Shown piece by piece: positions 1 through 64,000 of a DNA stretch of 64,000 bases (its first letter is position 1; each line of letters begins with the position of its first letter). The position numbers and the translations under genes are program-made. The stretch is from Qipengyuania sp. JC766 (GTDB taxonomy: Bacteria; Pseudomonadota; Alphaproteobacteria; Sphingomonadales; Sphingomonadaceae). Below the pieces are notes generated by a model. It had not been told where the DNA came from. It made no database searches and saw only the letters and a program-made list of their open reading frames with translations. The DNA lies in assembly GCF_040717445.1 (NCBI RefSeq), contig NZ_JBFEFL010000001.1:1488001-1552000 (forward strand), in the 5' to 3' direction.

Positions 1-644
1 TGCCTTGCCAATCGGGAAGGCGGCGATCCCGATTTTGCGATCCGTTGCAGGAAATTGTTGGCCGAAACCTCTCCGTCGCGGTCATTGTCGACAAGGCCGG
101 TGCTCCACAGCCGCGCTCCAACCGCCAAACGGTCTTCCACCTTGAAAAGGGGGAGATCATTCAGAAACGCGATCTTGCGTGAAGACGGGTTGTGGCCCCC
201 ACCAGGCAGCGCCCGGATCAGCTTGTCCCATTCATCATGCGTGGAACACCGCGCAAGCGTCAAGATAATTGCCCGCTCAATGTCGTCGAGCTTCAGCATC
301 TTCGCCAGCCAGTCGATCCGGCGATCAAACGACGTGCGCTTTATCGTTCCACCGCTAGAATTGCCCCTAACCAGCCGACGCAGCAAAGGGGGATACTGCT
401 GACTGGTGAGCAGCTCCCAGTCCTCCTCGTTATCGAAAGCCTTGTTCGCAGGCTCGGCGTTCGTCCATGCTTCCAGCAGCTCCGAACCGCACTTGCGAAG
501 CTGCTGATCGGACATCCGGCTGACCACGTCACACCATGTCTGCGCGAAGAGCCTAGCTTCTTCGTTGGAAGAAATGGACGTTTCGGATCGGCGGTGGCTA
601 TGGCGGTGGCGACGCCTCAAGCGGTGGAGTTCTGATTCTGTCAT
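1..644 (-). CDS. Probable AAA+ ATPase, N-terminal part (runs off the left edge)
   Basis: An uninterrupted minus-strand frame runs from an ATG at 644 to position 1 with no stop, about 214 codons. It starts MTESELHRLRRRHRH. It contains an acidic-alpha-helical stretch (DRRIDWLAKMLKLDDIERAI at about residues 103-122) and, further on, DRLAVGARLWSTGLVDNDRD. This order resembles the N-terminal region that precedes the ATPase module of a family of alphaproteobacterial AAA ATPases; the Walker motifs would lie outside the window, so the family is inferred. It is divergent from the uracil-DNA-glycosylase-like gene at 769. Ribosome-binding signal before 644 is weak. A different helical accessory protein is possible. 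Confidence 0.5.
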   Translation of the reverse strand, partial: MTESELHRLRRRHRHSHRRSETSISSNEEARLFAQTWCDVVSRMSDQQLRKCGSELLEAWTNAEPANKAFDNEEDWELLTSQQYPPLLRRLVRGNSSGGTIKRTSFDRRIDWLAKMLKLDDIERAIILTLARCSTHDEWDKLIRALPGGGHNPSSRKIAFLNDLPLFKVEDRLAVGARLWSTGLVDNDRDGEVSANNFLQRIAKSGSPPSRLAR

Positions 645-768
645 GCGCTTCTGATATGTGCGAGGTGCGACAGAATTGGTCGTGGCAAGCGATCCAACTT
701 AGTGAATGCGGTTGTCCAACGAGAATGTTGCGTTTCAAATCGCGATAGAATGGGGAAAGGATGCCAGC

Positions 769-1452
769 ATGAAGAATCTTCAAAGGATCATTTATGCAAT
801 GCCGGACCGAATTCTCGATCGGTCGGGTTCCATTTTCTACTCGGCACCCGCTGCCTTTGAGGGTAAGCGCGAGATTTATATACTCGGACTCAATTCGGGG
901 GGCGATCCTGCAGCGCAGCAAGAAAACACGATTCGCAAACATTACGAGGAATGGGCAGAGCGCACTGAGGCTTACTCTTCTTATGTGGATGAAATCTGGG
1001 AGGGATCAGTCGCTGGCGCGCATGGGATGCAACCGAGGATTCGGCACCTGGCCAAGCATCTTGGCATAGACCTGCGGCTAACCCCTTCGAGCAACGTCGT
1101 ATTCGTGCGCAGCGCGACAGAGGCAAAGCTGGAAGCCGAAAAGAAGGAACTGCTAGATGCCTGCTGGCCGGTGCATCAGGCGGTCATCGACGAGCTCGGT
1201 ATCCGTAGCATTATCTGCCTCGGGAAGACTGCCGGATGGTGGGTTCGCGAGCGCCTTGGCGCGCACAAAGAGCTCGACAGCTTTCAGGAAACGAACAAGC
1301 GTGGGTGGTGGAGCACCGCCCATCTCTCGCCCGAAGGCAAGGTGGTCTGCACGCTGACCCATCCCGGACGCGTCGACTGGAGCAATCCGGATGCTGACCC
1401 CGCGGCTATGGTCGAGCGGGTCTTGAGAAACGATTTGAGGCCTCAAACGTAG
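769..1452 (+). CDS. Uracil-DNA glycosylase-like fold protein
   Basis: About 227 residues. Seen: an early GLNSGGDP segment, NVVFVRS in the middle, IICLGKTAG, and a late LTHPGRVDW. These match in order the substrate-pocket loop, central strand, alanine/glycine-rich strand and His-Pro loop of the uracil-DNA glycosylase superfamily, so a base-recognition or DNA-repair role is inferred. The first motif is not a clear match to a named UDG family, so catalytic activity is uncertain. The ATG at 769 is preferred over 706 because GGAAAGG lies about eight bases upstream. It stands alone on the plus strand inside the island, divergent from the ATPase-like gene, and may belong to the same defence or maintenance function. 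Confidence 0.55.
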   Translation: MKNLQRIIYAMPDRILDRSGSIFYSAPAAFEGKREIYILGLNSGGDPAAQQENTIRKHYEEWAERTEAYSSYVDEIWEGSVAGAHGMQPRIRHLAKHLGIDLRLTPSSNVVFVRSATEAKLEAEKKELLDACWPVHQAVIDELGIRSIICLGKTAGWWVRERLGAHKELDSFQETNKRGWWSTAHLSPEGKVVCTLTHPGRVDWSNPDADPAAMVERVLRNDLRPQT

Positions 1453-1579
1453 AACAACATCAGCAAATACAGTGATCGCTGGTCCACCGACTTGTTGCGG
1501 TCATCGAGACGACTAAACTGATCCGATTTCATTTAAAGCCACGATGAGCGTCATGATCGTAACGTTCTTTGGAATCAAT

Positions 1580-2758
1580 CTACCGTCGAATTTCGGGAAT
1601 TGCGAACTCGGTTAAAATAATAGGACTGCCTTTTTTCGAAGCTTCCTTTTGTGCCGACGACATCAGTTTCCGAAGGGTTTTGGTAGCAAATTCTTCAGAG
1701 GGAAATTCAACGAGTGGATCGCTCTCGAGGTAGGTAAAATCTCCTTGCCAATTCAGCGAGACATACAATCTAATGAAGGCATTCTCTGTCTCTTCTGGAT
1801 CAATCTCAACCACATATCCAGCCTCAACGCGAGACCAGCCATCCCCTTTCATTTTCTTTAGCGATGCGAGAAAATAAATAAAAATGTTCGCGGACGAAAT
1901 TGCTGACGACGGCAGTTCATCATCATCATTTGACGACCGCTGCAGCTGTCGAATCATCTTGTCTCGATCACAATAACGCGTAACCCAATACCTGGACGTT
2001 GGTTTCTGAGAGCAATTTTCTAAATTTGCCTCATGAAACCATGAGCCAAGTTCCAATGCATTCTCGACAAGCTCCGCCAGCAATCTGGGTGCTCGCAGCG
2101 TGGTATATGCGTTTTGCAGACGGCCCATACCGCGCGAATGAATGCCTGCGATCTGAACTGCCATCAATGTGAGAGCCCGTCCATCATCCTCTAAAGGGAT
2201 CCTGCGATACGACGTCACCCCTATCTCCTCCAAATAGTCCGCAATCATCGCTGACAGCGGTTGATCGACCAAATCCCGAGTAGTTTTATGAAGATCGCGA
2301 AAACGCAGGTCGAAAGATCGCGGATGCTTTTCAGACTCCAACACCTGCAGTGTCTGTTCCGGTATGTAACGGCTGAAGTGGACGAAAAAGCGGTCAGATT
2401 CCGATTTTAGCCATGCAATGTAGTCCTGAGTTTGCATGACGTTCTTCTCGCTTCGATGATCGTCTTCCTTCACTTCGACAAGAATACGTTCCTGACCTCT
2501 GGTTAGGATGGCAAGATCGGCGCGCCTGCCTGAAACATAAGCACGCTCCACCTCAAACTGTGCTTTACCGGCGAGAATTTGCTCGCGAAGGTGGCTTGGT
2601 AAATTACCTAATCCGGAGCTTTGCAAAAACTCCAAGAAGATTTTCGGCTCTCGCCTTCCGAGTTCTGCGAGCATCAGGGAGATTAGTCGACCCGAAAACC
2701 TGTTATTCAAGTTTGATCTGATCGAAGAGAAAAATCCGTTTGCCATCAATTCATTCAA
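1580..2758 (-). CDS. PD-(D/E)XK nuclease-like protein
   Basis: About 392 residues, last gene of the island's minus-strand cluster. Residues 69-111 show a nuclease-core pattern: GRRADLAIL with Asp81, then RILVEVKEDD with Glu95 and Lys97, followed by Gln109 and Gln111 in the next helix. This is the D...ExK arrangement of PD-(D/E)XK nucleases. The C-terminal 250 residues are not recognised. The longest frame opens with TTG at 2758, overlapping the end of the DUF2779 gene by eight bases; an ATG at 2746, four bases after that gene's stop, is an equally plausible start. Either way the two genes look translationally coupled, which argues that the products act together. Target and partner are unknown. 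Confidence 0.6.
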   Translation of the reverse strand: MNELMANGFFSSIRSNLNNRFSGRLISLMLAELGRREPKIFLEFLQSSGLGNLPSHLREQILAGKAQFEVERAYVSGRRADLAILTRGQERILVEVKEDDHRSEKNVMQTQDYIAWLKSESDRFFVHFSRYIPEQTLQVLESEKHPRSFDLRFRDLHKTTRDLVDQPLSAMIADYLEEIGVTSYRRIPLEDDGRALTLMAVQIAGIHSRGMGRLQNAYTTLRAPRLLAELVENALELGSWFHEANLENCSQKPTSRYWVTRYCDRDKMIRQLQRSSNDDDELPSSAISSANIFIYFLASLKKMKGDGWSRVEAGYVVEIDPEETENAFIRLYVSLNWQGDFTYLESDPLVEFPSEEFATKTLRKLMSSAQKEASKKGSPIILTEFAIPEIRR

Positions 2759-4232
2759 CCAGTCGCTTGCTAATGACCACCATTGCCCACGTATCCCGTT
2801 CGCAATAGGCTTTCAGCGCATCGGCCAAAGCCTCCCGTCGTAATATGCTGCACCCAGGATCCGCCGCCTCATGCCACGCCATCTGCGCGTTCCCACCATC
2901 CTTAACCTCGAGCGTAGCATAATCCAGTTCGGGCGCGATGGTCGGCAGGACAGCCTTGATTGACCAGCTTCCACGCTGATCCCTGTGATACCAGTTGTTG
3001 CGTGTGACGGGCAGGAGATCGACGGTCGCTTCTGCCATGGCTAGCAGCGGCTCAGCCAAATCCGGCTCCCACCCGGCCAGATCACGCAGCACACGGCGTT
3101 CGAACGGCGCATAGTAGGCGATGAGGGTCGCATCGCCTGGCACCATCTGGACCAGCGCCTCGGCGCAGGCGCGACGGGGATCGCTGCCATCGCAGGTGAG
3201 GAATTCGTGATGCGTGATCGTCCCGTCTTCCTGTTCCAAGTGGAGCGAGAACTGGAACGGGATCTGCTGATAGGGCCGTGCCCCAATCCATCTCGGAACG
3301 GCAGGCGCAATGGTTTCGAAATCGAGCCAAGCCCGCGGCCAGCCCCATTTTGCCATTTCCCGGCGCGCGCCTTCCGCATCGTGGAAAGGAACGCCGTCGC
3401 GTGTCGCTGCCAAGATCTGCGCGTTGGTGCCACTGAGGTTATCCGGCGAGAGGTCGAGGAGGTTCTCGATGCCTTTCTTCTGCCATTTCTTGCCGCCTCC
3501 GCGCGGAAGGACGGTAACCGGCCATTCGGGGCCTGACGGCAGGTCGCGCCCGCAATAGGCCGCGAATTCGCATTCGAACGGCGAGGAGCAGTGATCGCCC
3601 ATCTCCAGCTCCGGTTCCTCGCCCGCGAGCACAGCTCTTGCCTGCTGCACCAGCACGGCGCGGCCAGCTATCGTGTCCTCCAGCTCGTCCAGAAGATCGA
3701 CATCGGCGAATAGTCCGGCATAATCGCCCGTCCGGGTCAGTTCGAATGTCTTGTCGACGTGCCGGATCGCCGCACTTTCCAGCTCCAGGCCAGCTTCGCG
3801 CAGGACCCACACTTGCGTCGCAAGATCGCCGCGATGGTAGTCTTTCACCCCTGTCGAGCTTTTCACCTCTGCTGCGCGCCACGCATCGCCCTCGCTTCGC
3901 TCAAGCACATCGACGCGCACCAGAACGCCCTCATGCTGAAAAGTGGCTTCGAAGATCGGGCCGGGATGCCCCTCGCCCAGCAGACGCGCCGTGGTAGCAA
4001 GCGCGGTCGTCAAATCAGGCTCTGCATCAACCATCACTCCTTGGGGATGCAGCGCACAGGCAATCTCTCCCACTTCGTTGCCCCCAACAAAGCGCATCTT
4101 CGCGCCATCGTCATATTGCGCGAATTCGGGTCGGTGGACCGACAACCAAAGTTTCTTCGGGCACTGCTCGAAAGAGGTTATGCGTGACTTGGAAAGGCCG
4201 GGGCGGCGATGTGGTTTCGTATGGTGCATCAC
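2751..4232 (-). CDS. DUF2779 protein: Cas4-like Fe-S nuclease fused to DEDD exonuclease
   Basis: 493 residues with two nuclease modules. The N-terminal half has Cys24 in SFEQCPKKLWL, then Asp108, Glu122 and Lys124 (VDVLE...AAEVKSS) and Gln140, then Cys215, Cys221 and Cys227. One early and three late cysteines around a PD-(D/E)XK core is the pattern of the iron-sulfur nucleases Cas4 and AddB. The C-terminal half has WLDFET (Asp304, Glu306), AYYAPFE near 373-378, Asp405, and YCERDTW (Tyr476, Asp480), the layout of a DEDDy 3'-5' exonuclease. Known: the latter half corresponds to family DUF2779, of unknown biological role. All catalytic positions appear intact. Inferred: DNA processing in a defence or mobile-element context. 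Confidence 0.8.
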   Translation of the reverse strand: MMHHTKPHRRPGLSKSRITSFEQCPKKLWLSVHRPEFAQYDDGAKMRFVGGNEVGEIACALHPQGVMVDAEPDLTTALATTARLLGEGHPGPIFEATFQHEGVLVRVDVLERSEGDAWRAAEVKSSTGVKDYHRGDLATQVWVLREAGLELESAAIRHVDKTFELTRTGDYAGLFADVDLLDELEDTIAGRAVLVQQARAVLAGEEPELEMGDHCSSPFECEFAAYCGRDLPSGPEWPVTVLPRGGGKKWQKKGIENLLDLSPDNLSGTNAQILAATRDGVPFHDAEGARREMAKWGWPRAWLDFETIAPAVPRWIGARPYQQIPFQFSLHLEQEDGTITHHEFLTCDGSDPRRACAEALVQMVPGDATLIAYYAPFERRVLRDLAGWEPDLAEPLLAMAEATVDLLPVTRNNWYHRDQRGSWSIKAVLPTIAPELDYATLEVKDGGNAQMAWHEAADPGCSILRREALADALKAYCERDTWAMVVISKRLVE

Positions 4233-4291
4233 ACTCTACTACTTGATAGCTGCGACAGATATGGTCGCGCCTGGTCTGACTTGGCGATCCG

Positions 4292-5149
4292 TCATTTCAA
4301 CGAGGCAAGAAAGCTTGTCGGCGAGAGGTCTGCATGAGCGCTCAAGGGAGGACGAAGCGCGAAGGCCCTAGGCTGGCGAGCGAAGTCCCAAAGCCGAATG
4401 AGATGCCAATGATCACGTCTTTCGTCGGCAACGGCGAGTTCGTTTGCACTGATGTGAAATGGTGTTCGCTCCCAGCCATTGGTTGTCTTCACTTCCAATA
4501 GACGCTCCGAGCCATCCGCCTCGAAGCTGGAGATGTCATAACCATAACCGTCTCCGTCCTCTGCCGATGTCCAACGCACCTTGCGAGCAAGGTCATCCCT
4601 CCCTGCGGACGCCAACCTTGCTCGTTCGTGCGCAAGCACTCGCTCTTCACCAGCTTTGCCCAAGGCGCGATTACGGGCGTCGCGTTCTGCCACGTCATAT
4701 TTCAAGCCGATCTTGGCCATGAATTCGGCGTCCACCGGGGATGGCTCATTCCTCTGCGAGGGAATGGGACCGAATTCGAGCAATCTCTCGGTCGGCGGAC
4801 CTATCCAATTTGCCGCCGCAGGGTCTCTTAGGCGCGACTGATGTGCTTGTGGGGCAAGCCAGTCCTCATTGCGATCTAGCCAGCGCAACACTCCATCTAC
4901 CAAGGCATACTGGAAATTCGCCGCCGGCTTGTAGCCTGGAATCCATGGTTGACCGAGACCGAGCAGGACTGCGCTGGTATTCTGATGTTTGAACTCTATC
5001 GAACCTCGACTGCGCCCGGTCCTCTTCTGTAATCCTCGATTGTGCGAGGCCTTATTATAACGAATTCCTGCGATGTCGTCCGCCAGCATCGCGAAATAGT
5101 CCGCAACGGCAGCATCGATCTCCGGGGCAGTCCAGTCTTCGCCCGCCAA
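4292..5149 (-). CDS. DUF3883 domain protein (restriction-endonuclease-like)
   Basis: 285 residues. The C-terminal part carries GYDISSFEADGSERLLEVKT, with Asp205, Glu219 and Lys221 in the D...ExK arrangement, followed by TPFHISANELAVA and HWHLIRLWDF, which together identify the DUF3883 family. That family has a restriction-endonuclease-like fold and often occurs with restriction or defence genes. The N-terminal 95 residues (ending YALVDGVLRWL) form a separate domain of unknown function also seen with DUF3883. The start is TTG, six bases after the HEPN gene's stop codon begins to be read out, with AGAGG just upstream; coupling to the HEPN gene is likely. No ATG is available near this position. 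Confidence 0.7.
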   Translation of the reverse strand: MAGEDWTAPEIDAAVADYFAMLADDIAGIRYNKASHNRGLQKRTGRSRGSIEFKHQNTSAVLLGLGQPWIPGYKPAANFQYALVDGVLRWLDRNEDWLAPQAHQSRLRDPAAANWIGPPTERLLEFGPIPSQRNEPSPVDAEFMAKIGLKYDVAERDARNRALGKAGEERVLAHERARLASAGRDDLARKVRWTSAEDGDGYGYDISSFEADGSERLLEVKTTNGWERTPFHISANELAVADERRDHWHLIRLWDFARQPRAFALRPPLSAHADLSPTSFLASLK

Positions 5150-5154
5150 ACCTC

Positions 5155-5844
5155 TTACTCTTCAACCACTGGATACATTGGCATCGCCCACTCGGCATCC
5201 GGATTGTCCATCATCAGGTCAATGAAGACAGGTAGCAAACAGCCGAGCAGTGATGCACCATCTCGCACCTGGTTGCGGTTTGCGCTGCTGTCCCAAGTGG
5301 CACCGCCATGCACGAGCTGGTTGCGCAGCACGTAAAGGCGATCGAACAGAATTGAGAGAACGATCGGCGTATTGCGCTGCGCCACCGCGCGGTTAGCCGC
5401 GGCACGAGCGCTTTCGAAACTCACCTCCCAACCGGCCCCGCCGAACTCGCCAGCCTGATGGCGCCAGAACGGGGCGAACACGAACTTGTTGTCTAGCAGT
5501 AGACGGATTTCCTGACTGAAACGCTCCCAGATGGCGTTGTATATCCGATTATCGCGATCCATCTCGACCAAGGTGGCAAAGAACTTGTCGAAGCGCTCAC
5601 GCTCGCTTCCAGCCTTACCCTCACCGTCTAGCGCGCGGTCCAGATCACCTGCATAGGCTGCGTTAAAGCCGATCCATAAAAGGATGAAGCGAACGTCGAG
5701 ATCGTTCTTTTCATTTTCGGCGCGCCTGAGCCAGCTCAGCGCCCGATGAACCCGCAGCGTGAGGGGTAGCGGAAAACCATCGCGTAGTTCGCGCTGCTTT
5801 TGCTTGAGCGTTTCGGGATCAAGCGGATTCTCGGATACAGGCAT
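5155..5844 (-). CDS. HEPN-domain protein with intact R-x4-H motif
   Basis: About 229 residues, largely alpha-helical by composition. Near the C-terminus it reads LYVLRNQLVHGGATWDS, giving an R-N-x3-H (R-x4-H) motif, the catalytic signature of HEPN ribonucleases, in the context typical of Apea-like or RiboL-PSP-like HEPN proteins. Inferred: a metal-independent RNase, possibly a toxin or effector that acts on host RNA after infection. The ATG at 5844 is chosen over the one nine bases upstream because AGGA then sits at good spacing. It is directly followed by the DUF3883 gene with only five bases between. No MNT-type antitoxin is visible beside it, so simple HEPN/MNT toxin-antitoxin function is not supported. 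Confidence 0.65.
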   Translation of the reverse strand: MPVSENPLDPETLKQKQRELRDGFPLPLTLRVHRALSWLRRAENEKNDLDVRFILLWIGFNAAYAGDLDRALDGEGKAGSERERFDKFFATLVEMDRDNRIYNAIWERFSQEIRLLLDNKFVFAPFWRHQAGEFGGAGWEVSFESARAAANRAVAQRNTPIVLSILFDRLYVLRNQLVHGGATWDSSANRNQVRDGASLLGCLLPVFIDLMMDNPDAEWAMPMYPVVEE

Positions 5845-6004
5845 GGCACTCATCCTAGATTAGTAGCAAATTCAAAACACTTGGGCAGACCTTTCTCCAA
5901 GTGCTGCTTGGTCCTAACGCATAGAAGCGGCTCAGGCCTGATCCCAAATCGAAGAATTCGCTTCTTGAGCGCTCACCACATTTGACGAATTCATTGGCCA
6001 CCCT

Positions 6005-7369
6005 TCAGCATAACTCTTCCGGGCACTCCCGAACCTTCCCCGACGCAAGTTCAATGAGAAATGGCTTTTTGCCTACATGGAGGCGCACGCCGTTATTGAT
6101 CCTCTCAATTTGACCAATGAGGATGTCCCCTCCGAATGGGAGACCTGCCAGTTCTGAGATGGGTCGACCGGTCATTGCAACGCGCTTCGCTTCCGGCACT
6201 TCAATCCCATACAACTCGAGCCTGTCTCGCGACCAGTTCAGCGTTCCCTGTCGCGAAAGTTCGGCGCGGATGGTCCCATCAGCCCAATAAAGCGCTCCAA
6301 AGATTGGCGCGCCATTTGTCGCGAGCTCGAAGGTTACGTCGTAGGACCGCGCGAGGACAGCAAGTAATTGCTCTGGCTCAACTGCACCGGACGCCAGAAC
6401 TGCTGCCGCTAGCTCCGTTATCCTGCCATCAGCGCCATGACTGCGAACCGCCTCAAGTTCCTCACGTCCCGAAATGATCTTCGAACAAGGTCCGAAGTAA
6501 TGACCTTGCTTAATCAAATTTCGTCTCGATGCCGGGATGTAGTCAAGGACAAGCCCGCGGCGCATGGCATCGTCAACTCCGAGGTAATGAACGTAGAAAT
6601 CAAAGTCCTCGTCGCTAAACTGTATGCTCATGTCGACGATTATCGCTTCAACCTCGGCGTCCACATCGGCTATAAAATGCTCGACGATTGCACGGACCTC
6701 GGCGCCCTGTCGCGCTATGTCTTTACGGCGCCTCCAGAACGCGCGCATATCTTTTACGATAGCTCGTGCGAACGCCTCAACTTGTTCGGGGAGAGCGGCA
6801 CAAAACCTTGGTGCGCCAGTTCCACTCGCCCAACACTGAAGGACCACGCCGCCAGCCTCCGGGTGCGGGGCGAAATGTAGGAGGTGTCGTTCATCAAAGT
6901 CACATACTAGTGCTGGTTGGGGAAGGCCGAGGCGGCGACAAGCCAGGTTGCGCGTCAGCCTTGCTATATGACGATGCAGCAGTTTGAGGTTTGGCCCGTG
7001 CGCATCACTTCGTGTCGTCCAGATAGGAAACAAACCTGGTCGGCCAGCATCCAAGACCCAGCGCTCCCCACCGATTAGAATTTCTCCGAGGCCTTTGGAT
7101 TCGAGGATGGTCCCAAACGGCAATACAGTTTGTGAGCCAGAATGGGTAAATGTGTAGCGGGCATCGAACGCGAGATCGCGGAGGACGTCATCCGAGATAT
7201 CAGAAATATGTTCGTCCGACGCACGGCTGATACGCCGATCTACCTCAATTGCTACGGCAATAGCTGGAGCTAGTGGTGTCCCATTTCCCGCGTCCATTCC
7301 GTCGAGCAGCGTCTCGAGACGCTCGTGAGAAATTGCTATTTTAAACTGATTCTGATTCCCGCTGAACAT
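6005..7369 (-). CDS. Island protein of unknown family
   Basis: 454 residues, ATG start with AGGAG nine bases upstream. No family recognised. Visible traits: no signal peptide or membrane segment; a basic patch around FWRRRKDIARQ; an aromatic-acidic stretch FSDEDFDFYVHYLG; a C-terminal segment rich in short beta-like strands (LYWADGTIRAEL, GVRLHVGKKPFLIEL); and scattered cysteines without a clear metal-binding spacing. It is the first gene after the integrase in the minus-strand direction and lies 160 bases upstream of the HEPN gene. It could be a sensor or regulatory component of the cluster, or unrelated cargo. Sequence alone does not decide. Confidence 0.6.
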   Translation of the reverse strand: MFSGNQNQFKIAISHERLETLLDGMDAGNGTPLAPAIAVAIEVDRRISRASDEHISDISDDVLRDLAFDARYTFTHSGSQTVLPFGTILESKGLGEILIGGERWVLDAGRPGLFPIWTTRSDAHGPNLKLLHRHIARLTRNLACRRLGLPQPALVCDFDERHLLHFAPHPEAGGVVLQCWASGTGAPRFCAALPEQVEAFARAIVKDMRAFWRRRKDIARQGAEVRAIVEHFIADVDAEVEAIIVDMSIQFSDEDFDFYVHYLGVDDAMRRGLVLDYIPASRRNLIKQGHYFGPCSKIISGREELEAVRSHGADGRITELAAAVLASGAVEPEQLLAVLARSYDVTFELATNGAPIFGALYWADGTIRAELSRQGTLNWSRDRLELYGIEVPEAKRVAMTGRPISELAGLPFGGDILIGQIERINNGVRLHVGKKPFLIELASGKVRECPEELC

Positions 7370-7516
7370 ACTGACATCTCCTGTAAGGACGCCATGTCGG
7401 AGAATTCCCTTCCATAAGGTTTATCAAGCACTTCTTTGCACGCACTGATTGTAGGAGCAGCCTCCCGAACTAGCGGCTTCGACAATCCCAAAACATGTTT
7501 GAAAGGCTTTGGCCTC

Positions 7517-8686
7517 CTAAACGGCGATGCTCGCTAACGCCATTTCGGCATCATCGCGCACGAGATGCCCATAGTGCTTTTCTATCATTGCCACACTCGT
7601 GCCGGACAGCTGTGCGACCGTAAGGATAGGTAAGCGCGCGCGCACGAGATCCGTGATGACGCTGTGACGGAGGGTATAGGCGGATACGGCACCTGGCAGT
7701 CCAACGGCGCCGACGGCCTTCTTGATTGGGTGTTTCCAAGCGTCCTTGTTCCAATGCGCTCCACCCGGTCGTGAAAAAATGTAGGCGCCCGGCAATTTAC
7801 CCTTCACTTGGTTGGCAAAGAAATCGGCGATCACGGGTGGCAGCAAAATTTGGCGAGGATTGTCGTTTTTATCGTAGCCGACAATCAAGGAACGAGTGCG
7901 CACATCGAATTCGCCAGCCGCGAGCTTTGCGAGCGCGCCTGGGCGAAGTGGTAGCAGACAGAGACCCTTGACGAACGGCTTGGCTTCTTCGCTCGTCGCA
8001 TCGATCAATCGCTTCCGTTCTGCTTTATCAAGATACAGTGGACGGCGTTTATCGGCACCTTTGTGGGGCTTTAAAGCTTCTTGCCATGCAGCCTCTGTGT
8101 TCGGTGGCCCTTCCATCAGCACCTGACCTAAGGCTGCGCGCAACGGCACCATATCTCGATTGACAGTTGACTTCTCGCGTTCCTTCCAGCGTTTCTCCCC
8201 CTTATTGCTCCTTGTGAGTAAGGCAGGTGTCTCCTCCAGCCGCTTACGCCATGCGCGCAAATGATGCCTCCGCAGCTTGTCGAGCTTCACCTTTGCGATC
8301 GGATCGGAATAGACGTGGCGTCGGAAGACACCCTCTGCAATTGCACCGGGTTTCTCTCGTAAATATGCCTCGCAAGCATCCGAAACCGTCACGAGACTGG
8401 CAGCGCGAACCCCTCCGCTCTCCACGGTATCAGCCCAGGTTTCGGCATCGGCCTTTGCTTGCTTGAACACGTCGTGTCCACTCAGCCTCCCGTAGTCTCC
8501 GAGACACTTGCGCGAATAGCGGTTGGTATCCGGATTATAGGCGCGAGCAAACCACGTTCCTCCGACCTTTTTCAAGGATGGACTGTATCCAAGGTAACAG
8601 CCTTGGCGAAGGCGCTGCCAATGCGGATCGCCCTTGTCCTTCGGCACCAACCTTTCCCGCTCCCCAATGCGGCTCAGATCCGTCAT
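7517..8686 (-). CDS. Tyrosine recombinase / integrase
   Basis: 389 residues from the ATG at 8686, chosen because GGAAGAAG stands directly upstream and the protein then begins MTDLSRIGERERL. A longer frame to 8827 would run into the tRNA fragment. The N-terminal arm-binding region (GTWFARAYNPDTNRYSRKCL) and a core-binding helical region precede the catalytic domain. Catalytic elements seen: Arg in LLPLRPGALAKL, Arg in YTLRHSVITDL, and the nucleophilic Tyr in MIEKHYGHL. The first histidine of box II is replaced by Tyr and the later GH by GT, as in some alphaproteobacterial integrases. It faces away from the att fragment 135 bases behind it and is expected to recombine at the tRNA anticodon region. 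Confidence 0.92.
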   Translation of the reverse strand: MTDLSRIGERERLVPKDKGDPHWQRLRQGCYLGYSPSLKKVGGTWFARAYNPDTNRYSRKCLGDYGRLSGHDVFKQAKADAETWADTVESGGVRAASLVTVSDACEAYLREKPGAIAEGVFRRHVYSDPIAKVKLDKLRRHHLRAWRKRLEETPALLTRSNKGEKRWKEREKSTVNRDMVPLRAALGQVLMEGPPNTEAAWQEALKPHKGADKRRPLYLDKAERKRLIDATSEEAKPFVKGLCLLPLRPGALAKLAAGEFDVRTRSLIVGYDKNDNPRQILLPPVIADFFANQVKGKLPGAYIFSRPGGAHWNKDAWKHPIKKAVGAVGLPGAVSAYTLRHSVITDLVRARLPILTVAQLSGTSVAMIEKHYGHLVRDDAEMALASIAV

Positions 8687-8820
8687 CTTCTTCCAGAACC
8701 ACCCTTCCTCGAAAACCCTGTAAAAAACCTGTAAAACGGTGGTGAACAACCACGACCGTTGACGCTTGTTTTTACTGTATTTTTCTGTTCGGGTAAAGCC
8801 GCAATTGTCCGTAACCCCCT

Positions 8821-8867
8821 CCTTCACACGGGTGGGGTCGCAAGTTCAATCCTTGCCGCGCCCACCA
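8821..8867 (+). other. Attachment site: 3' fragment of tRNA-Val(CAC)
   Basis: These 47 bases read as a tRNA from the last base pairs of the anticodon stem to the CCA end. The loop TTCACAC carries anticodon CAC; the variable region is followed by T-arm stem GCAAG, loop TTCAATC, stem CTTGC, then acceptor strand CGCGCCC, discriminator A and CCA. Upstream of 8821 there is no D-arm, and the 5' side of the anticodon stem pairs poorly, so this is not a functional tRNA gene. The break at the anticodon is the usual crossover position for tyrosine recombinases. The expected partner is a complete tRNA-Val(CAC) at the opposite island end, outside the window. Confidence 0.8.
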
Positions 8868-9077
8868 TGGCCCGACAGCGGGTTTATGGCCCGTCGGGAG
8901 CCCTCCCATCGCGGATCTCCTGTTCGTAAAATCGGATCGCCGTTCATCTGGCGTATTGCGCGCGGGGATAGGGCGCCCTTTCAAACGTTAAGTCCGTGCT
9001 TCGAAACCTTTTATCGACGCGTTCGTGCAAAGGTGCGATATGCATTCGACTGCGGTCAGTGAAAGAGACGCAAGGCC
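8868..9077. other. Non-coding stretch between island end and sensor kinase
   Basis: No convincing gene lies here. Just after the tRNA fragment an inverted repeat CCCGAC (8871-8876) / GTCGGG (8893-8898) could fold in the transcript, but it lacks a T-run; it may be the remnant terminator of the original tRNA gene. The remainder should hold the promoter of the sensor kinase at 9078, but no clear -35/-10 pair stands out. GCAAGG just before 9078 serves as ribosome-binding site. Confidence 0.5.
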
Positions 9078-10157
9078 ATGAATTCCCCGGCTATCAGCAA
9101 GTTCCGGCTCAAGAGCGTCGATACCGCCAATCGCGCGGAAGTCCTTCCGCTGGGCCGGCAGCACGCGCTCCAGTCGGCGGGCGAGGCCTTTCATGCGCTG
9201 GCGGACACCATGCCGCAGCTCGTCTGGTCGACGCTCCCGGACGGATCGCACGATTATTACAACGCCCGCTGGTACGAATTCACCGGCGCCCCGGTCGGCT
9301 CGACCGATGGCGAAGGCTGGGCCGGCATGTTCCACGAGGAGGACCAGCCCAACGCCTGGGAGGTCTGGAACCGCAGCCTGGAGACGGGCGAGCCCTACGA
9401 GGTCGAATATCGCCTGCGCCACCATAGCGGTCAGTACCGCTGGATGCTGGGCCGCGCGCTGCCAGTGGTCGATGACGATGGTGTCATCCAGCGCTGGATC
9501 GGCACCTGTACCGATATCGAGGAAACCAAGCGCGTCGCGCTGGAAAACGAGATCCTGAGCCAGGAACTCAGCCACCGGATCAAGAACATCTTCGCGATCA
9601 TTTCCAGCCTCGTCAGCCTGACCGCGCGTGCCAGCGATGCGTTCGGCGACCGGGCGGGCGAACTGCTGGGCCGCATCCGCGCGCTTGGTCGGGCGCACGA
9701 GATCGTCCGGCCGCATACGGAAAAATCGCGGCCCGAGATTGGCGACGTGACGCTGTCCGCCCTGCTCGAGACGATCTTCGACGCCTACCCGGCCTGGTCG
9801 GAAGGTCGCATCGAAGTGACCGGCGGTGACCTGCTGATCGGCAGCAAGGCGGCGACGCCCGTTGCACTCATTTTCCACGAGCTTGCCACCAACGCGATGA
9901 AGTATGGCGCCCTCTCGTCTGCGGACGGTCGCGTGAGGCTCGAACTGACAGAGGGCGACGAGACGGTCGGCCTCCGCTGGGTCGAGACCGGCGGTCCGCC
10001 TGCGCCCACGGAAGAGCCGGCCTCCGGCTTCGGCTCACGCCTGATCGACCTTGCCATCAGGCAGCAGCTGGGCGGGTCCTACGAGCGACTCAGAACCGAT
10101 GACGGGCTGGAAATCGACATGGACGTGCAGCGGCAGCGCCTCGTCGAAAACGCCTAG
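9078..10157 (+). CDS. PAS-domain sensor histidine kinase, HWE type
   Basis: 359 residues, no membrane segment, so cytoplasmic. Residues about 36-152 form a PAS/PAC domain (ADTMPQLVWSTLPDGSHDYY ... WIGTCTDIEETKR). The phosphoacceptor region reads ELSHRIKNIFAIISSL, the H-R-x-K-N form of the HWE/HisKA_2 group, and the ATPase domain has FHELATNAMKYGAL followed by WVETGG, the W-x-E signature of HWE kinases. The glycine-rich GFGSRLI closes the nucleotide site. Such kinases often feed the alphaproteobacterial general stress response, or sense light when the PAS is a LOV domain. The NCRF LOV motif is absent here, so a different signal is expected. It converges on a response regulator, overlapping it by four bases. 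Confidence 0.88.
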   Translation: MNSPAISKFRLKSVDTANRAEVLPLGRQHALQSAGEAFHALADTMPQLVWSTLPDGSHDYYNARWYEFTGAPVGSTDGEGWAGMFHEEDQPNAWEVWNRSLETGEPYEVEYRLRHHSGQYRWMLGRALPVVDDDGVIQRWIGTCTDIEETKRVALENEILSQELSHRIKNIFAIISSLVSLTARASDAFGDRAGELLGRIRALGRAHEIVRPHTEKSRPEIGDVTLSALLETIFDAYPAWSEGRIEVTGGDLLIGSKAATPVALIFHELATNAMKYGALSSADGRVRLELTEGDETVGLRWVETGGPPAPTEEPASGFGSRLIDLAIRQQLGGSYERLRTDDGLEIDMDVQRQRLVENA

Positions 10158-10564
10158 GCGGTACCGAAAAGCTTCAGCGCCTTGGGCGGATCGGGCAGGT
10201 CTTCGCCCCGCTTCATCGCGAGCACGAAATCCAGCACATCCTTCAGGATCGAAAGGTCGACCGGCTTTTCCACCGCGCCCAGCGTGCCGTCGATCCCTTC
10301 GCCTAGCTGGGCAGGATTGGCGGTGACGAAGACCACGTCGATATCGTAATCGGTCACCAGCCGGGCGCCGATCAGCGGACCGGTGGCGCCGTCCGCCAGG
10401 TTGATATCCACAAGGGCGACATCCACTTCGGCATTCGCCAGTGCGAGGGCCGCTTCCATCGTGTCGGCGACACCGATCGAACGATGGCCAAGATCGCGGA
10501 CGACCTCCTCCATTTCGAGCGCGATGAGAAACTCGTCTTCGACGATGAGGATGTTGGTCGGCAT
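10154..10564 (-). CDS. Single-domain response regulator
   Basis: 136 residues made only of a receiver domain: acidic pair in ILIVEDE, phosphoacceptor Asp in ALVDINLADG, conserved Thr in VFVTANP and Lys in AVEKPVD. No output domain, so it must act through protein contacts or as a phosphate sink. It is tail-to-tail with the HWE kinase and overlaps it by four bases, which makes a functional pair likely although they cannot share a transcript. This domain form is common next to HWE kinases in Sphingomonadales. Confidence 0.88.
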   Translation of the reverse strand: MPTNILIVEDEFLIALEMEEVVRDLGHRSIGVADTMEAALALANAEVDVALVDINLADGATGPLIGARLVTDYDIDVVFVTANPAQLGEGIDGTLGAVEKPVDLSILKDVLDFVLAMKRGEDLPDPPKALKLFGTA

Positions 10565-10649
10565 GCTGCAGTTCGTATCGGAATCGGTGGTTACGCTACC
10601 CTAGACGGTTATGCCCCGTGGGGGTTCCGCAGGAATTGATCCGGATTGC

Positions 10650-11285
10650 TTAGTGGCGCGACGAATCGGGCGCCAGGCCGCGGGTCAGGAGGGCGTTGGC
10701 GGACCTCGCGACCTCGTCGGCCCCCAGCTTCCCGTCTTCCCAGACGGCGTAGCGCAGGCCCAGGAACACGTTCATGCCCATAATCGCCCAGGCATGGGCC
10801 TCGTCGACGTCCTCGCGGATTTCCCCGCGCTCGGCACCGCGCTGCAGGCGGGCGAGGATTCGCTGTGCGATCGTCTCGTAATGCTCGCGGTAGCTGGCCG
10901 GATCGACGAACTCGGCTTCGTCGATGATGCGATAGACTTCCTTGTGCTCGCCGGCGAATTTCAGGAACGCGGCCAGCGCTTCGCGCTCCACGTCCAGCGC
11001 CGGCATGGGTTCGGCCAGGGCCTCGCGCGCGGCGCGTTGGACCGCATCGCTCATGTCGCGCACCAGAGCGCGGAAGATCGCGTCCTTGCTGTCGAAATAA
11101 GTGTAGAACGTGCCCAGCGCCACGCCGGCGCGCATCGTGATGCCGCTGATCGAGGTTTCGTGAAACCCCTTCTCGCCGAATTCGGCACCGGCCGCATCCA
11201 GCAGCTTGCGCAGCGTCCGGCGCCCCCTTTCGGTGCGTGGCTGCTTGGCGCTGTCGGCCACCGCGGTCCCCGTGTTTCCCCTCAT
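10650..11285 (-). CDS. TetR family transcriptional regulator
   Basis: 211 residues from the ATG at 11285 (a longer frame would need TTG at 11306). The N-terminal helix-turn-helix reads LLDAAGAEFGEKGFHETSIS, then ITMRAGVALGTFYTYFDSKD, the standard TetR DNA-binding unit, followed by an all-helical ligand domain. It is divergent from the TonB-dependent receptor gene at 11396, and the shared intergenic region holds an inverted repeat inside the receptor's likely promoter. Inferred: a ligand-responsive repressor of itself and of the receptor. Confidence 0.9.
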   Translation of the reverse strand: MRGNTGTAVADSAKQPRTERGRRTLRKLLDAAGAEFGEKGFHETSISGITMRAGVALGTFYTYFDSKDAIFRALVRDMSDAVQRAAREALAEPMPALDVEREALAAFLKFAGEHKEVYRIIDEAEFVDPASYREHYETIAQRILARLQRGAERGEIREDVDEAHAWAIMGMNVFLGLRYAVWEDGKLGADEVARSANALLTRGLAPDSSRH

Positions 11286-11330
11286 GCCTACGAAAACTAG
11301 GCCCAAGATCGCTGTGGCACAAGAGAGAAC

Positions 11331-11359
11331 TTGAAAACCGGTTCAGGTTTCAATATCAG
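11331..11359 (+). promoter_or_regulatory. Promoter with operator-like inverted repeat upstream of TonB receptor
   Basis: TTGAAA at 11331-11336 and TATCAG at 11354-11359 are separated by exactly 17 bases, a sigma-70-like pair 37 bases before the receptor start. The spacer contains AACCGGTT (11336-11343), and the whole of 11331-11352 is an imperfect inverted repeat with arms TTGAAAACC and GGTTTCAA. Its position suggests a binding site for the divergent TetR protein. Inference from sequence only. Confidence 0.5.
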
Positions 11360-11395
11360 CGTCGCAGAAACAGAATATACACAAGGGAGAGTTTC

Positions 11396-13738
11396 ATGCG
11401 TTTCGTCGTTCGCCGCGCCGTTGCGGGCCTGCTTTCAGGGACCGCCGCCCTTGCCATCGGCACTCCGGCCGTGGCGCAGGATACCGACGGGGCCCCGGTC
11501 CTGTCGCAGGACGAGGGGGAAAGCGACAATGTCATCGTCGTGACCGCCCGTCGGCGCGAGGAGGACATCATCGACGTTCCTCTCTCCATCACCGCCTTCT
11601 CGGGCGACCAGCTGGTCAAGACCGGCACGCAGGAACTGACCGAGATCGGCCAGAAGGTGCCCAACCTGACGCTGGAAGTCAGCCGCGGTACGAACACTAC
11701 GCTGACCGCCTTCATTCGCGGCGTGGGCCAGCAGGACCCGGTCGCCGGGTTCGAGGCGGGCGTCGGCCTCTATGTTGACGACGTCTATCTCAACCGGCCG
11801 CAGGCGGCCGTCCTCGACATCTACGACGTGGAGCGGATCGAGGTGCTGCGCGGGCCGCAGGGCACGCTCTACGGCCGCAACACGATCGGCGGCGCGATCA
11901 AGTATGTGAGCCGCCGCCTGCCGGACGAGTTCGAAGTGAAGGTACGCGGCACCTACGGCTCCTACGACCAGGCCGATGCGGTGGTCAGCGTGGCCGCGCC
12001 GCTGGGCGATACGCTGCGGGTCGGTGCCAGCGCGGCGCGCCTGTCGCGCGGCGGCTTCGGCGAGAACCTCAATCTCGGCACGGAAAACTACAACAAGGAC
12101 GTGTGGGCCGCGCGCGGCACGATCGAGTTCGACAGCGGTCCGCTGTTCGTCCGCCTGTCGGGCGATTACATCAAGGACGAGAGCGAGGCCCGCCAGGGTT
12201 CGCGCCTGATCCCGGGCCTGCTGACCGGCGCGCCGGTGCTGGACGACGTGTACGACACGCGCGCCGGCCTCGATATCGTCGACCAGGAAGTGGAAGCCTA
12301 TGGCGGCTCGCTGACGGCGGAATTCGAGCTGTCGGACACGATCTCGCTGAAATCGATCACCGGCTACCGCGAGGACAGCTCCACCTCCCCGATCGATTTC
12401 GACAGCCTTCCCGCCGTCGACCTCGACGTGCCGGCGATCTACGAGAACGACCAGTTCAGCCAGGAGCTGCAGGTACTGGTCGAAGGCGACCGGCTGGCGG
12501 GCGTGCTGGGCGCCTATTACCTCAACGCCAACGCCTTCACCGCGTTCGACACCGGCCTGTTCCTGCTCGGCGACCTGCTGAGCCTGCCCGGCTTCACCGC
12601 TCAGACGCTGGGCGATGTCGATACGGAGACCTGGTCGGTCTTCGGCGACTTCACCTACGACCTGAGCGACCAGCTCAGCCTGTCGCTGGGCGGACGCTAC
12701 ACCTGGGACAAGCGCACCAGCCAGATCCTGCGCACCAGCTTCGTGGGCGGGTTCTCCGACCTGTTCGGCGGCACGGGCGTGCCCTTCGCGGTGACGTCGG
12801 ACTTCAACGGGGAACGCTCGTTCGAGAAGTTCACTCCGCGCGGCTCGATCAGCTTCAAGCCGAACGAGAACCACAATTTCTACTTCACCTATTCGAAAGG
12901 CTTCAAGGGCGGCGGCTTCGATCCGCGCGGGCAGACGACCGGCGCCCCCGACATCGACGGGGACGGCGACGTCGATTACGAGGATCAGTTCGCGTTCCTG
13001 AGCTTCGATCCCGAAACGGTCGACAGCTACGAACTGGGCTGGAAAGCCTCGCTGCTCGACAACCGCCTGAATCTCAGCCTCGCAGGATTCTTGGGCGATT
13101 ACAGCGACGTGCAGATCCCCGGCTCGATCGGGCTCGACACCAACAATGACGGGATCAACGACACCTTCGTCGGGGTCACGACCAACGCCGCGAGCGCGGA
13201 CATCAACGGGGTCGAGTTCGAAGGCAATGCGCTGGTCGGGCGCGATTTCGCAGGGCTCGGCAGCCGCTTCAACGTCAACTGGGCGGTCGGTTACCTCGAT
13301 GCGAAATACAACGAGTTCATCGACAATTTCGGCAACGACGTGGCGGACCAGCGGGTGTTCCAGAACACGCCCGAATGGACAGTCAGCACCACTGCCAATC
13401 TCGGCCTGCCGGTCGCGACGGGAATGCTGGATTTCATCGGCTCGATCTCGATGCGCTCGGATGCCAGCCAGTTCGAGGTTCCCAACCGCCTGCTGGACCA
13501 GGACGGCTTCGTCCTGCTCGACGCCAGCATCGTCTACTCATCGGACGACGATCGCTGGTCGATCGGGGTGCATGGCAAGAACCTGACCGACAAGCGGTAC
13601 ATCGTTGCCGGCTACAACTTCGTGGCGGGTGACGGGATCAACGCACCGTTCGTCCCCACGCTGGGGCGCGAGGGGACGTTGACGGCGTTCTACGGCGATC
13701 CCCGCCGGTTCTTCGTGACCGGCGAGGTGCGCTTCTAG
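11396..13738 (+). CDS. TonB-dependent outer membrane receptor
   Basis: 780 residues from the ATG at 11396, preceded by AAGGGAGA. Signal peptide MRFVVRRAVAGLLSGTAALA ends near PAVAQ. The TonB box/plug region follows (VIVVTARRREEDIIDVPLSI), then plug motifs YVDDVYLNRP and EVLRGPQGTLYGRNTIGGAI, and a 22-strand barrel ending with aromatic EVRF. The sequence resembles the large family of sphingomonad receptors for xenobiotic, steroid or carbohydrate substrates rather than a known siderophore receptor, but the substrate cannot be read from sequence. A DIDGDGDVDYEDQ stretch resembles a calcium-binding loop. Control by the divergent TetR gene is likely. Confidence 0.93.
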   Translation: MRFVVRRAVAGLLSGTAALAIGTPAVAQDTDGAPVLSQDEGESDNVIVVTARRREEDIIDVPLSITAFSGDQLVKTGTQELTEIGQKVPNLTLEVSRGTNTTLTAFIRGVGQQDPVAGFEAGVGLYVDDVYLNRPQAAVLDIYDVERIEVLRGPQGTLYGRNTIGGAIKYVSRRLPDEFEVKVRGTYGSYDQADAVVSVAAPLGDTLRVGASAARLSRGGFGENLNLGTENYNKDVWAARGTIEFDSGPLFVRLSGDYIKDESEARQGSRLIPGLLTGAPVLDDVYDTRAGLDIVDQEVEAYGGSLTAEFELSDTISLKSITGYREDSSTSPIDFDSLPAVDLDVPAIYENDQFSQELQVLVEGDRLAGVLGAYYLNANAFTAFDTGLFLLGDLLSLPGFTAQTLGDVDTETWSVFGDFTYDLSDQLSLSLGGRYTWDKRTSQILRTSFVGGFSDLFGGTGVPFAVTSDFNGERSFEKFTPRGSISFKPNENHNFYFTYSKGFKGGGFDPRGQTTGAPDIDGDGDVDYEDQFAFLSFDPETVDSYELGWKASLLDNRLNLSLAGFLGDYSDVQIPGSIGLDTNNDGINDTFVGVTTNAASADINGVEFEGNALVGRDFAGLGSRFNVNWAVGYLDAKYNEFIDNFGNDVADQRVFQNTPEWTVSTTANLGLPVATGMLDFIGSISMRSDASQFEVPNRLLDQDGFVLLDASIVYSSDDDRWSIGVHGKNLTDKRYIVAGYNFVAGDGINAPFVPTLGREGTLTAFYGDPRRFFVTGEVRF

Positions 13739-13953
13739 TCGTTCGTGCGGACGGTGCCGGGAGGGGGGCCTTTTTCGCCGAGTTTCTTGGCGACATAGGC
13801 ACCGGCACCGATCGCCAGCATTCCGGGCAGGCTCAGGCGGCGCAGGACCGCCGGTACGATGAAGCCTGCCGCGACCCCGGTCGGGCCGCTGATTCCGCGG
13901 GTATTTTGCGCCAGTTTGCCGCCCACCAGGGCGCCGATCATCTTGCCGAGCAT
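13735..13953 (-). CDS. Small glycine-rich membrane-associated protein
   Basis: 72 residues, start fixed by AAAGGAGA eight bases upstream. Sequence features: MLGKMIGALVGGKLAQ, then a hydrophobic GVAAGFIVPAVL and LPGMLAIGAGAYVAKKLG, with two probable short membrane or glycine-zipper helices and a basic C-terminal part. No family recognised with certainty. It converges on the TonB receptor, overlapping its stop by four bases, and is upstream of nothing obvious. A role in the envelope is a guess. Confidence 0.65.
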   Translation of the reverse strand: MLGKMIGALVGGKLAQNTRGISGPTGVAAGFIVPAVLRRLSLPGMLAIGAGAYVAKKLGEKGPPPGTVRTND

Positions 13954-14006
13954 GTGTATCTCCTTTTCATGACAGCAACCGCGCCCGCGCCACTCGGTTC
14001 CGCCGG

Positions 14007-14252
14007 CTAACTTCTGCTGGTCTTGCGGCGGCGCTGCGCGCGGTTGCGGGCCGCCTCGGTCGAGAAGCTGCGCGGCGGGCGGTCCGCCTCCCCCGTCGCG
14101 TGCACCACGACGTCGCCCGGCGCCACATCGTCCGCGGCGTAGCGGTCCCATGCGGCATGGATCACGTCCGGCGGCCCGAAGACGCGCACCGCGTTCCAGT
14201 ACCGGTCGTCGCGAAAGCCGACGAAATGGACCAGGCGGGCTCGGATCGTCAC
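14007..14252 (-). CDS. Small conserved-type hypothetical protein
   Basis: 81 residues from a GTG at 14252 (frame also open to a GTG at 14285, which would collide with serS). It contains RLVHFVGFRDDRYWNAVRVF, then GPPDVIHAAWDRYA, APGDVVVHATG and a basic C-terminus (RNRAQRRRKTSRS). The pattern resembles short uncharacterised proteins of Sphingomonadales. Function unknown. It is divergent from serS with 35 bases between the chosen starts, so the two probably share a promoter region. Confidence 0.6.
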   Translation of the reverse strand: MTIRARLVHFVGFRDDRYWNAVRVFGPPDVIHAAWDRYAADDVAPGDVVVHATGEADRPPRSFSTEAARNRAQRRRKTSRS

Positions 14253-14287
14253 TGGACTTGCATTCCCCACGCTTATAGCGCGCACCC

Positions 14288-15568
14288 ATGCACGATATTC
14301 GCCTGATCCGCGACAACCCCGACGCGTTCGATGCCGGCCTCGCCCGCCGCGGGCTGGAGCCTGTTTCCGCCGCCATCCTGGAACTCGACCGCCAGCGGCG
14401 CGATGTCGCCACCCGCATGCAGGAAGCGCAGGGCCGCCGCAACGAGGCGAGCAAGGCCATCGGGCAGGCGATGGGTCAGGGCGATACCGCCAGGGCGGAG
14501 ACGCTCAAGGCCGAAGTCGCGGAGCTGAAGCAGACCCTGCCCGCGCTGGAAGAGGAAGACCGCCGGCTGGGCGAGCAGCTCGAGGACACGCTGGCCCGCA
14601 TTCCCAACCTGCCCGCCGACGACGTGCCCGAAGGCAGCGACGAGAGCGACAATGTCGAAGTCGCCAGCTGGGGCGAGAAGCGCGATTTCGCCTTCCAGCC
14701 GAAGGAACACGCCGATCTCGGCCCCGCGCTCGGCATGGAGTTCGAGACCGGCGCCAAGATTTCCGGCGCGCGCTTCACCTTCCTGCGTGGCCCCATGGCC
14801 CGCCTCCACCGCGCGCTCGGCCAGTTCATGCTGGACCACCAGGTGCAGCAGCACGGCTACACCGAGTGCAATCCGCCCGTGCTGGTCCGGGACGAGGCGA
14901 TGTACGGCACCGACAAGCTGCCCAAGTTCGCCGAGGACAGCTTCCGCACCACCGATGACCGCTGGCTGATCCCGACCTCCGAAGTCAGCCTGACCAGTTC
15001 CGTCATGGGCGACATCATCGACGATGCCGCCCTGCCCCTGCGCCTGACCGCGCTGACCCAGTGCTTCCGGTCCGAAGCGGGTGCGGCGGGCAAGGACACG
15101 CGCGGCTTCATCCGCCAGCACCAGTTCGAGAAATGCGAGCTCGTCAGCATCGTGCGCCCCGAGGACAGCGAGGCGGAGCACGAGCGGATGACCGCCGCGG
15201 CGCAAAGCGTGCTGGAAGCGCTCGGCCTGCCTTACCGCACAATGCTGCTGTGCACGGGCGACATGGGCTTCGGCGCGCGCAAGACCTATGACCTGGAAGT
15301 CTGGCTGCCCGGACAGGGCGCCTATCGCGAGATCAGTTCCTGCTCCAACACGGGCGATTTCCAGGCCCGCCGGATGAACGCGCGCTATCGCCCCGAAGGC
15401 GAGAAGAAGACCGCCTTCGTCCACACGCTCAACGGCTCCGGCCTCGCGGTCGGGCGCACGCTGGTGGCGGTCATGGAAAACTACCAGCAGGAGGACGGCA
15501 GCATCGCCGTTCCCGACGCGCTTGCCCCGTATATGGGCGGCCTCACCATGCTGGAGCCTGCGGCCTGA
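14288..15568 (+). CDS. serS: Seryl-tRNA synthetase
   Basis: 426 residues, normal family length. The N-terminal antiparallel coiled coil that contacts the tRNA long arm spans about residues 30-105 ([16 protein letters not shown]...[15 protein letters not shown]). Class II motif 2 appears as [19 protein letters not shown] and motif 3 as [18 protein letters not shown]. It charges tRNA-Ser with serine in the cytoplasm. Its stop overlaps the surE start by one base, so the two are translationally coupled. Confidence 0.98.
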
Positions 15569-16347
15569 TGCGCATCCTGCTCACCAATGACGACGGCGTG
15601 AACGCGCCCGGCTTCGCCATCCTGGAAGAAATCGCCCGCACCCTGTCGGACGATATCTGGGTCTGCGCCCCGGCGGAGGAAATGTCGGGCGCCGGCCATT
15701 CGCTGACCCTCAACATGCCCGTGCGCCTGCGCAAGCTGGCGGAGCGGCGCTTCTGCGTCACCGGCACGCCGACCGACAGCGTGACGCTGGGCCTGCGCAA
15801 GGTGCTGGACGGCACCGCGCCCGACCTGATCCTGTCCGGCGTCAATCGCGGGGCGAACCTTGGCGACGACATCACCTATTCGGGCACCGTCTCCGCCGCG
15901 ATGGAAGGCGCGCTGGCCGGCATCCGCTCGATCGCGCTCAGCCAGGTGCTGGCGCCGATCGAGGACCGGGACCCGGAGCATGACATGTTCGAGGCGGCAC
16001 GCCAGTGGGGGCATCGCGTGCTGGCCCCGCTGCTGGACCAGCCGTTCACCGAACGCACGCTGATCAACGTGAACTTCCCGCCGCTGCCCGGCAGCCGGGT
16101 GAAGGGCATCCGCGTCGTGCGGCAGGGCTTCCACGACTATTCGCGCGGCAGCGTGGTCGAAGGCAAGGACCCGCGCGGGATCACCTATTACTGGTTCGGC
16201 CTCCACTCGATCGAGCATACGCTGGACCACGGCACCGACCTTGAAGCGATCGACGATGGCTACATCGCCGTCACCCCGCTCCAGCTCGAACTGACTCACG
16301 AGGCCTCGCTCGCCTCGCTCCGGCAGGCATTCGACGATCCTGCGTAA
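15568..16347 (+). CDS. surE: 5'/3'-nucleotidase SurE
   Basis: 259 residues. Begins [15 protein letters not shown], the metal-binding NDD motif, followed by SGAGHSLTL and SGVNRGANLGDDITYSGT, which carry the phosphate-binding and metal residues of SurE nucleotidases. It hydrolyses nucleoside monophosphates in a metal-dependent way and is linked to stationary-phase survival. serS-surE adjacency is common in alphaproteobacteria, usually followed by pcm and a peptidase; here an ion channel follows instead. Confidence 0.97.
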   Translation: MRILLTNDDGVNAPGFAILEEIARTLSDDIWVCAPAEEMSGAGHSLTLNMPVRLRKLAERRFCVTGTPTDSVTLGLRKVLDGTAPDLILSGVNRGANLGDDITYSGTVSAAMEGALAGIRSIALSQVLAPIEDRDPEHDMFEAARQWGHRVLAPLLDQPFTERTLINVNFPPLPGSRVKGIRVVRQGFHDYSRGSVVEGKDPRGITYYWFGLHSIEHTLDHGTDLEAIDDGYIAVTPLQLELTHEASLASLRQAFDDPA

Positions 16348-16395
16348 GTCTTTGCCACTTGCGCTTTGCGCCCTGCCACGGCAGCACGGGCCGCG

Positions 16396-17496
16396 ATGAG
16401 CGACCAGATCGACCGGATCGAGAGCGGGGGCAATCGCAGGCGGGTTCGCGGACCCCGCTTCAAGCCGCTTCGTCGCGCGGTGAAGATACCCGTCTGGGGC
16501 GATCTGGGCATCCGGCTGGGCGTGGCGCTCGCCCTCATCATGCTCGTCGTGATGATCCACTGGTGGGATCGCGGCGGGCTGGTCGACAATGTGGACGGCG
16601 AAGTCAGCTTTTCGGACGTCGTCTATTTCACCATGATTTCCGTCACCACGACCGGCTTCGGCGATATCGCGCCGGTGACCGACCGGGCGCGCATGGTCGA
16701 AGCGATCATCGTGACGCCGATCCGGTTCGCGGTGTTCTTCATCTTCGTGGGCACGGCCTACAATTTCATAATCAAGCGTAGCTGGGAGAAGTGGCGCATG
16801 GCACGTATCCAGGATCAGCTTTCCAATCACATCGTGGTGCTCGGCTATGGCGTGTCGGGCTCGGAAAGCGTCAACGAACTGATCGAGCGCGGCACGGACC
16901 CGGAATGCATCGTGGTCATCGACCCCAGCGAGGACCGATTGATCGAGGCGGAAAAGCTCGGCTGCAACATCATGGCGGCCGACGCCACGCGGGACGAGAC
17001 GCTGGAGGCGGTCCGCATCAGCGAAGCGCAGAACGTGCTGGTCTCCGCCGGGCGCGACGATACCTCCATCCTGATCGTGCTGACCGTGCGCCACCTGGCG
17101 CCCAACGTGCCGATCAGCGTGGTGGTGCGCGCTGCGGACAACGAATTCCTGGCCCGGCAGGCCGGCGCGAACACGGTCATCAACCCGGTCCAGTTCACCG
17201 GCCTGCTGCTGGCCGGGAGTGCGCGCGGCGCGCATATCGCGGATTACCTGGCGGACCTCGCCAGCGTCAGCGGCCGGGTGCAACTGGTTGAGCGCGAAGT
17301 CGGCCCGGACGAATGCGGCTGCTCGATCCAGAACCTCACGTCCGGTGGCCGGGGCCTCAGGATCTACCGCAACGGCAATGCGCTCGGCTTCTGGGAAGAG
17401 GAGTGCCAGAACCTGCAGCCGGGCGACATCATCGTGGAAATCGTGCCGACCGAAAACGGCACCACCAAGGGTGACGGCCACGGCGACAAGGCCTGA
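16396..17496 (+). CDS. Two-TM potassium channel with TrkA-N (RCK) domain
   Basis: 366 residues from ATG 16396. Two membrane segments (about 33-50 and 97-117) flank a pore helix with the selectivity filter in SVTTTGFGDIAP. A Rossmann-type RCK domain follows (HIVVLGYGVSGSESVNELI), with a C-terminal TrkA-C-like region (VEREVGPDECGCSIQNLTSG). Such channels pass K+ across the inner membrane under nucleotide or ligand control. Filter sequence is GFGD rather than GYGD, a variation known in bacterial channels. It lies 48 bases after surE and may share its transcript. Confidence 0.93.
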   Translation: MSDQIDRIESGGNRRRVRGPRFKPLRRAVKIPVWGDLGIRLGVALALIMLVVMIHWWDRGGLVDNVDGEVSFSDVVYFTMISVTTTGFGDIAPVTDRARMVEAIIVTPIRFAVFFIFVGTAYNFIIKRSWEKWRMARIQDQLSNHIVVLGYGVSGSESVNELIERGTDPECIVVIDPSEDRLIEAEKLGCNIMAADATRDETLEAVRISEAQNVLVSAGRDDTSILIVLTVRHLAPNVPISVVVRAADNEFLARQAGANTVINPVQFTGLLLAGSARGAHIADYLADLASVSGRVQLVEREVGPDECGCSIQNLTSGGRGLRIYRNGNALGFWEEECQNLQPGDIIVEIVPTENGTTKGDGHGDKA

Positions 17497-17499
17497 CCG

Positions 17500-17513
17500 T
17501 CCGCCCGGGCGGA
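17500..17513. terminator. Palindrome between convergent genes
   Basis: TCCGCCCGGGCGGA is a perfect 14-base palindrome in the short gap between the ion channel stop and the convergent DUF1761 gene's stop. It could slow transcription from both sides, but it has no loop or T-run, so terminator function is weakly supported. Confidence 0.25.
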
Positions 17514-17523
17514 TCGGCAATCC

Positions 17524-17925
17524 CTAGTCGAACAGGACATGCGCCGCGCCCATCGCGGCCATGGCGGTGACGAAGAAGCCCGCATCGATCGCGAACACCC
17601 GGCCCGGCACGTTGAGGTAGAGATACCGGATGCCCACCGCCGGGACCATGATAGTGAGCCCGTACCCGACCGCGATCATCATCTTCGCCCGGTCTGACGG
17701 GGCCGACATGGCGAACTGGTGCGTCAGCGTGAGCGAGACCAGCAGCGCGAAGGCGAAAGTGAGGCCGAAGACCAGCCACAGCGGCAACCGGCCGGTGAAG
17801 TCGCCCTTCTCCCGCCCGACGGCCCGCGTCCAGACGTCGCGGAACGCGATGCCGTACCAGGCCATCCCGACCAGGAAGAAGGCACAGGCGCCCAGCACCA
17901 CTTCGTGAAGATCGATCGGTCCCAA
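17524..17925 (-). CDS. DUF1761 family membrane protein
   Basis: 133 residues with four hydrophobic segments ([76 protein letters not shown]). The first segment's WYG..F pattern is typical of DUF1761, a family of small inner membrane proteins of unknown function. Start is TTG at 17925, supported by AAAGGAA eight bases upstream; no ATG is suitable. It is divergent from rimO. Confidence 0.8.
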
Positions 17926-17999
17926 ATTCGTATTCCTTTTTGCGCGGATTGCGTTTGCCTAGCGCGAAGCGCGTTCCGGGTGTAGGGGCGCGCGCAATC

Positions 18000-19379
18000 A
18001 TGACTGCAACACCCACCACTCTTCCCGATGCCAAGAAGGTCGGCATGGTCAGCCTCGGCTGTCCCAAGGCGCTGGTCGATTCCGAACGCATCCTGACCCG
18101 GCTGCGCGCGGACGGTTACGCGATGAGCCCGGATTATGCAGGGGCCGACGTCGTGCTCGTCAACACCTGCGGCTTCCTCGACAGCGCGAAGGAGGAAAGC
18201 CTTGCCGCCATCGGTGAAGCGATCGCGGAGAACGGGCGCGTGATCGTGACCGGCTGCATGGGCGACGAGGCGGACACGATCCGCGCCGCGCATCCCAGCG
18301 TGCTCGCCGTGACCGGCGCCCACCAGTACGAGCAGGTGGTGGAAGCGGTGCATACCCACGCCCCGCCCAGCCAGGGTCCGTTTGTCGACCTGATCCCGCA
18401 GCCGGACGTGAAGCTGACCCCGCGCCACTACAGCTATCTGAAGATTTCGGAGGGCTGCAATCACTCCTGCGCCTTCTGCATCATCCCGCAGCTTCGCGGA
18501 AAGCTGGCGAGCCGCCGGATCGACGCGGTGCTGCGCGAGGCGGAAAAGCTGGTCGCGGCGGGCACGAAGGAACTGCTGGTGATCAGCCAGGACACCAGCG
18601 CCTACGGCGTCGACACCCGGCACGAGGAACGCGACTGGAAGGGCAGCCCCGTGCGCGCCCACATGACAGATCTCGCGCGCGAACTGGGCGGCCTGCGCAC
18701 GGCGGAAGGCACCCCGCCCTGGGTGCGGCTGCACTACGTCTATCCCTACCCCCATGTGGACCAGGTCATCCCGCTGATGGCCGAAGGGCTGCTGACGCCC
18801 TATCTCGACATCCCCTTCCAGCACGCCGCACCGGCGGTGCTGAAGCGGATGAAGCGACCCGCCAACGAGGCAAAGGTGCTGGAACGGCTGAAGGGCTGGC
18901 GCGAGATCTGCCCCGAGATCGCGGTCCGCTCCAGCTTCGTGGTCGGCTTCCCGGGCGAGACGGAAGAGGATTTTTCCTACCTGCTCGAATGGCTGGAAGA
19001 AGCCCGGCTCGACCGGGTCGGCGCGTTCCGCTTCGAACCCGTCGAAGGCGCTGCCGCCAACGCCCTGCCCGATCCGGTGCCCGAAGCGCTGAAGGAAGAG
19101 CGCTATGCCCGCCTGATGGAAGTGACCGAGCGGATCTCCGCCGAAAAGCTCGCCGCCAAGGTCGGCACCACCCTGCCCGTCATCATCGACGAGGTCGGCG
19201 AGCCGGACGAGGATGGCGACATCGGCGCAACCGGGCGCAGCCAGGCCGACGCGCCCGAAATCGACGGGCAGGTCTTCCTGAGGAACGTGCCGGCGTCGCT
19301 CCAGCAGGGCGATATCGTTGACGTGCAGGTGGAAGATGCCGACGCGCACGATCTCTTCGGGGTGCCCGCGAACGGCTGA
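18000..19379 (+). CDS. rimO: Ribosomal protein S12 methylthiotransferase RimO
   Basis: 459 residues from ATG 18000. The N-terminal UPF0004 domain ([38 protein letters not shown]) supplies three cysteines for one 4Fe-4S cluster. The radical-SAM motif is CNHSCAFC in [20 protein letters not shown]-terminal TRAM domain follows. The SLGCPK and AFCIIP forms separate RimO from MiaB. It adds a methylthio group to the conserved Asp of S12. Ribosome-binding site is weak. Confidence 0.97.
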
Positions 19380-19488
19380 GGCCGCGAACCCGTCCGTTCG
19401 CGCCACGATCGAGCGCTTCAGTTGCACTGCGATTACCACCTCAATTGTTGTCCGTGAAACCGCGGACCCGCTCGCACGTAGGAAAACC

Positions 19489-20286
19489 ATGCCCCTCCAG
19501 ATCGCCACAGACTTCGCCTTCAGGGCCGAAGAACCCACCGATGTCCTGCTCCAGTTCGAAGCGGCGATGATCCCGGAGCAGCGCCTGAGCGAATTCCGCA
19601 CCGAGCTTTCCAGCTGGGACAGCTTCGCCCGCATCGACGCGCAGGACGATATCGGGGACCGCCTCTGGGTCCGCGCGGAAGGGCGTTTCGAAGCCTCCTA
19701 TCGCGCCGTGGTGGAAGTGGATCGTCTGCTTACCAAGCTGGAAACGCTGGAGAAAATGGACCCGCTCAAGCTGCCCGGGGAAACGGTCCAGTACCTGTTC
19801 GACAGTCGCTATTGCCGCGGGGACAAGTTCCAGTCCTTCGTCGATGCGGAGTTCGGGGACGTCTCCGGCGGGCGCCAGATGCTCGCCATGCGGGACTGGA
19901 TCGCGGACAACTTCACCTACGCGCCCGGCTCCAGCAGCGCGACCACGACCGCGCTCGACAGCTTCGTCGAACGCCGCGGCATCTGCCGGGACTACGCCCA
20001 CGTCATGGTCACCCTCGCCCGCGCCGCCGGCGTCCCCGCCCGCTTCGTCAGCTGCTACGCGCCCGACGTGACCCCCCCGGATTTCCACGCGGTCGCGGAG
20101 GTTTTCCTGCAGGACAGCACGACGCCGGGCGGCGGCGCCTGGTACCTGCTCGACGCGACCGGAATGGCGGAGGCGGGCGAGATCGTGAAGATCGGCGTCG
20201 GCCGCGACGCCGCCGATGTCAGCTTCATGACCAGCTTCGGAATGACCGAATTCCTGGAGAAAACGGTCACCGTCACCCGGGTCTGA
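19489..20286 (+). CDS. Transglutaminase-like cysteine protease family protein
   Basis: 265 residues from ATG 19489, with AGGAAAA upstream. The catalytic triad is seen as Cys in ERRGICRDYAHVMVTLARAA, His in DFHAVAEVF and Asp in YLLDATG. The N-terminal beta-rich region (about 1-115) matches the bacterial transglutaminase-like family often found with alpha-E/circularly permuted ATP-grasp genes, which are absent here. No signal peptide, so cytoplasmic; substrate unknown. Confidence 0.88.
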   Translation: MPLQIATDFAFRAEEPTDVLLQFEAAMIPEQRLSEFRTELSSWDSFARIDAQDDIGDRLWVRAEGRFEASYRAVVEVDRLLTKLETLEKMDPLKLPGETVQYLFDSRYCRGDKFQSFVDAEFGDVSGGRQMLAMRDWIADNFTYAPGSSSATTTALDSFVERRGICRDYAHVMVTLARAAGVPARFVSCYAPDVTPPDFHAVAEVFLQDSTTPGGGAWYLLDATGMAEAGEIVKIGVGRDAADVSFMTSFGMTEFLEKTVTVTRV

Positions 20287-20381
20287 AGCAGGCAGTTTAC
20301 CTCGGTCCGGAGAATGTCCCCCGCCGGGACGGACAATCGATTGGTCTGGAAAGACTCCCACCCTTGGGGCATTGTCCCTGC

Positions 20382-21140
20382 ATGAACCCGATGATGAAAT
20401 GGATCGGCGGCGCCTCGGCCGCGCTTCTTCTCGCCTTCGGTGGCGCCACGCTCGCATCCGACCTGTGGCAGCCGAAAGAGGCGGAGGCTTCCGCAGCGAG
20501 GATCGAGAACGCCGTGCCGGTCGACCCCGCGGCGCTGGGTTCCGTCCAGCCCGACGTGGTGGAAATCGAGGACGACGGTCTCTCCGCGACCCTGCTCGCA
20601 TCCGAGGCCACGACGGCGGACGAAAATGGCGCTCAGTTGCAGCAGGCCTCTTTCCAGACCGTGGCCGCCGACGACGAGGAGTTCGTCGTCAAGCGCGTCC
20701 TCGATATCGACGGCCCGATCAAGTACGGCGAATGGTTCTGGGACACCGAAGGCGTGCCGCCGGGCAAGCTCGTCATCACGGTGGATCTCGACGCGCGCGT
20801 CATCTCGATCTTCCAGGGCGGTTACGAGATCGGCGCTGCGGCGGCGATGCTCGGAACCGACAAGCATCCGACGCCGACCGGAACCTTCAAGATCCTGACC
20901 AAGGAACGGCACAACGTGTCGGAGAAATACGGCAATGCGCCCATGCCCTGGACGCTGCGCCTGACGTGGGACGGCATTGCTATCCACGGCGGGAGCGAAG
21001 TCGAGAACGGCTATGCCAGCCATGGCTGCATCGCGATCCCGGACGATCTGGCGAGCCGCCTGTTCGCCATCGCGAAGAAGGGCGACACGGTCATCATCAC
21101 GCGCGGAGAGACATTGCAGATGGGCGATACGCTTCTCTGA
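20382..21140 (+). CDS. L,D-transpeptidase (YkuD domain), exported
   Basis: 252 residues. An N-terminal membrane anchor or signal (MKWIGGASAALLLAFGGATL) is followed by a low-complexity acidic linker to about 110 and a YkuD domain. The catalytic motif is IHGGSEVENGYASHGCIAI, with the active-site Cys after SHG. Substrate-strand pattern LVITVDLDARVISIFQGG is typical. It forms 3-3 cross-links or attaches proteins to peptidoglycan in the periplasm. Its stop abuts the convergent tilS stop with no gap. Confidence 0.93.
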   Translation: MNPMMKWIGGASAALLLAFGGATLASDLWQPKEAEASAARIENAVPVDPAALGSVQPDVVEIEDDGLSATLLASEATTADENGAQLQQASFQTVAADDEEFVVKRVLDIDGPIKYGEWFWDTEGVPPGKLVITVDLDARVISIFQGGYEIGAAAAMLGTDKHPTPTGTFKILTKERHNVSEKYGNAPMPWTLRLTWDGIAIHGGSEVENGYASHGCIAIPDDLASRLFAIAKKGDTVIITRGETLQMGDTLL

Positions 21141-22124
21141 TCAGCGCTCCCGTCGCGGCGTCTCGCGACTGAAAATCCACTCTTCCCCACCCGATGTCCG
21201 CTTTGCGCGTGCATCCAGTCCTGCGGCGTTGACGGCACGGCCCTCCGTCAGTCCAAGAACGATCGTCGCGGCAGCGCTGCCGGTCATGGATGTGCACCCA
21301 AGTTCGCTGGCCGACCGTTCGACGATCCCGATCCTGACCGCCGAGGAATGCGGCGCCCCGGAGCGCCCCGGGGCGTAACTAATGCGGTCAGGCTCAATCT
21401 CGACGGCTTCGGCCCACTCCCGGTCGATCACCCAGTCCAGCAATCCCTCGATTTCCGCGAAATGGCCTGCACTGCGGGCGATGGCGTCCACATCCAGCCA
21501 GTCCGCGTCGGCCAGACCCTTGCGAATACGGGCGCGGTCGAACCGGTCGTCCGTGTTCGACGGATCGCTGGCGGCCTCGAGACCGCTCTCCGCGACGATG
21601 CGCTCCAGCTCCCGCTTTCGCCAGCCAAGGAGCGGCCGGACGACAACCAGCCCGCCATCCGACCGGGTGGACACCGCGCGGATACCCGAAAGGCCGCGAA
21701 TTCCGCTGCCCCGGTTGAGCCGCATCAGGAGCGTTTCGGCCTGATCGTCGGCATGGTGGGCGGTGGCGACCGAGGAAAGGCCCCGCTCCGCGGACCATTG
21801 CGCCAGAGCGGTGTAACGGGCCTCGCGTGCCCGATGCTGGGTATTCCCCGGTCCGAGGGATACGCGCCGAATGCGGTGCGGCACGCCGAGACTGCCGCAA
21901 ATCTTTGCGACCATCGCGGCCTCGGCGGCGGCCTCTTGGCGCAGGCCATGATCGACGGTCAGCGCCTCGACCTTGTCCGGAAAGGCGGCATGGGCCAGCA
22001 GTAGAAGGGCGAGACTGTCGGGCCCACCCGAAACGGCGAGCCCGAACCTGTCGCCATGCGGGCACAGCGCGGTCCAGTCGGACCGGAACCGCTCGACTAG
22101 CGAGAGGTCCGGCGCGCTATCAAT
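21141..22124 (-). CDS. tilS: tRNA(Ile)-lysidine synthase, non-canonical start
   Basis: About 327 residues if started at ATT 22124. The PP-loop ATPase motif reads AVSGGPDSLALLLLAHAA, followed by LTVDHGLRQE, AHHADDQAETLLMRL and GIRGLSGI. It converts the CAU anticodon wobble C of tRNA-Ile2 to lysidine and is essential. The first ATG in frame (21914) lies beyond the PP-loop and cannot be the start. Upstream in frame no ATG, GTG or TTG exists before a stop near 22250; ATT at 22124 overlaps the TGA of cpoB and would begin IDSAPDLSLVERFRSDW, matching the usual TilS N-terminus. A sequencing indel is the alternative. Follows cpoB as in many alphaproteobacteria, but ftsH does not follow. Confidence 0.85.
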   Translation of the reverse strand: MDSAPDLSLVERFRSDWTALCPHGDRFGLAVSGGPDSLALLLLAHAAFPDKVEALTVDHGLRQEAAAEAAMVAKICGSLGVPHRIRRVSLGPGNTQHRAREARYTALAQWSAERGLSSVATAHHADDQAETLLMRLNRGSGIRGLSGIRAVSTRSDGGLVVVRPLLGWRKRELERIVAESGLEAASDPSNTDDRFDRARIRKGLADADWLDVDAIARSAGHFAEIEGLLDWVIDREWAEAVEIEPDRISYAPGRSGAPHSSAVRIGIVERSASELGCTSMTGSAAATIVLGLTEGRAVNAAGLDARAKRTSGGEEWIFSRETPRRER

Positions 22125-23043
22125 CGCAGTCGACCCGGCCGAGGCTGCGCTGGTAATCGGCGGACAGGCGGCCGGACGCGACCGCTGGATACGTCTCGCC
22201 GAACTCGGCCAGCGCGATGCAGGCCCGCCGCGTGTCGTTCTGCGCGATCATGGCTTCGGCAAGATACAGCAGGCTGTCGGGGGCGCGGGCATCGGTCTTG
22301 TTGGCCTGGTAGTTCTGCAGGAACCACGGTGCCGCACTCGCCGGCTGGCCATCGTCGAGATAGGCGCGCCCGAGGAGGTTTCGCCCGTAGGTCGTGCGCC
22401 AGTGGTTCGGATATTCCTCGACGAACATCGTCAGCTGCTGCTGCGCCTCGGGATAGAAGCCCGCATCCCACAGGCGGAAACCGTAGGAATATTCGTCGTC
22501 GCCGGCATCGTCGGTCGAAGGCTTGGCGATGGCCTGCACAGCCGCCAGACGTTCCGGCGAAGGCGCCGCACGCGCCGGCGTCGTGGACTGCGATGGTGCA
22601 GCGGTCCCGCCGCTCGATCCGGTCATGGCGCCAAGGTTGCTGTCCACCGTCGTCGTGCCCGGCACCGGCATTTCGACCCGCGCCTCTTCCAGCGTTTCGA
22701 CACGCTCGGACAGGAGGCGCAGTTCGTTGGCGTTCTGCTCGCCCTGCGCGGTGAGCGAGGCGAGCTGGGATTCGAGCGCGTCGAGCCGCGCGAGGATATC
22801 GGTCACGGCCGTCGTCGACGGTGTCGTCGATGTGGACGGCGTACCCTGGGGCGTCGTGATTTCGGGTTCGAAGTAAACGCCGTCGGCGCCCGGGAAAACG
22901 CGCCGCTGCAGCGCCCGCACTTCGGATTCGAGCTTGCGGATGCGCGCTTCGGCGTTGTCCTGCGCCACGGCAGGCGGCGCCACGCACAGCACCGCCATTG
23001 CGGCAAGCCCGGCAGCGATGGGTCGGATTGGGCGGATGATCAT
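22120..23043 (-). CDS. cpoB: Tol-Pal system protein CpoB/YbgF
   Basis: About 307 residues from ATG 23043. Signal peptide (GLAAMAVLCVAPPAVAQ), then a coiled-coil trimerisation segment (ARIRKLESEVRALQRRV; later ILARLDALESQLASLTA), a low-complexity Thr/Ser linker, and C-terminal TPR repeats from about 195 (EYSYGFRLWDAGFYPEAQQQ). It coordinates peptidoglycan synthesis with outer membrane constriction in the periplasm. The usual tolB-pal neighbours are not beside it; instead rodZ precedes it. The stop overlaps the presumed tilS start. Confidence 0.9.
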   Translation of the reverse strand: MIIRPIRPIAAGLAAMAVLCVAPPAVAQDNAEARIRKLESEVRALQRRVFPGADGVYFEPEITTPQGTPSTSTTPSTTAVTDILARLDALESQLASLTAQGEQNANELRLLSERVETLEEARVEMPVPGTTTVDSNLGAMTGSSGGTAAPSQSTTPARAAPSPERLAAVQAIAKPSTDDAGDDEYSYGFRLWDAGFYPEAQQQLTMFVEEYPNHWRTTYGRNLLGRAYLDDGQPASAAPWFLQNYQANKTDARAPDSLLYLAEAMIAQNDTRRACIALAEFGETYPAVASGRLSADYQRSLGRVDCD

Positions 23044-23173
23044 CTGGCTTTCGGCTCCTGTCCTCTTGTCCCCGGGCATCGCGCATCATGCCCAAACCGC
23101 GGATGAACGCGCCGCTTAATCGCCCGCCATGCCGCGCATGTCGAGAATTCCGCCGCGCGAAACGGTGGAAACT

Positions 23174-24070
23174 CTAGCCCTCGGGCGTCTCCGCCGGTTC
23201 GGGCGTATCGCCGCGGGCGAGCAAAGCGTCAGCGCTGACCTTGACCTCGTTGATCGTCTGGAGCTCTTCCGACAGCTTCGGCACCACTTCCCCGCCGATA
23301 CTGATCCCGAGCGCATCCGGCCGTCCCGTGTTGATCTGCGGATCCTGCGCATCGGCGGGAACGGTATAGCTCTCGCCTTCCGACATGATCTTCTCGAGCA
23401 GGATGTTGTCTTCCGTGCCGTCGTAGAAACGCACCCAGATCTCGTCCTCCAACGCGGTGAAGATGACCGGTCCGCCTGTGGGCGTCGGTGCAGGCGCATC
23501 GCCGGCGGTCGGCTCGTTCGCCGCCTGCGCTGACGTCGTCTCCTCGGTGACCGGACCGGGACCCGATCCCGGGAAGAACATGTCCCCGAAATAGGCGATC
23601 ACGCCCACGACGAGCAGTATCGCCGCGAAGGCGCTAAAAATCGCCAGCCCCCGGGACGGCACCCGGTTCGGATCGCCCGGCTCGAAATTGCGCCTGTCGG
23701 ACTGGCTCGGCGGCGCTCCGCTTTCGTCCAGTTCGGCGCGCACCATGGCCGCGATGTCCTGCTGATCGAGGCCCACGACCTTTGCGTAGTTTCGCGAAAA
23801 TCCGATCGCGTAGGTCCTGGCCGGCAGTTCGTCGAATGCGCCGCGCTCGATCGTTTCGATGTGCCTAAGCGGAATGCGCGTCTGTTCCGCGACATCGTCC
23901 ATGGATAGCCCGCGCGCCTCGCGCGCCGCACGCAACTGCGGTCCGGCGCCCGCCGGAATCTCGTAACCGGGATTGTCTTCACGCACGCTATCGGAATGCA
24001 TCGTATCGTCCGGACCCATGTCGTCCGCATTTCTCCTGTGGAGTTCGTTTCTGCCGCTGTCTTCGGCCAT
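23174..24070 (-). CDS. rodZ: RodZ-like helix-turn-helix membrane protein
   Basis: 298 residues. Cytoplasmic HTH domain at about 40-115 (GPQLRAAREARGLSMDDVAE ... YAIGFSRNYAKVVGLD), one membrane segment at about 145-165 (LAIFSAFAAILLVVGVIAYF), a Pro/Thr-rich periplasmic linker, and a DUF4115-type beta domain (EDEIWVRFYDGTEDNILLEK). RodZ links MreB to the elongation machinery and sets cell shape. Lies between ptsP and cpoB on the same strand, each with about 130 bases between. Confidence 0.92.
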   Translation of the reverse strand: MAEDSGRNELHRRNADDMGPDDTMHSDSVREDNPGYEIPAGAGPQLRAAREARGLSMDDVAEQTRIPLRHIETIERGAFDELPARTYAIGFSRNYAKVVGLDQQDIAAMVRAELDESGAPPSQSDRRNFEPGDPNRVPSRGLAIFSAFAAILLVVGVIAYFGDMFFPGSGPGPVTEETTSAQAANEPTAGDAPAPTPTGGPVIFTALEDEIWVRFYDGTEDNILLEKIMSEGESYTVPADAQDPQINTGRPDALGISIGGEVVPKLSEELQTINEVKVSADALLARGDTPEPAETPEG

Positions 24071-24201
24071 TACCCATCCTTCGACCCGTAGTCGTGGACC
24101 GCTGTCGCACGCAGGCGGTCCGGACTGTCAAGTCCAGTGCTTTCCAAAATGCCGCGCCAAGCGTCGAAGCGCGCGAACTTCACGACGGGCGATGCCCCGT
24201 A

Positions 24202-26469
24202 CTAGTCGATCGCGATGTCGCGCGAAAGCGCCCATTCGGTCAACTCCGCGCGCAGATCAGCAGGCGGCGAGAGGAGCCAGCGATCCATCGCCTTCTTGAT
24301 CTCGTTCAGATCGACCTGCCTCACCAGACCCTTGACCGGCCCGATCGCGGCGGGCGTGATCGACAACCTGCGAATGCCGAGACCCAGCAGCGCAAGCGCC
24401 TCGAGCCGGCGCCCACCCATTTCGCCGCACACACCGAGGGCGATCCCGCTGCCGACCGTGTTCTGGACCACCCGCCGCAGGAAGCGCAGGATCGCCGGGC
24501 TGAGCCAGTCGTAGCGTTGCGCCAGCTTGGGGTTGGCGCGATCGGCGGCAAAGAGGAACTGGGTCAGGTCGTTCGTCCCGATCGAAAGGAACGAGACGTG
24601 CGGCACGAGCAGGTCCAGCGCATCGGCCAGCGCCGGCACTTCCAGCATCGCGCCATAACGGATCGCTTCGGGCGCCTTCTTCCGCTGCTGCTTGAGGAAG
24701 GCGGCCTGGTCCTCGAAAACCTTGCGGGCGGCGAGGAATTCCCACGGTTCGGAGACCATGGGGAACATGACGTTAAGCGTCCTGCCCCCTGCCGCTTCCA
24801 GCAGGGCGCGCGCCTGTGCCTTCAACAGTCCTTCGCGTTCGAGCGCCAGGCGTAGGGCGCGCCAGCCCATTGCGGGGTTCTCGTCGTGCTCTGCCTCCTC
24901 ACTGTTGAGGTAGGGCACGGCCTTGTCGCCGCCGATATCGACCGTGCGGAAGATGACCGGTTTGCCCTTCGCCGCGTCGAGCACGTCGCGGTACAGGCGA
25001 AGCTGGCGCTCGCGCTGCGGCAGCGTGGCCGAGACAAGGAACTGGAACTCCGTGCGGAACAGGCCGATGCCATCCGCCCCGACGAGGTTCAGCGTGCTGA
25101 TATCCTCGCGAAGGCCCGCATTCATCATGACCTCGATGCGCGTCCCGCAGCGGGTGAACGGCTCGACATCGCGCAGGTCCGCATAGCTCGCCTGCCGCGC
25201 GCGCTTCTCCGCGACACGTTCCTTGAACGCGGTCAGCACGGTCTGGGCGGGACGGATCGTGACGATACCCTTGTCGCCATCGACCAGCACGCGGTCTTCC
25301 TCGCGCACGATGCCGCGCAAGCCACGGATGCGGCCGACCACCGGGACTCCCATCGCCCGCGCGACGATGACCACGTGCGCAGTAAGCGATCCTTCCTCCA
25401 GGATCACGCCCTTCAGGCGCCGCTTGTCGTATTCGAGCAGTTCCGCGGGACCGAGGTTGCGGGCGATGAGGATGGTGTCTCGTCGCAGCCCCTGCGTCGC
25501 GGCAGTGCCGATCTGGCCCGAAACGATCCGCAGCAACCTGTTCGACAGGTCCTCCAGATCGTGCATCCGTTCCGCCAGCAGCGGATCGTCGATCTCGCGC
25601 ATCCGCATCCGGGTGCGCTGCTGCACGCGCTCGATGGCGGCTTCCGCGGTCAGTCCGGCGTCGATGGCTTCGTTGATCCGGCGGCTCCACCCTTCGTCGT
25701 AGGCGAACATGCGATAGGTCTTCAGGACCTCCTCGTGCTCGCCGCCTGCGCCGAACTCCGCCTGGCTGGCCATCGTGTCGATCTGATCGCGCATCCGGTC
25801 GAATGCGCTGTAGACCCGCTGGCGTTCGACCTCGATGTCGTCGGCCATGACCTGGTCGATCGTGACGCGGGGCTGGTGGAAGACGGCGCACCCGTCGCCC
25901 AGCCCGTTGACCAGCGACAGACCGCTCAGCGTCGCAGGTCCGGTCTGGAGCGCGGTCGGCCCGGTGACCTCCTCGTCGATCAGTTCGGCATTGGCGATCA
26001 TTTCCGACAGGACCATCGCGGTCGTCTGCAGCGCCTCGATCTCGACATCGGCATACCGGCGCGGATCGACATGCTGGACGCACAGGACGCCGACCGCGCG
26101 CTCGCGCGACACGATCGGGACGCCGGCGAAGCTGTGGAACTTCTCTTCACCCGTTTCTGGACGATAGAGGAAGTCGGGATGCGCCTTCGCCTCGGCGAGG
26201 TTCAGCGTTTCGACATTGTGGGCGATGGTGCCCGTCAGGCCTTCGCCGATGGCTAGCCGCGTGACGTGGACCGCTTCCTGGTTGAGACCGCGCGTAGCGA
26301 ACAGCTCGAGCATGCCGTCGCGCAGGAGGTAGATCGAGCAGACCTCGCTATCGAGGCTTTCACCGATGATCTCGACCACGCGGTCGAGCTTGCCCTGCGC
26401 ATGCATGCGCGAGGCCATCACCTCGTGCAGGCTGGTCAGGATTTCCCGGGCGGCGGCGGCAGCAGACAT
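24202..26469 (-). CDS. ptsP: PTS-Ntr enzyme I (PEP-protein phosphotransferase)
   Basis: 755 residues from ATG 26469. An N-terminal GAF domain (about 5-165) marks the nitrogen-PTS form. The PEP-utiliser N domain and the phosphohistidine domain follow, with the active His at about 365 in EEGSLTAHVVIVARAMGVP. The C-terminal PEP-binding barrel has GLFRTEFQFL, SIGTNDLTQFLFAADR and GVCGEMGG with the proton-donor Cys. It transfers phosphate from PEP to NPr and so controls carbon/nitrogen and potassium regulation. It sits 45 bases after the YdcH-like gene. Confidence 0.97.
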   Translation of the reverse strand: MSAAAAAREILTSLHEVMASRMHAQGKLDRVVEIIGESLDSEVCSIYLLRDGMLELFATRGLNQEAVHVTRLAIGEGLTGTIAHNVETLNLAEAKAHPDFLYRPETGEEKFHSFAGVPIVSRERAVGVLCVQHVDPRRYADVEIEALQTTAMVLSEMIANAELIDEEVTGPTALQTGPATLSGLSLVNGLGDGCAVFHQPRVTIDQVMADDIEVERQRVYSAFDRMRDQIDTMASQAEFGAGGEHEEVLKTYRMFAYDEGWSRRINEAIDAGLTAEAAIERVQQRTRMRMREIDDPLLAERMHDLEDLSNRLLRIVSGQIGTAATQGLRRDTILIARNLGPAELLEYDKRRLKGVILEEGSLTAHVVIVARAMGVPVVGRIRGLRGIVREEDRVLVDGDKGIVTIRPAQTVLTAFKERVAEKRARQASYADLRDVEPFTRCGTRIEVMMNAGLREDISTLNLVGADGIGLFRTEFQFLVSATLPQRERQLRLYRDVLDAAKGKPVIFRTVDIGGDKAVPYLNSEEAEHDENPAMGWRALRLALEREGLLKAQARALLEAAGGRTLNVMFPMVSEPWEFLAARKVFEDQAAFLKQQRKKAPEAIRYGAMLEVPALADALDLLVPHVSFLSIGTNDLTQFLFAADRANPKLAQRYDWLSPAILRFLRRVVQNTVGSGIALGVCGEMGGRRLEALALLGLGIRRLSITPAAIGPVKGLVRQVDLNEIKKAMDRWLLSPPADLRAELTEWALSRDIAID

Positions 26470-26514
26470 GTCTGCACCGCCTAGACCAACCCGGGATGAA
26501 CGCAAAGCAGTCCG

Positions 26515-26670
26515 TTACTGCGAGGCGATTTCTTCCTTTATCCGGAGCTTCTGGCGCTTGAGCGTGGAAATCGTCGTCTCGTCGGGTGCCGGGCGGTTCA
26601 GCTCGTCCGCGATCGCGGCTTCGAGGCTGGCATGCTTGGACTGCAGGGCGCTGACGTGGGACGAAATCAT
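26515..26670 (-). CDS. YdcH family (DUF465) small protein
   Basis: 51 residues, start set by AGGAG six bases upstream of ATG 26670. Sequence MISSHVSALQSKHASLEAAI then ETTISTLKRQKLRIKEEIAS is the two-helix charged hairpin of DUF465/YdcH. Function of the family is unknown. It probably shares a transcript with ptsP. A related protein is encoded divergently at 26845. Confidence 0.85.
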   Translation of the reverse strand: MISSHVSALQSKHASLEAAIADELNRPAPDETTISTLKRQKLRIKEEIASQ

Positions 26671-26844
26671 GAGCTTCTCCTTCTCGTCAATCCTCCCCCA
26701 TGGAGGACCGGCAAGCGACTCGTCCTCGCGGACGAACCGCGCAGGAGGGATGTAAGCATAGGCGGGACGGCTTGCGAACCCTCCGGAATGGCCTAAGCGA
26801 CCGAAGCAGGCAGACTCGCGACGAACGGCGATGGACACGAGGCG

Positions 26845-27042
26845 ATGGACGAGACCGAATTGCGCAAGCGACTTGCGCTGCTGAAGACCGAGCACCGGGA
26901 CCTCGATTCCGCGATCGAGGCATTGCGCATGGCCGAGTCCCACGACCAGCTGCAGATCGCCCGGTTGAAGAAGCGCAAGCTCCTCCTGCGCGACCGGATC
27001 GCCCTGATCGAGGACGAACTGCTGCCCGACATCATCGCCTGA
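26845..27042 (+). CDS. YdcH family (DUF465) small protein, second copy
   Basis: 65 residues: ELRKRLALLKTEHRDLDSAI, then LQIARLKKRKLLLRDRIALI, the same helical hairpin as the divergent gene at 26515 and with the typical H-x-x-L-D...L-K-K-x-K-L-x-L-x-D pattern of DUF465. The two genes diverge across 174 bases in which no further gene is seen. Likely soluble and dimeric; function unknown. Confidence 0.88.
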   Translation: MDETELRKRLALLKTEHRDLDSAIEALRMAESHDQLQIARLKKRKLLLRDRIALIEDELLPDIIA

Positions 27043-27135
27043 TTTTGCGTATTGAATCGGGACAGCGAAAATTCCCGGGGACTTTCGGGTCTCCGCGCAT
27101 TTCCGAAACGGCAATGCCTGGTCTACCCAGACGCA

Positions 27136-27600
27136 ATGGGGCAACCGACCGACCTTACGCAGCCGATCATCGAAGGGCTGTATACAGAAGCGCTCTTGCT
27201 CGCTGACGAGGTCCGGGAAACCTTCGCCCTGTCCGATCCGCCGGCGGCCGGTTCGCAGGCCGAAAGCATGAAGCTGGCCTTTTCCGTCGAAGGCCTGCGC
27301 ACCACGACCCGGATCATGCACGTCCTCGCATGGCTGCTGAACCGACGGGCCTATTTCAACGGCGAGTTGACCGAATTCCAGTTGCGCCGGCACGGGCAGT
27401 TGCCGCCCGATCGCGAACCGGAGCGCGAGAACCTCGAACTTCTCGGACCGGACATCGAAACCCTGATCGAACGCACGCGGCGCATCCACCATCGCCTCTC
27501 GCGCCTCGACACCGCCTGGCGCGCGGAATTCGAAATGGAACCCAGTGCGCTCGATCGCCTGCGGGCGCGGCTGGAAGTCAATTTCGCCGGACGGGCCTAG
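27136..27600 (+). CDS. DUF1465 / RcdA-like protein
   Basis: 154 residues from ATG 27136, all-helical. Key segment: ESMKLAFSVEGLRTTTRIMH followed by VLAWLLNRRAYFNGEL, typical of DUF1465. Known: this family includes RcdA of Caulobacter, an adaptor that helps ClpXP degrade CtrA; whether this copy does so is inference. A hydrophilic tail with paired Arg residues (ETLIERTRRIHHRLSRLD) follows. The stop overlaps that of glpK by four bases. Confidence 0.8.
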   Translation: MGQPTDLTQPIIEGLYTEALLLADEVRETFALSDPPAAGSQAESMKLAFSVEGLRTTTRIMHVLAWLLNRRAYFNGELTEFQLRRHGQLPPDREPERENLELLGPDIETLIERTRRIHHRLSRLDTAWRAEFEMEPSALDRLRARLEVNFAGRA

Positions 27601-29069
27601 CTCGCGGCAAGCGCCTTTTTCCAGCCATCCAGCCGAAGGGTCCGTTCACGCTCGTCCATATCGGGCTCGAAGCGCTCTTCTTCCCCTCCCATTTCCGCCG
27701 CCGCGTCTTCGAGCGAGGGATGCAATCCCGCGCCCACCGATGCAAGCATCGCCGCGCCGAGCGCGGTGGTTTCCACCATGTCGGGGCGCTCGACCGGGAG
27801 GTCTAGGAGGTTGGCGATGTCCTGCGCCATCCAGTCGTTGGCGCTCATGCCCCCGTCGACGCGCAGCATGGTCCATCGCGCGCCATCGGCGGCGAATGCC
27901 TCGGCCAGGTCGTAAGTCTGGTGCGCCATCGCTTCCAGCGCCGCGCGGGCGATCTGGGCCCGACCGGTCGCGAAGCTGAGGCCGGCAATCACGCCGCGCG
28001 CATCGGGCTGCCAGTGCGGAGCGCCCAGACCGCTCAGGCCGGGCACGATGACAACTCCGCCGCTGTCCGGGACCGATCGCGCGAGCGCCTCGCTCTCCGC
28101 CGCAGTTCCGAGCAGGCCGAGCGAGTCCCGCAGCCACTGGATCAGGCTGCCCGCCACGAACACGGACCCTTCGAGCGCGTAGGTGCGCCGTCCGCCTTCC
28201 TGGTACAGCACCGTCGCCAGCAAGCGGTGGTCCGAGGACGGGATGGTCTCGCCCTGGTTCGACAGCACGAAGGCGCCAGTGCCGTATGTCGCCTTGGTAT
28301 CGCCGGGCGACAGGCACCCTTGCCCGATGGTCGCGGACTGCTGGTCGCCTACCAGTCCGCAAATCGGGATCGCCGCGCCGAGAAGTTCGGGCAGCGTCGT
28401 GCCGAAGGCCCCCGACGTGTCGACCACTTCGGCGAGCGCCCCGCGCGGAACCTCGAACGTGTCGCACAGGCCTTCATCGAACTGTGCCCCGGCGAGGGGT
28501 AGCAGCAACGTGCGCGACGCGTTGCTGGCATCGCTGACGAACGTGCCGCCGGTCAGCTTGAAGACGAGCCAGCTCTCGATCGTCCCCAGGGCGAGCGTCC
28601 CGCGTTTTGCAGCGGCGGCTACCGGTTCCTCCCGTTCGATGAGCCAGCGCATCTTCGTCCCCGCGAAATAGGGGTCGAGCAGCAGGCCGGTCTCCTTCTG
28701 GATCGCTGCCTCGAGCCCAGCTTCCTTCATCGCCGCGCACCTCCCGGCCGTCCGGCGGTCCTGCCACACGATGGCGCGGGCCAGCGGCTCGCCCGTATCA
28801 CGATCCCAGGCGACCACGGTTTCGCGCTGGTTGGTGATGCCGATGCCGGCGATCGAGCGCGGTCCCCCGGCCTGCTCCACCACCTCGCGCGCGCAGGCCA
28901 GCGTCCGGTGCCATATCTCGGTCGCGTCCTGCTCCACCCATCCGGGCCTGGGATAATGCTGCGTTATCTCCTGCTGCGCCTTGCCGGCGATCCTGCCGTC
29001 CGCCGTGAAGAGCATTGCGCGCGTCGAAGTGGTGCCTTCGTCGAGCACCAGGATCAGGTCGTCTGACAT
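27597..29069 (-). CDS. glpK: Glycerol kinase
   Basis: 490 residues from ATG 29069. FGGY kinase hallmarks: LVLDEGTTSTRAMLF at the N-terminal ATPase half, VAWDRDTGEPLARAIVWQDR, GDQQSATIGQG, YGTGAFVLSNQGE, and GLGAPHWQPDARG. It phosphorylates glycerol to glycerol-3-phosphate in the cytoplasm. No glpF, glpD or glpR lies beside it. Converges on the DUF1465 gene with a four-base overlap and diverges from the MBL hydrolase gene. Confidence 0.96.
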   Translation of the reverse strand: MSDDLILVLDEGTTSTRAMLFTADGRIAGKAQQEITQHYPRPGWVEQDATEIWHRTLACAREVVEQAGGPRSIAGIGITNQRETVVAWDRDTGEPLARAIVWQDRRTAGRCAAMKEAGLEAAIQKETGLLLDPYFAGTKMRWLIEREEPVAAAAKRGTLALGTIESWLVFKLTGGTFVSDASNASRTLLLPLAGAQFDEGLCDTFEVPRGALAEVVDTSGAFGTTLPELLGAAIPICGLVGDQQSATIGQGCLSPGDTKATYGTGAFVLSNQGETIPSSDHRLLATVLYQEGGRRTYALEGSVFVAGSLIQWLRDSLGLLGTAAESEALARSVPDSGGVVIVPGLSGLGAPHWQPDARGVIAGLSFATGRAQIARAALEAMAHQTYDLAEAFAADGARWTMLRVDGGMSANDWMAQDIANLLDLPVERPDMVETTALGAAMLASVGAGLHPSLEDAAAEMGGEEERFEPDMDERERTLRLDGWKKALAAS

Positions 29070-29160
29070 GCCGACTTCCTGCCCCGATGCCCGCTGCAAG
29101 TCCATGGCGCGGCGCGAGCCGGCAGGTGCGGCCCTCGACTTTGCCGGCCTGCGCCCTCAC

Positions 29161-30042
29161 ATGGGCGCGATGGTGAAAATGCCTCCAAAACCCTGGCCGA
29201 CCGGAAACGTCGAACAGCCCGAGCCGCTCGTGCGGAGGATACTGGCGCCGAACCCGTCGCCCTACACCTATACCGGAACACAGACCTACCTGGTCGGCAA
29301 TGCGGGCGAGATTGCCGTGATCGACCCTGGTCCGGACGATGACGACCATGTCGACGCGATCGTGCAGGCGATCGGAGACGACGCGCTCGTGGCGATCATG
29401 TGCACCCACACCCACCGCGACCATTCGCCCGCCGCGCGCCCTCTGGCACGGCGCACGGGCGCACCGATCGTGGGCTGCGCGCCGCTGGTCATCCGCACCG
29501 ACCTGCCCCGGTCGGACGAATCCTTCGATGCGGACTACGCGCCGGACCGGGTGCTGGAGGATGGCGAGGCGATGACCGGAACCGGATGGACCCTGCGCGC
29601 CATCCACACGCCCGGCCACACCTCCAACCACCTTTGCTTCGCACTGGAGGAGACGGGCGCCCTGTTCTCCGGCGATCACGTCATGGGCTGGTCCACCAGC
29701 GTCGTCGTGCCGCCCGATGGCGACATGGGCGACTACATGGCCAGCCTCGAGAAGCTCTACGCCCGCGATGACCGGGTCTATTACTCCGCCCACGGGGCAC
29801 CGATCGAGCGGCCCCGGCAACTGGTCCGAGGGATGATCGGACACCGCCGCCAGCGCGAAAACCAGATCCTGCGCCTGCTGGGCGAGGCGCCGCGTGCCGT
29901 CGGCGAATTCATTCCAGAAATGTACAAGGGGCTCGATCCCCGCCTCACGGGCGCCGCCGAAATGAGCGTTACCGCGCATTTGCTGGACCTTGAGGGGCGC
30001 GGGCGCGTTGTGGACGATAGCGGGATCTGGCGGATCGCCTGA
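29161..30042 (+). CDS. MBL-fold metallo-hydrolase (LACTB2/GloB-like)
   Basis: About 293 residues from ATG 29161; further ATGs at 29170 and 29179 and an earlier one at 29104 are alternatives. Metal ligands: MCTHTHRDHSPAA (H-x-H-x-D-H), IHTPGHTSNH, FSGDHVMGWS and YSAHGAPI. The C-terminal winged-helix-like region (QILRLLGEAPRAVGEFIPEM) is typical of the LACTB2 subfamily, whose members act on RNA or small esters. Substrate here is unknown. Confidence 0.9.
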   Translation: MGAMVKMPPKPWPTGNVEQPEPLVRRILAPNPSPYTYTGTQTYLVGNAGEIAVIDPGPDDDDHVDAIVQAIGDDALVAIMCTHTHRDHSPAARPLARRTGAPIVGCAPLVIRTDLPRSDESFDADYAPDRVLEDGEAMTGTGWTLRAIHTPGHTSNHLCFALEETGALFSGDHVMGWSTSVVVPPDGDMGDYMASLEKLYARDDRVYYSAHGAPIERPRQLVRGMIGHRRQRENQILRLLGEAPRAVGEFIPEMYKGLDPRLTGAAEMSVTAHLLDLEGRGRVVDDSGIWRIA

Positions 30043-30056
30043 TACCCTTGCCCCGG

Positions 30057-30084
30057 GGTGCCCTTCTTGGCATCCTTGGGCACC
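30057..30084 (+). terminator. Hairpin after the MBL hydrolase gene
   Basis: GGTGCCC at 30057-30063 pairs perfectly with GGGCACC at 30078-30084 across a 14-base loop, 15 bases after the stop codon. No T-run follows, so it may be a weak terminator or an RNA-stability element. Confidence 0.3.
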
Positions 30085-30179
30085 ACAAGAACGGGGCTGC
30101 CTGTTGCGCTCCCCTAACCTGGCGGTTGCCCCTCCATCGGCAGCATCGATGCCGGCCTTACCTTCTGAGGGGACACGAC

Positions 30180-31889
30180 TTGACGGATATCGCAGCGAAG
30201 CCCGAACCCGGCGAGGGAATTTCGCCGCCCTGCACGGATCTTCCGGTCGCGACAGCGGAAAGCGGCTTCTATCGCGGTTTCAATGTCCACGTGACGATCC
30301 CGGGCAAGATCATCGTCAGCGCCCTCATCGCCTGGGTCGTGTTTTTCCCCACACAAGCCTCCGACACGCTGACGCTCGCCAACACCGCCATCATCGGAGC
30401 GTTCGCCGGCTGGTACGTCTATCTCGTCGCGTTCCTGATGCTCGTGACGCTCCTGCTCGCCGTCATTCCCCAATCGGGATCGCTCAGGCTGGGCGCACCA
30501 GGGGAGGAGCCGGAATTCGGCCTGTTTTCGTGGTTCGCCATGCTTTTCGGCGCCGGCATCGGGATCGGAATGCTGACCTATTCGACCGGTGAGCCGCTTG
30601 CCCATTTCCAGAACAACCCGGACATCATCCGCGGCTTGGTCGATCCCGTATCGGCAGAGGCGGTGCGTCCCGCCTTCATCTGGACCTTCATCCACTGGGG
30701 CTTTGCACCATGGGCGATCTACGCGCTGGTGGGCCTCGGCGTCGGTTACGTGTCCTATCGTCGCGGCCTGCCACTCACGATCCGGAGTGCCTTGTCGCCG
30801 CTGTTCGGTGCGCGGCTGTCGGGGCTCGTCGGCCACCTGATTGATATCGTGGCGGTCGTCGCGACCATCCTGGGCGTGGCGGTCACGCTGGGCTTCGGTG
30901 TCGAACAATTCGTGGTCGGCCTCAATCGACTCGGGTTCGGCGACTGGTTGCTCAATGCCGAGGGAACGGCATCGACCACGGCGATCATTATCGCCGTGGT
31001 GCTGCTGGTGGGCGCGTCCACCTTCTCGGCGCTGTCGGGTGTCGGGCGCGGCATCAAGTGGCTGTCCAACCTCAACATGGGCCTGTCCTTCCTGCTGCTG
31101 TCCGTCTTCGCGATTTTTGGCGCAGGGTTTCTCGGACTGGAACTGCTCGGCGTGGGTCTGTTCGATTACCTGCGGACCCTTCCGCAAACCGCGCTCACGC
31201 TCTGGCGGCCCGACGGCACCGAGGGGGGCGATGCGCTGGCCCAGTGGCAGCTCGACTGGTCGGTCTTCTACTGGGCGTGGTGGATCGCCTTCGCCCCGTT
31301 CGTCGGCATGTTCATCGCGCGCGTCTCGCGCGGCCGGACCATCAGGGAATTCGTCCTCGGAGTCGTGCTCGTGCCTTCGCTGATGGGATTCATCTGGATG
31401 GCCTTCGTCGGCGGGACGGCCATCCAGCTGGAACTCGGCGGCCAGGCCGCGGGCTCCATCCTGTCGGCCAATATTTCCGACCAGCTTTTCGCGACCCTGT
31501 CCGTCCTGATGGACGGCCCGTTCGCCTATCTCCTGTCCGGTCTCGTAGTGCTGCTGCTCATGACGCACCTGATCACTTCGTCCGACAGCGCGATCCTGAT
31601 CGTCAACACGATCAACGGCGCAGGCGAGGACGACAGCGACCGCCGCAGGCACATCCTGTTCTGGGGCGTCGCGCTGGGGCTGGTGGTGGCGAGCATGCTG
31701 ATCCTGGGCGGGATCGAGGCGCTTCAGATCACCATGATCATCGGCGCGCTGCCGTTCTCCTTCGTGGTGGCCCTGATCGCCATATCGGTGCTGAAGGCGG
31801 CCGTGTGGGACATCCGGCGCAAACGTCAGGGCGTGCCGACCCATTGCGAGACGATCCTCGAAACCCAGCGCCTGAACGAACGCGGATAG
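30180..31889 (+). CDS. BCCT family transporter (compatible-solute type)
   Basis: 569 residues from a TTG at 30180, chosen because GAGGGG lies about seven bases upstream and the protein then begins shortly before the first membrane helix. About twelve membrane segments. Family signatures: FGAGIGIGMLTYSTGEPLAH in the glycine-rich substrate helix and VSRGRTIREFVLGVVLVPSL in the conserved loop. The usual Trp-rich segment is altered at some positions (YST in place of the common WGV), so ligand choice (betaine, choline, carnitine or other) is open. It uses Na+ or H+ at the inner membrane. Confidence 0.9.
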   Translation: MTDIAAKPEPGEGISPPCTDLPVATAESGFYRGFNVHVTIPGKIIVSALIAWVVFFPTQASDTLTLANTAIIGAFAGWYVYLVAFLMLVTLLLAVIPQSGSLRLGAPGEEPEFGLFSWFAMLFGAGIGIGMLTYSTGEPLAHFQNNPDIIRGLVDPVSAEAVRPAFIWTFIHWGFAPWAIYALVGLGVGYVSYRRGLPLTIRSALSPLFGARLSGLVGHLIDIVAVVATILGVAVTLGFGVEQFVVGLNRLGFGDWLLNAEGTASTTAIIIAVVLLVGASTFSALSGVGRGIKWLSNLNMGLSFLLLSVFAIFGAGFLGLELLGVGLFDYLRTLPQTALTLWRPDGTEGGDALAQWQLDWSVFYWAWWIAFAPFVGMFIARVSRGRTIREFVLGVVLVPSLMGFIWMAFVGGTAIQLELGGQAAGSILSANISDQLFATLSVLMDGPFAYLLSGLVVLLLMTHLITSSDSAILIVNTINGAGEDDSDRRRHILFWGVALGLVVASMLILGGIEALQITMIIGALPFSFVVALIAISVLKAAVWDIRRKRQGVPTHCETILETQRLNERG

Positions 31890-32002
31890 CAGTCAGGCCG
31901 CCGCGCCGTGGTGGGGTTTCGAGTGCGCGGGCGCTTCGGAACGCCCTCGCAATCCGGAACATTGCCCCTATACACGAAGCAAGCGAATTTCCGGGGATCA
32001 CG

Positions 32003-32989
32003 ATGACAGCCGAAACTAGCCTTCCGCAAGGCGAAGACCTACTCGCCGAGATCAATCGCCTGCGCAAGGAGCGCAACGCGGTGATCCTGGCGCATTACTA
32101 CCAGAGACCCCAGATCCAGGATCTCGCGGACTTCGTCGGCGACAGCCTGCAGCTTAGCCAGATGGCGGCCGAAACGGACGCGGACGTCATAGCCTTTTGC
32201 GGGGTCAAGTTCATGGCCGATACCGCCAAGATCCTGAGCCCGGAAAAGATCGTGGTACTGCCGGACATGGATGCCGGCTGCTCGCTGGAAGATTCCTGTC
32301 CCCCGGAAAAGTTCAAGGCGTTCCGGGAAGCGCATCCGGACCACATCGCGTTGACCTACATCAACTGTTCGACCGAGGTGAAGGCTCTGTCGGACGTGAT
32401 CGTCACCAGCAGCAGTGCCGAAACGATCCTGCAGCAGATCCCGGAGGACCAGAAGATCATCTTCGGGCCTGATCGCCACCTGGGCGGATACCTTTCGCGC
32501 AAGTTCGGGCGGGAAATGCTGCTGTGGCCGGGCGTCTGCATCGTCCACGAGGCCTTCAGCGAGACCGAACTGCTCAAGCTGAAGCAGCAGCATCCCGACG
32601 CGCCCATCGCCGCGCATCCCGAATGCCCACCGACCATTCTCGACCATGCGGACTATGTCGGCAGCACGAGCGGCATCCTGCAATATTCGAAGACATTCGA
32701 AGGCGACACGATCATCATCGCCACCGAACCGCACATCATCCACCAGATGGAAAAGGCGGTGCCGGAAAAGACCTTCATCGGCGCGCCCGGTGCGGACGGC
32801 AATTGCGCCTGCAACATCTGCCCCTACATGGCGCTCAACACGCTGCCCAAGCTCTACACCGCCCTGCGCGACCTGGAGCCGCGGATCGAGATCGAGGAAG
32901 GGTTGCGGCTGAAGGCAAAGCAGAGCCTCGACAGGATGCTGGAGATGGCCAGCGGCACGATCGGCAAGGGCGATCTCGGCAAGATCTAG
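32003..32989 (+). CDS. nadA: Quinolinate synthase
   Basis: 328 residues from ATG 32003 with CGGGGA upstream. Typical NadA motifs: ILAHYYQRPQIQDLADFVGD, FCGVKFMADTAKIL, YINCSTEVKALSD, FGPDRHLGGY and GAPGADGNCACNICPYMALN; the cysteines in NCS, PGVCIVHE/ HPECPP and CNICPY supply the 4Fe-4S cluster. It condenses iminoaspartate and dihydroxyacetone phosphate to quinolinate for NAD. nadB and nadC are not adjacent. Its stop overlaps by four bases the convergent Tat-protein gene. Confidence 0.97.
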   Translation: MTAETSLPQGEDLLAEINRLRKERNAVILAHYYQRPQIQDLADFVGDSLQLSQMAAETDADVIAFCGVKFMADTAKILSPEKIVVLPDMDAGCSLEDSCPPEKFKAFREAHPDHIALTYINCSTEVKALSDVIVTSSSAETILQQIPEDQKIIFGPDRHLGGYLSRKFGREMLLWPGVCIVHEAFSETELLKLKQQHPDAPIAAHPECPPTILDHADYVGSTSGILQYSKTFEGDTIIIATEPHIIHQMEKAVPEKTFIGAPGADGNCACNICPYMALNTLPKLYTALRDLEPRIEIEEGLRLKAKQSLDRMLEMASGTIGKGDLGKI

Positions 32990-34749
32990 GAGTCGAGCCG
33001 CACGCCCGGGGGGATGGCGGCGATCGACTGGCGGGCGAACCTGCCGCGCAGCTTGATGCTCTTGCCCCCGAACCGGCCGCCCTCGATCCGGTGGCGGGCG
33101 TTGCGTGCGACGTTTCCGATGATCTCGACCGCGACTGGCGCACCGACCGATCCCCAGTCGTCGCCTTGGCTCACATAAGTCCCGGCATACTTGCCGAACG
33201 ATCCCGTCCGCACGCCCGCCAGCCGTCCGCCCATCCGGCAGTCGCGCGTGACGACCGAGCCGCCTCCGTAGCCGTCGATCGCCATGGGGAAGCGCGGGTC
33301 GAAGCTGCATCCGGTCAGGTGCAGCCGGATATCGTCCTGCTTCCCCGCCTCGGTCGGCAGCATCTTGAACGCGGGGTTCTTCGCGCCGGCTGACGGCGCC
33401 GATGAGAGGATGTGACGGCAGTTCTCCTCCCGCCAGTCGTTGATCGGTACCCAGTCTGCCCGGATGGCAATCCGACAGACTTCGCCGCTTTCTTCCGTCG
33501 CATGGCGGAACAGGGTATTACGATGAAGCGCTTCCCGGACGGCAAAAGCGTTCTTCAGCCCGATCGCAAAGTCGCAATCGCGCGTCTCGATACTGCCGCC
33601 GACATGGACGTAGTAGTCGCGCAGGGTCAGGTTCGTGGCGAGGACCTTGAAGTCCCGGTGGTCGCGCATGTCGGAAGGCGCGCCCAGTTCCAGCGCATCG
33701 ACGGTACCGCCTTCGATTTCGAGCAGCACCTTCTGAGAACCTATGCTGCTGAATTCGGTCTCGATCGAGTTGTAACGCCCGCCCGCGCGGCGCGGCGCGG
33801 CCTGGGGGTCGACGATGCGCGTGTGACTGCAGCCCGAGCCCACCCCGATGAAGGCGCGAACCGCATTGTCCGCAGGCCCGCATCGCGGGCGGATGATGTC
33901 GCAGCGCGCGATGGGTGCGCGCGGCCCGTCGCTCTCCGACGTCGAATTGCCGATAATGAGACCGTCGGCGATTCGGTCCTCGATCCACGCATCCTCGATG
34001 ATCACGCGTTCGATGCGGTTGCCGTCATGCGCGGCAACGCGGATGAGTGAGCGCTGCTCGTAATCCGAGCGGCCCACGGGGCGCGGCTGGGACCGGGCAT
34101 TGCCGTCCAGCCGGGGTCCGCGCAGATGGACGAGCGGCACGCGCCGGTTGCGCCCTCCCCGCGCGGATTGCAGGGGGACGGAGAACAGGTGCCAGAAGCG
34201 CCCCTTGTCGCGCGGCAAATTGTCCGCGAATTTCAGCGTCGCCCCGTTGAAATCGATCCGGACCGACTGGCCATTGCGCGGCAGGGCCATCCAGCCGTTC
34301 CCGGCCGCTTTCGACGGATCGCAGACATAGGTCGCGCCCGATTTCAGGCGCAGCCAGCTGTCCTTGGCGATGGCCGCATCCAGCGCCCGCTGCAACGCCG
34401 GGATTTCATTGGAAGACCGGCCCAGCGCCCCGAGCGCGGCGGCGTCGATGAAGCCGTTTTCCGCCTGGCCTTCGTACCAGGCGCCGTTCGCATCCTGCAG
34501 GGCGAAGGCGTGCGCAGGGCGAGCGGCCACGCGGCGGTAAAGTGCACCCCCGCCGTCGCCGTCGGCCCGGAAGCCGGTGGTCCGGAAGCTCTCCATCACG
34601 GCGGGAATGCTTCGCGACGCGATCAGCATCGCAGGGGCCAGCGCACCTGCCAGCGGGGCGCCGCGCGTCACGGACGGAAGCAGGAAGGCGCCGCCAGCGG
34701 CAGCGAGACTGCCGACGAAGGTGCGGCGATTGAGAGTCTGTCCGTTCAT
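32986..34749 (-). CDS. Tat-exported probable beta-helix protein
   Basis: 587 residues. The N-terminus MNGQTLNRRTFVGSLAAAGG is a twin-arginine signal. The body has repeated short strands with Asn and Ser turns (RVIIEDAWIEDRIADGLIIG; TNLTLRDYYVHVGGSIETRD; EGGTVDALELG), the periodicity of a right-handed parallel beta-helix as in pectate-lyase-like or polysaccharide-binding proteins. No catalytic signature recognised. Periplasmic or surface carbohydrate role is inference. Stand-alone gene, convergent to nadA. Confidence 0.7.
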   Translation of the reverse strand: MNGQTLNRRTFVGSLAAAGGAFLLPSVTRGAPLAGALAPAMLIASRSIPAVMESFRTTGFRADGDGGGALYRRVAARPAHAFALQDANGAWYEGQAENGFIDAAALGALGRSSNEIPALQRALDAAIAKDSWLRLKSGATYVCDPSKAAGNGWMALPRNGQSVRIDFNGATLKFADNLPRDKGRFWHLFSVPLQSARGGRNRRVPLVHLRGPRLDGNARSQPRPVGRSDYEQRSLIRVAAHDGNRIERVIIEDAWIEDRIADGLIIGNSTSESDGPRAPIARCDIIRPRCGPADNAVRAFIGVGSGCSHTRIVDPQAAPRRAGGRYNSIETEFSSIGSQKVLLEIEGGTVDALELGAPSDMRDHRDFKVLATNLTLRDYYVHVGGSIETRDCDFAIGLKNAFAVREALHRNTLFRHATEESGEVCRIAIRADWVPINDWREENCRHILSSAPSAGAKNPAFKMLPTEAGKQDDIRLHLTGCSFDPRFPMAIDGYGGGSVVTRDCRMGGRLAGVRTGSFGKYAGTYVSQGDDWGSVGAPVAVEIIGNVARNARHRIEGGRFGGKSIKLRGRFARQSIAAIPPGVRLDS

Positions 34750-34812
34750 GCTTCAAGCTTATAGGATGAACGACCTGAACCTAGGCCGACAGTCGGGTGG
34801 CGCGGGCTTCCT

Positions 34813-35631
34813 CTAGTGATCCAGCCGCTCCGTCAGCATGTGAGGGGTCGCCAATCCGAAGGCGATGGCGGCCGCCAGCGGGACGGACAGGAAGCCTGCG
34901 AGGCAGGCGGCCGCCAGCAGGATGGCGCCGGCGCTCGCGAGCATGACCGGCAGGGCGACGGCCTTGCGGAAGGCGGCCATCCCGTAGGTTTCGATCTGCC
35001 GCCGCTGTACCGGCAGGGCGTGGCACAGGAGGAAGACCAGCGCCACGCCCAGCACCGGCGGGAACAGGGCGACGCTTGCGATAGCCAGCGCAATCGGCGC
35101 GAGATTGTCGCGTGCCCGGACGATCGCGAACAGTCCGAGGCCGACGCCCGCGACGCCTGCCGCGGCGACGGCGCGCATGAAAATCGCCGGTGTCCCGATC
35201 CCCAGAACGAGGTCGAACAGGGCTGCCGTCTCGGCGGGGCGGAACACCGCGCTGCCGCCCACGGCGAGCAGGGCAATCGCCAGGCGGGCGACCGGTTCGC
35301 TTCCCGCCCCGTCCCGCGCGAAATGCCAGGCGGAGAGGATCAGGAACATGGCGAGCGCCGCCAAGGGCGCGACGAGGAAGAGGAAGGTCACCGCGGCCCC
35401 GACGATCAGGTAGGCGGCGGCGTGGATCAGGGTGAACTGGCGAATGCGTCCGCCGCCCTCGTCCCCAGCCCCGTGTGCGAGCCCCGCGACGAACAGCGCG
35501 AGGCCCAATGCCGTGGGCGCAGCCCCTCCGACCAGCAGCGCCACGACCGCGGCCAGCAGGACGCATCCGACAAGAAGGGCCCCGGTCGGCGACCGGGACC
35601 CTTCGAGTGTCGGACCGTAGCGCGAGGCCAA
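34813..35631 (-). CDS. blh: Brp/Blh-type beta-carotene 15,15'-dioxygenase
   Basis: About 272 residues, six to eight membrane segments. Conserved histidines of the family: GLAHGAGDEGGG, SAWHFARDG, CHALPVQRRQ and TPHMLTERLDH, in order, as iron ligands. It cleaves beta-carotene to two molecules of retinal in the membrane. A TTG at 35631, one base after the end of the rhodopsin stop, is the likely start; the frame is open to an ATG at 35718 inside the rhodopsin gene. Adjacency to the rhodopsin shows its job: chromophore supply. Confidence 0.93.
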   Translation of the reverse strand: MASRYGPTLEGSRSPTGALLVGCVLLAAVVALLVGGAAPTALGLALFVAGLAHGAGDEGGGRIRQFTLIHAAAYLIVGAAVTFLFLVAPLAALAMFLILSAWHFARDGAGSEPVARLAIALLAVGGSAVFRPAETAALFDLVLGIGTPAIFMRAVAAAGVAGVGLGLFAIVRARDNLAPIALAIASVALFPPVLGVALVFLLCHALPVQRRQIETYGMAAFRKAVALPVMLASAGAILLAAACLAGFLSVPLAAAIAFGLATPHMLTERLDH

Positions 35632-35632
35632 A

Positions 35633-36499
35633 TCAGTCCCCGCGGACCGAAGCGACCTTTGCCCCGAGAGGCGAGGTTTCCAGTGCCTCGGCAGCCGGCG
35701 CGTAGCCTTCCAGCGCACTACGGCGCAGGACGTAACGCGAAAGGATCACGCCGTAGATCAGCTTCGACGAAATATCGGCGATCGAGTAGAGAAGCTGGCG
35801 CGTGACCACGACATCCCCGGTGAAGCCCAGCTGCGGCAGGGCGTAGGCGATCGGGTACAGGCCCCAGGTCGCCAGGAAGTACCACCAGATGTTCTTGGGC
35901 CAGGCCACCAGCTGCGGCGGGCTGTTCGCGATGCCAGCCGTGATCGTGCCGCGCACTTCCACGATGAGCCAGACGAAGAACACCGTCGAGATGACGCCCC
36001 ACACGTTCAGCTGCGTCCAGTTGCCGATTTCGCCGAACTGGCCGTAGAGGCCCGTCCAGATCATCAGCAGGGCCGGTATCGCCATGCGGATCGCGCGGCG
36101 ATGGAGGTCCGGGCGCGACAGCGCGAAGGCGATCGGAAGCTGCGTCAGCAGGAGCGGGACGGTGATCGTCCAGTTCCCGTAACGGAACGCGTTGGTGAAG
36201 GTCTCGCCTTCAGCCAGCGGGCGATACATCCCGTCGAGGAAAGCGTAGCTGTCCTGCCAGAGGGTCGCTTCCCGCAGGAGGCTGAGGCCGGCGGAGGCCA
36301 TCACCACCGCCGAAAGGATCGCCACGATCCGGTACCGCGGGGCAAGGCTGAAGCTCATCGTCAGGAAGTACAGGATGAACGCGAAATGCGCCCCGTAACT
36401 GACCATGAGGATGAGAGAACCGGTCGTATACTGGCCCGGCGTGAGTGAAACTATGTTTTCGATATTGCCGAGGTGCTCGGCGACGTTCCCTGCAATCAT
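35633..36499 (-). CDS. NTQ-type microbial rhodopsin (predicted light-driven chloride pump)
   Basis: 288 residues, seven membrane helices. Helix C reads RYGNWTITVPLLLTQL: Asn109, Thr113 and Gln120 stand at the positions of Asp85, Thr89 and Asp96 of bacteriorhodopsin, giving the NTQ motif. Helix G has SIADISSKLIYGVI with the counter-ion Asp242 and the retinal Schiff-base Lys246. Known: NTQ rhodopsins of marine bacteria pump chloride inward. The spacing (4 and 7) equals that of the characterised NTQ pumps. The gene is followed without gap by blh. A Gly168 after Trp in NVWGVIST might leave room for a carotenoid antenna; not decidable here. Ribosome-binding site is weak. Confidence 0.92.
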   Translation of the reverse strand: MIAGNVAEHLGNIENIVSLTPGQYTTGSLILMVSYGAHFAFILYFLTMSFSLAPRYRIVAILSAVVMASAGLSLLREATLWQDSYAFLDGMYRPLAEGETFTNAFRYGNWTITVPLLLTQLPIAFALSRPDLHRRAIRMAIPALLMIWTGLYGQFGEIGNWTQLNVWGVISTVFFVWLIVEVRGTITAGIANSPPQLVAWPKNIWWYFLATWGLYPIAYALPQLGFTGDVVVTRQLLYSIADISSKLIYGVILSRYVLRRSALEGYAPAAEALETSPLGAKVASVRGD

Positions 36500-36636
36500 G
36501 AACTGGTCTTTCGCAAACCGCCCTCACTACGACATGAGAGCTTCTTCCGGAGACACCGGGTTGCAACTTAATGTCGGGTTCATCGTTGGGTTCCGCGACG
36601 AACCTGTCATTTTTAAAACCAAACAAAGGTTTGCTA
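36500..36636. promoter_or_regulatory. Divergent promoter region of rhodopsin and DUF2254 genes
   Basis: 137 bases that must hold promoters for both directions. A short inverted repeat GGTTC/GAACC sits near 36590-36606. No -35/-10 pair convinces on either strand. AAAGG before 36637 is the ribosome-binding site of the plus-strand gene. Light or stress control is possible but not visible. Confidence 0.35.
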
Positions 36637-37977
36637 ATGCCGATTGCATCACCGCTGAAGGGGCTGGCGGGCTGGATTACCTATAAATTGTGGGTGAACT
36701 ACTGGTCGCTACCGGTACTCGCCGCCGCGGTCGCGGTGCCCTTCGCCCTGCTGGTGCTCGCGCTCGACAGGTGGGCGCTGACGGCGTGGATCCTGGCGAA
36801 CGATCTCAGTCCCGTCAGCACGGCGGACACCGCCAAGGACTTTGCCGGCGTCGCCAGCGGGGTCGATGCCGCGTTCATCTCGCTCTATTTCTCGATCACG
36901 CTGATCGTGCTCAGCCTCGCGGCCGGCAATCTGGGCGTTCGCCTGATCGACCGGTGGCTCACCAAGCGGCTCGTGCGCGTGTCCCTCGCCGGCCTTGCCT
37001 TCAGCCTGATCGTCAGCCTCGTCGCGATGCTGACCATCGACGCGGAAGCGCCGCTATCCGACGTGCCGCTGGGACTGCTGGCGATCGTCATGGCGTTGCA
37101 GGTCGTCAATGTCGCGATGCTCAGCGTGTCGCTGCACGATCTCGGCCGCACCATGTTCATCGACAGTTCGATCGAAGCGCTGTTCACCGCCGCCGCGCAG
37201 AGGGAGATCGACCTGCAGCCGGGCGAGCCCATCGAAGGCGAATGGAGCCATGTCCTGCGCGCGGAGCGCGACGGCTATGTCGAGGGCGTCGACGTGGACA
37301 AGATCGCGCGCCGGATCGGCGAAACCGATTGCCGCATCTGCATCCTCGCCGCGCCGGGCCAGCACATCATGCGCGGGCAACCCCTGATCAAGGCCGAGGC
37401 GCGGATCGAGAGCATGGAAGGCCTCCATCGCCTGATCCCGCTCGGCCGCTATCGGTCGGACAGCCAAGGGGTCGTGTTCCGCGTGCGCCTGCTGGTCGAA
37501 ATCGCCGCGAGGGCGCTCTCCCCGGCCGTGAACGACTTCTACACCGCGCTCGCCTGCGCCGACCGGCTGACCGCGATCATGGCGCAGCAGGCGGGTACCT
37601 GGATCGATCCGGGAAAGGCCGTCATGTCCGCGCGATATCCCGGCATCGAATTGCCCGGGCGCGACTTTGCCGGCCTGTTCGAGGATCCGATGAACGCCTT
37701 CCGGCAGGCCGCCGCCCAGTATCCGTCTGTCTCCATCCGCATGATCGACAATTACGAAAGGCTGGCGGAACGCCTGATCGAGGAAGGCACGTCCCCGGGA
37801 CTGCTGGAATACCTGCACATTCTGGCAAGCGACTTGTGCCATCACGCACAATCGGTATCCGGGTTCGAGGGCGACAGGCACGACATCGGAGCGGCCCTCG
37901 CCGCATTCGAGCGTACTCTCCGACAACACGAACCGGAACTGGCCCTCGATGGCGAAGCTCAGCAAGATCTGGAATGA
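36637..37977 (+). CDS. DUF2254 membrane protein, first of tandem pair
   Basis: 446 residues from ATG 36637. Four membrane segments near the N-terminus (about 20-180), followed by a soluble domain. Marker of the family: RVRLLVEIAARALSPAVNDF, the conserved A-L-S-P-x-x-N-D motif of DUF2254, plus paired dehydration-prone stretch ACADRLTAIM. It is clearly paralogous with the next gene (compare SDSQGVVFRVRLLVEIAARA with SQDLHFLIDELVEIGLRALS). Family function unknown. Overlaps the next gene by 29 bases. Confidence 0.8.
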   Translation: MPIASPLKGLAGWITYKLWVNYWSLPVLAAAVAVPFALLVLALDRWALTAWILANDLSPVSTADTAKDFAGVASGVDAAFISLYFSITLIVLSLAAGNLGVRLIDRWLTKRLVRVSLAGLAFSLIVSLVAMLTIDAEAPLSDVPLGLLAIVMALQVVNVAMLSVSLHDLGRTMFIDSSIEALFTAAAQREIDLQPGEPIEGEWSHVLRAERDGYVEGVDVDKIARRIGETDCRICILAAPGQHIMRGQPLIKAEARIESMEGLHRLIPLGRYRSDSQGVVFRVRLLVEIAARALSPAVNDFYTALACADRLTAIMAQQAGTWIDPGKAVMSARYPGIELPGRDFAGLFEDPMNAFRQAAAQYPSVSIRMIDNYERLAERLIEEGTSPGLLEYLHILASDLCHHAQSVSGFEGDRHDIGAALAAFERTLRQHEPELALDGEAQQDLE

Positions 37978-39262
37978 CATAAACGCCAGCTACTGGTTCT
38001 ACCCGGCCCTGTTCTCGTTCGGCGCGATCGCGCTGTCCGTCGTCACCATCTGGCTCGACCGCAACGGCTATGCCGAAGCCCTCGGCAATGTGGACTGGCT
38101 TTATCCGGCGCGTCCGGAAGGGGCGTCCAACATGCTGACCGTCATCGCCGGGTCGATGATCGGGGTCGCATCCACCGTCTTCTCGATCACCATCGCGGCG
38201 GTCGCCTATGCCAGCGGCAATTATGGCCCGCGGCTGCTGACCAATTTCATGGAGAACAAGGGCAACCAGCTCAGCCTCGCGACCTTCATAGGAACCTTCG
38301 TCTACGCGATCATGGTGCTGCGCGTGGTCCGGGTGGAAGGCGAGACCTCGCTGCAGGACACCGTCTCCACCGCGCTGCCCGGCTTCGTGCCGCAACTCTC
38401 TCTGCTGGTCGCATTCGTGCTGATGGTCGTATCGGTGATGGTGCTGGTCTACTTCCTCAACCATGTCCCCGCTTCCATCCGGATCAACTCGGTTCTCGAA
38501 GGGATCGGCTCGCGGCTGCTGCGCGACATAAAGTCCGATTTCGACCGCCCGCTCGAAGAGCATGTCGAAATGGAAAACCCCAGCGGACGGGAAGTGAACG
38601 CCGCCGGGACGGGGTATGTGCAGGTCGTCGATTTCGAACGGCTCCAGCGCATCGCGAGGGCCGCCGGCGGGCATTTGCAGCTGGGCGTGCGCACCGGCGA
38701 TTTCGTCCATCCCAAAGTCGCGCTGGCCCTGTGGGAAGACGATGACGGGCTGGACGACCTGCGCGACGAGGAGATCCGGGAGTGCTTCGCGCTGGGATCG
38801 ATGCGCACGCCCAGCCAGGACCTGCATTTTCTGATCGACGAGCTGGTCGAAATCGGCCTGCGCGCCCTCAGCCCGGGCATCAACGATCCGTTCACGGCCA
38901 TTTCGACCCTTCACTGGCTGGGCGCAGCGACGGCCGAACTGGGCCGTCGGGACCTGCGCCGCCGGTTCGGCGACGAGGACGAGGAACAACGCCTCAACCT
39001 GCTGGCCGACGATTTCGAGCATTACGTGGAACGCGGGTTCGGATCGATCCGGTCGGGCGTGGCGACCAGCCCGAACGCGGCGGTGGTGATGTTCGACACG
39101 CTCCTCGATGCCTCGACCTCGATCAAGGATCCGCATCGCAACGAGCTGCTGCGCAAGGAAGGACAGAGCCTCGTCCGGCAGGCACGCGAGGACCTGTCGG
39201 GGCCCAGCCTCGAATGGGTCGAGGACCGCTATACCCGGTTCGAAAAGCTCATGGCCGGCTAG
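37949..39262 (+). CDS. DUF2254 membrane protein, second of tandem pair
   Basis: 437 residues. Four N-terminal membrane segments (FYPALFSFGAIALSVVTIWL, MLTVIAGSMIGVASTVFSIT, LSLATFIGTFVYAIMVLRVV, LSLLVAFVLMVVSVMVLVYF), then a cytoplasmic domain with QDLHFLIDELVEIGLRALSP followed by GINDPFTAIS, the DUF2254 signature. Standard length. Starts inside the first copy's end, so translation is coupled; a hetero-oligomer of the two is likely. Function unknown. Its stop overlaps the convergent DMT gene. Confidence 0.88.
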   Translation: MAKLSKIWNDINASYWFYPALFSFGAIALSVVTIWLDRNGYAEALGNVDWLYPARPEGASNMLTVIAGSMIGVASTVFSITIAAVAYASGNYGPRLLTNFMENKGNQLSLATFIGTFVYAIMVLRVVRVEGETSLQDTVSTALPGFVPQLSLLVAFVLMVVSVMVLVYFLNHVPASIRINSVLEGIGSRLLRDIKSDFDRPLEEHVEMENPSGREVNAAGTGYVQVVDFERLQRIARAAGGHLQLGVRTGDFVHPKVALALWEDDDGLDDLRDEEIRECFALGSMRTPSQDLHFLIDELVEIGLRALSPGINDPFTAISTLHWLGAATAELGRRDLRRRFGDEDEEQRLNLLADDFEHYVERGFGSIRSGVATSPNAAVVMFDTLLDASTSIKDPHRNELLRKEGQSLVRQAREDLSGPSLEWVEDRYTRFEKLMAG

Positions 39263-40143
39263 GGCGCACGCCCGCGCGCGACGACCAGCGCGCCGCCCAG
39301 CAGCACCATGCCCAGGATATCGACGAGGCCCAGCACCTCGCCGAAGACGTACCAGCCGTAAAGCGCCGCGATGGCGGGTTGCGTCAGCAGGGCGAGGCCG
39401 ATCACCAGCGGCGGGAAGTGCCGCAGGCTGTAGACCAACAAGCCCTGCCCGATCAGCTGGCTCAGCACGAACAGCGCGATCAGCGGCATCCATGCCCCGA
39501 TCGTATCGCCCGGCCAGACCGGCTCCCCGCGAAGGAAGGCGATCGCCAGCAGGATCGGCGCGGCGAACAGGCAGACCAGCGTCAGCAGGCTCCAGCTGCC
39601 GACGGTGGCGCGGGCGTCCTGAAGGGTGAGCAGGTAGACCGCGTAGCAAAAGCCCGCGAACAGGCAGAACAGGTCGCCGACCAGCGTGCCGGTGCTGATC
39701 TCCAGGCTTCGGCCCATCAGGATCGCGGCGCCGGACAGCGCCATGACGATCGCGGCGCTTTCTATCCCGCGCGGGAAGACGCGCCCGACCATGAAGCCCC
39801 AGAACAGCAGGACCACACTGCCGCCATTGCCGAACAGGGTCGCGTTGCCGAGCCGGGTCCGCTCGATCCCGATATGCCACGCGGCGAGGTCCAGGCCGAA
39901 CGCGACCGCGCCCAGCGCGACCCAGCCCAGCGTGCGGCGCGGCATTCGGAGCGACTGGCCCGACCACCAGGCGATGCCGGCGAGGAAGGGCAGTGCGAGT
40001 GCCAGCCGCCAGAAACCGGCCGCGACCGGCCCGCTCTCCGCGAGACGGACGGACCAGGGCCCGAGCGCGAGCGCAACATTTCCTGCCAGCAGGGCAAGGA
40101 TAAGCAGGCCACGCCGCGCCGGCCGGGCAGTTGTATTGTCCAT
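39259..40143 (-). CDS. DMT superfamily (EamA) transporter
   Basis: 294 residues from ATG 40143. About ten membrane helices in two EamA repeats (first near GNVALALGPWSVRLAESGPV, second near LFCLFAGFCYAVYLLTLQDA). End motif LLTQPAIAALYGWYVFGEVL and LGMVLLGGALVVARGR is typical of RhaT/EamA exporters. Substrate unknown. Divergent from the Old Yellow Enzyme gene. Confidence 0.88.
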   Translation of the reverse strand: MDNTTARPARRGLLILALLAGNVALALGPWSVRLAESGPVAAGFWRLALALPFLAGIAWWSGQSLRMPRRTLGWVALGAVAFGLDLAAWHIGIERTRLGNATLFGNGGSVVLLFWGFMVGRVFPRGIESAAIVMALSGAAILMGRSLEISTGTLVGDLFCLFAGFCYAVYLLTLQDARATVGSWSLLTLVCLFAAPILLAIAFLRGEPVWPGDTIGAWMPLIALFVLSQLIGQGLLVYSLRHFPPLVIGLALLTQPAIAALYGWYVFGEVLGLVDILGMVLLGGALVVARGRAP

Positions 40144-40204
40144 CCATCGCCCATAGCTCGCGACCAACATTTGCATAGATAAACAGATGAAGGACACCTG
40201 CCCG

Positions 40205-41296
40205 ATGACCGATATCCTTTTCGAACCGCTGACGATGGGCGCGATTGAGGCGAAGAACCGCATCATGATGGCGCCGCTCACCCGCGGCCGCGCCAGCATG
40301 CCGGGATTCGTGCCAAACGAGATGAACGTCACCTACTACCGTCAGCGCGCCTCTGCCGGCATGATCCTGACCGAAGCGACCGGGATCAGCCGCGAAGGAC
40401 TGGGCTGGCCGGCCGCACCCGGCATCTGGAGCGAGGAGCAGGTCGAAGGCTGGAAGCCGGTCGTCGAGGCCGTCCACCAGGAAGGCGGCACCATCGTGTT
40501 GCAGATGTGGCACATGGGACGCCTGGTGCACCCGGTGTTCCTCGGCGGCGAAAAATGCGTCTCCGCCTCGGCCACCAGGGCACCCGGACAGGCGCACACT
40601 CCCGAAGGTCGCAAGGATTACGAGGAAGCGCGCGCGCTGAGTGTCGCGGACATCGCGCGGGTCGTGGACGATTATCGCAAGGCCGCCGAGAATGCGAAGC
40701 GGGCCGGCTTCGACGGGGTGCAGCTGCATGCCGCGAATGGCTATCTGGTCGACCAGTTCCTGCGCGACAGCACGAACCTGCGCGAAGACGAATATGGCGG
40801 CAGCCCGGAAAACCGCACACGCTTCCTGCGCGAAGTCCTCGAAGGGCTGATCGGCGTATGGGGCGCGGACAGGGTCGGCGTGCGCCTCTCGCCCAATGGC
40901 GAAACGCAAGGCTGCGACGACAGCGACCCGGCCGCCACATTCGGCGCCGCCGCAAAGGTTGTCGAGGAACTGGGCCTCGCCTTCCTCGAACTGCGCGAAC
41001 CCGGCCCGGACGGCACCTTCGGCAGCACCGACGTCCCGAAGCAGAGCCCGCTGATCCGGCAGATCTATTCCGGGCCGCTGATCCTCAACAGCGACTACGA
41101 TGCCGCGCAGGCCCGTGCCGACATCGAGGCGGGCCGCTGCGACGCGGTGACCTTCGGACGGCCCTTTATCTCCAACCCCGACCTGCCCGCCCGCATCCGC
41201 GCGGACGCCGAATGGGCGGACAACGTCAACGTCCCCCAGAGCTGGTACCTGCCCGGTCCCGCCGGATATATCGACTACCCGACCATGGCCGGCTGA
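40205..41296 (+). CDS. Old Yellow Enzyme-type alkene reductase
   Basis: 363 residues from ATG 40205 (AAGGA ten bases upstream; an earlier ATG at 40187 is the alternative). FMN-barrel motifs: NRIMMAPLTRGRA, LQMWHMGRLVHP, and LHAANGYLVDQFLRDSTN with the substrate-binding H-A-A-N pair, then EYGGSPENRTRFL and FGRPFISNPDLP. Closest to the NemA/xenobiotic reductase group. It reduces activated C=C bonds with NADPH in the cytoplasm. Confidence 0.93.
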   Translation: MTDILFEPLTMGAIEAKNRIMMAPLTRGRASMPGFVPNEMNVTYYRQRASAGMILTEATGISREGLGWPAAPGIWSEEQVEGWKPVVEAVHQEGGTIVLQMWHMGRLVHPVFLGGEKCVSASATRAPGQAHTPEGRKDYEEARALSVADIARVVDDYRKAAENAKRAGFDGVQLHAANGYLVDQFLRDSTNLREDEYGGSPENRTRFLREVLEGLIGVWGADRVGVRLSPNGETQGCDDSDPAATFGAAAKVVEELGLAFLELREPGPDGTFGSTDVPKQSPLIRQIYSGPLILNSDYDAAQARADIEAGRCDAVTFGRPFISNPDLPARIRADAEWADNVNVPQSWYLPGPAGYIDYPTMAG

Positions 41297-41308
41297 CCTT
41301 TTGCGGCG

Positions 41309-41647
41309 CTATTCTTCCGCCGGGCCTTCGGGCTCGGCGGGAGTTTCGGCTTGCTGCTCGTTCGAAGCGTCATCGGACGCTTCATCCGCACTTTCCTGCA
41401 CACCCTCCTGCCCGGCCGCATCGCCGGAAGTATCTCCCTCCCCGCCGTCCGCCGCGGCTGCCTTTTCCAGCGGCGGCTGCGAGCGCAGCTGGTCGAGCGG
41501 GATCATGGAATCGTCGATGGTCCCGCCCAGAACCTCGCCTTCCGCGCCCTTCCCGCTCTCGGCCCCGCTCTCTGCAGGCCCCGAAGTCTCGCTGTTGCAG
41601 CCGGCGATCGCCAGAAACATGGCCAGCAGCGTGATGTGACGGATCAT
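41309..41647 (-). CDS. Small lipoprotein
   Basis: 112 residues from ATG 41647. The signal [17 protein letters not shown] ends with lipobox LAIAGC. The mature part is low-complexity and rich in Glu, Ala, Ser and Gly, with one ordered-looking stretch [20 protein letters not shown]. No family recognised. The start overlaps the lipB stop (ATGA), so it is the second gene of a lipB operon; a functional link is not evident. Confidence 0.75.
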
Positions 41648-42321
41648 GGGGAATCTTCTCCGGATCGGCCGGACAATCCGGCCAGGAACGCAGGCATTCG
41701 CGCAAGCAATGCCTCGTCCCACTCCTCGGGGGAAATCGCAAGTCCGAGCTGGGCGAGACTGGTGACGCCGTACTCCGCAATGCCGCAGGGAACGATGCCC
41801 TCGAAATGCGAGAGATCGGGGTCGATGTTCACGGAGAACCCATGCAGCGTCACCCAGCGCCTGACGCGCACCCCGATCGCACCGATCTTCGCCTCGGCCC
41901 CGTCCGGACCCTGCGTCCAGATACCGACCCGATCTTCGATCGAGCGGCCTTCCACTCCGAAGCCAGCAAGCGTCGCGATCACCCAGTCTTCCAGCCCGTG
42001 GACGAACCGGCGGACGTCACGCCCCCGTTCCGCGAGGTCCAGCTGCAGGTAGCCGATCCGCTGCCCCGGCCCATGATAGGTGTATCTGCCGCCCCGGCCA
42101 GCCTCGACCACTTCGAACCGCGGATCCAGCATCTCCGCCGGATCGGCGCTTGTCCCGGCCGTGTAAACGGGAGGATGCTCCAGCGCCCAGAACAGTTCTT
42201 CCCGTTCCCCTGCACGGATCGCCGCGGCCCGCGCTTCCATCTCGGCCAGCGCCAGCCGATAGGGCACGGGCGCCCCGGAACGACGGATCTCGAGGTTGTC
42301 AGGCAGGTGGCGGGGGTTCAT
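41644..42321 (-). CDS. lipB: Octanoyltransferase LipB
   Basis: 225 residues from ATG 42321. LipB motifs: [53 protein letters not shown], and [19 protein letters not shown] with the catalytic Cys; the Lys of KIGAIG is the second active residue. It moves octanoyl from ACP to lipoyl domains. lipA is not adjacent. A 34-residue upstream extension lacks support. Confidence 0.96.
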
Positions 42322-42386
42322 GGCGCTTGCTTGCAAGGTGGCCGCATTGTTATCAAGAGCCCAATGCCGAGAGGGGAATTGCAAAA

Positions 42387-43214
42387 ATGAAACTGGATAT
42401 GGGTCGCGCCTGGGACCAGACAACTGCGATGATCGGCAAGAGCCTGCCGCTGGTCGCCATCGTTGCCGCGCTTTTCTTCTTCCTGCCCAATTTCGCGTTC
42501 GGCGTACTGGCCCCGCAGGGCGTCCCCGGCATGGAAAATCCGGACATCGCCCAAGACCCCGAAGCGCTGATGGAAGTACTGGGCGCCTATATGGGCCAGG
42601 TCTGGTGGGCCCTGCTGCTGTTGATCCTGTTCCAGTATGTCGGCCAGCTGGGGCTGATGGCCCTGTTCGACGGGAGCCGCCGCCCGACCCTGGGCGAAGC
42701 TCTCTCGACCGGCCTCAGGATGATGATCCCGTTCCTGATCGCGGGCCTGATCATGAACGTGGGACTGGTGCTCCTGTTTACGGTCGCGGTCGGGATCGGC
42801 GGGGTGACGGGCGTCGTCGCGCTTGCCGTCCTGCTGGGTGCGATCGCGCTGGCAGCGATGATCTACATCTCGATCAAGTTCGTGCTGACCGGTCCAGTAA
42901 TGGCGATTGAGGGAACCGCCAATCCCATCGCCGCTCTCAAGCGGTCTTGGCGCCTGACCAAGGGCAACAGCGCGCGCATCCTGCTGTTCCTGTTCCTGCT
43001 TGGCCTGGTCTACATGATCGCGTCTATCGTGCTCAGCATGTTCGCGCTCCTGTTCGGCCTTATGGGCGAACAGATTGCCATCGTCGCGGCCAGCTTCGTC
43101 AGCGCGCTGACCACGGCGGTCTTCCTCGCCGTGTTCTCGGTGGTGCTGGTGGCGGTCTACCGGCAAGTCGGCGGAGCGAGCGAGACCGGCGAACTGGAAG
43201 ATACCTTCGAATAA
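42387..43214 (+). CDS. Multi-pass membrane protein (GPDPase_memb / DUF7847-like)
   Basis: 275 residues from ATG 42387 with GAGGGGA upstream. Six hydrophobic segments, with the inter-helix motif [20 protein letters not shown] then [20 protein letters not shown], typical of the membrane domain of glycerophosphodiester phosphodiesterases and related stand-alone proteins. No catalytic domain is attached, so enzymatic activity is not implied. Divergent from lipB. Confidence 0.75.
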
Positions 43215-43227
43215 ATCGGAAGGGGGC

Positions 43228-43248
43228 GGACGGCCCTAGCGGCCGTCC
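43228..43248. terminator. Hairpin between convergent genes
   Basis: GGACGGCC and GGCCGTCC pair perfectly (8 bp) over the loop CTAGC. It stands right after the membrane-protein gene and overlaps the last codons of the convergent methyltransferase gene. Short pyrimidine runs follow on both strands, so it may end transcription from both sides. Confidence 0.5.
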
Positions 43249-43868
43249 TTCCAGCCCCAGAAGAGCTTGCAGGGCAGCACGTTCCAAAGCTCGAACCCAC
43301 TGTCGATCCGGGCGAAGTGCTTCGCCATGAAGTCGCGCGCCGCGGTGGAGAACTGGTACACCAGAAATCCGCCACCTTCGCGAAGGACGCGATGCGTTGC
43401 GGCCGCGATATTCGCGCCGACGCCATCCGGCAGGGTGGAGAACGGCAGGCCCGACAGCACGTAGTCGGCATGCTTGTGACCATGATCGGCCACGATGGCC
43501 TCCACGTCTTCGGCGGATCCGAGAACTGCGGTGAAGCGGCTGTCGCGGATCGTGCGGTTCAGATAGTCCACATAGAGCGGATTGGTATCGATCACGAGCA
43601 GGGCCGCGTCGCTGCGCATCCGCTCCAGCACGGGATGGCAGAACGTCCCCACCCCGGGGCCGTACTCGACGAACAGGTCGCACGAATCCCAGTCGACCGG
43701 CTCCAGCATTTTGCGGATCGTGAAGCGCGAGGACGGAATGATCGATCCCACCATTCGCGGGTGTTCGATGAAGCCCTTCAGGAATACGCCCCACTGATCG
43801 AGGTAATCGGCTGTCTTGCGCCGAAAACCGCGTGAGCCGGAAAGCACCATGTTGCTGGAATTGGTCAC
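43236..43868 (-). CDS. SAM-dependent methyltransferase, PmtA-like
   Basis: 210 residues. The N-terminal amphipathic part FLKGFIEHPRMVGSIIPSSR is typical of bacterial phospholipid N-methyltransferases of the PmtA (Rhodobacter) type. SAM-binding motif FVEYGPGVGTF follows, then LLVIDTNPLY and YVLSGLPFSTLPDG in the place of the catalytic motif. Inferred: methylation of phosphatidylethanolamine at the inner membrane, although substrate is not certain. GTG start at 43868 has AGGA seven bases upstream; ATG 43850 is the alternative. Confidence 0.8.
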   Translation of the reverse strand: MTNSSNMVLSGSRGFRRKTADYLDQWGVFLKGFIEHPRMVGSIIPSSRFTIRKMLEPVDWDSCDLFVEYGPGVGTFCHPVLERMRSDAALLVIDTNPLYVDYLNRTIRDSRFTAVLGSAEDVEAIVADHGHKHADYVLSGLPFSTLPDGVGANIAAATHRVLREGGGFLVYQFSTAARDFMAKHFARIDSGFELWNVLPCKLFWGWKDGR

Positions 43869-43975
43869 GAAAATCCTGCCAGATTGCGGCCGTCACGGAA
43901 TGGTAACGCGCACGCGCCTTGCAGATAGCATCGACCATTGCAAGCGGTCCCTCCGCCCTCTAGCGGCCTGAAACC

Positions 43976-45361
43976 ATGTCAGACGCCATCCGCGAAGCCC
44001 CCGGGGCACCCGAAACAGGCGGGACGATCTCGCGCGAAAGAATGGCGCTGCTCTTCGTGGTCATGCTGACGACGGCTGCCGGCAATACCGCCATGCAGAG
44101 CGTCATGCCGTCGATCGGCACCGCGCTGGATGTCGAGGACTGGTGGATCAGCCTAGCTTACAGCTGGTCGGCGCTGCTCTGGGTGACGACCGCGCCATAC
44201 TGGGCCAGCCGCAGCGATCGCCGCGGCCGCAAGAACATGATGGCGCTCGGCATGATCGGATTCATTTCCAGCTTCGGCCTGTGCGGAGCGATCCTCTGGC
44301 TGGGCCTGAACGGCGTGCTGGGCGCAGTGGCGACACTGCTGCTCTTCGCCACTGCGAGAATGCTTTACGGGGCATTCGGTTCGGCCGCGCCGCCCGCCGT
44401 GCAGGCCTATGTCGCCAGCCGCACGCCCCGGGCCCAGCGGACGCAGGCGCTGTCGCTGATCGCGTCCAGCTTCGGGCTCGGCACCGTCATCGGTCCTGCC
44501 CTCGCCCCCTTGCTGATTTTCCCCGGCGCGGGCCTGACCGGCCCCTTCATCATCTTCGCCGCAGTCGCGACGCTGGCACTTGTTGCCTTGCGCCTGCGCC
44601 TTCCCAACGACGATCCCAGCTACGCGGCCCGCGGCAGGGTCGTCGCGGCACCGTTCAGTGCCAGCTCCAACCCGTCATACCGCGAAGACGGAGAGCAGGA
44701 CGAACAGGCCGCAAAGCCGGACCCCACAGAAATGGCCAGGATGCTGGACGATCCGCCCAAGCTGGGATGGTTCGACACGCGCTTGCGGCCCTGGTTGCTG
44801 ACGGGGCTAATCGGCGGTCACGCGCAGGCGATGATCCTGGGGATCGCAGGCTTCCTCGTGCTGGACCGTCTCGGCCTGCGTGCCGATCCCGACGCGGGGG
44901 CCGGCCCCATCGGACTGGTCCTGATGGCCGGCGCCATCGCGACCCTGCTGGCCCAGTGGGGCCTCATTCCCATGTTCAAGCTCGGCCCCAGATCCTCCAC
45001 GCTGTGGGGCATGTCCTTCGCCCTGGCGGGAACCGTGGTGATCGCGATTGCGCAGGATCTGCATCCGATAGCGCTGGGCTTCGCCATCGCGTCGCTGGGC
45101 TTCGGATTGTACCGACCGGGGTTCACGGCCGGCATGTCGCTGGCGGTGCGCCGCAGCGAGCAGGGCCAGGTTTCCGGGAAGGTCGCGTCGGTGAACGGGG
45201 CCGCGTACATTGTCGCGCCGGCGCTCGGCGTCTATATCTACGGCCAGTCCAGCACGCTGGCCTTTACCCTGATAGGGCTCCTGTGCGTCGCGGTTTTCGC
45301 GCTCGGCTGGCGAACGCTGCAGACCGATGCGGAACTGACCGGCGAAGGTCCGGTGGACTAG
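43976..45361 (+). CDS. MFS transporter
   Basis: 461 residues, about twelve membrane helices. MFS loop 2-3 motif seen as ASRSDRRGRKNMM. A long central loop (about residues 215-260, with NPSYREDGEQDEQAAKPDPT) separates the halves. The family resembles drug:H+ antiporters (DHA) by motif A; substrate unknown. Its stop overlaps the convergent arsC by four bases. Confidence 0.88.
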   Translation: MSDAIREAPGAPETGGTISRERMALLFVVMLTTAAGNTAMQSVMPSIGTALDVEDWWISLAYSWSALLWVTTAPYWASRSDRRGRKNMMALGMIGFISSFGLCGAILWLGLNGVLGAVATLLLFATARMLYGAFGSAAPPAVQAYVASRTPRAQRTQALSLIASSFGLGTVIGPALAPLLIFPGAGLTGPFIIFAAVATLALVALRLRLPNDDPSYAARGRVVAAPFSASSNPSYREDGEQDEQAAKPDPTEMARMLDDPPKLGWFDTRLRPWLLTGLIGGHAQAMILGIAGFLVLDRLGLRADPDAGAGPIGLVLMAGAIATLLAQWGLIPMFKLGPRSSTLWGMSFALAGTVVIAIAQDLHPIALGFAIASLGFGLYRPGFTAGMSLAVRRSEQGQVSGKVASVNGAAYIVAPALGVYIYGQSSTLAFTLIGLLCVAVFALGWRTLQTDAELTGEGPVD

Positions 45362-45702
45362 AGTATCTCGAAAACGAGGTCCTGGGGCCGGCAGAGCCGG
45401 ACGCCCTTTTCCGTCTCGACCAGCGGGCGATTGATGAGGATCGGATCGGCTTCCATCGCGGCGAGCACGTCCTCGTCGCTCGCGTCCGGCAGTCCGCGCT
45501 CCTCCGCATCGGTTCCACGAAGCCGCAACCCCTCCTGCGGAGACATGCCCGCATCTGCAAACAATTGCGAAAGCTTGGCACGCGACGGCGGTTCCTTGAG
45601 GTATTCGACGACCGTCAGGTCAATACCCTGCCGCTCCTTCAGTATCTCCAGCGTCTTTCGCGAGGTCCCGCATTTGGGATTGTGCCAGATCGTCGCTTTC
45701 AC
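45358..45702 (-). CDS. arsC: Arsenate reductase (ArsC/Spx family, glutaredoxin type)
   Basis: 114 residues from a GTG at 45702 with AAGGA upstream. The active Cys is in IWHNPKCGTSRKTLEIL, and the arginines of ArsC are in NRPLVETEKGVRLCRP. LVVEYLKEPPSRAKL-type stretch (VVEYLKEPP) is typical. It reduces arsenate with glutathione/glutaredoxin, though other ArsC-like proteins of this group have uncertain substrates. No arsR or arsB is adjacent. Confidence 0.9.
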   Translation of the reverse strand: MKATIWHNPKCGTSRKTLEILKERQGIDLTVVEYLKEPPSRAKLSQLFADAGMSPQEGLRLRGTDAEERGLPDASDEDVLAAMEADPILINRPLVETEKGVRLCRPQDLVFEIL

Positions 45703-45745
45703 GGTGTTCCTTCTCTGAATTTTTCGGACTTTGGATCGTCGCGCG

Positions 45746-46291
45746 TCAGTCGTCGGCCGTTTCGGACAGGGCCGGCACCACGCGGGCCGCGTCCTCCGCG
45801 CTGATGCCCGGGGCAGGCGCCGCGCTGATCGTCTCCTGTCGCCGTTCGACGCGACCCGCCCTTTCGATCGCCCGTACGAGCCTCGGATAGACCCCGCACC
45901 GGCACAGGTTCGGCACGGACGACTTGATCTCTTCCTCGCTCGGATCGGCATTGCGTGCGAGCAGGGCGGCGGCGGCCATGACCATTCCCGGCGTGCAGAA
46001 TCCGCACTGGATCGCCTGCTCCGCAACCAGCGCCTGCTGCACGGGATGGGACCGGTCGCGGGACAGCCCTTCGATCGTGGTGACGAAGCGTCCCTCGGCT
46101 TCCGCGAGCGTGATCAGGCAACTGCGCAGCGCCACGCCATCGACGATGACCGTGCAGGCATGGCAATCGCCGACCCCGCAACCGTACTTTGTCCCGGTAA
46201 GGTTGGCGGCATCGCGCAGCGCCCAGAGCAGCGGCGTCTCCGGATCGAGGTCGAACCGGAGCGGCTGATCGTTGACGGTAAGGCTGGTCAC
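45746..46291 (-). CDS. 2Fe-2S small subunit of a xanthine-oxidase-type enzyme (IorA-like), orphan
   Basis: 181 residues, GTG start. Two iron-sulfur clusters: CGVGDCHACTV with a later RSCLIT Cys for the plant ferredoxin type, and CGFCTPGM with CRCGVYPRL for the second. This is the small subunit of isoquinoline-1-oxidoreductase and aldehyde oxidoreductase types. The molybdenum subunit that normally follows is missing on both sides: a class II aldolase gene lies upstream and arsC downstream. It must work with a distant partner or be a remnant. The C-terminal 30 residues are an acidic extension. Confidence 0.9.
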   Translation of the reverse strand: MTSLTVNDQPLRFDLDPETPLLWALRDAANLTGTKYGCGVGDCHACTVIVDGVALRSCLITLAEAEGRFVTTIEGLSRDRSHPVQQALVAEQAIQCGFCTPGMVMAAAALLARNADPSEEEIKSSVPNLCRCGVYPRLVRAIERAGRVERRQETISAAPAPGISAEDAARVVPALSETADD

Positions 46292-46318
46292 GGTGTCAGC
46301 CCGCCGATACCGTGCGCA

Positions 46319-47083
46319 TCAGTCGCGCCAGCTGCTGTCGATGCGATCGATCTTGCGCTTCCACGCTTCAAAATCGAACAGGCCGGCGCCGCCCTGCCCC
46401 TGCATGACCGACAGGTCGCGCTGGTGAACGTCCACCACCTCCTGTTCGACGATATTCGCCTCACCCTGGCTGAGTGTGGCGACCTGGATCTCGCACGCCC
46501 GCTGGAGTGCCCACATCTTGAGGAACATGCCGTGGATGGTGGCGTCCATCACCACGGGGCCGTGATTGCGCAGCATCAGGATCGAATGGCGGCCCAGATT
46601 GTCGACCAGCCGGGCGCCCTCTTCGGCACGGACCGTGACGCCTTCGAAGTCGTGATACCCGATCTGGTTCTGGAAGTTGCAGGCGTAGAAATTGATCGGG
46701 AGCAGCCCGTCCTTGTGACTGCAGACCGCCATGGTCGCGGTCGTGTGAACATGGCAGATCGCGTTCGCACGGGACCCGAGATGCTTGTGGAAATGGGCGT
46801 GCTGCGTGAAGCCGGCCTTGTTCACAGGGTAAGGCGATCCGCCGATATTGTTGCCCTCGACATCGATCTTGACGAGATTGGACGCGGTCACTTCCTCGTA
46901 CAGCAGGCCGAACGGATTGATGAGGAAGGCCCCTTCCTCTCCCGGAACGGCGACGCTGATGTGATTGTAGATCGATTCCGACCAGCCGAGATGGTCAAAG
47001 ATGCGATAGCAGGCGGCCAAGTCCTGGCGGGCCTTCCATTCCTGCTCGCTGTAGTCTTCCTTGGGTTTCAGCTGCGTGGCCAT
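46319..47083 (-). CDS. Class II aldolase/adducin family protein
   Basis: 254 residues. Zinc-binding histidines appear in AICHVHTTATMAV and LRNHGPVVM; nucleotide or substrate region ESIYNHISVAVPGEEGAFLI. This subgroup has aldolase- or decarboxylase-like members whose substrates are often unknown. It precedes the 2Fe-2S subunit gene by 27 bases on the same strand, so the two may be co-transcribed. Divergent from the MATE gene. Confidence 0.9.
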   Translation of the reverse strand: MATQLKPKEDYSEQEWKARQDLAACYRIFDHLGWSESIYNHISVAVPGEEGAFLINPFGLLYEEVTASNLVKIDVEGNNIGGSPYPVNKAGFTQHAHFHKHLGSRANAICHVHTTATMAVCSHKDGLLPINFYACNFQNQIGYHDFEGVTVRAEEGARLVDNLGRHSILMLRNHGPVVMDATIHGMFLKMWALQRACEIQVATLSQGEANIVEQEVVDVHQRDLSVMQGQGGAGLFDFEAWKRKIDRIDSSWRD

Positions 47084-47199
47084 GCAATCTCTCCTGTCTC
47101 GCGTTGCCGGCGTTATCGCATGACAGCCGCGCGCAGGACAAGGTTTTCTGCCTCCGTTTCCCTTCCCCCCGGGACACTTCGCCGCTACGCGCGGCAGCG

Positions 47200-48534
47200 A
47201 TGAGCGAGAAGGCCAAGCTGACCCGCGGGAGCATCGCCGGCCATCTCGTCGGTCAGACCCTGCCCATGATCATCGGCGTCGCCGCGATCATGAGCATCGG
47301 ACTCGTCGATGCCTATTTCATCGGGCAGCTCGGGTCGGACGAACTCGCCGCGATTTCCTTCATCTTCCCGATCAGCGTGGCCCTGACGAGCCTCGGCGTG
47401 GGCGTGATGGTCGGGATCAATTCCGTCGTCGCGCGCGCGCTCGGCGCGGGAGACGACGACATGGCCGCACGCCGCGCCAATTTCGGTATCGCGTTCGCCG
47501 CTATTTGCGGGGTGACGTTCGGCCTTCTCCTGTGGCTCTGCCTCGACCCCCTGTTCAGGCTGATGAACGCGCAGGAGAACCTGCTGCCGCTCATCCGGCA
47601 ATATATGCAGCCTTACGCGCTGGGCTTTCCGCTGCTTCTCGGGATCATGGGCTTCAACGGCGTGCTGCGCGGACAGGGCGAGGCGCGAAAGACGAGCTAT
47701 GTTTCCATCAGCTACGCTGCGGCAAATTGGATACTCGATCCCATCTTCATTACCGGCGCTTTCGGCTTCGAAGGCTTCGGCATCGCGGGCGCAGCCTATG
47801 CGACGATCATCGGATGGCTGGTCGGCCTCGGGCTGGCCATCGTCCTTATGCGCGGGACGCCGCTACCCTTCGATCCTTCCCTGCTCAGGCGCTGCAGGCT
47901 GAAGGAGCCGCTGGGCGCGATCATGCGGGTCGCGGTGCCCGCCGCGTTTTCCAATTCCATCAATCCCATCGGTCTTTCGGTGCTGACCGCGCTCGTCGCT
48001 ATCGAAGGCCAGGCTGCCGTGGCGGGCTTCGGGGCCGCCGGTCGGCTGCAGAGTTTCGGGGTCGTCCCGCTTCTCGGCCTGTCCGGATCGATCGGGGCCA
48101 TCGTCGGCCAGAACTGGGGAGCGGGACAATATCACCGCGCACGCGAGGCCGCGAAGGGCGCCGGAATGTTCTGTCTGGTATACGGGTTGCTGCTTGCGGT
48201 ACTTCTTGTGTGGACGGGCGACTGGTTCGCGCAGTTTTTCACCGACGACCCGGCGGTCGAGGCGCAGTTCGCCCGTTATTTCCAGATCGCTGCCTGGGGA
48301 TATGCCGGGTTCGGCCTGCTGATCGTGGGCAACGGCATTCTCAACGCGGTCGATCGCGCCAACCTTGCTCTTTTGCAGAGCCTCGCGCGGGTGTTCCTCG
48401 TCATGATGCCCTTCGCCTGGCTGCTTCACGGGGCATGGGGATCGGATGCGGTCTACGCTGCGGAGCTTGCCGCGAACATTGCCGGTGGCGCAGTCGCGGT
48501 CGGGCTGGTGTGGTACATTCTCACCCGGCGCTGA
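47200..48534 (+). CDS. MATE family efflux transporter
   Basis: 444 residues from ATG 47200, twelve predicted membrane helices. Characteristic MatE segments: IMSIGLVDAYFIGQLGSDEL, GVMVGINSVVARALGAGDDD, FGAAGRLQSFGVVPLLGLSG and IVGQNWGAGQYHRARE. It exports drugs or metabolites in exchange for Na+ or H+. Stop is 51 bases before cheA. Confidence 0.94.
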   Translation: MSEKAKLTRGSIAGHLVGQTLPMIIGVAAIMSIGLVDAYFIGQLGSDELAAISFIFPISVALTSLGVGVMVGINSVVARALGAGDDDMAARRANFGIAFAAICGVTFGLLLWLCLDPLFRLMNAQENLLPLIRQYMQPYALGFPLLLGIMGFNGVLRGQGEARKTSYVSISYAAANWILDPIFITGAFGFEGFGIAGAAYATIIGWLVGLGLAIVLMRGTPLPFDPSLLRRCRLKEPLGAIMRVAVPAAFSNSINPIGLSVLTALVAIEGQAAVAGFGAAGRLQSFGVVPLLGLSGSIGAIVGQNWGAGQYHRAREAAKGAGMFCLVYGLLLAVLLVWTGDWFAQFFTDDPAVEAQFARYFQIAAWGYAGFGLLIVGNGILNAVDRANLALLQSLARVFLVMMPFAWLLHGAWGSDAVYAAELAANIAGGAVAVGLVWYILTRR

Positions 48535-48541
48535 CGTTTCG

Positions 48542-48549
48542 TTAACCAT
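48542..48549 (+). promoter_or_regulatory. TTAACCAT octamer upstream of cheA (possible CtrA half-site)
   Basis: TTAACCAT lies 37 bases before the cheA start. Known: CtrA of alphaproteobacteria binds TTAA-N7-TTAA and half-sites of this type, and often controls motility genes. The same octamer precedes the GGDEF-EAL gene at 53750. Inference. Confidence 0.45.
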
Positions 48550-48585
48550 CCCCCTCCATAGCCGGAGCGTAATCGAGGGGGTCGC

Positions 48586-50946
48586 ATGGACGAATTGCTG
48601 AGCGAGTTCGTCGCCGAAACTAGGGAAATGATGGAGGCTGTCGCGGGCGAACTCGTCGCCTGGGAAGCCGATCCGTCCGACCGCGCGCGCCTCGATGCCA
48701 TTTTCCGCTTCGTCCACACGGTGAAAGGCAATTGCGGCTTCTTCGATTTTCCGCGTCTAGAAGGTTTGAGCCACGCTGCCGAGACTGCCCTCTCGGAAGT
48801 CCGTGCGGGCCGGCGCGACGCGGGGTCCTCGCTCGTGTCGGCGGTTCTCGCCGTGGTCGATGCGATCAAGGCAATGATGGATGCGATCGAAGCAGGGACG
48901 CCCCCGCCGTCGCTCGACGATGCCGCGCTCATCGCAGCGCTCGATCCGACGCCGGAAGAAACGATCGCCACCGGAAGTGCCCACCCCGCCAGCGACGACC
49001 GCAAAAGCGCGGTCCAGGGCGCGGCATCGGTGCAACGCACGATCCGACTGCCGATTGATCTCCTCGACCGCATCATGGCGGGCGTGTCGGATCTCGTCCT
49101 TGCCCGCAACGATCTGTCGCGCAAGGTTCTCGAACACGATGACACCGGCGCGCTGCACGGTTCTTTCGATCGGCTCAGCGCGCAACTGGACGACGTGCGC
49201 GACGCGGTGACGCGCATGCGGATGCAGCGGGTCGATCATCTGTATTCCGCGTTTCCGCGGCTCGTGCGCGACCTCGCGGCAGAGCTGGGAAAGCAGGTCA
49301 TGATCGACCTCGACGGGGGCGATGTCGAACTCGATCGCGAGATGATCGAAATGGTGCGCGATCCTTTCGTGCATCTTCTTCGCAACGCGATCGATCATGG
49401 CATAGAGCCTCCGTCGGAGAGGCGTGCCGCCGGCAAGCGCGAGATCGGTCTGCTGACCGTGCGCGCGCGGCAGTCGGGCAACCGAATCACGATCGACGTG
49501 ACCGACGACGGCCGCGGCCTCGATCGCGATCGGATTGCATCGAAAGCGCTTTCAAGCGGCCTCGTGACCAGCGCGGAATTGTCGCGAATGGACGATGCGG
49601 CGATTCTCGATCTTGTCTTCGAACCCGGTTTTTCCACTGCTGCCGAAATCAGCACCGTATCCGGCCGCGGCGTCGGCATGGACGTCGTCCGCTCCAACCT
49701 CTCCGCCATAGGCGGCAGCGTGCAGATTTCGTCGGACCGGGGCGAAGGCACCACCGTGTCCGTACAGGTACCCCTGACGCTGAGTATCCTCTCGGCCCTG
49801 ATCGTCCGGGACGGATCGCAGCGATTTGCGATTCCCCTGTCCCACGTCGAACAGATCGTTCCGCCCAAGGTTGCCAGAGATAACCTCGCAGAGGCCGGAG
49901 ACCGGCAGGTCTTCCTGCACGAGGGGAAGCGAATTCCCGCGATGGATCTTGCCGAGATCCTCGGAACCGATCGCGGCAGCGATACCGGAGCTGCCAGAAA
50001 GGTCATTCTCGTCCGGAGTTCGGGCGGGACCGATTTCGCCCTGCTGGTGGACCAGGTCCTGGATCAGGAAGACCTGGTGGTGAAGCCGCTGCCGCCGGTC
50101 ATCATGCAGATCGGGCACTACGCCGGCACCACCTTGCTCGACGACGGCAGCATCGTGCTCATGCTCGACACGGCCCGGATCGCTGCCCGGTATGGCCTGG
50201 GCGCGGTAACGAAGGAACGCTCGGCATCTCCGGCAAAGAACGCGGTTCACAATCACGTTCCGGGACGGGAGGTCATGGTTTTCGCCGCTCTCGATACCAC
50301 GGTGATGGCCATTCCGATGGCGCTGGTCTCGCGGATCGAGGTGGTCGAAGCTGCGGCCGTCGACCTCAAACCGAATTCTGCAAATGTCGTGATCGGCAGC
50401 CGCCTTCTGCCGGTGTTCGGCATCGTGGACGGGGACGAAATTTCGCCGCGGATGATCTTCATCCTCGCAAGCGACGGTCATGCGGAGATCGCCATCGCCG
50501 TCGGCAAGCTCGGCGACACAAGGACAATCGGCTTCGATGTGCGGCCGCTGCCCGACGAGTCCTTCTTCGAAGGACTGGCCCTCATCGATGACCGCCCGGT
50601 CACAATCCTCGATGGTCATGCCCTCTTGTCCGAACTGGCTGTCGATCGGTCCAGGGGATCGCACATGGTTTGCAGGTTGCCCGAAGGCCATGAATGGGCA
50701 CAGACCGTGCTCGCACCCCTGCTGCGTTCGGCAGGTTACCGTCTGGTATCCGACCGGGACGCCGAAGCGGATGTGTGTTTCGTCATGACGGATATGTCGG
50801 ACGAGGATCTCGAAACGGATCGCCGGACGCCGGTTATCCGGCTGAGCGAAGAGGGCCACGCCGGAACTGATGGCGCAATACCAAGGTATGACCGCGGTGC
50901 GATCCTGGCCGCCTTGGCCGAAGTCGCGGGCAGGAAATTGGCATGA
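48586..50946 (+). CDS. cheA: Chemotaxis histidine kinase CheA
   Basis: 786 residues. Hpt domain 1-105 with phosphorylatable His44 in RFVHTVKGNCGFF. No clear P2 domain. Dimerisation helices near 150-215 (RTIRLPIDLLDRIMAGVSDL). HATPase with LLRNAIDHGIEPP, DVTDDGRGLD and SGRGVGMDVVRSNL. CheW-like domain at about 390-525, and a second CheW-like stretch at about 555-675 (GREVMVFAALDTTVMAIPMA). The last 90 residues look like a receiver fold lacking a normal phosphoacceptor motif (DAEADVCFVMTDMSDEDLE). First gene of the chemotaxis operon; the stop overlaps cheW by four bases. Confidence 0.95.
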   Translation: MDELLSEFVAETREMMEAVAGELVAWEADPSDRARLDAIFRFVHTVKGNCGFFDFPRLEGLSHAAETALSEVRAGRRDAGSSLVSAVLAVVDAIKAMMDAIEAGTPPPSLDDAALIAALDPTPEETIATGSAHPASDDRKSAVQGAASVQRTIRLPIDLLDRIMAGVSDLVLARNDLSRKVLEHDDTGALHGSFDRLSAQLDDVRDAVTRMRMQRVDHLYSAFPRLVRDLAAELGKQVMIDLDGGDVELDREMIEMVRDPFVHLLRNAIDHGIEPPSERRAAGKREIGLLTVRARQSGNRITIDVTDDGRGLDRDRIASKALSSGLVTSAELSRMDDAAILDLVFEPGFSTAAEISTVSGRGVGMDVVRSNLSAIGGSVQISSDRGEGTTVSVQVPLTLSILSALIVRDGSQRFAIPLSHVEQIVPPKVARDNLAEAGDRQVFLHEGKRIPAMDLAEILGTDRGSDTGAARKVILVRSSGGTDFALLVDQVLDQEDLVVKPLPPVIMQIGHYAGTTLLDDGSIVLMLDTARIAARYGLGAVTKERSASPAKNAVHNHVPGREVMVFAALDTTVMAIPMALVSRIEVVEAAAVDLKPNSANVVIGSRLLPVFGIVDGDEISPRMIFILASDGHAEIAIAVGKLGDTRTIGFDVRPLPDESFFEGLALIDDRPVTILDGHALLSELAVDRSRGSHMVCRLPEGHEWAQTVLAPLLRSAGYRLVSDRDAEADVCFVMTDMSDEDLETDRRTPVIRLSEEGHAGTDGAIPRYDRGAILAALAEVAGRKLA

Positions 50947-51371
50947 GTTCGCTCTATCTTCTCGTCCGGATCGATCGGAAGCTGGCGGCTTTCGACAGCG
51001 GCATCGTCGACTCCGTAATCGAGATCGACGAGATCTTTCCCGTTCCTGGCGCACCGGATCATGTGACCGGTATAACCGCGGTCCGAAGCCAGTCCCTCAC
51101 GGTGATCGATGCGTGCCGGGTCCTTGGTGTCGACCGCAACGCCCGGGGCGAGCGCGCGGTCGTCTTCCGATCTTCAGGTCATTCCTATGCCCTGCACGTC
51201 GATTTCGTAGAGGATGTGGTCGAGGTGTCGGGCTCGCCCGAACACATCGCGGGCGGATACGGGGCGGCGTGGCGCGATGCGTCCGCCGGCCTACTGGAGA
51301 CGCCGGAGGGCCCCGCCGTCCTGCTCGACCCGATCCGGATGATAGATCCCGCAGAAAGCCGTGCAGCTTAA
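50943..51371 (+). CDS. cheW: Chemotaxis coupling protein CheW
   Basis: 142 residues forming one CheW domain: LYLLVRIDRKLAAFDSGIVD, ITAVRSQSLTVIDACRVLG and HSYALHVDFVEDVVEV. It couples MCP receptors to CheA. ATGA overlap with cheA means coupled translation. Confidence 0.93.
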   Translation: MSSLYLLVRIDRKLAAFDSGIVDSVIEIDEIFPVPGAPDHVTGITAVRSQSLTVIDACRVLGVDRNARGERAVVFRSSGHSYALHVDFVEDVVEVSGSPEHIAGGYGAAWRDASAGLLETPEGPAVLLDPIRMIDPAESRAA

Positions 51372-51425
51372 GGGCATGGTGACGTTCACCCGATACGCCC
51401 TCCTCCGAACAGAGGAAACAACACG

Positions 51426-51791
51426 ATGAAAACGTGCCTGATTGTCGATGATTCCCGCGTTATCAGGAAGGTCTCACGACACATTCTGGAGTCGCTCGGT
51501 TTCGAGGTCTCCGAGGCCGAGAACGGTGCCGACGGCCTCGAACGATGCGAGGAGGCTATGCCCGATGTCGTCCTGCTCGACTGGAACATGCCGGTCCTGA
51601 GCGGCATCGAATTCCTGCACCAGCTTCGCCGGTCGCCCGGAGGAGAACGCCCCAAGGTGGTGTTCTGCACGACGGAGAACGATGTCGCCCACATCCGCGA
51701 GGCGATCGGGGCCGGCGCGGACGAATACGTGATGAAACCGTTCGATCACGAAACGCTGCAGATCAAGTTGCAACTGGTCGGGATGGCCTGA
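51426..51791 (+). CDS. cheY: Chemotaxis response regulator CheY
   Basis: 121 residues, receiver domain only. CLIVDDSRVIRKV supplies the acidic pocket, VVLLDWNMPVLSG the phosphoacceptor Asp, VFCTTEND the Thr and VMKPFDHE the Lys. In this operon it is expected to bind the flagellar switch, or act as a phosphate sink if another CheY exists. AGAGGAAACA upstream is the ribosome-binding site. Confidence 0.93.
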   Translation: MKTCLIVDDSRVIRKVSRHILESLGFEVSEAENGADGLERCEEAMPDVVLLDWNMPVLSGIEFLHQLRRSPGGERPKVVFCTTENDVAHIREAIGAGADEYVMKPFDHETLQIKLQLVGMA

Positions 51792-51801
51792 GGCGCTTGC
51801 C

Positions 51802-52893
51802 GTGATCCACGAGACTGCCCGGCTTCACTCCCCCTCGGCAAGCGCCAGTGCGATGACCGGCGTCCTGATCGTGGATGATTCGCTGCTCGTGCGCACGGTT
51901 TTCAAGCGGATCATCGGAGCACAACCGGACCTTCAGGTGGTCGCCGCTGTCCGTTCTGCTGAAGACGCGCTTTCACTCCTCAAGGGAACGCAACCGCCTG
52001 TCATCCTTCTCGACCTGGAGATGCCGGGCATGGGCGGTGCGCAGGCCCTGCCGGAAATACTCAGGGTCTCCCCCGCTTCTCAGATACTCGTGGTTTCCTC
52101 CCTGACGCAGGACGGCGGCGAGCATGCCGTGCGCGCGCTTTCCATGGGTGCGGCCGATACGATGGCGAAGCCGCGGTCCGGTGAATTCGACCAGCGATAC
52201 ACCGACGATCTGCTGGCCCGGATCCGCGCGCTCGATCCTTCACGGCAACGCGCGTCCCTTCCGCACAATCCCGCAGCCGATCGTCCGGCATCACCGGCGC
52301 GTTTGCGCGATCCGGACATCATCGCGATAGGTGCCTCGACAGGTGGCATCCATGCGATCAGCAAGTTCCTGCAGGCGCTGCCGCCCGACATGGATCGCCC
52401 GATCGCGATCACGCAGCACCTGCCCCATGAATTCATGCCGATCTTCGTCAGGCAGCTGGAAACCTGCAGCGGACGCCCGACGAGCCTGGCCCGGCCGGCC
52501 ATGGAAGTCCGGCGCGGCACGATCTACGTCGCCCCCGGCGATAGCCATCTTCTGTTTTCCCGTTCCGATACCGGACTTTCGCTGGACCTGAGCAAGGCCC
52601 CTGCCCCGAGCGGCTGTTGTCCGTCGGTCGATCCCATGCTTGAGAGCGCAGCACACGCATGCGACGGAAACGCGATCGGTGTGATACTTTCCGGGATGGG
52701 GCGCGATGGTGCCATCGGTGCCGCGTCGCTCGTAAGAGCCGGCGGGATGATCCTTGCGCAGGACCCCGATAGCTCCGCCGTCTGGGGCATGCCCGGGGCC
52801 GTTTCCCGTGCGGGCTTGGCTGACGCCACCCTTCCGCCCGAAGCGCTGGCGCGGCACATCTGTCGGCATCGCCTGCGCGAGGCGGCGGCATGA
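51802..52893 (+). CDS. cheB: Chemotaxis methylesterase CheB
   Basis: 363 residues with a GTG start; an ATG at 51853 is possible. Receiver 18-135 (VLIVDDSLLVRTVFKRII; VILLDLEMPGMGG). Methylesterase domain about 170-355 with catalytic Ser in AIGASTGGIHAI, His in TQHLPHEFMP and Asp in LSGMGRDGAIG. It removes methyl groups from or deamidates MCP glutamates. Ten bases after cheY, overlaps cheR by four. Confidence 0.96.
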   Translation: MIHETARLHSPSASASAMTGVLIVDDSLLVRTVFKRIIGAQPDLQVVAAVRSAEDALSLLKGTQPPVILLDLEMPGMGGAQALPEILRVSPASQILVVSSLTQDGGEHAVRALSMGAADTMAKPRSGEFDQRYTDDLLARIRALDPSRQRASLPHNPAADRPASPARLRDPDIIAIGASTGGIHAISKFLQALPPDMDRPIAITQHLPHEFMPIFVRQLETCSGRPTSLARPAMEVRRGTIYVAPGDSHLLFSRSDTGLSLDLSKAPAPSGCCPSVDPMLESAAHACDGNAIGVILSGMGRDGAIGAASLVRAGGMILAQDPDSSAVWGMPGAVSRAGLADATLPPEALARHICRHRLREAAA

Positions 52894-53741
52894 GCGAGAT
52901 AGCGCATCGGATCATTGTCGATCTTCTCGAGGCGAGGACGGGACAGCAGATAACCGAGGACCGGCGCTGGCGGGTCGCGACGGCCCTTTCGGGCGTCTTC
53001 CGTCGGCACGGGATCAGCTGTCCCGACGAACTGGTCTGCCTTCTGGCCGAATCCGCATCGGACGATCTGGCGACCGAAGTCGTGGAAGCGCTTCTCAACA
53101 ACGAGACCTATTTCTTTCGCGACCGGCCCATGTTCGACAGGATCGCCGCGCAGGTACTTCCCGATCTTGCTAGCCGGCGCGCGGGGACGAAACGGCTCAA
53201 TATCCTGTCTGCGGGCTGTTCGACCGGCCAGGAAGCGTATTCCCTGGCGATGCTCTTCCTTTCCCGGCCGCATGAGTGGCGGGGCTGGACCATCGATATC
53301 ACGGGAACGGATATCTCGCAGTCGGCGATCGAATACGCGCGCCGCGGCACATATACCCAGTTCGAAGTGCAACGCGGACTGAGCGCCGCCGAAACGATCG
53401 GGTTTTTCGAAGAAACCGGCAAAGGGTGGACAGCCGTTCCGGACCTCCGCAGTTCGGTCAGGTTCACCAAGGCCAACCTTCTCGATCCCGTGCTCCGCCC
53501 TCATCGCTACGACCTCGTCCTGTGCCGCAATGTCCTGCTCTATTTCGACGCCGCGCGGCGACAGGTAGCCCTCGACAGGATCGCGGAGCGCGTGGCGCGT
53601 GACGGCTGGGTGATGCTGGGCGCAGGGGAGAAGCCTGCGGGATCGGACGCTGCTCTCGTTGGCATCCCGGGGTCGGGCGGGCTGTTCCGTCCAGGAGACG
53701 ACAGCGAGCCTGTCCGCCAGGCCCGGGCCGCATCCCGCTAA
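52890..53741 (+). CDS. cheR: Chemotaxis methyltransferase CheR
   Basis: 283 residues. N-terminal helical domain (1-75), then the SAM-binding domain: LLNNETYFFRDRPMFD, LSAGCSTGQEAYSLAM, ITGTDISQSAIEYARRGTY and LVLCRNVLLYFD. It methylates glutamates of MCPs. ATGA overlap with cheB places both in one coupled unit. Confidence 0.96.
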   Translation: MSEIAHRIIVDLLEARTGQQITEDRRWRVATALSGVFRRHGISCPDELVCLLAESASDDLATEVVEALLNNETYFFRDRPMFDRIAAQVLPDLASRRAGTKRLNILSAGCSTGQEAYSLAMLFLSRPHEWRGWTIDITGTDISQSAIEYARRGTYTQFEVQRGLSAAETIGFFEETGKGWTAVPDLRSSVRFTKANLLDPVLRPHRYDLVLCRNVLLYFDAARRQVALDRIAERVARDGWVMLGAGEKPAGSDAALVGIPGSGGLFRPGDDSEPVRQARAASR

Positions 53742-53749
53742 ATCGCTAT

Positions 53750-53757
53750 TTAACCAT
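53750..53757 (+). promoter_or_regulatory. TTAACCAT octamer upstream of the GGDEF-EAL gene
   Basis: TTAACCAT lies 69 bases before the start at 53827; TAAA seven bases upstream of TTAA gives near the full TTAA-N7-TTAAC form. With the copy before cheA this suggests shared cell-cycle or motility control by CtrA. It also suggests an internal promoter in the chemotaxis operon. Inference. Confidence 0.45.
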
Positions 53758-53826
53758 ATCTTAGGTGGCCCTGTCCTAGCGCGTGGGAGGAGGCCGCAGG
53801 TCTCGTCACAGGGGATCGCGCTCGCA

Positions 53827-55353
53827 ATGCTTGGCTGGATTCAGAGTCGCGAACTGACGCCGCGCATGCTGGTGTTCGTTCCCCTGGTCGTATTGTCGCT
53901 TCTTTTCATTCTTCTCCTTTCGCTTGTCTTCATGGCCGAGAGCATGACGATGCGCGGCAAGGTTTCCGCATTGGTCGGTGGGCTGGCGCTCTACGGTGCC
54001 ACGGCCGCATTGCTGTGCCGCATGGGACTGGAGCGGATCGGCGCTCTGGAGACGCTCGGCCTGACGGACAGCCTGAGCGACCTTCCCAACCGCCGCGCCC
54101 TGCATGCGGACGTACGCCAGGATCTGGAAGCCGACCGCGACATTGCCGTCGCCCTGATCGATCTGGACGGTTTCAAGCTCGTCAACGATCTATACGGCCA
54201 TCATGTCGGCGACACGCTGATACGCTCGACGTCGGAAATGCTGCTCGAGATCTGCGCGAAGGATGCGCGCTGCTACCGCCTCGGCGGCGACGAATTCGCC
54301 CTGATGATGAGCGGGCCGCTCTCCGCCACGATGCTCGAAGGTATCTGCCGCAAGTTCCTCGACCGGCTTGCGCTGCCGATCGCGATCGATGATCGCCGTA
54401 TCGCGATCGGCGCCAGTATCGGGCTTGCGCGCGGAACCGTGAGCGATCCGCTGACCTCGTCCGAACTCCTGCGGCGGGCCGATGTCGCCATGTATGCCTC
54501 CAAGAAGGACGGCAAGATGCGCATCACCATCTACAAGCCGGGCTTCGATCGCAGCCTCGAGGCGATCAGGGAACTCGACCACGACCTGCGCGAGGCCTTG
54601 GCGAACGAGGAGTTCAAGGTCGCGTACCAGCCGCTCGTCGACGCGAAGACCGGGGCCATCGTGGCGGTGGAATCGCTCCTGCGCTGGGAGCGGCCCGACG
54701 GTAGGGTCATCGGACCCAATGTATTCATTCCTGTCGCGGAGGAATCCGGCCTCATCAACGCGATCGGCGTCTTCGTCCTGCGTCGCGCATGTCGCGAGGC
54801 GCTCGGGTGGGACGACATCAAGCTTTCGGTCAACATCTCCGCAGCGCAATTGCGCAATCCGGAATTCCCGATCCTGCTCGGACAGATCCTGGAAGAAACC
54901 GGCTTCCCGCCGGAACGACTGGAACTGGAAATTACCGAGACGAGCCTGGTCCTCGATCCCGTCGTGGCCGAGCGGGCACTCGATGTCATCCGCGGCTTCG
55001 GGGTGAGCGTGGCGCTGGACGATTTCGGGACCGGATACGCATCCATAGGCTTCCTGCGCCAGTTCCGGTTCGAGAAGCTGAAGCTGGATCGCTCCCTCGT
55101 CATGGATTCGACCGCCGATGAAAGCAGCCGTGCGATGATGCTGTCGAGCATCTCGATGGCACAGGCGCTCAAGATGGGGGTCACGGCAGAAGGCGTGGAA
55201 ACCGAAGCGCAGGCCGACATGGTGCGAACCGCGGGATGCGACCAGATCCAGGGGTGGCTCTACTTCAAGGCGATGGCACCCGACCAGGTCGGAGAACTGC
55301 TCTGCAACGCTTTCGACACCGGCACGATAAAACACAGCATGGCAAGAGGCTGA
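53827..55353 (+). CDS. Membrane-bound GGDEF-EAL protein (cyclic-di-GMP turnover)
   Basis: 508 residues from ATG 53827. Two N-terminal membrane segments ([39 protein letters not shown]). GGDEF domain with intact [11 protein letters not shown]; no R-x-x-D inhibitory motif at the usual place. EAL domain with ESLLRWE (ESL for EAL), [29 protein letters not shown] and EGVETE, so metal- and substrate-binding residues look present. It may both make and break c-di-GMP at the inner membrane, linking chemotaxis to sessile or motile choice. Two bases before the MCP gene. Confidence 0.94.
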
Positions 55354-55355
55354 CC

Positions 55356-57140
55356 ATGAACCCGCACGAAGAAGCGCGCAAAGAGACAGTCGACGAAGTG
55401 GATCGGCTGATAGCCCAGGAACGGGAAAACCGCCGCCTTCACCCGCTTCTCGTTCGTTACCGGGACTTGCCGCTCGCACGGAAGCTGCAGGTCATCTTCG
55501 CCAGCTTCCTGGCGCTCATCGCCATTCTCGTCCTCGTGATGGGCATCAGCATGAGCTCCATCTACGGCCAATACGATCGCTATGCGCAGATCAATTCCGC
55601 CACACTCAGTTCGGCGGACCTGCGCGGGACGATCGGGGAAATGCGCCTTGCCGCCGCGCAATATCTGATCGAGGCCGACGAGGATTCGGTCGAACGCGTT
55701 CGCAGTAATGCCGACACCGCACGACAGAGCCTCGAAAAAATATCCGCAACAGCCCGCCTGGACGATCCAACTTTCGGGGCCGCTCTCGCTGCAATGACCG
55801 GCAACCTCGCGGATTACGAACAGACTTTCGACGAGCTGAGAGCCACACCGTCGGGCAACGGAGGTGCGAGCCAGAGAGGGGAACTCGCCGCCACGGGCGA
55901 CACGCTTTACGACCAGTCCCGCGATCTCGAGGAACGCCTCGGTGCCGAAGCCGCCCGAGCGGAAGAGGTCGGCATGAGCGCCTTCTTCAACACGGTGTTC
56001 GCCTCATCCGCGCTCTTCCTCGTCGCGATGCTCCTGCTGCTTTTCGGCATGCGGCATGTCCTGTCCGATGTCGCTCGCAAGGTTGGCGAGATCTCCGTCG
56101 GCATGCAGCGTATCGCGAAGGGCGACAACGAGTTCGATATTACCGGGGCGGACCGCCGTGACGAAATCGGCGAGATGGTACGGTCGATCGAAATCTTCAA
56201 ACGGGGCAACACCTACATCAAGCAGGCTGCCGAAGAGCGCGCGCAGCGGGCGAAGGCCGAGCTCGCAGAAAGGGAACAGGCACGGTTGCGCGAAGCCGCC
56301 ATGCTCAAGGAACTGGCCGATCGTTTCGAACGGGCGGTAGGCGAGATAGCCGGCAACGTGGCCGCGTCATCGCGAGAGCTAAGAGCGACTGCCACGGAAA
56401 TGGCGGCAACCGCGGAGCAATCCAACTCCAAGGCGACCGAAGTCGCCTTCTCCATGGGGGAGGCCTCGTCCGGTGTGACCGCAGCTGCGGCGGCGAGCGA
56501 CGAGTTCGCCATGTCGATCGGGGAAATCAGCCGCCAAGCGGCGAGCTCCGCCGAGCTGGCGCGAAAGGCGGCCGATACCGCCAGCAGCGCCGACAGCACC
56601 GTGATCGCGCTACAGCAGAGTGCTCTGCGGATCGGAGACGTGGTCGAGCTCATCCACTCGATCGCCAAACGTACCAACCTGCTCGCATTGAACGCTTCGA
56701 TCGAGGCGGCGCGTGGCGGCGAGGCTGGCCGAGGGTTTGCGGTCGTGGCGGCCGAAGTGAAGGAGCTTGCCGCCCAGACCAGCCGGGCGACGGAGGACAT
56801 CGCGGATCAGATCAAGGGGATGCAGGCGTCCACGGGGGACAGCGTTGCGGCGCTCAAGTCCATCGGCGATCATGTCCAGCAGCTGGAGACGACGGCCATT
56901 TCCATTGCCTCGGCGGTGGACCAGCAATCGGTCGCCGGGCAGGACCTTGCCCGCAGCATCGACCTGGCGGCACGAAGCAGCGAAGGCGTGGCGTCGAGCA
57001 TCGTGGAGGTGCGGGAAACCGCGCTTTCGACGGGGGCCGCGGCCTCGCAGGTCCTGTCCTCTGCGACGTTGCTGGAGCAGCAGGCCGCCGACATGCGCAA
57101 GCAGGTCAACGCCTTCCTGGCCAAGGTCCGCGCCGGCTGA
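55356..57140 (+). CDS. Methyl-accepting chemotaxis protein
   Basis: 594 residues from ATG 55356. Membrane segments at about 46-68 ([20 protein letters not shown]) and 212-232 ([18 protein letters not shown]) enclose a periplasmic helical sensor domain of about 145 residues. HAMP follows ([30 protein letters not shown]) and then a signalling domain with the hairpin tip [20 protein letters not shown] and [20 protein letters not shown]. Ligand not evident. It ends the chemotaxis operon and presumably feeds its CheA. Confidence 0.95.
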
Positions 57141-57156
57141 ACCGGCGAACGAAATC

Positions 57157-58365
57157 CTATTCGTGCCGCAGCGCGTCGATGGGATCGAGCTTGGACGCGC
57201 GCCGGGCCGGATAATATCCGAAGATGATGCCCATGGCGGCCGCGAAGATGAAGCTCAGGATGTTGATCGCCGGATCGAACACGTAGGGCACTTCCAGCAG
57301 CGAAGTCAGCCATAGCGACAGCAGGAAGGAAAGGCCGAGGCCCACCAGGCCGCCGAACGCGCACAGCACCACCGCTTCTGTCAGGAATTGCAACCGCACT
57401 TCCCGTGCCAGCGCCCCGATCGCGAGGCGGATGCCGATTTCCCGCGTTCGCTCCGTCACGGACACCAGCATGATGTTCATGATGCCAATCCCGCCGACCA
57501 GCAGGCTGATCCCCGCGATCACGGCGACCATGGAAGTCAGCGCGCCCATCACGGAGCCCAGCGCATCGTTCACCTGCTGGGTGTCGATGATGTTGAAATC
57601 GTTGTCCTGCCCTTCCTGCAGCAGGCGCCGCTCGCGCAGCAGGTCGACCAGCGAATCCTGGATGGTCGAGGCGGCATAGGCCGTGTCGTACTTGATCACG
57701 AAATAATCGAGGCTGTCGCTGCCGCGGAAGCGCCGCTGGACTGTCTTGAGCGGCATCATGACCATATTGTCCTGGTCGGCGCCGTTGCCGCCGCCCTGCC
57801 CGCGTTCCTCCAGAAGGCCGACGACGGTGCAGGACACATCGTCCAGCCGCATCCGTTCGCCCACGGGGCTGGTGCCGGGCAGGAAAATCGCCTCGCGCAC
57901 CTTGGGGCCGAGCAGGCAGACGTTCTGGCCCGAAGTTTCCTCCTCGCTGGTGAAGCGACGGCCTTCGGTGATCTCGATTCCCTGCGCTTCTAGGAACTTC
58001 GCGTCTGCGCCGTTGACGGTCGTGTCCCAGTCCTGCCCGTTGTGGACCGCCGTTGCGGGCGCGTTGACGTTGCCGGCGGCCACGTCGACTCCGGCGATCT
58101 GCCGTTCCACGGCGTCGACGTCGTCCTGGTCGAAGGGCCGCACCGCACCCCGGTCGGTCCGCAGCGGGAAGACGATGAAATTGCTCGCACCGAGCGAGGA
58201 TATCTCGTCCTGCACCGACGCCGTCACGCCGTTGCCCAGCGTCACCATGGTAACGACGGCCGCGACGCCGATGATGATGCCCAGCGTCGTCAGGATGGAA
58301 CGCATGATGTGCCGCCGGATCTCGCGCAAGGCGAGCAGCAGGGTCGCGCCGAACATGCCGAACAT
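57157..58365 (-). CDS. macB: MacB-type ABC transporter permease
   Basis: 402 residues from ATG 58365. MacB layout: a first helix (SILTTLGIIIGVAAVVTMVT), a large periplasmic MacB_PCD domain (about 45-265), and three C-terminal helices in an FtsX domain (MVAVIAGISLLVGGIGIMNI; VLCAFGGLVGLGLSFLLSLW). ATP-binding is on a separate polypeptide here, unlike E. coli MacB. Last gene of a four-gene operon, TGATG overlap with the ATPase gene. Confidence 0.93.
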   Translation of the reverse strand: MFGMFGATLLLALREIRRHIMRSILTTLGIIIGVAAVVTMVTLGNGVTASVQDEISSLGASNFIVFPLRTDRGAVRPFDQDDVDAVERQIAGVDVAAGNVNAPATAVHNGQDWDTTVNGADAKFLEAQGIEITEGRRFTSEEETSGQNVCLLGPKVREAIFLPGTSPVGERMRLDDVSCTVVGLLEERGQGGGNGADQDNMVMMPLKTVQRRFRGSDSLDYFVIKYDTAYAASTIQDSLVDLLRERRLLQEGQDNDFNIIDTQQVNDALGSVMGALTSMVAVIAGISLLVGGIGIMNIMLVSVTERTREIGIRLAIGALAREVRLQFLTEAVVLCAFGGLVGLGLSFLLSLWLTSLLEVPYVFDPAINILSFIFAAAMGIIFGYYPARRASKLDPIDALRHE

Positions 58366-59090
58366 CAGGCGGGTACCTCCTGCCGGGCGGCCGCGCTGCG
58401 CAGGCCGCGCTCCGTGCGTTCGACGAGGCCATCGCGGAAATGCACGATGGTCTTGGCAAAGGCCGCCATCTCTTCCTCGTGCGTCACCATCAGGACGGTG
58501 ATCCCTTCCCCGTTCAGCCGCACGAGCAGTTCCATGATCTCGACCGACCGCTCGGTATCGAGGTTGCCGGTCGGCTCGTCCGCCAGCAGCACGTCGGGAT
58601 CGGTCGCCAGCGCGCGGGCGATCGCCACGCGCTGCTGCTGGCCGCCGGACAGTTCCGCCGGGGTATGCGACGCCCACGGGCCGAGGCCGACCTGCTCCAG
58701 CGCATGCATGGCCGCATCCCGGCGGACCGATTTCTTTTCGCCGCGATAGAGCAGCGGCAGTTCCACGTTTTCGAGCGCGGTCGTGCGCGCCAGCAGGTTG
58801 AAGCCCTGGAACACGAAACCGAGATAACGCCGCCGCAGCAGGCTGCGCTGGTCGCGGCCCAGCTTCTGCACTTCCACGCCGCGGAAGCGGAAGACGCCGC
58901 CGGTCGGCGTATCGAGACAGCCGAGGATGTTCATCGTGGTCGACTTGCCCGACCCAGACGGTCCCATGATCGCGACGAATTCGCCACGGTCGATGGTGAG
59001 ATCGACGCCTTTCAGCGCCTGGAACGCCGCACTGCCGGTTCCGAAGGTCTTGGTAATCCCTTCGAGCTGGATGAGCGGCTCCTCGCTCAT
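58365..59090 (-). CDS. ABC transporter ATP-binding protein (LolD/MacB type)
   Basis: 241 residues. Walker A GPSGSGKSTTMNILG, signature LSGGQQQRVAIARAL, Walker B LLADEPTGNLD and switch His in MVTHEEEM. The CLDTPTGG and TGNLD forms are those of MacB/LolD-type mechanotransmission ATPases. It drives the permease encoded next. Start overlaps the end of the adaptor gene by four bases. Confidence 0.96.
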   Translation of the reverse strand: MSEEPLIQLEGITKTFGTGSAAFQALKGVDLTIDRGEFVAIMGPSGSGKSTTMNILGCLDTPTGGVFRFRGVEVQKLGRDQRSLLRRRYLGFVFQGFNLLARTTALENVELPLLYRGEKKSVRRDAAMHALEQVGLGPWASHTPAELSGGQQQRVAIARALATDPDVLLADEPTGNLDTERSVEIMELLVRLNGEGITVLMVTHEEEMAAFAKTIVHFRDGLVERTERGLRSAAARQEVPA

Positions 59091-60406
59091 GCGCCGGGCG
59101 CCCTCTTGCCGGTAACGACTTCCATGCCTGCCCTGAGGTCGCTGGACCGCACCACCGTGCGGCGTCCGTCGCTTTCGCCGGTCACCACCTCGATCGTGCG
59201 CAGCGTGCCGTCTTCTTCTAGGACATGGACCTGCTGCCGGCTGCCGACGCCGATGGTCGCCTGCTGCTCCTGCTGGTCCAGACCCACATCGACCTGCAGC
59301 ATCCCGCCGCCCTGCTCTTCCTGCGCATCGGGGCGGAACCGCAGCGCTGCATTGGGCACCAGCAGGACGTTGCCGGTGGACTCGGTCGTGATGGTGGCAG
59401 TCGCCGTCATGCCCGGTCGCAGCAGTCCTTCCGGGTTCTGCACGATCAGGCGGGCTTCGTAGTTCACGACCGATGCGCCCGCCGCTCCGGATGCAAGGCC
59501 GCTGGTGGCGCTCTGCACCGTGTTGGTGGAGGCCAGATCGACGCGTTCCACCCGCGCCGGGAAGCGCCGGCCGGGATAGGCGTCGACGGTGAAGTAGGCG
59601 GTCTGGCCTTCCTCGACCTGGCCGACATCGGCCTCGTCGATCGCGACCTGCAGTTCCATCGCCGCCAGGTCTTCCGCGATCACGAACAGGGTCGGCGTGT
59701 TGAAGCTGGCAGCGACCGTCTGGCCCGGTTCGACCTGGCGCGCCAGGACCACGCCGGTCACGGGTGCGCGGATGACCGCCCGTCCGCGCTGGGTCACGTT
59801 GGACTGCAGCGTGGCTTCGGCCGCCTCGATATTGGCCTGCGCCGCGGCGACGGCCGCACGGTCGCGGGCGACGGCCGCTTCGGCCTGCTCGAGCTCGGTC
59901 TGCGACGGCACCTTGCCGCCCGACAGTTCGGCCACTTCGCGAAGGCGCGCGAGCTGGGCGCGGTCGACATCCAGCGTCGCGCGGGCCTGCGTCAGCGCGG
60001 CGCGCTGGGCGTTCATGCCGGCGCGCGCCTGCGCGATCTGCTGGTCGATGATTTCCGTATTGATCTGGGCGATAACCTGGCCCCGCGTCACCCGGTCGTT
60101 CACGTCCACCAGCACGCGGTCGATGCGGCCGGACACTTCCGAGCCGACTTCGACCTGGTTGGTCGGACGCAGATTGCCGGTCGCCGTCACCGACAGGTCG
60201 AGCGATTCCTGTGTCACTTCCTCGGTGATGTAAGCAGGCGGTCCCTGCTCCCCGGAACAGAAGGCGAGGCTCAGCACGAGAACGAGCAGTACGACGACCG
60301 CAAGGATCGTGTACCAGCGGCGCCACCACGGGCGCTTCTTCTCGCCGAGAAATTCTTCGACGCTCTGGCTGGTATCGCCCGTCGCCTGGTTCCCGGTATC
60401 GCTCAT
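59087..60406 (-). CDS. macA: MacA-type periplasmic adaptor (HlyD family)
   Basis: 439 residues. Short cytoplasmic tail, membrane anchor (WYTILAVVVLLVLVLSLAFC), lipoyl halves (TNQVEVGSEVSGRIDRVLVD; GRAVIRAPVTGVVLARQVEP), alpha-hairpin (about 105-180, rich in ARAGMNAQRAALTQARATLD) and beta-barrel domain. It bridges the ABC permease and the outer membrane factor. Coupled with both neighbours by ATGA overlaps. Confidence 0.94.
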   Translation of the reverse strand: MSDTGNQATGDTSQSVEEFLGEKKRPWWRRWYTILAVVVLLVLVLSLAFCSGEQGPPAYITEEVTQESLDLSVTATGNLRPTNQVEVGSEVSGRIDRVLVDVNDRVTRGQVIAQINTEIIDQQIAQARAGMNAQRAALTQARATLDVDRAQLARLREVAELSGGKVPSQTELEQAEAAVARDRAAVAAAQANIEAAEATLQSNVTQRGRAVIRAPVTGVVLARQVEPGQTVAASFNTPTLFVIAEDLAAMELQVAIDEADVGQVEEGQTAYFTVDAYPGRRFPARVERVDLASTNTVQSATSGLASGAAGASVVNYEARLIVQNPEGLLRPGMTATATITTESTGNVLLVPNAALRFRPDAQEEQGGGMLQVDVGLDQQEQQATIGVGSRQQVHVLEEDGTLRTIEVVTGESDGRRTVVRSSDLRAGMEVVTGKRAPGA

Positions 60407-61821
60407 TGCTCGGTCAACTCCCTATCGATCCCTGCCCCCTCGGGCTCGTCCCATCCGCCGCCCAGCGCGCGTGCGAGCGCAATGAAGGACGTCGCCCGCG
60501 CGGCCTCTGCCCCCGTCTCGGACTGGCGCGCGCTGAGAAGCTGGCTTTCCGCCGTCAGCAGCGTCTGGAAATCGATCAGCCCGGCCTGGTACTGGCTGCG
60601 CGCCAGGAGCGCCGCATTGCTGGCCGCATCGCGCGCTTCGCGGAACGCGACCAGCCGTTCGCGGCTGGTCCGCAAGTCCACGGAAGACGTCTCCACGTCC
60701 TGCAGCGCGGTCAGGATGGAAAGCCGCCATGCCGCCAGCGATCCGTCGGCGAGCGCTTCGGCGCCAGCGATCTGCGCGCGCGTCTGCCCGCCGTCGAAAA
60801 TAAGCTGGCTGATGCCGGCAAACAGGTTGCCGGTAATGATGTCGAACACGTCCTCGATGCCCAGCGCGGTGCTGCCGACCGTGCCCGACAGGCGGACGAG
60901 CGGGAGGAGCTGCGCGCGAGCGATCCCGACCCGGTCCAAATCGGCGGCCAGTTGCGATTCCGCGGCGCGCACGTCGGGACGGCCGCGCAGGATTTCCGCC
61001 GGGACGTCGTAACCGACATCCGCGGGCGGGACCGGAATGGGACCGGGATCGCTGGTCAGCGTCACGTAGACGGGGCCCGGCGCCTCTCCGATCAGGACCG
61101 AGATCGCGTTGGCCGTGGCGACCAGATCGCTTTCGAGCTGCGGGATGATCGCAGCGGTCTGCGCACGCTGGGTCCGGGCCTGTTCAACGTCCAAGCTGGA
61201 CACGAGCCCCGCCTGCCGGCGCCAGCGCGCGATCTGCAGGTTCTCGTCCTGAATGGCGAGCGTTTCGCGCGCGATCCGCAACTGCTCGACCAGCGATCGG
61301 GCGGTCACCGTCTGACTGGCGACCTGGGCGAGAATAACGCGCTCTATATCGGCGAGCGAATACCCGGCCGTCCGCAAATCCTGCTGCGCCGCGTCCACCC
61401 GCGCGTCGATCCGGCCGAACAGGTCGGCTTCCCACGACACATCCGCGCCGAGGATGAACTGGATGTCGTCGTCGGTAAAATCGCCGAAGTCGCGCCGCAG
61501 GCCGCCATCCGCCGTAACGGTCGGCAGGCGTCCGGCGCGGCTTTCGCGAAGACCCGCCGCGGCGCGGCGAAGCGTGGCGACGGACTGGGCGAGATCGAGA
61601 TTCTGGGCCCGGGCCTGCTCCACGAAGCCGGTCAGGACAGGATCGTCCAGCAGGGTCCAGTATTTGTCGAGATCGGTCGCGGCCGCGGACGGCGTGCCGA
61701 AGGCCCATTGTTCGGGGAGAGGCTGCGCCTGTTCGATGGGCGGAGGATCCAGACGCGGGGTCGTGCATCCCGAAAGGGCAAGCAGGCCCGCCGCGAAAGC
61801 GGCTCCTCGTACGATCCCCAT
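60403..61821 (-). CDS. Outer membrane efflux lipoprotein (NodT/TolC type) of the MacAB operon
   Basis: 472 residues from ATG 61821 with GGGGAG upstream. Lipoprotein signal ends LLALSGCTT. Two OEP repeats of the TolC/OprM family follow (WEADLFGRIDARVDAAQQDL; ISQLIFDGGQTRAQIAGAEA; RSQYQAGLIDFQTLLTAESQ). First gene of the operon; the -35/-10 pair upstream supports this. Partner for MacA and MacB proteins. Confidence 0.93.
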   Translation of the reverse strand: MGIVRGAAFAAGLLALSGCTTPRLDPPPIEQAQPLPEQWAFGTPSAAATDLDKYWTLLDDPVLTGFVEQARAQNLDLAQSVATLRRAAAGLRESRAGRLPTVTADGGLRRDFGDFTDDDIQFILGADVSWEADLFGRIDARVDAAQQDLRTAGYSLADIERVILAQVASQTVTARSLVEQLRIARETLAIQDENLQIARWRRQAGLVSSLDVEQARTQRAQTAAIIPQLESDLVATANAISVLIGEAPGPVYVTLTSDPGPIPVPPADVGYDVPAEILRGRPDVRAAESQLAADLDRVGIARAQLLPLVRLSGTVGSTALGIEDVFDIITGNLFAGISQLIFDGGQTRAQIAGAEALADGSLAAWRLSILTALQDVETSSVDLRTSRERLVAFREARDAASNAALLARSQYQAGLIDFQTLLTAESQLLSARQSETGAEAARATSFIALARALGGGWDEPEGAGIDRELTEQ

Positions 61822-61886
61822 TTGAAATTGCTCCCCTTGTGCGACCCGCATTCGTTCCGTGTCCGGAACCCGTCCCCTTGCGATGC

Positions 61887-61915
61887 AATCTAACCGGGCG
61901 TGGCGGCAATCGCAA
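61887..61915 (-). promoter_or_regulatory. Probable promoter of the MacAB-outer-membrane-factor operon
   Basis: On the minus strand TTGCGA (61915-61910) and TAGATT (61892-61887) are separated by exactly 17 bases, a good sigma-70-like pair. A start of transcription near 61880 would leave a leader of about 60 bases before the outer membrane factor gene. Confidence 0.5.
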
Positions 61916-61946
61916 TCGCCCCGTCCGACTGCAATCGACAGGATTG

Positions 61947-61965
61947 ATCGGTTCGTCGAACCGAT
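61947..61965. promoter_or_regulatory. 19-bp perfect inverted repeat (operator candidate)
   Basis: ATCGGTTCG, one central base, CGAACCGAT. It lies about 31 bases upstream of the -35 element of the efflux operon, in the 217-base gap between the two efflux clusters. The form and size fit a dimeric regulator site. A terminator for the upstream RND operon is less likely because no T-run follows. Confidence 0.45.
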
Positions 61966-62038
61966 GAACGGCATGACGGATGACAGCCGGGGCCCGCGGG
62001 ACGCTTCGCCCCGGACGCCCGGCATGGGGGCAAATGGC

Positions 62039-63487
62039 TTAGGGTCGGGGTTCCTGCGGCGCGCCGCCGCCCAGTGCCACGAACAGCGTGGCACGGTTCT
62101 GCAGCCACGCCCGTTCGGTCGCCAGCAATTGCTGCTGGGCGCTGAACAGGTTGCGTTCCGCATCGAGCACTTCGAGATAGTCCGCCACGCCTTCGCGATA
62201 CCGGAGGCGGGCGATGCGCGCGATGTCTTCCTGCGCCTCGAGCGCGTCCCGCAGCGTGACCAGCTGTTCGGCGAGATAGCGGCGACCGGCCAGCGCGTCT
62301 GAGACTTCGCGGAAGGCGGTCTGGACCGTGCGGTCGTAGATCGCGACCTGCTCGACTTCCAGCGCCTGCGCCAGGTCGAGATCCGCCTCGCGGGCGCCCC
62401 AGTCGAAGATCGGCAGCGAGATGCTGGGCCCGAAGGTCCAGCCCAGCCCGTCGGTCGAGAACAGCCCGTCGAGGCTGTTGGAGGAAAGGCCGGCCGTGCC
62501 GGTCAGCGAAATCGTCGGGAAGAAGGCGGCCCGCGCGGCGCCGATATTGGCACGCGCGGCGCGCAGCTGTTCCTCGGCCGCGATGATGTCCGGCCTGACG
62601 AGGAGGAGATCGGACGGAAGGCCCGCCGCCAGCCGTCGCTCGTCGTCCTGTCCGGCCAGGTCGAACCCTTCGGGCAGCGTGTCGGGAATGGTGCCTCCCA
62701 CCAGCACGGCCAGCTGGTTGCGCAGGCGTGCCAGCGCCAGCCGCTCGACCGCCAGCTGCTGCTCGGCCTGGGTCAGCAGGGTTTCCGCCTGGCGATAGGG
62801 CAGCGCGGAAGTCACTCCGTTGTCGAGCCGGAGCCGCGCGATGCGCAGTCCTTCGCGCCGGCTGTCGGCCGTCGCCTGCGCCAGCGCGATCTGTTCCTCC
62901 GTCTCGACGATCTCGAAATAGGTCGTCGCCGTGTCCGCGATCAGGGAAAGGTAGAACGCGCGCTGGGCCGCCACCGTGGACAGGTACTGCGCGCGCGCCG
63001 CTTCGCTGAGGCTGGAAATGCGGCCCCAGAAATCGAGTTCGAAGGCGCTCACCCCGACGCCGACATCGAACCGGTTGAAGGTGACCGCCGCGGGGGCGCC
63101 CTCGACATCGCCGGTATCGAGCGCCGGATTCGCCGAGAGCGGCTGGCGCGAACGGATCGCGCTCGCATCGGCCACCACGGTCGGCAGGCGGCGGCTGTCC
63201 TGGATGCGGTATTGCGCGCGCGCCTGTTCGACCCGGGCAGTGGCCGCCAGCAGGTCCCGGTTGTTCGCCAGCGCGCTGGTGATCAGGCCCTGCAGCCGCG
63301 GATCGGCGAACCAGTCGCGATAGGACAGCTGCGAGGCGACGACGGTCCCGTCGGGCGCGCATTCGCTGTCGTAAACGGGCGCTGTCGCCAGTTCCGGGCG
63401 CGTGTGCTCGGGCGCCATGCTGGCACAGCCGGCCAGCAGGCTCGTCGCGGCGGCCAGCGCCAGCAGGGGTTTCATCGGTCGCATCAT
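62039..63487 (-). CDS. Outer membrane efflux lipoprotein (OprM/NodT type) of the RND operon
   Basis: 482 residues. Signal MKPLLALAAATSLLAGCASM with lipobox LLAGC. OEP repeats include FELDFWGRISSLSEAARAQY, VRPDIIAAEEQLRAARANIG and YREGVADYLEVLDAERNLF, all typical of RND-associated outer membrane factors. The start overlaps the RND pump stop (ATGA), so the pair is coupled. Homologous to the factor at 60403 but not closely. Confidence 0.95.
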   Translation of the reverse strand: MMRPMKPLLALAAATSLLAGCASMAPEHTRPELATAPVYDSECAPDGTVVASQLSYRDWFADPRLQGLITSALANNRDLLAATARVEQARAQYRIQDSRRLPTVVADASAIRSRQPLSANPALDTGDVEGAPAAVTFNRFDVGVGVSAFELDFWGRISSLSEAARAQYLSTVAAQRAFYLSLIADTATTYFEIVETEEQIALAQATADSRREGLRIARLRLDNGVTSALPYRQAETLLTQAEQQLAVERLALARLRNQLAVLVGGTIPDTLPEGFDLAGQDDERRLAAGLPSDLLLVRPDIIAAEEQLRAARANIGAARAAFFPTISLTGTAGLSSNSLDGLFSTDGLGWTFGPSISLPIFDWGAREADLDLAQALEVEQVAIYDRTVQTAFREVSDALAGRRYLAEQLVTLRDALEAQEDIARIARLRYREGVADYLEVLDAERNLFSAQQQLLATERAWLQNRATLFVALGGGAPQEPRP

Positions 63488-64000
63488 CGCGCGGGTCCTT
63501 CTTCGGCCTCGCCCGTGAGGGGGCCAGTATGATCGGAGTCGCCTTCGTGCCCGCCGGTCGCGACCGGCTGCTTGCGGCTGACATTCCGCCGGACGAGCAG
63601 GTAGAGCATGGGAATGAGGAAGATGCCGAGCACCGTGGCCGCGATCATCCCGCCCATGACCCCGCTGCCGACCGCGATGCGGCTGGCGGCACCCGCCCCG
63701 CTTGCCAGCACCAGCGGGACCATGCCCATGGTGAAGGCAAGCGAAGTCATGATGATCGGGCGCAGGCGCAGGCGCGCGGCAGCCTTGACCGCATCGATCC
63801 GGCGCAAGCCCCGCTCTTCCTCCTCGATCGCGAACTCCACAATCAGGATCGCGTTCTTCGCCGCCAGGCCGATGATCGTGATCAGCCCGACATTGAAATA
63901 GACGTCGGCCGACAGCCCTCTCAGGAGCGAGAACACCGTCGCGCCCAGCACGCCCATCGGCACGATGAGCAACACGGCGAGCGGCACCGCCCAGCTTTCA
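63484..64000 (-). CDS. RND multidrug efflux pump, C-terminal part (runs off the right edge)
   Basis: The last 171 residues of an AcrB/MexB-like protein are visible; the frame is open to position 64000 (ESWAVPLAVLL at the edge). Seen: helix-rich end with GLITIIGLAAKNAILIVEFA, RLRLRPIIMTSLAFTMGMVP, and AVGSGVMGGMIAATVLGIFL then IPMLYLLVRR, all conserved in the second half of HAE1 pumps. A 30-residue hydrophilic tail follows. It exports drugs by proton exchange in the inner membrane. Confidence 0.95.
   Translation of the reverse strand, partial: ESWAVPLAVLLIVPMGVLGATVFSLLRGLSADVYFNVGLITIIGLAAKNAILIVEFAIEEEERGLRRIDAVKAAARLRLRPIIMTSLAFTMGMVPLVLASGAGAASRIAVGSGVMGGMIAATVLGIFLIPMLYLLVRRNVSRKQPVATGGHEGDSDHTGPLTGEAEEGPAR

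Follow-up and report, generated by a model that had tools for sequence, protein, structure and literature searches.

Four consecutive genes near one end of a 64,000-nucleotide stretch of the Qipengyuania sp. JC766 genome (the window; positions count from its first letter) encode nuclease-like proteins. This raises the question as to whether they form a single new defence operon or belong to different units, of which some could be part of something larger. All four are on the reverse strand. The first in reading order encodes the HEPN-type protein P0001 (5155..5853, 232 aa; R177-x4-H182) and opens a recurring HEPN-DUF3883 pair, which is completed by the DUF3883/NOV_C nuclease-like P0002 (4292..5149, 285 aa; D205, E219, K221). 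Next come the DUF2779 protein P0003 (2751..4232, 493 aa), in which a Cas4-like PD-(D/E)XK domain with four cysteines is fused to a DEDDy exonuclease, and the orphan P0004 (1580..2758, 392 aa), which has PD-(D/E)XK-like residues D81/E95/K97 and occupies a variable slot after DUF2779. According to the ORF coordinates, HEPN and DUF3883 are 5 nt apart, DUF3883 and DUF2779 59 nt, and DUF2779 and P0004 overlap by 8 nt (-8 nt); an alternative P0004 start (ATG at 2746 instead of TTG) would give 388 aa and turn the overlap into a 4-nt gap. The ORF list and alignments of relatives agree with a preliminary description of this locus on coordinates, gaps and catalytic residues. Its suggestion of one transcript, on the other hand, finds no support: there is a conserved DriD-type promoter box in the 59-nt gap, and there are sharp GC steps between neighbours (HEPN 57%, DUF3883 57%, DUF2779 61.5%, P0004 47.5%). 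Given these GC differences the four genes do not have a single recent origin, and HEPN-DUF3883 and DUF2779 are apparently transcribed as separate units.

The four genes constitute the integrase-proximal end of a 60.2-kb mobile defence island that is inserted in tRNA-Val and flanked by an exact 48-bp repeat. The right-hand copy (8821..8868, forward strand) duplicates the 3' end of tRNA-Val(CAC), and the other copy, at G000:C1:1436605-1436652, is the 3' end of the tRNA-Val gene itself. Since a tyrosine integrase gene (7517..8827, reverse strand) lies beside the right copy, the window contains the right end of the integrated island. Between integrase and HEPN is the gene for P0005 (6005..7369, reverse strand; 454 aa), which is without a family match. 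On the far side of P0004 are the genes for the uracil-DNA-glycosylase-like P0006 (706..1452, forward strand; 248 aa) and for the tandem-AAA+ ATPase AAA2 (678 aa), of which the 5' part falls in the window (1..644, reverse strand) and the remainder extends to its left, to G000:C1:1486608. Other cargo comprises PDC-M16AB, a TmtA-like 2391-aa protein, DrmD, a DrmMI-like methylase, a DpdE-like SNF2 helicase and a DruE-like 1757-aa protein, as well as a gene run with overlaps or short gaps that encodes a TM0106 Cas4-exonuclease-helicase, a McrB-like ATPase, a REase-ARP-like nuclease, McrC and, as its last member, a WYL regulator. The anti-phage or anti-plasmid role proposed beforehand for the cluster is supported by the location of the HEPN-DUF3883-DUF2779 triplet in such a genuine defence island, while the function itself is one that we infer.

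The first indication of how this island might be controlled is an inverted repeat common to the aligned gaps downstream of DUF3883, although the downstream genes differ. In the window, CGACCATATCTGTCG (4253..4267, reverse strand) lies between DUF3883 and DUF2779, with 35 nt separating it from the start codon of DUF2779, and CGACCAATTCTGTCG (668..682, reverse strand) lies 38 nt before the start of AAA2 and 23 nt before the divergent start of P0006. Within the 2.70-Mb genome the exact pattern CGACCRNNTYTGTCG is confined to three copies in the island, every one on the coding strand; they precede DUF2779 by 35 nt, AAA2 by 38 nt and TM0106 by 53 nt, the TM0106 box being at G000:C1:1486571-1486585. 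By our own estimate about 0.3 copies per genome would be expected at uniform base composition, but the pattern was derived from sites found post hoc in aligned intergenic regions, so that its genome-wide uniqueness is partly by construction. The 55 kb of neighbouring chromosome hold no box. A PafBC-type promoter, our first candidate, was dropped in favour of DriD, with which both palindrome and spacing agree: DriD is a WYL activator that needs ssDNA and binds the consensus ATACGAC-N7-GTCGTAT over the -35 region (PMC12340889). In the Caulobacter driD-promoter sequence from the same study, the stretch CGACCGTTTCTGTCGCA equals the TM0106 box at 17/17 positions. The predicted promoters of DUF2779, AAA2 and TM0106 carry CGAC-N7-GTCG sites, as expected for members of a DriD regulon. 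Generic sigma-70 promoter and terminator scans gave results at chance level.

We derived a box matrix from G515, L002 and the island of the window and scanned related loci with it. Boxes are present before both DUF2779 and AAA2 in G519 and G943, and also in G515, the DUF2779 boxes of G519 and G943 being weaker (16.4 vs 24-25 bits). Further boxes precede TM0106 in L002, L003 and L020, and the REase-ARP gene in L020; in L122 and L101 they stand before AAA2 or before AddB-like genes. Of the loci with a DriD-type WYL protein that had no part in the matrix, J519, J943, L122 and L101 are box-bearing and only the decayed L019 is without one. Overall, a box occurs in 6/7 DriD-type WYL loci compared to 1/15 loci with other WYL proteins (Fisher p = 6e-4, which is optimistic because the islands share ancestry and the counts are therefore non-independent).

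The island also encodes a plausible cognate regulator. Its WYL protein is the only PF13280 match in the genome and is homologous over its full length to the DriD structures 9pfq and 8tp8 (E 9e-62 and 1e-61), with residues 4-322 aligning to 7-326 of 9pfq across the wHTH, WYL and WCX domains. The HTH of Caulobacter crescentus DriD and that of the island regulator both include the stretch RRTAER, and their boxes have the same CGAC-N7-GTCG form and a short fixed distance to the start codons. Since the WYL gene closes the tightly spaced TM0106 run, its product would activate its own operon. Unlike Caulobacter DriD, the island regulator resides on a mobile defence island, its response to ssDNA is predicted by analogy, and it would act on DUF2779, AAA2 and the TM0106-McrBC operon rather than on didA, bapE, recJ and dnaG. 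WYL-domain regulators of the BrxR/CapW type are likewise co-located with phage-defence genes and bind inverted repeats (PMC9122601). The island protein resembles these in its position beside defence genes and in having inverted-repeat sites to which it is predicted to bind; however, the published account of BrxR is that of a repressor with 11-bp repeats, whereas both sequence and box place the island WYL protein with the DriD activator.

Taken together, the data favour an arrangement that we consider reasonably probable: the island would combine a DriD-type regulon, comprising DUF2779, AAA2 and the TM0106 operon, with a separate HEPN-DUF3883 cassette. The regulon part is well supported at the level of sequence. 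On this reading the four genes are not a single new operon, and it is the larger WYL/DriD-controlled regulon that forms the coherent unit. What would be new is that a mobile defence island has a regulon of the DriD type; a literature search of titles and abstracts found no report of a defence island controlled by DriD.

How far this arrangement is conserved can be judged from other islands. HEPN-DUF3883-DUF2779 recurs in the same order in four islands, all from Erythrobacteraceae: that of the window (with the near-identical L001), G515, G519 and G943. As G519 and G943 are closely related, these amount to about three independent lineages. All four also have AAA2 behind the variable slot (that of G515 is 78% identical to AAA2 of the window) together with McrB-McrC-WYL. 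Pairwise dN/dS of the core triplet is 0.06-0.12, with dS saturated at about 2. Within the four-gene set, then, the first three do belong together in several islands but P0004 is private to the window island: apart from the near-identical L001, no homologues were found in plasmids, phages, viral contigs, 198 order genomes or 299 phylum genomes. The slot that it fills holds a different gene in each island, encoding either P0004, a different PD-(D/E)XK-like 375-aa protein, a PDDEXK_4 protein or a UDG-like protein. A rule that the slot always contains a PD-(D/E)XK protein holds for three islands and is broken by G943 (L119), where the gene directly after DUF2779 encodes a UDG-like relative of P0006 that is 52% identical to it and matches PF03167 (E 1.9e-5). 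P0004 had also been described as nuclease-like; the residues D81/E95/K97 are indeed present, but a nuclease fold, with the alpha-beta-beta-beta-alpha core expected to bear D and ExK, could not be demonstrated, as there is no family or profile match and the AlphaFold model (pLDDT 36) is too poor for a structure search, so that the putative nuclease identity is based on the motif.

Such variability could also arise from plain accretion, in which independent modules gathered in an integrase hotspot, some bringing boxes with them, so that HEPN-DUF3883, DUF2779, P0004, AAA2 and TM0106 would be partly co-regulated without cooperating. The changing gene after DUF2779, the mosaic GC content, the occurrence of HEPN and DUF3883 each alone or with other neighbours, and the presence in L002 of a TM0106 gene at exactly DUF2779's place behind HEPN-DUF3883 all point in this direction. 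Set against this, four diverged islands have kept gene order and promoter boxes, and all three core genes are under purifying selection. We regard accretion as unlikely, yet as the alternative to be taken most seriously.

The proteins of the proposed regulon are themselves informative. DUF2779 residues C24, C215, C221, C227, E122, K124, D304, E306, D405, Y476 and D480 are invariant among 11 sequences, and the protein thereby has every residue expected of a Cas4-like domain (four Cys, PD-(D/E)XK) and of a DEDDy exonuclease (D-E-D-Y-D). A DUF2779 gene as close as P0003 is present in 3/110 genomes. DUF2779 and the TM0106-family RecB-like nucleases are families F.17 and F.13, respectively, of an RNase H-like survey (PMC3985635). 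Both combine a Cas4-like domain with a DEDDy exonuclease and, depending on the island, one or the other follows HEPN-DUF3883, but DUF2779 is without the helicase. The regulon might serve DNA repair or element maintenance instead of immunity, with a DriD-induced Cas4-exonuclease and helicase processing broken ends of the host or the element. DriD governs repair nucleases in Caulobacter (PMC12340889), and plasmid relatives of the island genes are found near SbcCD- and AddAB-like genes; however, the island is full of restriction and defence homologues, and an RNase-type HEPN and McrC fit repair poorly, making this explanation improbable.

The HEPN-DUF3883 pair requires separate consideration. R177 and H182 of HEPN are invariant among 17 sequences, and the R-x4-6-H signature of the HEPN superfamily is thus present. 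The predicted model of P0001 is all-helical (pLDDT 82), and 6/17 relatives match the Pfam family HEPN_RiboL-PSP (PF18735; best E 2e-5), both in keeping with RiboL-PSP-type HEPN RNases. Unlike these, P0001 itself falls below profile detection, with no Pfam family match in a profile search. Fold searches with Foldseek and VIA-align returned nothing above background, the Csm6 chains 8pe3 and 6tug being at a background Z of 4.5-4.8, and no HEPN relatives were found in viral contigs. In DUF3883, D205, E219 and K221 are invariant among 20 sequences, and the PADLOC profile PDC-S36 aligns with the whole of P0002 (E 5.9e-118; positions 4-279 of the 280 in the profile). The claim that no named system has this composition therefore holds for the four genes as a set, which match no PADLOC system, but DUF3883 is not new as a candidate. 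It was the only strong PADLOC match among the four; DUF2779 and P0004 gave weak Cas4 matches and HEPN none. PDC-S36 is a single-gene candidate, whereas in the window DUF3883 has HEPN as its partner and a link to DUF2779. A literature search found neither the name PDC-S36, nor a functional test of it, nor a paper joining DUF3883 with DUF2779.

The HEPN gene is present in 13/299 family genomes, and HEPN-DUF3883 is a recurring mobile pair that also travels without DUF2779 (for example Sphingobium conjugative plasmids; L002-L004, L020). No DriD box lies upstream of HEPN in the window, and the pair is thus tied to the regulon by co-location. The 5-nt spacing and the frequent location on conjugative plasmids might suggest a toxin-antitoxin-like pair that stabilises the element and is unrelated to the nuclease regulon. 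This is improbable, as both proteins look catalytic from their conserved residues, and because each gene is also found without the other, neither can be an obligate antitoxin. Finally, one four-gene operon acting as one new defence system, for which the short gaps and the ordered recurrence of three genes could be cited, is very improbable indeed given the conserved promoter box inside it, the restriction of P0004 to this and one near-identical island, and the recurrence of HEPN-DUF3883 on its own.

The regulon-plus-cassette arrangement allows us to propose a mechanism. The locus would consist of two units, a mobile two-gene HEPN-DUF3883 cassette with its own promoter, and DUF2779 together with whichever gene follows it (P0004 in this island). 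One regulon would be made up of this second unit, of AAA2 and of the operon TM0106 - McrB-like - REase-ARP-like - McrC - WYL, each of its three promoters having a DriD box where a DriD-type activator would overlap the -35 region. Single-stranded DNA generated by phage replication, incoming plasmids or broken chromosomes would bind the WYL protein, and the ssDNA-bound form would switch on the three promoters and, via the TM0106 operon, its own gene. Once induced, the DUF2779, TM0106, McrBC-like and AAA proteins may degrade invader DNA. HEPN (a putative RNase) and DUF3883 (a putative DNase), probably expressed independently, could work beside them as a partner that stops growth or cuts DNA, with growth arrest the proposed task of HEPN.

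The sequence data suggest that the immunity of this island is switched on by DNA damage. In its full form the proposal is tentative, and we would place it somewhat short of probable: an island-borne, ssDNA-sensing DriD-type activator would control a damage-inducible, self-amplifying nuclease-helicase arsenal (DUF2779, TM0106, McrBC-like and tandem AAA proteins) with HEPN-DUF3883 as effector partner, as an SOS-independent immunity regulon that has spread horizontally across sphingomonads. BrxR, the WYL regulator characterised in a phage-defence island, is a repressor for which no natural ligand was established. DriD, by contrast, acts as an activator, with ssDNA known as its inducer from work on chromosomal DNA-damage control. 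If correct, the proposal would provide a concrete signal, ssDNA, and a promoter logic for turning immunity on, and it would explain why Cas4-exonucleases, TM0106, McrBC-like and tandem AAA genes have been reassembled repeatedly.

The window's first 8868 nucleotides (1–8868) form the right end of a 60.2-kb defence island inserted at tRNA-Val(CAC) (G000:C1:1436605–1496868, whole-contig coordinates), the tRNA-proximal 50 kb of which lie to the left of the window. Its cargo includes PDC-M16AB, DrmD, and DrmMI-like, DpdE-like, DruE-like and TmtA-like genes. Between the integrase (7517–8827) and HEPN (5155–5853) lies P0005 (6005–7369; 454 aa), for which no library searched gave a family match.

Comparison with the near-identical island L001 shows DNA identities above 99.6% for DUF2779 (2751–4232), P0004 (1580–2758) and P0005, but only 92.5% for DUF3883 (4292–5149), 97.3% for HEPN and 94.3% for the integrase. 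This pattern points to local exchange of the HEPN-DUF3883 segment (4292–5853 vs. L001:8001–9562). An insertion of the same type, its cargo decayed, is present in Altericroceibacterium indicum (L019/L129), where the same integrase (93%) accompanies a type I restriction gene and what is left of HEPN and DUF3883.

A 378-aa DUF3883 (PDC-S36) relative, ~39% identical, occurs in 1207 plasmids, mostly of Escherichia, Klebsiella and Salmonella (more than 1000 are enterobacterial); in both E. coli regions looked at (L051 and L052), aac(3)-IId adjoins it inside IS26-bounded segments.

Near other HEPN relatives (L023–L025, L029, L123 and L124), TM0106 occurs with a WYL of another subtype, which directly precedes HEPN in most cases. 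These six loci have no DriD box and may use a separate operator. In three sphingomonad loci (L098–L100), an SNF2 helicase and a 550–620-aa uncharacterised protein are followed by DUF2779, adjoining McrBC in one case; this arrangement is a recurring module distinct from that of the window.
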